DNA from: a virus
IMG/VR virus record: IMGVR_UViG_3300042502_000065
Coordinates: 1 to 25,536 of that record
Reading direction: 5' to 3' (one strand)
DNA: 25,536 bases
The position numbers and the translations under genes were made by a program. Positions 1 to 25,536 of the stretch are shown piece after piece; position 1 is the stretch's first letter, and the number at the start of each line of letters is the position of its first letter. The notes beneath the pieces were generated by a model. The model saw only the letters and a list, made by a program, of their open reading frames with translations, was not told the origin of the DNA and did not search any database.

Positions 1-778
1 TGATGACATCGAAGCAGCTCACTCACATGTGAACTTCATGCAGATGGCTTCTGATCGTGCAGCGTATCGTTTGCGTGATCAGTATGACCAAGATGTATTG
101 GGTTACTTGTCTGGCTTTAGACAGTCTGCCAAGCATGTCAATCCTGACACAGCTCGTACAGCAGCCGCTGGTACTAATGCAGTAACTGCTGCTGGTGCTG
201 ATGAGTTGTTGGCTACTATGAAGCTGAAGAAAGGTAGTTTTACCAACATCACTACTGGTTCTGCTGGTGAGCATTCAATTCCTTTGACTCCTCGCCTTCC
301 CGGTGCTACAGCCCTCCCAACAGCAACAGCTTCTCCTTTGATGGTGATTGCTCGTATGGGTCGTTTGCTGGATACCCAGTTTGTTGATTCTGCTGGTCGT
401 TGGTTGGTTGTCGATCCCATCTTTGTTGAGATGTTGAAAGACGAAGACAGCCGTATGTTGAATAGTGACTTTGGTGGTTCTGGTTTGCAGAACGGCTTGG
501 TCATTAACAACTTGCACGGCTTCCGTGTGTATGTTTCTAACAATCTGCCAAAGATTGGTACTGGCCCCGGTACTTCAGGTACTGCTAACCAGAACACAGA
601 CTTTGGTGTGATTGTTGCTGGTCATGATTCTGCTGTTGCAACTGCTCAGCAAATCACTAAGACTGAGACATATCGTGATCCCGACAGCTTCGCTGACATC
701 GTGCGTGGTATGCATCTTTATGGTCGCAAAATCTTGCGTCCTGAAGGCATCGTCACTGCTAAATACAACGCTGCTTAA
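1..778 (+). CDS. Major capsid protein, 5'-truncated by the window edge
   Basis: The reading frame is open to the first base, so the gene starts upstream. An internal GTG at 29 is not the real start, because the codons before it already read DDIEAAHSH. The visible 258 residues look like the C-terminal two thirds of an HK97-fold coat protein. They include a charged helix near the edge, a stretch reading LVVDPIFVEMLKDEDSRMLN, and then NGLVINNLHGFRVYVSNNLP, which fits the floor of a capsomer domain. The position supports this: a small putative decoration gene, a strong terminator and tail-tube genes follow, as after gene 10 of T7. The protein would form the icosahedral shell around the DNA. Family assignment is by recognition of the sequence pattern and context, not by a search. 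Confidence 0.75.
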   Translation, partial: DDIEAAHSHVNFMQMASDRAAYRLRDQYDQDVLGYLSGFRQSAKHVNPDTARTAAAGTNAVTAAGADELLATMKLKKGSFTNITTGSAGEHSIPLTPRLPGATALPTATASPLMVIARMGRLLDTQFVDSAGRWLVVDPIFVEMLKDEDSRMLNSDFGGSGLQNGLVINNLHGFRVYVSNNLPKIGTGPGTSGTANQNTDFGVIVAGHDSAVATAQQITKTETYRDPDSFADIVRGMHLYGRKILRPEGIVTAKYNAA

Positions 779-789
779 GGAGAAACTAA

Positions 790-1284
790 ATGGCAACTAT
801 TACTACTCTCTCAAACGCTGTTGGTGCAGGTACACAACCTAGCCGTAGTCTTCGCAACATGCCTTATGTTGTTGAAAACACTATTAGCTGGTCTGCTGCT
901 GTAACAGCTAAAGGCTCTGCCTTGGCTGCTGCTGATGTGATTGAAGCTCTCCAGATTCCCGCACAATCTATTGTGTTGGCTGCTGGCTTTGAAGTGATCA
1001 CTGCAGCTACTGGTAGCTGTACAGTTAGCTTGGGTGTTACTGGTGTTACTGCTGCTGCTTATGTCTCTGCTTTTGCAGTGACTAGCTCAGCTACTGCCGG
1101 AACCTACGCAACTCCAGCAACTGCTGCTTATCCTATTGTGTCTGGAGCTGCTGACACATTGGACTTGCTGTTGGTTACTGAAACCACTACACTGAGTGCT
1201 GGTTCAATCCGTGTCTTTGCTGTCATCGTTGACGCACAAGATCGTGTTGGTCCTGCTTCTGTAGACCGTGAGCAACTGGCCTAA
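790..1284 (+). CDS. Putative capsid decoration or minor structural protein
   Basis: This 164-residue protein is rich in Ala, Thr, Val and Ser. It has alternating beta-type patterns, no predicted membrane segment and no cysteine pair, and ends in a charged tail (DREQLA). The start is well supported: AAGGAG lies 8 bases upstream of ATG, 11 bases after the capsid stop codon. Sitting between the capsid gene and the late terminator, it would be transcribed with the coat protein and at a similar level, as expected for a head-decorating or head-completion protein. I do not recognise a specific family. It could also be a small tail or fibre-like structural protein. Confidence 0.5.
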   Translation: MATITTLSNAVGAGTQPSRSLRNMPYVVENTISWSAAVTAKGSALAAADVIEALQIPAQSIVLAAGFEVITAATGSCTVSLGVTGVTAAAYVSAFAVTSSATAGTYATPATAAYPIVSGAADTLDLLLVTETTTLSAGSIRVFAVIVDAQDRVGPASVDREQLA

Positions 1285-1299
1285 TAGCTAGTTGATGCA

Positions 1300-1331
1300 G
1301 GGAGGGGCTTAACCGCCTCTCCCTTTTATTG
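1300..1331 (+). terminator. Intrinsic terminator after the capsid genes (Tphi-like position)
   Basis: A GGGAGGGGC arm (1300-1308) pairs with GCCTCTCCC (1315-1323) to give a 9-bp stem with one G-U pair and a 6-base loop. It is followed by TTTTATTGTTT. This is a textbook rho-independent terminator for plus-strand transcription. Its place, just after the capsid genes and before the tail adaptor gene, matches Tphi of T7, which lowers tail-gene expression relative to capsid. Confidence 0.88.
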
Positions 1332-1341
1332 TTTAAAAATT

Positions 1342-2052
1342 ATGTCTACATTTATTTCTTTAACGAATGAATTGCTGCGAAGAATGGGTGAGGTTGTTTT
1401 AGACTCCACCGAATTCGCTGGAGCTAGAAACATCCAAGCTCTAGCTAAGAATGCTATCAATTCATCTATTAGAGAATTGATGCATAGTGCTCAGGAATGG
1501 CCCTTTGCTCTTACTACTTATACACAAACAATGACAGTGGGTACGGGAACATATTCCTTTCCTGCTGATTTGTCTAGTGTTGACTGGGAAAGTTTCTATC
1601 TTAAGAAACTAACAGCAGCAAACAATGATCCGGCTCGTTTACCTGTTCTTACATATGTTGACTACTTAGACAACTATCGTCCCGGTGAGGATGTGAATGG
1701 CACTGGAGGCTATGGTCCTTCTATTGCTGTTTATCAAACACAAGAGTCTAAGTTTGGTGTGACTCCCCTGCCTGATCAGGCGTATGAGGTGGAGTATAAG
1801 TATTGGTCTTTCCCTGCTGATCTGTCTCTTTCTACAGATGTCTGTATTATTCCTGATAGATTTACCAGTGTATTAATTGATGGTGCTATGTTCTACATGC
1901 TCATGTTCAGGTCTAATGAACAAGGTGCAACTTTGTATAAAGAGAAGTTTGATACAGGTATTAGAACAATGCGTAGGCTTTTGTTAGATGAGCCTTTGTA
2001 TATGCGTTCAACAATGATTGTTAAGCCTTCTTTTAGTCCAAGAGTGTTTTAA
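1342..2052 (+). CDS. Tail tubular protein A-like (tail adaptor / gatekeeper)
   Basis: This 236-residue protein is mostly helical at its N-terminus (NELLRRMGEV, then QALAKNAINSSIRELM). It is followed by a beta-rich middle with an EWPF motif and a YSFPADL segment. This layout resembles the gp11-type adaptor of T7-like podoviruses, which forms a dodecameric ring below the portal (T7 gp11 is 196 residues, so this one is slightly longer). The gene follows the capsid block and precedes a nozzle-like gene with a TAATG stop/start overlap, which fits. No Shine-Dalgarno sequence is visible before the ATG; the upstream bases are the U-tract of the terminator plus TTTAAAAATT. Initiation may therefore be weak. 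Family assignment rests on motifs and synteny. Confidence 0.6.
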   Translation: MSTFISLTNELLRRMGEVVLDSTEFAGARNIQALAKNAINSSIRELMHSAQEWPFALTTYTQTMTVGTGTYSFPADLSSVDWESFYLKKLTAANNDPARLPVLTYVDYLDNYRPGEDVNGTGGYGPSIAVYQTQESKFGVTPLPDQAYEVEYKYWSFPADLSLSTDVCIIPDRFTSVLIDGAMFYMLMFRSNEQGATLYKEKFDTGIRTMRRLLLDEPLYMRSTMIVKPSFSPRVF

Positions 2053-3608
2053 TGGCAGATAGAATTAGTGGCTTCAAGGTTACATGTATTGGTGGAATGA
2101 ACACCAATAGGGATGTACTATCTCAAGGTGAGATGTACCCCGGTTCAGGTACACAACTTATTAATTATGAGCCAGCTATTACTGGTGGGTATAGACGGAT
2201 TAGTGGATATGCTAACAGTTATGGAACTGTAACTGGCACAGGTAGTGTACTTGGTGTTATGGTTGCAGAGAGTTTAAACGATGGTATCTTTGCTTGTCGC
2301 AAACCTTCTTCTGGTACAGACTACTTTTATAGGTGGGTAAATTCTTCATCTACTTGGGTAGCAATTACAACTCCCGGAACTGTTACGATGGTGGGGGTTA
2401 AGAAGGTTAGGTTTACTAGATATAATTGGAGTGCTCCTAAGTTTGCGTTAACTGATGGAATCAATCCGGCTGCTGTGTATGATGGAACTACATATACACA
2501 GATTACGGATGCTAATGCTCCTAATAGTCCTAAGTATTCTGCAGCCTTTAAGAATCATTTGTTCTTAGCTGGTGATACAACAGACCCTTACAACTTATAT
2601 GTTTCTTCTCCTTTGGCAGAAACAAACTTCAACCCAGCTAATGGAGCTGCTGTTATTAATGTAGGATTTGAGATTGTTCAGATTAAACAGTTTAGAGATA
2701 CGCTGTACATCTTTGGTAAAAATGCAATTAAGAGTTTGACAGGCACTAACATAGCTGACTTTGTGGTGGGTGAGGTGACAACAAATTTAGGTTGTGTTGT
2801 ACCAGATAGTGTGATAGAACTGGGTGGTAATCTAGTGTTCCTTGGTCCTGATGGTTTTAGACCAGTGGCGGGAACAAATAAGATTGGTGATGTGGAATTG
2901 GAAACAATTTCAAAACAAATTCAATTTACCATTACATCAATCTTACAAGAAATTGTAGCTGGTTCTATTGATCCAGAAACATTAAGCTCTGTAGTAATTC
3001 GTAAGAAGTCACAGTTTAGATTGTTCTTACCCGCTGAGGGAGTCTTTGGTTTGTTAGGTGGTCTTAGGGCTAGCGAAGGCGGTGTTTCTTTTGAATACAG
3101 TCAGCTTTTTGGATTTACAATAACATGTGCTGCTAGTGGATACATTGGGCTTGATGAAGTTGTTATTCATGGAGATTCTACGGGTAAGGTGTATAAGCAA
3201 GAGACAGGAAGTTCTTTTAATAGTACAGAAATCTTGAGTGTTTATCAAACACCTTTCTATTATTTTCAAGATCCTTCAATTCGTAAAAACTTCTATAACA
3301 TTTCTACATTCTTGCGTAGTGAGGGATCGACTAGTATTGTGATGGGTGTGTCGTATGACTTTGATGACTCTGTTAATGTCTTCAATCCAGCCAACTATAA
3401 CATTTTAACAACTGGTGCTGCTGCTTATTACAATGAAGCCATCTATGATGCTTCAGCAATTTATGATGGTAATCCATCACCAGTAGAGAAGACAAACATT
3501 GAAGGCTCTGGGTTCTCCATTGCTTTCAAATATGTGACTAATGATACGAATGCTAGTCATACGATTCAGGGCTTGGTCTTGAATTATTCGATGAATGATA
3601 GACGCTAA
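2052..3608 (+). CDS. Tail tubular protein B-like (tail nozzle / tail tube protein)
   Basis: This 518-residue protein is almost entirely beta-strand in character. It has many short Gly/Asn/Tyr-rich turns and repeated aromatic positions, and an N-terminal motif GGMNTNRDVLSQGEM followed by GYRRISGY. Such long beta-rich proteins directly after an adaptor gene usually form the nozzle of short tails (T7 gp12, 794 residues; this one is shorter). The start codon overlaps the stop of the preceding gene (TAATG), so translation is probably coupled. The gene ends 11 bases before the tail fibre gene. Alternatives are a P22 gp10-like stabilisation protein or another tail-hub protein. The structural role is fairly safe, the exact position in the tail less so. 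Confidence 0.55.
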   Translation: MADRISGFKVTCIGGMNTNRDVLSQGEMYPGSGTQLINYEPAITGGYRRISGYANSYGTVTGTGSVLGVMVAESLNDGIFACRKPSSGTDYFYRWVNSSSTWVAITTPGTVTMVGVKKVRFTRYNWSAPKFALTDGINPAAVYDGTTYTQITDANAPNSPKYSAAFKNHLFLAGDTTDPYNLYVSSPLAETNFNPANGAAVINVGFEIVQIKQFRDTLYIFGKNAIKSLTGTNIADFVVGEVTTNLGCVVPDSVIELGGNLVFLGPDGFRPVAGTNKIGDVELETISKQIQFTITSILQEIVAGSIDPETLSSVVIRKKSQFRLFLPAEGVFGLLGGLRASEGGVSFEYSQLFGFTITCAASGYIGLDEVVIHGDSTGKVYKQETGSSFNSTEILSVYQTPFYYFQDPSIRKNFYNISTFLRSEGSTSIVMGVSYDFDDSVNVFNPANYNILTTGAAAYYNEAIYDASAIYDGNPSPVEKTNIEGSGFSIAFKYVTNDTNASHTIQGLVLNYSMNDRR

Positions 3609-3619
3609 GGGGAAACTAA

Positions 3620-6600
3620 ATGGCAGGTTATGTAAGACAGTCGGCTGCTGATATCGTCCCAACGGGCGTAGTTAGAGCTGCACCAATTAACAATGAGTAC
3701 AATGCTCTTCGTGATGCTTTTAGTGCTGCTAGTGGTCATAAGCATGATGGCACTGCTGCTGAGGGACATCCTGTTCCTGTCATTGGTGACGCTGACTTAT
3801 TGAATAAGATTGCCACTGATACCGCTAATAATCGTCATGGTGTATTTGTTGAAGTAGCTGCGGCTGCTGTGGAGCAAGTGCGCTTTCAAGATGGAGCTAT
3901 TGTTCCAGTAACAGACAATGACATTGACTTAGGTACAAACTCTCTTGAGTTTAAAGACTTATACATTGATGGCACAGCCAACATTGATAGCTTAGTTGCT
4001 GACACTGCTGACATCAATGGTGGCACTGTTGATGCTACAGCTATTGGTGGAACAACCCCCGCTGCTGGTGCTTTTACAACTCTATCGGCTTCTGGTGCGG
4101 CAACACTTTCTAGCACTTTAGCAGTTACGGGTGTTGCAACGCTTGGTAATGGTGCTGTGCTAGGAACACCAACATCAGTTACGCTTACAAATGCTACTGG
4201 TTTGCCTATCAGCACAGGAGTAAGTGGTCTTGGGACAGGTGTGGCAACCTTTTTAGCTACGCCAAGTAGTGCTAATTTAATTTCTGCTGTTACGGACGAA
4301 ACTGGAACTGGTGCGTTGGTGTTTGCCACTTCGCCAACACTGGTGACTCCAGCATTGGGAACACCTGCTTCTGGTATAGCAACCAACTTGACGGGGCTAC
4401 CAATTTCAACAGGCGTAAGTGGTTTGGGTACTGGAGTTGCTACTTTCTTAGCTACCCCCTCATCTGCTAACTTAATTTCTGCCATTACTGATGAAACAGG
4501 AACTGGTGCTTTGGTGTTTGCAACAAGCCCTACCTTAGTAACCCCTATCCTTGGAACACCAACAAGTGCAACATTGACCAATGCCACAGGTCTTCCTATT
4601 GCTACTGGTGTATCAGGTCTTGGCACAGGTGTGGCAACTTTCCTAGCAACTCCTTCAAGTGCAAACTTAATCTCTGCTGTAACAGATGAAACTGGAACAG
4701 GATCATTGGTCTTTGCGACAAGTCCAACTCTAGTAACACCTGCCCTTGGTACTCCATCTGCTTTGGTAGGAACTAACATTACAGGAACTGCGTCTGGTTT
4801 GACAGCAGGTAATGTAACCACTAACGCTAACCTTACTGGTGCTATTACTTCAGTTGGAAATGCTACATCTCTTGGTTCATTCACATCAGCTAACCTTTTG
4901 GCTGCTTTGACAGATGAAACAGGAACAGGCTCTGCAGTATTCGCCACTTCACCTACTCTTGTTACTCCTATCCTTGGAACACCCACTAGCGCAACTTTAA
5001 CTAACGCTACAGGGCTTCCAATTGCTACTGGTGTGTCAGGTCTAGGAACAGGCGTAGCAACGGCTCTAGCGGTCAATGTAGGCTCATCTGGCGCACCTTT
5101 GGTAAATGGTGGTGTGCTTGGTACTCCATCTAGCGGAACTGCTACTAACCTTACAGGCTTACCAATTTCAACAGGTGTATCTGGTTTGGGTACTGGTGTA
5201 GCTACTGCTCTAGCTGTGAACGTAGGTTCTGCTGGTGCTGCTGTTGTTAATGGCGGTGCATTAGGCACTCCCTCTGGTGGTACAGCAACCAACTTAACTG
5301 GTTTGCCTTTATCAACTGGTGTAACAGGAACACTACCTGTTGCTAATGGTGGTACAGGAACAGCAACTCCTAGCATTGTTGCAGGGACAAACGTAACTGT
5401 TACAGGAACATGGCCTAACCAAACCATTGCTTCTACAGCAGGTGGTTCTGGAACTGTAACTAGCGTTGCAGCTACAGTCCCAAGTTTGTTTAGTATTTCA
5501 GGTTCACCAATTACCACATCTGGCACATTGGCAATGACCTACTCAGGTACTGCTTTGCCAGTAGTTAATGGTGGTACTGGTCAAACATCCTACACAGATG
5601 GTCAACTGTTAATTGGTAACAGCACAGGAAACACGCTAACTAAAGCAACATTGACTGCGGGAACAAACGTAACAATTACCAATGCTGCTGGTGCAATTAC
5701 GATTGCGGCTTCTGGTGGTGGTGCTTCTGCTGCTACGCCTACTGCGCTTGGTACTGTGTATGGCAAGCAAACAGCAAGCGGTGCATCACCTTATTTAACT
5801 GCTTTTGGATACAATTCTGCCCCTTCAGCAACTGGTACATATAATTCTGCATTTGGGCAGTTATCGCTCTTTTCATTAACTTCTGGTTCGTCAAATACGG
5901 CAATAGGTGAAGAAAGTCTTTATACAGTATCAACAGGAAATGATAATGTTGCCGTTGGTGCTAGTGCTTTATATACTGCAACTGGTTCTCATAACACTGC
6001 TGTTGGCACGCAAGGTTTAGCACTTACAACTACTGGAGCAGAAAACACTGCTGTAGGTGCTTATGCAATGAGATTAAACACAACTGGAAATTATAATACT
6101 GGTATTGGACGTTATGCACTTACTGCTAACACCACAGCATCTTACAACACCGCTTTAGGATATGAATCTCTTAAAGCAAACACAACAACTTCATACAACA
6201 CCGCACTTGGTTATTCTGCGGGAACTGCCAATACAACTGGTGGAATAACTGCTGTTGGTGCGGGTGCTCTTGCGGCTAACACTACAGGATATGCCAATAC
6301 TGCCCTTGGAGGTTATGACAGCGCAACAACCATACAAGCCGCACTAAGATATAACACTACAGGAAATTTTAATGTAGCAGTTGGAACAGGTGCGCTTACT
6401 GCTAACACCATAGGTGCTAACAATACGGCCTTTGGTTATTCAGCACTTTATACAAATATTGATGGTGGTACTAATGTTGCTGTTGGAAATAGTGCGCTTG
6501 CACTTAATACTGGTGGTGGAAGTAATGTTGCCGTAGGATACCAAAGTCTTTATAATAATACTACTGCCAGTGGCAACGTAGCCGTAGGTTATCAGGCTTC

Positions 6601-7627
6601 CCAAACTATTACCACAGGGGCTAATAATGTTGCCATTGGTGTTTTCTCAGGGAAAGGCGGCACAACTGGCACTTCAAATGTTTCTATTGGTTACGAATCA
6701 CTTAAAACCAACACTACAGGAAATTACAATACAGCAATAGGTCTTGAAGCCCTTAAATCCTCTACAACTGGCGGTGGTAGCGTTGCATTAGGTGCTTATA
6801 CGCTTTTCTCTAACACTACTGTATCTGATAATATCGCCATAGGGTATGCGGCAAGTTATTATAGTGTGACAGGAGCAAGAAATACTGCTGTAGGCTATTT
6901 TTCTTTGTTTAATAATACCGCTAATGACAATACTGCTTTTGGCTATCAAGCACTTAGGGCAAATACAACTGGCACTAATAATACTGCTGTTGGACAAGGT
7001 GCGCTTTATTCTAATACTACCGCTACTTCCAATACAGGTATAGGTTCTGAAGCTGGTTATTCAATAACAACAGGCGTAGACAATGTATGTATTGGATTGT
7101 CTTCTGGAAATTATAATGTTGCTCTTACTACTGGTAGAGACAATGTAATTATTGGTACTTATTCTCACACTGCGGCTGCAGGAGATAATGCTTCAATTGT
7201 TATAGGTCGATATATTCTTGGTAAAGGTACTAATACGGGTTTTATTTCTCCGGGTGGTGGTGGCGTTTATCAAGGCAATAACTCCGCTAATTGGTCTACA
7301 ACTTCAGACAGACGTTTAAAGAAAAACATTGTTGATAACAATATTGGTTTAGAAAAACTTACGCAAATCCAAGTGCGTAACTTTGAATATCGGTTGGCAG
7401 AAGAAGTTACAGAATTACCACAAGCACAAGCTATTCAAAAGACAGGCGTTCAACTTGGTGTGATTGCTCAAGAATTGCAAGCCGTTTTGCCTGAGTGCGT
7501 AAAAACAGAATCCACAGGTATTATGTCCGTAGACTCAGATAACCTGACTTGGTACATGATAAATGCTATCAAGCAACTCAAAGCCGAGGTGGATAGCCTC
7601 AAATCTCAACTTAATCTAGGAGCTTAA
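3620..7627 (+). CDS. Tail fibre protein with repeat shaft, beta-roll repeats and S74 self-cleaving chaperone
   Basis: This 1335-residue receptor-binding fibre has four visible parts. Residues 1-150 are a probable virion-attachment head (GHKHDG, then IGDADLL). Residues ~190-575 carry TGLPISTGVSGLGTGVAT-type repeats. Residues ~600-700 are a linker with GGTGQTSYTDGQLLIGNS. Residues ~742-1196 are about 26 units of a 17-residue NTAVG...LxxNTTG repeat like those of YadA-type beta-rolls. The C-terminus is a peptidase S74 intramolecular chaperone: Ser1229-Asp-Arg-Arg-Leu-Lys1234 keeps the Ser/Lys dyad spacing known from endosialidases. It also has GVIAQELQAVLPE and a terminal coiled coil. Cleavage before Ser1229 would release about 107 residues after trimerisation. 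The start has AAGGGG 8 bases upstream. Host range would depend mainly on the beta-roll part. Confidence 0.9.
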   Translation: MAGYVRQSAADIVPTGVVRAAPINNEYNALRDAFSAASGHKHDGTAAEGHPVPVIGDADLLNKIATDTANNRHGVFVEVAAAAVEQVRFQDGAIVPVTDNDIDLGTNSLEFKDLYIDGTANIDSLVADTADINGGTVDATAIGGTTPAAGAFTTLSASGAATLSSTLAVTGVATLGNGAVLGTPTSVTLTNATGLPISTGVSGLGTGVATFLATPSSANLISAVTDETGTGALVFATSPTLVTPALGTPASGIATNLTGLPISTGVSGLGTGVATFLATPSSANLISAITDETGTGALVFATSPTLVTPILGTPTSATLTNATGLPIATGVSGLGTGVATFLATPSSANLISAVTDETGTGSLVFATSPTLVTPALGTPSALVGTNITGTASGLTAGNVTTNANLTGAITSVGNATSLGSFTSANLLAALTDETGTGSAVFATSPTLVTPILGTPTSATLTNATGLPIATGVSGLGTGVATALAVNVGSSGAPLVNGGVLGTPSSGTATNLTGLPISTGVSGLGTGVATALAVNVGSAGAAVVNGGALGTPSGGTATNLTGLPLSTGVTGTLPVANGGTGTATPSIVAGTNVTVTGTWPNQTIASTAGGSGTVTSVAATVPSLFSISGSPITTSGTLAMTYSGTALPVVNGGTGQTSYTDGQLLIGNSTGNTLTKATLTAGTNVTITNAAGAITIAASGGGASAATPTALGTVYGKQTASGASPYLTAFGYNSAPSATGTYNSAFGQLSLFSLTSGSSNTAIGEESLYTVSTGNDNVAVGASALYTATGSHNTAVGTQGLALTTTGAENTAVGAYAMRLNTTGNYNTGIGRYALTANTTASYNTALGYESLKANTTTSYNTALGYSAGTANTTGGITAVGAGALAANTTGYANTALGGYDSATTIQAALRYNTTGNFNVAVGTGALTANTIGANNTAFGYSALYTNIDGGTNVAVGNSALALNTGGGSNVAVGYQSLYNNTTASGNVAVGYQASQTITTGANNVAIGVFSGKGGTTGTSNVSIGYESLKTNTTGNYNTAIGLEALKSSTTGGGSVALGAYTLFSNTTVSDNIAIGYAASYYSVTGARNTAVGYFSLFNNTANDNTAFGYQALRANTTGTNNTAVGQGALYSNTTATSNTGIGSEAGYSITTGVDNVCIGLSSGNYNVALTTGRDNVIIGTYSHTAAAGDNASIVIGRYILGKGTNTGFISPGGGGVYQGNNSANWSTTSDRRLKKNIVDNNIGLEKLTQIQVRNFEYRLAEEVTELPQAQAIQKTGVQLGVIAQELQAVLPECVKTESTGIMSVDSDNLTWYMINAIKQLKAEVDSLKSQLNLGA
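4188..5340 (+). repeat. Diverged tandem repeats in the tail fibre shaft
   Basis: Five near-identical copies of the peptide TGLPI(S/A)TGVSGLGTGVAT occur in this stretch. Four copies of TDETGTG(A/S)xVFATSPTLVTP occur with them, with degenerate units at the end. Units are about 48-75 residues long. The DNA copies differ at most third positions although the protein copies are almost the same. Confidence 0.85.
5842..7206 (+). repeat. About 26 copies of a 17-residue beta-roll repeat in the tail fibre
   Basis: The repeat core is N-(T/V)-(A/G/S)-(V/I/L/F)-G, spaced about 17 residues apart, with a second conserved turn of the type NTTG between cores. I count 25-27 cores. Spacing is mostly regular with a few insertions, for example near 6310-6360. 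Similar Hep/Hag or YadA-head repeats form left-handed beta-rolls in trimeric adhesins. Confidence 0.8.
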
Positions 7628-7629
7628 TC

Positions 7630-7839
7630 ATGGAAAATCAAACCCCCGCACAAATTGCACAGCACTACTCTGCCGCAATGGATAGCGTCAACCTAATCAA
7701 TGGTGGCAAGCCAACTCAAATGACTGATGCTGAATGGGCTGATTGCCTATCACGCAACAAAGAACATTTAAAAATCATGTTGGCTAAAGACTATTGGACA
7801 ACTGAAAACCTTGCACCATTGCAAGCCGCTTCTGCATAA
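7630..7839 (+). CDS. Small protein of unknown function after the tail fibre
   Basis: This is a 69-residue soluble protein, acidic to neutral and predicted helical. It contains a TDAEWADCLSRNKEHL stretch and an aromatic pair near KDYWTTENL. There is no signal peptide or membrane segment. The start is supported by AGGAG 8 bases upstream, and the gene begins 2 bases after the fibre stop codon. Small genes in this place are sometimes fibre assembly or capping proteins, but I see no motif that shows it. A real gene is likely because of the ribosome binding site, tight spacing and ordinary composition. The function is not recognised. Confidence 0.7.
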   Translation: MENQTPAQIAQHYSAAMDSVNLINGGKPTQMTDAEWADCLSRNKEHLKIMLAKDYWTTENLAPLQAASA

Positions 7840-7841
7840 TC

Positions 7842-8069
7842 ATGCAAGACGAAGTAACCCATTCTCAAATCTATGAACGTCTATTAGCTGTTGAAGCTAA
7901 GGTGGACCAACTAGATAAGAACACACAAACTGTGGTTGCTGCTTTCAATGCAGCCGCTGGTGCATTCGTTGTGCTTGAATGGCTTGCTAGGGCAGTGAAG
8001 CCTGTCTTAATTATTGGTGCTTTCTGTGGAGCCATTTGGCTTGCGATAGAAAATAAACTACATCAATAA
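7842..8069 (+). CDS. Small one-TM membrane protein of the lysis region
   Basis: This 75-residue protein has an N-terminal helical, heptad-like part (residues 8-30), a hydrophobic amphipathic stretch (33-48) and a clear membrane helix (about 53-69, VLIIGAFCGAIWLAI), with a short charged end. The gene lies 2 bases after its neighbour, without a strong ribosome binding site, and its stop overlaps the next ATG (TAATG), so translation is probably coupled. Its place among membrane proteins upstream of a holin and an endolysin suggests a lysis role, such as a holin partner or antiholin. That is inference from context. The family is not recognised. Confidence 0.65.
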   Translation: MQDEVTHSQIYERLLAVEAKVDQLDKNTQTVVAAFNAAAGAFVVLEWLARAVKPVLIIGAFCGAIWLAIENKLHQ

Positions 8070-8359
8070 TGAAATGGGTGATAGCTGCACTGTTGATAGT
8101 GAGCTTACTTGTTTCAGCAGCAGAGGACAAGTGTAGTGTTCGACAGTTTTATGGTATAGCTTACACCATTCATAATCCTACAGAACGTCATCAACAAATG
8201 TCTGCGTGGCTAACTAACCATGAAGGCTTTTGTTCTAGCAAAGACATGGTTGTTATTTGGAACAACCTGTCTGAATGGGCAGGAGCAGCAGATAGTGCAG
8301 AACTAAGACACAAAGTTGTTCGTGCTTATAAGAAGGCAATTGAAAGGGAAAAGAAATGA
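8069..8359 (+). CDS. Secreted small protein with N-terminal signal peptide
   Basis: The 96-residue product starts with a typical Sec signal (Lys2, hydrophobic core to about residue 16, then SAA before Glu19), so about 78 residues would be periplasmic. The mature part has two cysteines (Cys22 and Cys55) that could form a disulfide, and a basic helical C-terminus. There is no lipobox directly before Cys22 (residues EDK), so it is not an obvious spanin lipoprotein. The start overlaps the upstream stop (TAATG), and its stop overlaps the start of a 27-residue ORF (ATGA). The location suggests a part in lysis or envelope modification. No family is recognised. Confidence 0.6.
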   Translation: MKWVIAALLIVSLLVSAAEDKCSVRQFYGIAYTIHNPTERHQQMSAWLTNHEGFCSSKDMVVIWNNLSEWAGAADSAELRHKVVRAYKKAIEREKK

Positions 8360-8439
8360 CTGATGTATTACTTCTTCTTCTTTGGTTAGCAGTACCTTTG
8401 AATTATATCTACTGGATATTAATTAGAAATGATAGATAA
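8356..8439 (+). CDS. 27-residue hydrophobic peptide (single membrane helix)
   Basis: An ATG overlapping the upstream TGA (ATGA) opens a 27-codon frame ending in TAA at 8437-8439. Residues 4-23 are almost entirely Leu, Val, Ile, Trp and Tyr with one Pro, followed by a polar RNDR end: a single membrane helix with a cytoplasmic tail. The frame fills the gap between two larger genes and overlaps the next start by 11 bases. The coupled start and the membrane-helix pattern argue for a real gene, perhaps a holin modulator. It is too short for firm proof. Confidence 0.45.
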   Translation: MTDVLLLLLWLAVPLNYIYWILIRNDR

Positions 8440-8665
8440 GATCCGTCTATTCCCTATGGTGGATGCTACTGGTTATCCAGATAAGACTGATGCCACTGAA
8501 AGAAGAATTGAAAAGTATCAAGAAGAATACAGAGCAGTACTTAAAGCTAACAAAGTAGAACGAAAGATAGAAGAACTATTGCTAGAGCTTTATAACAAAA
8601 GAGCTGAGCAACAGAAACTCAGACTTGAGATATTTACAGATCGTAAACTAGATGTATATGTATAA
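8429..8665 (+). CDS. Small charged helical protein of unknown function
   Basis: This is a 78-residue protein with no membrane segment. Residues 22-70 form a highly charged, probably coiled-coil helix (RRIEKYQEEYRAVLKANK, then KIEELLLELYNKR), and the end is LDVYV. The gene overlaps the 27-residue peptide frame by 11 bases and ends 2 bases before the next start. It could form a cytoplasmic complex with one of the neighbouring membrane proteins. No motif identifies it. Confidence 0.6.
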   Translation: MIDKIRLFPMVDATGYPDKTDATERRIEKYQEEYRAVLKANKVERKIEELLLELYNKRAEQQKLRLEIFTDRKLDVYV

Positions 8666-8667
8666 AT

Positions 8668-9405
8668 ATGGTTACTAAAAAAACACCTGTTAAGACACCA
8701 GCAAAGGTAGCTCCTGTTAAAAGCAGGACACCTAAGCCTAAGACAGAACAAACAATTAATGTATCTGTTGCTGCACCTGTTGCAAAAACAGAAACCAAGA
8801 AAGACGATAGTACACTTGGTAAAATCATTGGTTTGATTGAGTGGGTAGATAATCCATTTAAACTGTTTACAGTTATTCTCCTAGCATTTCTTGCATTTGC
8901 TGGGTATTTTGCTTGGGATTCTAGGCAAGTTATTCTCCAAGCAATTACAAATCAAGACAAGATGCCTCAGCTTGTTAAGCAAGAGGAGTTGATTGTTCCT
9001 GCTCGTAGCTTACTTAAAGATGTAGATGGGCTTGTTCTTTTGGTCCATAAGGCTAACTTATCTACGAATAGCAGAACCACTGTGCTTGCTCTTAATGCTG
9101 ATGGCTCAAGAGAAAAGACAATGGAGGGAACAGTAACCTCCCTCTTTAATGCAAGCGCAGATAGAAACGCTGCTATGGTGGCTATGCTAAACAATGAAAT
9201 CTTGTGTGAGGAATTTAATCCATCATCTAAAGTTGGTGAATGGGGTGCAAAGCAGGGTGTTAAGTTTATGTGTAGAGGCTCTATACCGCCAGACATGGGT
9301 AAATTTGCGGGATATGTAGCCATTGGGTTTAAGGAAAAGCCAGAGGACATTGCGGCATTAAAGACCCGTATAAACTTGGCAGCAACTGACATGTCAGAGG
9401 AGTAA
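8668..9405 (+). CDS. Membrane-anchored protein with Lys/Pro/Thr-rich N-terminal tail
   Basis: The first 45 residues of this 245-residue protein are low complexity (TKKTPVKTPAKVAPVK and similar) and very basic. A charged linker and one membrane helix follow (about residues 65-83, KLFTVILLAFLAFAGYFAW), then a folded C-terminal domain of about 160 residues. By the positive-inside rule the basic tail would be cytoplasmic and the C-terminal domain periplasmic. The latter has two cysteines (in ILCEEF and FMCRGS) that could pair there. The start lies 2 bases after the upstream stop with no clear ribosome binding site. The type II anchor between lysis genes suggests an envelope function, possibly spanin-like or superinfection-related. 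The family is not recognised. Confidence 0.6.
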   Translation: MVTKKTPVKTPAKVAPVKSRTPKPKTEQTINVSVAAPVAKTETKKDDSTLGKIIGLIEWVDNPFKLFTVILLAFLAFAGYFAWDSRQVILQAITNQDKMPQLVKQEELIVPARSLLKDVDGLVLLVHKANLSTNSRTTVLALNADGSREKTMEGTVTSLFNASADRNAAMVAMLNNEILCEEFNPSSKVGEWGAKQGVKFMCRGSIPPDMGKFAGYVAIGFKEKPEDIAALKTRINLAATDMSEE

Positions 9406-9407
9406 TT

Positions 9408-9902
9408 ATGTTAGATATTCTTAGTGGTGGTTTATTAGGCAGCATCTTTGGTGGTATCTTTAGGATGGCCCCTGAAGTATTGAAGTGGCTAGACAAGAAG
9501 AATGAACGCAGTCATGAGCTTAACATGTTTAAGTTTCAATGCGATTTAGAGCAACAAAGAGGCGCACAGAAACTCGCAGAAATAGGCGCACAAAGAGAAG
9601 CGGCTGTAGACGTAGGTGTCATGGGAGCCTTTCAATCAGCCATTGAACAGCAAGCAACGATGGTTAAAGCTGCTGGTGGATGGGTCGCATCTTTATCCGC
9701 ATCTGTCAGGCCAGTTGTTACCTACTGGGTGCTGTTTGTTTGGAGCTTTATCCATGTGTGGTTTGCATGGAATGCATGGCTTGCAGGTGCTCCAGCCGTT
9801 GAAGTGTTTAAGACTATGATGACACCTGACTTCTCAGCTCTGTTATCAGGAACAATAAACTATTGGTTCCTTGATCGTACATTGTCCAAGCGTGGATTAT
9901 GA
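9408..9902 (+). CDS. Holin, 3-TM (GTA-holin-like) type
   Basis: This 164-residue protein has a Gly-rich hydrophobic N-terminus (residues 1-19, SGGLLGSIFGGIF), a charged middle helix, and then the arrangement typical of the three-TM holin family. That arrangement is an RP motif (Arg101-Pro102) directly before a membrane helix (about 103-122), a loop, and a third helix (about 140-156) with a WFLDRTLSKRG end. Such holins make the inner-membrane hole through which the endolysin escapes. GAGGAG lies upstream of the ATG. The stop overlaps the endolysin start (ATGA), giving a classical holin-endolysin pair. The family call is from the motif pattern. Confidence 0.65.
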   Translation: MLDILSGGLLGSIFGGIFRMAPEVLKWLDKKNERSHELNMFKFQCDLEQQRGAQKLAEIGAQREAAVDVGVMGAFQSAIEQQATMVKAAGGWVASLSASVRPVVTYWVLFVWSFIHVWFAWNAWLAGAPAVEVFKTMMTPDFSALLSGTINYWFLDRTLSKRGL

Positions 9903-10339
9903 ACTTAGATATTGCAGCAGAACTCTGCAAGAAGTTTGAGGGCTTCAGAAGCAAGCCCTACCTATGTCCTGCCAACGTAGCCACTATTGGCTTTGGCAGT
10001 ACATATTATGGTGATGGACGTAAGGTGGTATTAACTGACCCACCCATGAGCGAGAAAGAAGCTCATGACTTATTAATGATTGAACTGCACCATACATATC
10101 TTCCCGGTGCTCTTAGGCTTTGTCCTAACTTAGCAGCACATGAGAAAAGATTGAATGCAATTGTAGACTTTTGTTACAATCTTGGTGTGGGAAGACTACA
10201 GTCTTCTACCCTAAGACGCAAGGTGGTAGCAGAAGATTGGGAAGGAGCTAAAGAAGAGCTTCTCAAATGGAACAAAGGCGGGGGCAGAGTGTTGGCTGGT
10301 CTTGATAAAAGACGCAGAGCTGAATGTGCCTTAATGTAG
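9899..10339 (+). CDS. Endolysin, GH24 T4-lysozyme-like muramidase
   Basis: This 146-residue enzyme would cleave the beta-1,4 bond between N-acetylmuramic acid and N-acetylglucosamine in peptidoglycan. The catalytic triad spacing Glu-8-(Asp/Cys)-5-Thr of the family is exact: Glu14 (in KFEG), Cys23 and Thr29 (in VATIGFGST). The usual Asp is a Cys here, a known variant. Downstream helices include LNAIVDFCYNLGVGRL, the conserved core segment, and a C-terminal LAGLDKRRRAE. The length is close to that of T4 lysozyme (164). There is no signal or SAR anchor, so it needs the holin encoded just upstream. The start is fixed by the ATGA overlap. Confidence 0.88.
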   Translation: MNLDIAAELCKKFEGFRSKPYLCPANVATIGFGSTYYGDGRKVVLTDPPMSEKEAHDLLMIELHHTYLPGALRLCPNLAAHEKRLNAIVDFCYNLGVGRLQSSTLRRKVVAEDWEGAKEELLKWNKGGGRVLAGLDKRRRAECALM

Positions 10340-10341
10340 TA

Positions 10342-10370
10342 TTGACTGATGTTGATATTTGTGGTATGAC
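10342..10370 (+). promoter_or_regulatory. Possible sigma70 promoter before the HExxH gene and ejection cassette
   Basis: TTGACT (10342-10347) and TATGAC (10365-10370) are separated by 17 bases, and a TG lies at the extended -10 position (10362-10363). The site falls in one of the few gaps between late genes. Start of transcription would be near 10377, giving a very short leader with AAAGG before ATG 10389. The -10 matches only 4 of 6 positions, so this is tentative. Confidence 0.35.
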
Positions 10371-10388
10371 AAGGCTTAAAGGTATATA

Positions 10389-10697
10389 ATGTTACCAGCT
10401 TCTCTAAGTATTATTGGCAGAGAAGTGCCGATTAGAGTTGTAGATGTATTCCCAGAACAACTGGGAGAGTACAACTATGATGATTATGCAATTAAAATAA
10501 AGTCTGGTCAGCACCCCTTAGCGGAGGCAGATACATTGTTACATGAATGTATACACGCTATAGACGACTGCTTCCAATTAAAACTGTCAGAGAGACAGGT
10601 GTATTGTTTAGCTGTTGGGGTGTTAGCACTCTTAAGAGATAACAGAAATATGCTTGCCTATTTAACTGAAGCAATAGAGAAACCAAGAAACATATGA
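10389..10697 (+). CDS. Small HExxH zinc-metallopeptidase-like protein
   Basis: The 102-residue protein carries His52-Glu-Cys-Ile-His56 in a helix (TLLHECIHAIDD), followed 12 residues later by a Glu (Glu68 in LSERQV). That is a plausible third zinc ligand in a gluzincin-like arrangement. The N-terminal half is beta-rich. Small phage proteins of the type LLHExxHAID...LSExQV occur in many tailed phages, and their substrates are not known to me. AAAGG lies 6 bases before the ATG, and the stop overlaps the next gene start (ATGA). Standing at the head of the ejection cassette, it could process a virion protein. It could also be a peptidase acting on host proteins. Confidence 0.6.
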   Translation: MLPASLSIIGREVPIRVVDVFPEQLGEYNYDDYAIKIKSGQHPLAEADTLLHECIHAIDDCFQLKLSERQVYCLAVGVLALLRDNRNMLAYLTEAIEKPRNI

Positions 10698-13183
10698 AAG
10701 ATTTTACAGCACAACAAAAGGAAATCGTAGCTAGAAAGCTAGGCTACGATGGTCCTATGCAAGGCTTTGATGAATTCATTGCATCCTCTCCTGCCTTAGG
10801 TGCTAAGTATGCTTCCATCACTGGTAAGTTTGCTGAGCGTATGGCTAAGGGTGGACTGGTTAAGATGAAGCCTAAGGGCTATGCTTATGGCGGTCCTGTG
10901 TATACAGATGAAGAGCTGTACCAACAAGCGGGTACTTGGGAAGGTGCTGCTGCTCTTCGTGATGAACAGAATCGAGCAATAGCCAGTGCTAATGCTGCAG
11001 CCGGAATAGAAGCACAAAGATTGAGGCTTTTAAAAAATAAAGAAGAAGCTGATGCATTGGTGGCTAAAGCATCACAAGCAACAGTGGGTAAAACAAACGA
11101 CACTACTACTAGTGTAGATGGTGGACTTTCCTTTACCTCTAATAATGTAGGGGCAGGTAACAACACAACACAAGTGGAGTCTGATGCAACACGATTTACT
11201 AGACTATTAAATCAAGCAGCCACCGACAAAGCAGCCACTGTTGCCAGCTTAACTCCCGGCATGGCAAACGATATGCTGTATCGTTCTATGGCAGGTAGTG
11301 GTGGTGTTCCTACTGCTGAGTTTGATAAATATGGTGGTTATAATGCTGTTCTTGCTTTGGCTGAGAAAAGCGGTATGCAGATGACTCCTGATTGGATTGC
11401 TAAATATGAAGTAGCAAACAATCTACCAAAGAGTGAATATACAATAAGGAATGCTGCTGTACCAGCAGCTACAACCACCACAACAAATACTACTAGCACT
11501 GGTGGTGTAACTGGTGGTGGTCCTGTTACCTTTGCTCCAGTAGGGGGAACCCCTCAAGCTGCTGCTGCTTCTCAGATAAAGCCAGAGAAGATTGTATTTG
11601 ATACTAAGCAAGACATTGATACAAAAGCCAGAGCTGGTAAAGTTGAAACAATCACTGGAACCACTCCTGCCGACACTGTGTTAGCAGATGAGATAGACAA
11701 GACTAAAGCTGCAGAAACTATGACAGCGTCTACATCAGCCGCTGATTTAAAGACTGCTCTTGATAAAATTTCTCCTACTTCTGGTACATTATCTGAAGCA
11801 GCTAAAGTAACAGCAGAAGAAGATGCTACAACAACCTTAGCTGGTTCTGCTGCTAAAGCAGAGCAAATAAGCACTGCTCAAAAAGTAGGTGATGTAACAG
11901 AACGCACAATATCAGAAGCTGAGAAAGTTTCTGGCACTGCTGTAGACAAAGCAAAAATTGATACAGCAATGGCATTGAATGTAGCAGCCACTGGTACAGT
12001 TGAGTCAGACATGACTGTACAAGGACAGCTTGCTAAACTCACTAGCAACTTTGATGCAACAAACCCACCACCTTGGGCTGCTGGTGCGTTGAGAGCTGTG
12101 ACAGCAGAGATGGCTGCTAGGGGCTTAGGTGCTTCTAGTTTGGCTGGTGCTGCTTTGGTACAGGCTGCTATGGAGAAAGCTCTTCCTATTGCTTCTGCTG
12201 ATGCTGCTATATATCAGCAATTTGCTTCACAGAACCTGTCTAACAAACAACAGATAGCTGTTCTTACAGCACAACAAAGAGCTACATTCTTAGGTCAAGA
12301 GTTTGACCAAAGCTTTCAGACCCGTGTTGTTAATGCTGCCCGTGTTTCTGAAATTGCCAACTTAAACTTCAATGCTAAACAACAAGTGGCTCTTGAGAAT
12401 GCAAAGCTTGCTCAGTCTGTTGACTTGGCTAACTTGAATAGTAGACAAGCTGCTTTCATGGCTGAGCTTGCACAGACAGCTACACTTGAGACAGCCAATC
12501 TAAATAACAGACAACAAGCTGCTGTTGTTAATGCTCAGTCTGCTTTGCAGATGGATCTAACCAATCTTTCTTATGAACAACAAACAACTGTTCTTAAGAC
12601 ACAGCTTACAGCACAAACCATTTTGTCTGACACTGCTGCTGAGAATGCTACTAAACAGTTTAATGCTTCTAGTAAGAATCAAACAACTCAATTCTTTGCT
12701 AGTTTGTCTTCACAAGTAAGTCAGTTTAATTCTGCTCAGTCTAATTCGATGGAGCAATTTAAAGTTGACCAAGCAAACTCTGTTAAGAAGTTTAATGCTG
12801 AAGTGACAAACCAGAGAGAGCAGTTTAATGCACAGCAACGATTGGTTATTGATCAGTCTAATGCTCAGTGGCAGAGAGAGATTGCCACCATCAACACTGG
12901 TGCTATCAACACCATTAACCTGTCCAATGCTCAGCTTGCACAGCAGATGACAGTGACAGAATATAATAATGAGATACAGATGTATCGTGACGCTGTATCA
13001 CACGCTTGGACCTCTGCTGAGAAGGATGCTGATAGAGCCACCACTCTTGCTGGTGAAGAGATTAGAGCTGCTGCTGCAATTGCGGGTGCTAATATTAAAG
13101 CAGATGGTGATAGTTCTTCAGCACTTGGTGCTTTTATAGGCAGAGTGTTAGTTGGTGTTGCAACAGGTGGAGCAGTAAAATGA
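10694..13183 (+). CDS. Large internal virion (ejection-type) protein with 11-residue repeats
   Basis: This 829-residue protein is rich in Ala, Gln, Asn and Thr. Residues 1-45 form a small helical head. An AKGGLVKMKPKG / YGGPV motif follows at 51-69, then a helical part, a disordered Thr/Gly stretch (about 255-295) and an Ala/Thr/Glu helical region (300-440). Residues 514-755 are 22 gap-free 11-residue repeats, and a Gly/Val-rich tail ends the protein. Size, composition and position (before the 471- and 1801-residue proteins) fit an ejection protein analogous in place to T7 gp15. Its start overlaps the HExxH stop and its stop overlaps the next start (ATGA). The role is inferred from architecture and context. 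Confidence 0.55.
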   Translation: MKDFTAQQKEIVARKLGYDGPMQGFDEFIASSPALGAKYASITGKFAERMAKGGLVKMKPKGYAYGGPVYTDEELYQQAGTWEGAAALRDEQNRAIASANAAAGIEAQRLRLLKNKEEADALVAKASQATVGKTNDTTTSVDGGLSFTSNNVGAGNNTTQVESDATRFTRLLNQAATDKAATVASLTPGMANDMLYRSMAGSGGVPTAEFDKYGGYNAVLALAEKSGMQMTPDWIAKYEVANNLPKSEYTIRNAAVPAATTTTTNTTSTGGVTGGGPVTFAPVGGTPQAAAASQIKPEKIVFDTKQDIDTKARAGKVETITGTTPADTVLADEIDKTKAAETMTASTSAADLKTALDKISPTSGTLSEAAKVTAEEDATTTLAGSAAKAEQISTAQKVGDVTERTISEAEKVSGTAVDKAKIDTAMALNVAATGTVESDMTVQGQLAKLTSNFDATNPPPWAAGALRAVTAEMAARGLGASSLAGAALVQAAMEKALPIASADAAIYQQFASQNLSNKQQIAVLTAQQRATFLGQEFDQSFQTRVVNAARVSEIANLNFNAKQQVALENAKLAQSVDLANLNSRQAAFMAELAQTATLETANLNNRQQAAVVNAQSALQMDLTNLSYEQQTTVLKTQLTAQTILSDTAAENATKQFNASSKNQTTQFFASLSSQVSQFNSAQSNSMEQFKVDQANSVKKFNAEVTNQREQFNAQQRLVIDQSNAQWQREIATINTGAINTINLSNAQLAQQMTVTEYNNEIQMYRDAVSHAWTSAEKDADRATTLAGEEIRAAAAIAGANIKADGDSSSALGAFIGRVLVGVATGGAVK
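12233..12958 (+). repeat. 22 tandem 11-residue (hendecad) repeats within the 829-residue protein
   Basis: Residues 514-755 divide into 22 consecutive units of exactly 11 residues with no insertion. Units commonly begin with Asn (NLSNKQQIAVL, NLNSRQAAFMA, NAQSALQMDLT, QF-ending units from 645 on). Hydrophobic residues favour unit positions 4, 8 and 11. The early units also pair into 22-residue super-repeats. Confidence 0.85.
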
Positions 13184-13395
13184 AGAATTTTAAAAACTAT
13201 TATGATAAAGTTGATGGTATGGCTAACGCTAAACTATCTAAACCAAAAAAAGATATGGGGAAGGGATTGTTATCTAAAGCAACGGACAAACCGACTAAAG
13301 AAGACAATGCATCTAACGATGTATTTTCTAAAGTATCTAATTACATTGCAGCTATTAGAAAACAAAAAGAGGAGTTGATGAATGGCAGATCTTAA
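13180..13395 (+). CDS. Small basic protein of the ejection cassette, unknown function
   Basis: This is a 71-residue, lysine-rich protein (KLSKPKKDMGKGLLSK) with a helical C-terminus (FSKVSNYIAAIRKQKEEL). It has no membrane segment and no motif I recognise. Its start overlaps the upstream stop (ATGA), and its end overlaps the next gene by 14 bases, so it is translated within the cassette. The basic charge would fit DNA or nucleoprotein contact inside the capsid, but this is only a suggestion. Confidence 0.6.
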   Translation: MKNFKNYYDKVDGMANAKLSKPKKDMGKGLLSKATDKPTKEDNASNDVFSKVSNYIAAIRKQKEELMNGRS

Positions 13396-13855
13396 TCCAT
13401 ATTTAACAGCACCTATTCCCGGTCAATCATTAACGGTTGAGCCGGGTAGTGTGCCTTGGGAACAGCCTCCTCAGTATGTCACTATAGATGATGTAGCTTC
13501 TTTCTATTCTGATAAGCTAGACAATTCAGAGGCTATCTTTGAGTTGATGTCTTTGCTTGAGAATGGTATACCGATTCTTACTATTGTTAATACAATGGTG
13601 AAGACATCTATCATGAAGGGCTACCACACTGTTGATACAGGTTTCTTAGTGACACCAATCATTGTAGAAATTATTAAGACACTAGCAGATTTGAATGATG
13701 TTACTTATATAGTAACTGCTGAAGAAGCAGGTAAGGAAAACACTGTGAGTCCTTTAATCATTAAGCAATTAATTGAGGAAGCAAAGAACAAAGTAGAGAA
13801 AAGTCCTGAAGCTGTTGTAGAGCGTAAAGGTTTAATGGCTAAAGGAGCAGCATAA
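13382..13855 (+). CDS. Putative small virion protein, PIPGQSLTVEPG motif
   Basis: The N-terminus of this 157-residue protein is Pro-rich (APIPGQSLTVEPGSVPWEQPPQY), and a helical body follows (residues 33-150). The opening PxPGxSLTxEPxxxPWExPP looks like a motif seen in structural proteins of marine tailed phages. I recall this only loosely and could not check it. GAGGAG lies 7 bases before the ATG. The stop overlaps the next start (TAATG). The location between ejection-type proteins supports a virion role. Confidence 0.5.
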   Translation: MADLNPYLTAPIPGQSLTVEPGSVPWEQPPQYVTIDDVASFYSDKLDNSEAIFELMSLLENGIPILTIVNTMVKTSIMKGYHTVDTGFLVTPIIVEIIKTLADLNDVTYIVTAEEAGKENTVSPLIIKQLIEEAKNKVEKSPEAVVERKGLMAKGAA

Positions 13856-15270
13856 TGGGATTTAAACTTGGATCATTCATTGGTGGTGTAGCTAAAGGTG
13901 CTAGTGAGTCCATCGAAGAGTTGGAGAAGCTCAACACTACAAGCATTAATGCCAGTGTTAAAAGCATGTATCACAACTATCAAGAATATAAAAAAGAAGT
14001 AGAGAAGCAGAAAGAAAGCTTGAGAGGAACTGTGGGTGCTCTTCGTGGTTTGAAGTTTGATGATGGTCCTCTGGATGATGAACAGCTTATTGCTCTTGCT
14101 TCAAACCCAAAACTAGCTGAGCAGATTGCAGACACATTAACAAAGAATCCTGATAGATTGGTGGGGCTGTCTAAGTCTTTTATTACAGCAGCTAATGTAC
14201 CTAAGGGACAGAAGTTTGATGACTTCTTAAATAATTATGGTAAGAAAGCCGCACTAACTTCTGAAGAATTTGCAGCGGCAGCTTCTAATAAAGAAGAAGG
14301 CTTCCTTAATAAAATGATTTATGGAAGTAATCTTCAGAAGATAAGCACTGCTTCTAGACAACTTGGTGTTAAACCAGAAGAGTTGTATGCTTATGGTGCA
14401 TCTAAAGGTATGCCATCTTATTCAGCATCAGTAGAAGTGGACTATGCTAAGCTTAAAGAGAAACCAGACTTCAAGAAGATTGAGTCTGATGCACAGGTTG
14501 CTATGTATAGAGCTAAGCAGGAAGGCACAGAAGATGAACAAGCTAAAGCTGCTGCTAACTTAGGCTACATTACATTCATTAAAGAATATGGTGAGAAGAA
14601 AGATAAAACACAAAATATAATTGAAGCTGAGTATGCTAACAAAGTTATCAAGCTACAAAAAGAAGGTAAGCCTAAGGAAGCTGCTGAAATGGAAGCTGAA
14701 CTTAAAAGATGGCAGAAGCTTGTGGCTAATCCTCCTGCGGCTGTTAAGACAGACGCTGATAAGATTTCTCAGGCCAACCTTATTGTTACTGCTTCTAAAG
14801 CTATGGAAGCTACATTCAAAAGCTATCTTCCCCAAGGAGCTTTTACAACCAAAGAGAATTTGGATGGCACTGTCAGTCTTCAAGTAGCTTCATTTGTTAA
14901 ACCAGAACAAGAAGCCTTAGCTTTGACAGCGGGTAGATCTGTGTTGATTAAAGAGATGACTAAGGATGGTAAGCCTAAGTCTGAGATGCATAAGAATGCG
15001 TTGATATCTTCTGGTGTTCAGTTTGACCAAAATGGTAATGCTGTCAATCCGAAGGTTCAGTATGGTGGTGGTGGTGCTCCTGCCGCTGCTCCTGATGCAA
15101 ACAGTCCTCGTTTAGGTCCTAGACCAGCTTCTGCACCAGCGGCCCCTGCAGCACCTGCAGCACCTGCAGCAGCAGCAGCAGTTACACCTGCAATGCCCCC
15201 TAGATTTGCTACACCACAATCAGTAGTACCCCTAGCTAGGTACGATCCAGATACAGGAACATGGAAATAA
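13855..15270 (+). CDS. Putative internal virion protein with Ala/Pro-rich C-terminus
   Basis: This 471-residue, mainly helical protein begins with a glycine-rich hydrophobic segment (LGSFIGGVAKGAS), followed by charged helices (YQEYKKEVEKQKESL) and several further helical blocks. From about residue 405 it becomes low complexity: four Gly in a row, then PAAPAAPAAPAAAAA near 425-445. AAGGAG precedes the ATG at normal distance, and translation is coupled to the gene before (TAATG). It sits between the 829- and 1801-residue proteins, so a part in the internal core or ejection apparatus is likely. I recognise no enzymatic motif. The Ala/Pro tail is probably flexible. Confidence 0.5.
   Translation: MGFKLGSFIGGVAKGASESIEELEKLNTTSINASVKSMYHNYQEYKKEVEKQKESLRGTVGALRGLKFDDGPLDDEQLIALASNPKLAEQIADTLTKNPDRLVGLSKSFITAANVPKGQKFDDFLNNYGKKAALTSEEFAAAASNKEEGFLNKMIYGSNLQKISTASRQLGVKPEELYAYGASKGMPSYSASVEVDYAKLKEKPDFKKIESDAQVAMYRAKQEGTEDEQAKAAANLGYITFIKEYGEKKDKTQNIIEAEYANKVIKLQKEGKPKEAAEMEAELKRWQKLVANPPAAVKTDADKISQANLIVTASKAMEATFKSYLPQGAFTTKENLDGTVSLQVASFVKPEQEALALTAGRSVLIKEMTKDGKPKSEMHKNALISSGVQFDQNGNAVNPKVQYGGGGAPAAAPDANSPRLGPRPASAPAAPAAPAAPAAAAAVTPAMPPRFATPQSVVPLARYDPDTGTWK
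15130..15181 (+). repeat. GCACCTGCA-type microrepeat coding an Ala/Pro tail
   Basis: A 9-base unit coding Ala-Pro-Ala is repeated about three times and runs into five GCA codons. Such sequence is prone to slippage and would vary in length between related phages without a frameshift if whole units change. Confidence 0.7.
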
Positions 15271-15273
15271 GTA

Positions 15274-18200
15274 ATGGCACAGATTATTGATGTAAAAGGA
15301 TATGGCCCTGTAGAGTTTCCAGATGGCATGTCTCAAGAGGATATGTTTGCAGCTTTACAGAAGCTTCCTCCACGCCCATCTGCACCTACACAACAAACTC
15401 AAGCCTCTACATCAGAGGCTCTTCCTCTTACGCCACAGCAAAGAGAAAGAATAGCTGCTGCTGAGACAGCAGAGTTATCTAAACCTGCACTTGCTGCTCC
15501 TAAGCAAAGAGCTGTAGCATTACAGGAAAGAGCAGTTAAAGTTAAGGAAGAAGAAGCTGCTCAATATGCATACAAAGACTTGTACACAAACCCAGAGTTG
15601 TTAAATAAATTAACAGCTTATGGTGGTGCTCGTCTTGGTAAGAATGGTCTTCCTAAAGATAAAGAATCTCCACAAGAATATGTAGACAGGGTTGTTAGTC
15701 ACATAAGAAGTGTTACAGAAGATCCCAATCCTATTCGTGTTACATCAGAACAAGAATGGATTAACAATTCAAAACCTGAAGATGTTGTTAAAGCAGGTGA
15801 AGCTTATGACATTCTTCAGAACACAGCTTCCTTTTTAGATCCAAGAGGACAAGCTCCTTTATCAGCATTGAAAGACTATGCTGGTCTTATGCTATCTAAT
15901 CCCCTGACATATGCCAGCTTAGGTGTAGGTAAGGTGGCTGTTAATATTGTGGGTAAAGAAGCTGCTAAGGTTGGTATTAAGAAGGCACTAACAACTAAGC
16001 TTGGTGCTACTGCTGCAGCAGCTCCAGTGGTCTTTGAGGGTGCTAGTGGTACTGTCACCAATGTCTCTAAACAAAAAAGAGAACTGGCTGTAGCTGATGC
16101 CACTGTTAGAGAGATGGAAAAGATTCTTCCATCTTTGCCTGAAGAAGATCAAAACAAACTGCTTCCTAAATTAGAAGCAGAAAGAGCCAAGGTAGATCAA
16201 GGTATTAGTGTTTCAGAAGCCTTAACAATGGGAGCTATTCAAGCTCCTTTTGGTATGTTAGAAACTGCTCCTCTTTTACTTGCTGCTACAAAAGGAACTA
16301 AGTTTCTGCGGGGTGATAAGCTTACACTTAAAGATTTAACAGATGCCAGAAAGAAACAAACAGAAGTATCTGGTGGTTCTAAAAACCTAACTGGTGATGA
16401 AGCTGCTGACAATGTAGCTGTAACAACCACTAACATCTATGATGGTGGTGACTTGTTAGACATGCAGGGATCACCTACTAGCATTGCACAGATGCAGGTA
16501 AAGAATTCCATTGATAAGCAAGCCGATCTTATTGCTGCTTCCATTTGGAAACAGATACCAGAATATGCTCCCAAGGCAGGAGAGAAAACATTTGAAGCTG
16601 TTCAAAGAACATTAGATAGTTTTGATAAGCTTCCTGACAATGTCATCAAGCAATCAATGGCAGATGCTGGTACTGACTTGCCTAATTTTATGACTAGGCT
16701 TTCGGCTGCAGGTTTAGATGAAGATGCTCTGAAGAAGTTTTCTTCCATGTATGGTGTGTCTACCAGTGATGCTGCTCGTACATTGCAAAGCAAGTCTGTT
16801 ATTAGCAGAATGCTTAACAAGATGAAAGAGGTAGATCCAGAGGGAGCTAAAGCTGTAGATGCTTTGTTTGGTAAGAAAGATCCAGTGGCTGGTCCAATGA
16901 TGACCTTCAAAGGATGGATTGACAAGGCTGATAGAAACATGATTACAGCCATGACAACCAACATGAGTACAGTTATGCGTAACGCCTTTGGTGTTGGTGT
17001 TAACTTAACTTATGGTGCAGCAGAGGAAGGTCTTGAATCTCTCATCTTTAATACAGGAAGAAAGATAGCTGGAAAGATGCGAGGATCTCCTGTGTCTGGA
17101 GATATTGGTAAAGGATTTAATGGTGTTATTGATGACACTGTAAGTGGTTACTTTTATCTAGGACAGGGTGATCTATCCAGAGAGATTACTGAAGAAGCTC
17201 TTAAGAACAATCCAATGCTGATGAGCAAGATGTTAGCTACAGCAGAGGACATGAAGAACTCAGACCTCATAAAACCTATTCGTATTTTAAATACACCTGC
17301 TGTAATAATGGATAACTATGTAAGAAGAGCCATCTTCTCAGCTTCTATTGATAACAATCTTAGGAAGACTGGTCTTAATTTAGTTGATCTAATTGCACAA
17401 GATAAGAACATCCCTATTGATGTGTTGAGACAAGGTGTTGATGATGCCCTTACATTTACATTTAGTAAGACACCTACTGAGGGAATGGGCTTAGCCTTTG
17501 TTAAAGGTGTAGAAGCAGCAAGACCAATTAGTACAACAGTATTTCCTTTTGCCCGTTTCTTAGTTAATGCTACACAGTGGACAGCTAAACATTACAACCC
17601 TTGGTATGCAGGTAAGGGTGCTGCTGAAGCCATTGAAGGTGTTAGACTTTTAAAGAATGGTGATGAAGCTGGTTCTCAACTACTATTGCAAGGCTCTGAA
17701 AGAATAGCACAGCAAGCTACGGGTATGGCTACTTTGTTAGCCGCTTATGCTTACAGGAAAGAAAACCAAGACACTCCTTGGAATATAGCAAAGAGTGATG
17801 ATGGAACTAATGTAGATATTAAATATCTATTTCCTCTGAATGTTCCATTTGCTTTGGCTGACTTCTATTACAAGATAGGTAATGGAACACCAGAAGACTT
17901 TAAAGCTATGGACTTGGTTGAAGCCTTAACTGGTTTCAAATCTGTTGGCTCAACTTCAGAATCATTAGAAAGAATTAAAGAAGTTGCTTCTTCTATGTTG
18001 TCTAGTGGAGAAGGACAAGAGACAGATCAAACAGCACTTAACAAAGTGTCTAGGTCTGCAGGTGATTTAATTGGTGCTTGGCTTGGAAGAGCCACTGTTC
18101 CTCTCAATCAGATTAGTGACATCATTAGTGCATTTGATAGCAACGAAGCCTTACCTAGAGACATATATGTTACTAAGCCAGAGGAAGATAGAACCTTCCT

Positions 18201-20679
18201 AACTGCTGTTGGTAAGAACATTCAAAAAGGTATACCACTCTTGAAGCAAGCTTTGCCTGAGTATCAGCCAGCTACAAGAACAGAAGCACCTTTCCGTGAC
18301 ACTGGTCCATTAAAACAAATGACTGGCTTAGCTTTAGTGCCACCAAAGAATGCTATTGAAACTGAGATTGAAGCTAGAAAAATTCCATTCAATAAAATCT
18401 TCTCAACCACTGGTGATAAGACAGTGGATGCTGAGGCTAGAAGATTCATGGCTAATAACATTGATAATTTTATACCTCCCATTATCAATATGGATGACTA
18501 TAAAAAAGCTACTGATGAGGGTAAAGCAATTCAATTGACAAATGCTTTATCAGACCTGCAAAGTAAAGCAAAAGAAGTAGCTATAGCTCAATCAATTGAG
18601 AAGTTTTATAACATGAAGAAAGTTCCTCCTGTTCAACAGAAAGAATTTGAAGCTCTTCCACCAAAACTTCGCAGAGTAACTTTAGATTTTTATAAACAAA
18701 ATAAGGGTACATCTTTTGAGAGTGATACTGACTTTAGGAAGTATGGTGTTGCTTTAGAAATGTCTAAAGAGTTAAAGAAAAATGCTATTGCTGTACAGAA
18801 ACCAACAGAGAAAGCTACTGGTGGTGTTGTTGGTTATCAGGTAGGTGGCCTTGCTGCTAAACAAATAGCTAAAGAAGCTGGCTCTTCTGCTGTGATGAAG
18901 AGTTCTATGTCGTTGTTAAAAGAGATGCAGGATGCAGCAGCTAAGGCTGCAGTTAAAGAAGCACCAGCAGAGATAATACCTACACCAGTAGTTAAAGAAG
19001 CTGTTGCTAAGAAGCCATATGTTAAGAACAAGTATGGTCCTGCTGTGTCTGAGCCTAAGCCAGTGGATGAAGTGGCTATGGATTTACAAGCAGCACAAAA
19101 GCCAGCAGCATTAGATACTGATATGGAGAAACTTGTTGATGAAGCAGAGGCTTCATTTACACCAACAACTAAAGAAGATGATTTCTGGAATGCTGAGCCA
19201 ACAAATCCTAAAGCTACTCCTGCTAAAGATCCAGAGTTTAATATTGACGAAGTTGAATATGATGTTGAAGGTTATCCTATTGAACCCGGAAGCAAACCTA
19301 CGCCACCTACTAGATCATTGGTAGAAAAAAGAGTAACCATTTCAAAGATACCTGAAGGTAACTTGAATAGCATTGTAAGTACTGGGGCAACTAGTGTTAA
19401 AACTAGGAAGGCTATGCTTGCTAAGATTCGAGAAGATAGACAAGATGCTTTTGATTCTTTAATTGGTATGCCTGAAGTTTCTAAACTCCCTGATGCAGAA
19501 GATGTTATGGCTGTAGTACAAGGCGACTTCAGATATACAACAGGTAGAGAAATTAATTTAAAGAGTGCAGATGATATGCAGCAAGCTGCTGAGATGGCTA
19601 AGCAATATCAAGACAGGCTTAATAAGCTTAGAGAAGAATACAAAGATGTTCCTCCTATTAAACTATTTCATGGAAGATCTGAACACAAGGCAGGGCCATC
19701 TTTAAGATGGAAGACTGGATTTGATGATCCTCAGTTTCATGGCAACACACACAGTGAAATGTATGTAGGAGGTACGTCCTTCACTAGAGATATCAACTTA
19801 AACTTTGAGAACAAAGACTTTGGTGGAACTAATCCAGAAAAGATTGTTTATACAAAGATACCTTATGCTGACTATATGTTCAGCAAAGTACCTATGTCAT
19901 ATAAACAATATGGCATTCAAGACTTTAACACCATTGCTAGGTCCATCAACGGATCTGATAGGGTAGTTAGACCTGTATCTATGTCCCGTTCTGGTAGCTT
20001 CAAAGAAGCAGAGGACATGATTACAGAGACAGATAAACTAAGACCACAAGGCAAAGCATCAGGTAGGCAACTTGAGGTGTTCTCTGCTGCTGAAGAAGCT
20101 AAGAAAGCTATGGAGGGTGTACCTTTAGTTGAAGAAGGTAAGAGTCCTATGTTTTCTAAAGGAAGAACACAGAGCGTAGGCTTTACTGAAAGAACAGCAA
20201 ATCAAAACAAGATTGCTCTTAACTTATCTGAAGCAAATAGCATCTTTACCAATCCAAAGACAACAGAGAAAGAGCGTATCTTTGCTGCTAACCAAGCATA
20301 TAAAAATATTAAAGACTACTTTAATAATGCTTTAGAGTATGGAACTATCACCTCAACTAAAGAAGGTAGTGGTCAGCGTTATCACAATTTACTAGCAACG
20401 GCATCACAAGTTATTATTGGAGAGTATCCAAAAACTGTTGCTGCTGGAGCTTTATCAGGTAAACAAACAAGAGTTTATACTGGTAAACTTCTAGAGAATA
20501 CAGCAGAAGTTTTAAAAGCTAATGGATCAAAAGAAAAAGCTAACCTATTACTAGATCTTAAAAAAGAATTAGATAAGTTTGAATATAATTATGATATGAA
20601 GAAGCAAATAAATGCTGTTGATAATGTCAGAAACCTTACTAGGAAATTCAATAAGGGTGGCTTAGCTAGCCGTAGGTAA
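15274..20679 (+). CDS. Giant ejection-type (polyvalent) protein with possible ADP-ribosyltransferase-like domain
   Basis: This 1801-residue protein starts with VKGYGPVEFPDGMSQEDM, a short N-terminal module common at the start of large phage internal proteins. Helical parts follow, with hydrophobic stretches near residues 208-255 and 319-341. A long helical domain (about 545-950) contains PFARFLVNATQW at about 758, as in large phage polyvalent proteins. A GYQVGGLA motif lies near 1183-1194, then a Pro/Glu/Lys-rich linker. Residues about 1460-1600 hold LFHGRS, GTSFTRD (about 1500) and a beta strand (KIVYTKIPYADYMF), resembling an ADP-ribosyltransferase-like fold. The end is FNKGGLASRR. By size and place it matches T7 gp16 (1318 residues), but no transglycosylase motif is evident. 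It is the last gene of the plus-strand block, and its end overlaps the opposing gene by 18 bp. Confidence 0.55.
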   Translation: MAQIIDVKGYGPVEFPDGMSQEDMFAALQKLPPRPSAPTQQTQASTSEALPLTPQQRERIAAAETAELSKPALAAPKQRAVALQERAVKVKEEEAAQYAYKDLYTNPELLNKLTAYGGARLGKNGLPKDKESPQEYVDRVVSHIRSVTEDPNPIRVTSEQEWINNSKPEDVVKAGEAYDILQNTASFLDPRGQAPLSALKDYAGLMLSNPLTYASLGVGKVAVNIVGKEAAKVGIKKALTTKLGATAAAAPVVFEGASGTVTNVSKQKRELAVADATVREMEKILPSLPEEDQNKLLPKLEAERAKVDQGISVSEALTMGAIQAPFGMLETAPLLLAATKGTKFLRGDKLTLKDLTDARKKQTEVSGGSKNLTGDEAADNVAVTTTNIYDGGDLLDMQGSPTSIAQMQVKNSIDKQADLIAASIWKQIPEYAPKAGEKTFEAVQRTLDSFDKLPDNVIKQSMADAGTDLPNFMTRLSAAGLDEDALKKFSSMYGVSTSDAARTLQSKSVISRMLNKMKEVDPEGAKAVDALFGKKDPVAGPMMTFKGWIDKADRNMITAMTTNMSTVMRNAFGVGVNLTYGAAEEGLESLIFNTGRKIAGKMRGSPVSGDIGKGFNGVIDDTVSGYFYLGQGDLSREITEEALKNNPMLMSKMLATAEDMKNSDLIKPIRILNTPAVIMDNYVRRAIFSASIDNNLRKTGLNLVDLIAQDKNIPIDVLRQGVDDALTFTFSKTPTEGMGLAFVKGVEAARPISTTVFPFARFLVNATQWTAKHYNPWYAGKGAAEAIEGVRLLKNGDEAGSQLLLQGSERIAQQATGMATLLAAYAYRKENQDTPWNIAKSDDGTNVDIKYLFPLNVPFALADFYYKIGNGTPEDFKAMDLVEALTGFKSVGSTSESLERIKEVASSMLSSGEGQETDQTALNKVSRSAGDLIGAWLGRATVPLNQISDIISAFDSNEALPRDIYVTKPEEDRTFLTAVGKNIQKGIPLLKQALPEYQPATRTEAPFRDTGPLKQMTGLALVPPKNAIETEIEARKIPFNKIFSTTGDKTVDAEARRFMANNIDNFIPPIINMDDYKKATDEGKAIQLTNALSDLQSKAKEVAIAQSIEKFYNMKKVPPVQQKEFEALPPKLRRVTLDFYKQNKGTSFESDTDFRKYGVALEMSKELKKNAIAVQKPTEKATGGVVGYQVGGLAAKQIAKEAGSSAVMKSSMSLLKEMQDAAAKAAVKEAPAEIIPTPVVKEAVAKKPYVKNKYGPAVSEPKPVDEVAMDLQAAQKPAALDTDMEKLVDEAEASFTPTTKEDDFWNAEPTNPKATPAKDPEFNIDEVEYDVEGYPIEPGSKPTPPTRSLVEKRVTISKIPEGNLNSIVSTGATSVKTRKAMLAKIREDRQDAFDSLIGMPEVSKLPDAEDVMAVVQGDFRYTTGREINLKSADDMQQAAEMAKQYQDRLNKLREEYKDVPPIKLFHGRSEHKAGPSLRWKTGFDDPQFHGNTHSEMYVGGTSFTRDINLNFENKDFGGTNPEKIVYTKIPYADYMFSKVPMSYKQYGIQDFNTIARSINGSDRVVRPVSMSRSGSFKEAEDMITETDKLRPQGKASGRQLEVFSAAEEAKKAMEGVPLVEEGKSPMFSKGRTQSVGFTERTANQNKIALNLSEANSIFTNPKTTEKERIFAANQAYKNIKDYFNNALEYGTITSTKEGSGQRYHNLLATASQVIIGEYPKTVAAGALSGKQTRVYTGKLLENTAEVLKANGSKEKANLLLDLKKELDKFEYNYDMKKQINAVDNVRNLTRKFNKGGLASRR

Positions 20680-21105
20680 TACAACATAAGATAGTCTATC
20701 AAGAGGAACCTTGTAAAAGAGTTCTCCTTGGTAGACATATTTATTTCTAGACTCTTTAACTTCTGAAGCTAACACAGCAGCAGCTTCGCAATGGAACAAG
20801 GCTGTTCCATCCTTATTAACAGAAAAGAAGTATGTTAACATGTCCTGTGTTAGAAGCTTCTTCTTCCTGTTAGGTACATTCAAATCTTCATAGGGAAACT
20901 CTACAGTTTTCCATGACAGTCTGACTTCTACCTCAGCATATCCCACCAACAAGTCATCTTTATACAGGTGCAAATCAATCCCATACCTATCGGGATTATC
21001 TTTAGCTTCCATATCCCAAAAAGAAGAGACATAGCTCTTAACTATATCTCTTCCAAACTTATCGTAGGTGTCGTGTAGTTCTTTATCGAACCGCTTGGTA
21101 GCCAT
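20662..21105 (-). CDS. PD-(D/E)XK-like protein, possible nuclease
   Basis: In this 147-residue protein the segment YGIDLHLY (Asp44) is followed, after a beta hairpin, by YAEVEVRLSWK (Glu58 and Glu60). The spacing D-x13-E-x-E fits a PD-(D/E)XK core in which the lysine is replaced by Glu, as in BamHI. A conserved-looking EFPYEDLNVPNRKKK stretch and FFSVNKDG strand follow. I recall similar phage proteins of unknown role. The ATG lies within the end of the preceding gene (23-base overlap), and the ribosome binding site is weak. It is the last gene of the minus-strand block. Nuclease function is inferred from the motif only. Confidence 0.45.
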   Translation of the reverse strand: MATKRFDKELHDTYDKFGRDIVKSYVSSFWDMEAKDNPDRYGIDLHLYKDDLLVGYAEVEVRLSWKTVEFPYEDLNVPNRKKKLLTQDMLTYFFSVNKDGTALFHCEAAAVLASEVKESRNKYVYQGELFYKVPLDRLSYVVLPTAS

Positions 21106-21274
21106 CTAGTCTTTCAATGTTATCAAAGTAGCCACGATCAAATCCTCGTTGCCACTCTTTACCTGCCACAGATGATGGTTCATATTGATTGACCAACCAC
21201 CCATGCCTGAAAGCTTTATAGCCCTGTTCAAATTGAATACGCAATGGTGCAGATCGTTCAGACTTGACTTGCAT
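21083..21274 (-). CDS. Small protein, possibly Rmf/CrpP-like
   Basis: The preferred start is the ATG at 21274. It has AGGGA 7 bases upstream and lies one base after the TAA of the preceding gene; a GTG 39 bases further upstream has no usable ribosome binding site. The 63-residue protein has the pattern GYKAFRHGWLVN-YEP-(x6)-EWQRGFDRGYFDN. This resembles the G-x2-A-x3-G...P...W-x2-G layout of ribosome modulation factor and related short proteins. If so, it might bind ribosomes or rRNA, but the match is short and could be chance. Its end overlaps the next gene by 23 bases. Confidence 0.5.
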   Translation of the reverse strand: MQVKSERSAPLRIQFEQGYKAFRHGWLVNQYEPSSVAGKEWQRGFDRGYFDNIERLDGYQAVR

Positions 21275-21275
21275 G

Positions 21276-21482
21276 TTATTTCCCTGTAGGTTTATCGCCC
21301 TTGATGAGTTCACCTATCTCATCAAACTCACCAATATAGATACTAAGAAAAGGCAACTTAAGTAGTATACCACTATAAGAGAACAACTTATCCTGTGGTC
21401 CACCATCATCTATGATGTGACAGATGGTGTCATTGAATTCAATATCAATTCCAATGCCTTGCCTTAGCTCTACAACAATCAT
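21276..21482 (-). CDS. Small protein of unknown function after nrdB
   Basis: This 68-residue acidic protein is probably a compact beta-rich fold (IGIDIEFNDTICHIIDDGG, then FLSIYIGEFDEIGELI). It has no membrane segment or known motif. Its start overlaps the nrdB stop (ATGA), and the next gene starts one base after its stop, so it is translationally coupled within the nrd operon. The function is not recognised. Confidence 0.6.
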   Translation of the reverse strand: MIVVELRQGIGIDIEFNDTICHIIDDGGPQDKLFSYSGILLKLPFLSIYIGEFDEIGELIKGDKPTGK

Positions 21483-22438
21483 GCTGCTTTACCCCATACA
21501 TCATCCCAAGTACCAGTGGTAGCACCCTTGCTGTAGTCTGTTACACGCTGCTCAAAGAAGTTGGTGTGGCTAACACCAAGCATACCATCCACCCAAGGCA
21601 GAGGGTTCTTCTTGATCTTGTAGATGCCCTTCATCCCCATAGAGATGAGTCTACGATCTGCAATGTAGCGAATGTATTGCTTCACTTCTTCCTTCGTGAG
21701 TTTCTCGACTTCAACAAGTGAAAAAGCCAGATCCACAAACTGATCCTCCAGACCCACCATTTGATTTGCAATTTCCTTGATGCGATCCGAAGTGCTCTCA
21801 TCTTTGTTGTTCTTAACATACTCACGATAGACCTTTATCATGCCTTCAGCATGCTGAGTTTCGTCCACAATAGACCAAGCAATGATTTGGCCCAACCCTT
21901 TAAGCTTACCATTCCTTGCAAAGTTAAGCAACATAACAAAGCTAGAGAATAGCTGCATGCCCTCACCAAAGGCAGAGATGGCAGCAATCTTCTCAGCCAT
22001 TGGTGCTGCACTAAGATTGTTAATGTAGTCATGCTTCTCCACCATCTCTTTGTACTGGAGAAACTCATTGTAGGTAGACTCGGGTAAGCCCAAGGTTTCA
22101 ATGAGGTGAGCATAGGCTGCTACATGTAAGGCTTCTCTACTGGCAAAGCCACTCATCATCATCCTCACCTCAGGCTGCTTGAACACTGGGATGTAGTGGT
22201 CATGATAGCCACTGCCAATGTCCAAGTCACCTTGTACAAAGAAGCGCAAGATCTTTGTTAGAAACTCTTGCTCATGTTTGCTCAGCTTCTTGTAGTCTTT
22301 AACATCCTCAGACATCGGCACTTCTGTATGAAGCCAATGGCTCTGCTCATGCTGCAACCAAGCATCATATGCCCAAGGATATTTAAAGGGTTTGAATGTT
22401 GTACGCTCTTGCGTAATATCTAATTTAGTCTTTACCAT
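21479..22438 (-). CDS. nrdB: Ribonucleotide reductase class I small subunit (R2)
   Basis: R2 houses the di-iron/tyrosyl radical cofactor that starts reduction of ribonucleoside diphosphates by NrdA. I choose the ATG at 22438 (319 residues): GAAGGA lies 5 bases upstream, and the nrdA stop is one base away. A GTG four codons earlier lacks a ribosome binding site. All metal ligands are visible: Asp71 (QGDLD), Glu102 and His105 (REALH), Glu159 (FGEGM), Glu193 and His196 (DETQH). The radical tyrosine is Tyr109, at the E-x6-Y spacing of E. coli (Glu115/Tyr122). The C-terminus (TWDDVWGKAA) would dock on NrdA. The length is somewhat below E. coli NrdB (376), usual for phages. Confidence 0.95.
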   Translation of the reverse strand: MVKTKLDITQERTTFKPFKYPWAYDAWLQHEQSHWLHTEVPMSEDVKDYKKLSKHEQEFLTKILRFFVQGDLDIGSGYHDHYIPVFKQPEVRMMMSGFASREALHVAAYAHLIETLGLPESTYNEFLQYKEMVEKHDYINNLSAAPMAEKIAAISAFGEGMQLFSSFVMLLNFARNGKLKGLGQIIAWSIVDETQHAEGMIKVYREYVKNNKDESTSDRIKEIANQMVGLEDQFVDLAFSLVEVEKLTKEEVKQYIRYIADRRLISMGMKGIYKIKKNPLPWVDGMLGVSHTNFFEQRVTDYSKGATTGTWDDVWGKAA

Positions 22439-22439
22439 A

Positions 22440-24221
22440 TCATCCTTCACATGCTAAACAAGTTTCACCTTCTGCCACCTGCTTCAAATCAATATCGTCT
22501 TCAATACGCTGACGTTTAATCTGAGCACCTACTTTATCTGCCTTACGCACCTTCTCTGAACGAAGATAGTATAAGCTTTTCAACCCACTCTTCCAAGCAA
22601 GGAAGTGAATGGCATGTAGATATTTAATGGATACATTGGCATGGAAGAACAAGTTGATGCTCTGTCCTTGGTCAATGTATTTCTGTCTGTCTGATGCAAG
22701 CTCAACCAACCAACGCTGATCAATCTCCATAGCAGTCTTAAACACTTCCTTCAATTGCTCAGAGATGTCTAGGTGCTGTACAGATCCTTCGTTGCTAATG
22801 ATGGATGCCCACACATCGTCATCGTCCATACCCAGTGCAGCAAGTTGTGCTTTCAGGAACCTGTTCTTGTAAACGAATGACCCACTGAGCGTGTCTTGGC
22901 GAAATACATTCGCTCTGTACGGCTCGACTGAAGGGCTAGTATTCCCCATGATAAGGCTGCTACTAGCGTTAGGGGCAATAGCAGTATGATGACTAAACCT
23001 TCTACTAATATTGCCGTGACCAGCATCGATACAACTACCACGCTGCTGCTCCAAGACAGAGTCAGCAAGTAGACACGAAGAATGAATGTGCTTAAAGATT
23101 TCATTGTTATAACTCTTAGCCATCACCCCATCAATGGCTACACCTTTCTTTTGTAAGAATGCATGGAAGCCTAATGTACCCACTCCAATGCTACGTTCCA
23201 TCATTGCGCTGTACTTAGCCCTAGCAATTTTTGATGGTGCTTTGTCGATGAAGTATTGCAAGACATTGTCTAGCATTTCCATAACATCCAAGACAAACTG
23301 CTTATCATCTTTCCAATCATCGTAGTATTCTAAGTTGAGGGAAGACAAACAGCAGACTGCTGTACGTTTCTCGTTAGTTGGTAAGAAGATTTCTGTACAC
23401 AGATTGCTGCCATTAATCTTCAAGCCCTTGTCACTCAACCACTTAGGCATAGCCTTGTTAGCTGTGTCAATGAACACCAAGTATGGCTCACCTGTCTGCA
23501 TGCGTAGGTCCAGTATTTTCTGCCATAGATATTTAGCAGACACTGTCTCTACCACCTCACCATTAGAAGGATTCTTTAGTTGAAAGCTGTCATCAAAGTC
23601 AGGATCTTTCATAGCCTTCTCAATGATGGTCATGAATTCATCGGTGATGTTGATGCCGTGATGCAGGTTTAGTGTGCGTACATTCTGATCACCTGTGGGC
23701 TTACGCATCTCCAAGAACTGGATGATGTCAGGGTGATGGATGTCTAGGTAGGCAGCATAGCTACCCCGTCTTGTGCGTCCTTGGCGGTAAGCCAATGAAC
23801 TAGCATCATAGATCTTAAGGTGGGGCATAACACCAGTAGACTTATCATCGCCATTGCGGATACCAACATGAACCCCAACACCACCACCATACATGGATAG
23901 CCAGTTAGTTTCTGATAGATTATCGACCAGACCTTCTGCACTATCATCCATGTAATTAAGAAAACAGCTGATAGGGAGGCCACGCTTAGAGCGACCAAAA
24001 GATAGGATAGGTGTAGAGTAGCTAAGCCAGTGCTTACTACTGTAGTTGTATAGTCGTTGAGCGTGTTCTTGATTAGACGCAAACGATTCCGAAACATAAG
24101 CAAATCTTTCTTGGGGGCTAGCCTCTTCATCCTTCATGTAACTTTCTCTTAATCTCTGGATACCAAGTTCATCAAACAAACTATCCCTAGACAGGTCAAT
24201 GTTGACCTTAAACTTTGCCAT
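22440..24221 (-). CDS. nrdA: Ribonucleotide reductase class I large subunit (R1), no ATP cone
   Basis: NrdA reduces NDPs to dNDPs. At 593 residues it is far shorter than E. coli NrdA (761) and starts directly in the R1 N-terminal domain, so the regulatory ATP-cone is absent. The catalytic set is complete: Cys86 (PISCF) and Cys290 (AVCCLS) as the redox pair, Asn273/Cys275/Glu277 (NLCTE) with the thiyl-radical cysteine, Tyr551-Tyr552 (SLYYLRSEK) for radical transfer from NrdB, and the C-terminal Cys588/Cys591 (CLACEG) that accept electrons from thioredoxin or glutaredoxin. AGGA lies 8 bases before the ATG. An intrinsic terminator stands just upstream, and nrdB follows after one base. Confidence 0.95.
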   Translation of the reverse strand: MAKFKVNIDLSRDSLFDELGIQRLRESYMKDEEASPQERFAYVSESFASNQEHAQRLYNYSSKHWLSYSTPILSFGRSKRGLPISCFLNYMDDSAEGLVDNLSETNWLSMYGGGVGVHVGIRNGDDKSTGVMPHLKIYDASSLAYRQGRTRRGSYAAYLDIHHPDIIQFLEMRKPTGDQNVRTLNLHHGINITDEFMTIIEKAMKDPDFDDSFQLKNPSNGEVVETVSAKYLWQKILDLRMQTGEPYLVFIDTANKAMPKWLSDKGLKINGSNLCTEIFLPTNEKRTAVCCLSSLNLEYYDDWKDDKQFVLDVMEMLDNVLQYFIDKAPSKIARAKYSAMMERSIGVGTLGFHAFLQKKGVAIDGVMAKSYNNEIFKHIHSSCLLADSVLEQQRGSCIDAGHGNISRRFSHHTAIAPNASSSLIMGNTSPSVEPYRANVFRQDTLSGSFVYKNRFLKAQLAALGMDDDDVWASIISNEGSVQHLDISEQLKEVFKTAMEIDQRWLVELASDRQKYIDQGQSINLFFHANVSIKYLHAIHFLAWKSGLKSLYYLRSEKVRKADKVGAQIKRQRIEDDIDLKQVAEGETCLACEG

Positions 24222-24241
24222 AAATATTCCTAAAGAGTGAT

Positions 24242-24263
24242 AAAAAAGGGAGCCAAAGCTCCC
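24242..24263 (-). terminator. Intrinsic terminator upstream of nrdA (minus strand)
   Basis: Read on the minus strand, GGGAGC-TTTG-GCTCCC is a perfect 6-bp GC-rich hairpin with a 4-base loop, followed directly by six T residues. It stands after the stop of the preceding small gene and 20 bases before the nrdA start codon. It should end, fully or partly, transcription from the upstream minus-strand genes. Confidence 0.85.
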
Positions 24264-24283
24264 AGAGGAAAGGTAGTTATACC

Positions 24284-24469
24284 TCAGATTGTGTTGTCTT
24301 GTGTGTTGTTAACATCAATGTCACCAACATATTTACTTCCTTCTTTGATGCCATTTTTAAGGGCTGTGATTATACCGAGGTTGAGCAGGATGTTACGCTC
24401 TTCCCAATTTAAATCGAATTGGTAGGTGGCACTACCATCATCATGTTCTTCTAACATTTCAACATTCAT
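24284..24469 (-). CDS. Small acidic protein, unknown function
   Basis: This 61-residue protein opens with VEMLEEHDDGSATYQFDLNWEE, followed by a helix (NILLNLGIITALKNGI). Small phage proteins with the same EEHxDGSATYxF opening and one following helix are common, but no function is known to me. AAGGA lies 8 bases before the ATG, which overlaps the HNH gene stop (ATGA). It is the last gene before the terminator. Confidence 0.65.
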   Translation of the reverse strand: MNVEMLEEHDDGSATYQFDLNWEERNILLNLGIITALKNGIKEGSKYVGDIDVNNTQDNTI

Positions 24470-24846
24470 TTCTTTTTCCTTTCTGCTTTCTCTAGTTCTG
24501 TCTTTACTTTATGACAGGGCTTACACATCACTTGCAGGTTCTCTATCTCACAGAAGATACGATCAATGAACAAGTCCCAACTAACAAAGCCCTCTGTTGT
24601 AGATACTACTGGTAGTATATGATCTACCTGCACATCTGCTGCAACAAAGTGCTTCTTACATTTGGCACATTTGTAATGCATTGCCAGCTTACCTGTCTTC
24701 TTGTTAGTCTTCCTACCAACGAAGGCTTCTTTAAGAGCCTTGTACTTAGGAGGCCAACGCCTAGACGCAGCTCTCAATGCAGAGGTGACAAAGCTTCTGA
24801 ACCTAGAGTCAGTCCACTCGCCACCATTTCTTTTCTTATCTACCAA
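24466..24846 (-). CDS. HNH endonuclease
   Basis: This 126-residue protein has a zinc-finger-supported HNH (beta-beta-alpha metal) core. Cys60/Cys63 and Cys108/Cys111 would bind the structural zinc, Asp75-His76 in QVDHILPVV gives the catalytic histidine, and Asn103 (ENLQVMC) and His112 (CHK) complete the motif. The basic N-terminus (FVTSALRAASRRWPPKYKALKE) is typical of a common phage HNH group. The only usable start is a TTG at 24846, within the end of the upstream gene (11-base overlap) and just after an in-frame stop; no clear ribosome binding site is seen, so coupling is likely. Roles could be genome processing, host DNA breakdown or homing; the sequence does not decide. Confidence 0.85.
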   Translation of the reverse strand: MVDKKRNGGEWTDSRFRSFVTSALRAASRRWPPKYKALKEAFVGRKTNKKTGKLAMHYKCAKCKKHFVAADVQVDHILPVVSTTEGFVSWDLFIDRIFCEIENLQVMCKPCHKVKTELEKAERKKK

Positions 24847-25036
24847 TTGGTGTATCTACTAGATGCGACATGTCAGCAGCATCGTAATGCACAAATAAAT
24901 CTCTAGCAATTAATAAAGCTTCGTCAACATCTAAAGCAACAAACTCAGTTTGATACTTATCGAATTCTCCCTCAGCTACATGCTCAACAACAAAGCCATT
25001 ACTGGCTTCTCTAATGGTTACAGAATTAACATTCAT
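24836..25036 (-). CDS. Small conserved-type phage protein, unknown function
   Basis: The N-terminal part of this 66-residue protein is a beta hairpin (VTIREASNGFVVEHV). It is followed by a probable strand (EFVALDVDEA) and helix (LLIARDLFVHY). This RxAxNGFVV opening with an acidic helix at the end is frequent among small early phage proteins. AAGGA lies 6 bases before the ATG, which overlaps the stop of the 58-residue gene upstream (ATGA). It has no catalytic motif. Confidence 0.65.
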   Translation of the reverse strand: MNVNSVTIREASNGFVVEHVAEGEFDKYQTEFVALDVDEALLIARDLFVHYDAADMSHLVDTPIGR

Positions 25037-25209
25037 TCTAGTCCTTCAATATCAACGAAACAAAAGAGCACTTCCTGTGCATCCATTCGTTCCAACGAAG
25101 CAGTTAAGTTTTCAGTGATGGCTTCACTCAGCACTTCCTCATTTAAGTAGACATTGGGTAGGTCTTGAGGCTTAAAGAAAACCTTTAAGTGGATGTCAAC
25201 AGCAATCAT
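25033..25209 (-). CDS. 58-residue protein of unknown function
   Basis: The gene runs from an ATG at 25209 to a TGA at 25035-25033 and fills the gap between two other minus-strand genes with ATGA overlaps at both ends. This makes it very likely real. The product has a beta start (MIAVDIHLKVFFKPQDLP), a helix (NEEVLSEAITENLTASLE) and a final strand (EVLFCFVDIEG), a small alpha/beta layout. I recognise no family. It may be involved in regulation or bind another small protein of the operon. Confidence 0.65.
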   Translation of the reverse strand: MIAVDIHLKVFFKPQDLPNVYLNEEVLSEAITENLTASLERMDAQEVLFCFVDIEGLE

Positions 25210-25469
25210 AATCTTTCCAGTCTTTCTTCTACCAACCTAGCATAGCCAATGATGTCATGCCATGAGTCATGATACCAAGGATCACCATTAACAATGCGAG
25301 AGATTTTGTTACAGATGAGATCAAGGCTTTCCTTCATATCATCATCCATCTCTTTCCATTCAGCACCTGACCTAACGGTTTCTTTTAGGGCTTGAGAAAC
25401 TCTAGACACATCTTCTTTGTAGTTGCCATACCTAACACCTCGTTGTATTAGTGTGTCATCTATGTTCAT
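25206..25469 (-). CDS. DUF6378-like phage protein
   Basis: This 87-residue helical protein shows the pattern of a family widespread in phages: an N-terminal TLIQRGVRYGNY, a middle LDLICNKISRIVNGDP and a C-terminal DSWHDIIGYARLVEE. The acidic and His residues of the last helix (Asp68, His71, Asp72) with Asp50 recall the metal-binding helices of all-alpha NTP pyrophosphatases (MazG-like) and of nucleotide-modification-associated proteins. A role in nucleotide metabolism together with nrdAB is therefore thinkable but unproven. GGAGG lies 6 bases before the ATG. Both ends overlap neighbours (ATGA). Confidence 0.7.
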   Translation of the reverse strand: MNIDDTLIQRGVRYGNYKEDVSRVSQALKETVRSGAEWKEMDDDMKESLDLICNKISRIVNGDPWYHDSWHDIIGYARLVEERLERL

Positions 25470-25536
25470 TGGATGCCTCCAATTGTCTTGGTGTTAATAG
25501 TAAAGCTGCCATCACCAAAGCTGTCATGGTCTGCGT
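25466..25536 (-). CDS. C-terminal end of an unknown gene, cut by the window edge
   Basis: On the minus strand an open frame enters at the window edge and ends in a TGA that overlaps the ATG of the DUF6378-like gene (ATGA). Only 22 codons are visible, ending ...FTINTKTIGGIQ. The overlap style matches the rest of the operon, and the GGAGG of the next gene lies inside it, so it is very probably the end of a real gene. Too little is visible for a function. Confidence 0.55.
   Translation of the reverse strand, partial: ADHDSFGDGSFTINTKTIGGIQ

Follow-up and report, generated by a model that had tools for sequence, protein, structure and literature searches.

The window, by which we mean the whole 25,536-base stretch of a virus record analysed here, contains a tail fibre gene that adjoins the major capsid protein gene and tail genes. 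Loci compared with the window are labelled L plus a number, and codon similarity is expressed as an index that is 0 for random codon choice and 1 for identical codons. The fibre gene and its parts are as follows:

3620-7627, + strand: tail fibre gene of 1335 amino acids (aa), one uninterrupted open reading frame, with a C-terminal Peptidase_S74 domain and matches to PHROG tail and virion structural families
3620-4083, + strand: anchor at the N-terminus, which came with the phage backbone, as indicated by DNA and amino acid matches to the relatives L036 and L162
4196-4390, + strand: module 0, 65 aa, copy 1; close DNA relative not found
4391-4585, + strand: module 1, 65 aa, copy 2; nearest index 0.45, in L042
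4586-4780, + strand: module 2, 65 aa, copy 3; nearest index 0.34, in L014
4781-5008, + strand: module 3, 76 aa, lineage C1, lacking the core; 67 of 75 codons as in L017
5009-5152, + strand: module 4, 48 aa, lineage B1, copy 4; 47 of 48 codons as in L017
5153-5296, + strand: module 5, 48 aa, lineage B2, copy 5; 47 of 48 codons as in L017
5297-5359, + strand: degenerate last core TGLPLSTGVTGTLPVANGGTG, where the array ends
7304-7504, + strand: Peptidase_S74 intramolecular chaperone domain (aa 1229-1295), a Pfam match (PF13884) in a tip that resembles L027 (80% aa) and L012 (74% aa)

The Peptidase_S74 match scored 46.5 bits against a cut-off of 22 (4.5e-12), so that the protein belongs to the S74 tail fibres by its C-terminal domain. 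The repeat array extends from 4196 to about 5359 and consists of three modules of 65 aa, one of 76 aa and two of 48 aa, followed by the degenerate core. The core TGLPI(S/A)TGVSGLGTGVAT opens the three 65-aa and the two 48-aa modules, with starts at 4196, 4391, 4586, 5009 and 5153 (aa 193, 258, 323, 464 and 512), and its sixth position is S in three copies and A in two. The first-pass annotation had described these cores and quoted three codings of GLGTG, which we located at 4226, 4421 and 5039. Its cores are present, but the repeats begin at about 4196 instead of 4188, and the 18-aa core that it took for the repeat unit is part of a larger true unit, the module of 48, 65 or 76 aa. The array alone gave no significant match in Pfam and matched family 6002 in PHROG (1.2e-12). 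In a PDB sequence search of the fibre the array was unmatched, the matches (6f45, 7dc3) being confined to the distal and S74 region, and the module query had no match in the plasmid collection. Structure prediction of aa 323-580 reached a mean pLDDT of 31, too low for the model to be of use. The array probably forms a shaft or spacer.

The distal half of the fibre is occupied by a second family of short repeats (5840-7190) with a spacing of about 51 nucleotides (17 aa, like NTTGSNNTAVGY), which is less conserved than the array modules. A 546-aa open reading frame (3886-5526, - strand) runs antisense to the array. Tyr, His and Gln do not occur in aa 193-580 of the fibre, and this frame is open because the array lacks these residues, whose codons could yield stops there. 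Antisense frames of at least 300 aa were present in 61 of 168 viral fibre genes. In GenBank record MW202701.1 (L162), the deposited 'ribonuclease E' (5298-6569, - strand) lies antisense to the fibre array (fibre frame 4963-7116); it is probably a shadow frame and a misannotation.

The DNA divergence between the copies in the window is at the level of random codon choice, neither more nor less. As the first-pass annotation had noted, the five cores are nearly identical in protein and differ in their codons: the same codon was used in 62 of 174 comparisons of identical residues, and a different one in 112. Random choice predicts 62.2 identical codons from the codon usage of the fibre gene and 61.2 from that of the other genes in the window. 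Codon sharing was uneven, with 11 of 18 codons shared by the cores at aa 258 and 512, 10 of 18 by those at aa 323 and 464, 9 of 17 by those at aa 193 and 323, and 3 to 7 by the remaining seven pairs. This unevenness, above all in the first of these pairs, may reflect patchy exchange within the array long ago. Whole modules gave a similar picture. The three pairs of 65-aa modules shared 19 or 20 of 55-58 codons (20.5-21.3 expected), while modules 4 and 5 shared 14 of 42 (15.3 expected). Shuffling the gene synonymously 5000 times gave 144.8 ± 10.4 identical codons across 13 in-register pairs, where we counted 142, and a longest exact match between copies of 16.6 ± 3.2 nucleotides, where we found 17.

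The first-pass annotation had named synonymous distances no larger than the amino acid changes predict as the observation that would speak against its reading. Instead, pS ranged from 0.68 to 0.75 between module pairs of the window fibre and pN from 0.09 to 0.17, the latter being inflated by Ser AGY/TCN steps. The window modules thus have dS far above dN, as in birth-and-death repeats under purifying selection. Because synonymous sites are saturated and the peptide has hardly altered, the copies are old and have been under purifying selection.

Comparison with related fibres, as the annotation had proposed, covered the window and the best 80 of at least 584 IMG/VR relatives (81 fibre genes). 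The relatives behaved like the window: the median within-gene codon index was 0.02 in the 78 of 81 genes with enough comparisons. Saturated copies are therefore typical of the fibre family and not peculiar to the window. Cutting up the 81 fibres yielded 242 modules, each 48, 65 or 76 aa long. Within genes, module pairs had a median index of 0.017 and only 1 of 80 exceeded 0.3, whereas 24.6% of the 11302 between-gene pairs did so. The nearest module had a median index of 0.03 within the own gene versus 0.71 in another gene (81 genes), the reverse of concerted evolution, in which copies in the same gene are closer than copies of different genes. Modules 3-5 of the window likewise had closer relatives in another phage (L017) than in their own gene, with orthologous copies closer than paralogous ones; for modules 0-2 we found no clear or close orthologue among the loci compared.

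Modules were assigned to lineages by clustering at an index cut-off of 0.25, which we chose ourselves and on which the labels depend. Defined in this way, the arrays of the 81 genes are ordered strings of DNA-distinct lineages, for example A1 C1 B1 or A1 A2 C1 A3. We found 43 layouts, and one lineage was present twice in only three of the 81 arrays. The order of co-occurring lineages was kept in 98 of 99 pairs, both orders being seen in the remaining one. In 28 comparisons, two arrays were set apart by one or two whole modules flanked by conserved neighbours, and the extra module never belonged to a lineage already present in its array. In a tree of the 48-aa modules, the B2 copies of the window, L005, L010-L013 and L017 grouped apart from the B1 copies that these phages carry, with a support of 0.93 (0.97 at the B2 node that excludes L005), and B2 of L021 fell slightly outside the B2 group. 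Modules 3-5 occur together and in the same order in L017, L010-L013 and L005. The nearest relatives in other genes, the lineage order and the split between B1 and B2 together imply that the duplications predate the split of the fibres carrying them. Old duplication under strong purifying selection, one of two readings offered by the first-pass annotation, is thus borne out for modules 3-5, whose orthologues in other phages are far closer than the in-gene copies. For the first three copies it is saturation that supports their age, and they are presumably as old as the others.

Different parts of the fibre gene have different relatives. In DNA, window positions 1210-4083 matched L036 (72%) and 1253-4067 matched L162 (73%). 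The N-terminus of the fibre was 78% identical in amino acids to L036 and L162 over 143 and 165 residues, the capsid, Hc3-like and anchor proteins were 76-80% identical, and the capsid, tail and fibre N-terminal sequences together spanned 67-80%. The array and the middle of the fibre matched L017 instead (83-85% aa; 92% of DNA over 4680-5706), and the tip matched L027 and L012. The capsid, Hc3-like, tail and anchor proteins of the window were unmatched in 9.6 kb of L017, a stretch that may not reach its capsid gene, and the capsid, tail and anchor proteins found nothing better than 26-28% in L012 and L027. Genes 3' of the fibre (8069-10339) matched L006 (67-89%). Judged from these matches, the window fibre is a chimera of the backbone and anchor of one phage group with the array and tip of another. 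Since the match to L036 and L162 ends at 4083 and 4067 and that to L017 covers 4680-5706, the two parts are joined somewhere between anchor and early array. Recombination at the first modules or immediately upstream of them is the probable route of exchange.

Related modules also occur in bacterial and archaeal genome records, where we found 133 relatives and kept 76 loci. Viral sequences were selected for their resemblance to four phage queries, three of them fibre arrays and one a fibre including its anchor. A filter of at least four module hallmarks was passed by 301 of 332 sequences (the window and 331 loci), that is, by 247 of 250 viral sequences, 49 of 76 from genome records and 5 of 6 from the phage collection. 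Once near copies had been taken out, an internal pair was scorable in 134 of 163 viral genes and in 30 of 49 genome-record genes. A pair above index 0.5 was present in 8 of these 134 viral genes versus 13 of the 30 genome-record genes (Fisher, 1.6e-6), and a pair above 0.7 in one versus ten. The difference from viruses held for metagenome-assembled genomes (MAGs) alone (9 of 23; Fisher, 7.6e-5) and for isolates alone (4 of 7; Fisher, 9.5e-4), the two being told apart by record titles. Among small genes, a pair above 0.5 was found in 3 of 99 viral versus 5 of 12 genome-record genes. The phage collection had two genes with internal repeats, neither of which exceeded 0.5.

The duplicated stretches that we inspected in genome-record genes belong to the fibre module family. 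A scan of the neighbourhood of 20 of the 30 genome-record loci placed five amid clear phage genes (L085, L089, L091, L096, L113), of which L089 and L096 hold a pair above 0.5. Some other loci had neighbour genes of a surface type, namely an outer-membrane barrel and laminin G (L133), F5/8 (L134), CBM96 (L129) and PA14 (L086), which points to modules common to phage fibres and cell-surface proteins. Records of Flavobacteriia and Patescibacteria encode the modules within proteins of very large size (L086, L121, L133, L134, L094). Within this sample, viral and genome-record genes do differ, yet the line between viruses and cells is not a clean one. Loss of identical copies in phages is possible.

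We consider it likely that the copies go back to ancient duplications and are paralogous modules of a fibre shaft, that selection has kept their protein while their synonymous sites have drifted to randomness, and that they form ordered lineages on a distal fibre that is exchanged between phages. Selection would preserve the protein of each module, and synonymous sites would drift until codon choice between copies is random. Every module would then be a separate DNA lineage, inherited in a fixed order along the fibre and gained or lost as a whole, and modules would spread among unrelated phages when the distal fibre, array and tip together, is swapped onto another N-terminal anchor. Counting against this explanation are modules 0-2, which have no clear orthologue, the uneven codon sharing between the cores, a codon identity above random in the wider viral sample, the dependence of the lineage labels on our cut-off, and the eight of 134 viral genes with a pair above 0.5.

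The interpretation of the first-pass annotation is partly supported as a whole. Its other reading was that codons are actively pushed apart to block recombination. The visible codon difference is what speaks for it, with 7 of 10 core pairs sharing at most 7 of 17-18 codons. However, codon identity in the window equals the random expectation, and in 484 viral repeat pairs it lies above it (9000 of 22189 codons identical versus 7494.8 expected), which also implies that not all viral copies are fully saturated. A z below -2 was found in four of the 484 pairs, where about 11 are expected by chance, and a z above 2 in 90. Near and far copies were alike (84 genes; near copies more similar in 41), so that divergence does not depend on the distance between copies. 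With identity at the random level and not below it, both in the window shuffles and in the viral pairs, we rejected selection for divergence as the cause and regard it as highly improbable. It is also unlikely that the copies were collected singly from a pool of fibre modules in other phages instead of being duplicated in place. The chimeric fibre and the differing affinities of modules 0-2 and 3-5 would suit such a pool, but the joint occurrence of modules 3-5 and the conserved lineage order fit inheritance as a block better.

In a weaker form of the divergence reading, new duplicates may arise frequently and, when identical and in tandem, be quickly deleted by recombination in phage genomes, so that only different DNA lineages persist. 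The rarity of recent-type pairs in viral relative to genome-record genes agrees with this, as does the rarity of doubled lineages despite 43 layouts. However, two of the five genome-record loci amid phage genes hold such pairs, near viral copies are no more diverged than far ones, age and fixed order by themselves also yield few same-lineage duplicates, and resemblance to particular phage fibres decided which viral genes were sampled. Such loss has a fair-sized but minority chance of being at work, and it supplements ancient paralogy under purifying selection rather than replacing it. Short-read assemblies could mimic it by collapsing or breaking at identical repeats, leaving only divergent arrays in viral contigs. 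Metagenome contigs supply almost all of the viral loci, any silent merging of identical tandem modules would go unnoticed, and the phage-collection check comprises two genes. Yet MAG contigs keep near-identical long repeats of the same modules (e.g., L129, L123, L098, L134), and contig ends are not enriched in arrays, with 0.09, 0.14 and 0.34 breaks per 1000 aa in three viral sets versus 0.19, 0.34 and 0.40 outside. Moreover, an artefact would leave the saturation of the copies that are present unexplained, and we consider it improbable. A bolder generalization, which we offer tentatively and think rather doubtful, is that phage genomes purge same-lineage modules, that a long repetitive shaft survives only as DNA-distinct lineages, one of each in fixed order, and that cell-surface proteins tolerate fresh duplicates. 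If true, nature would reach the codon scrambling that engineers apply to repetitive genes.

Under the preferred explanation, ancient modules with conserved protein, repeat arrays of phage fibres can be read as a genealogy: each module has its own DNA lineage, making gain, loss and the exchange of shaft and tip traceable. The contrast with genome-record proteins bearing the same modules offers a testable case for repeat instability limiting phage genes. Our literature searches, including those with module peptides, found no paper describing such a pattern in phage fibres.

Polyubiquitin genes reportedly evolve by birth-and-death under purifying selection, a view attributed to Nei and co-workers in 2000. 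They resemble the window fibre in being tandemly repeated, conserved in protein and rich in synonymous differences. Plasmodium polyubiquitin differs: according to one study, it shows concerted evolution, with repeats of the same locus closer to each other (PMC10457151), whereas copies within one fibre gene resemble each other no more than random codon choice predicts and have closer orthologues in other phages. According to Persi, Wolf and Koonin 2016, each position of protein repeats is conserved vertically and most change is by birth and death, as in the fibre modules, but divergence between copies of one protein is accelerated (PMC5120217), unlike in the fibre, whose copies remain nearly identical in protein. 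Other fibres with a C-terminal Peptidase_S74 intramolecular chaperone are, like the window fibre, modular, with host-recognition parts swapped between unrelated phages (compare PMC10579305), and differ from the window's array of 48-, 65- and 76-aa modules, which has no significant Pfam match. The same module family occurs in a cultured phage, Pseudomonas phage PfAn1 isolated from Lake Baikal, whose fibre gene (XRX11813) follows head and tail genes. This fibre is 61% identical in amino acids to the window fibre over 142 array residues, the other window proteins compared were unmatched, and unlike the window fibre it has no internal repeat pair passing the filter. Set against these systems, the window shows protein repeats that are born and lost in the ordinary way while purifying selection acts on them, to which the fibres add an ordered lineage structure.
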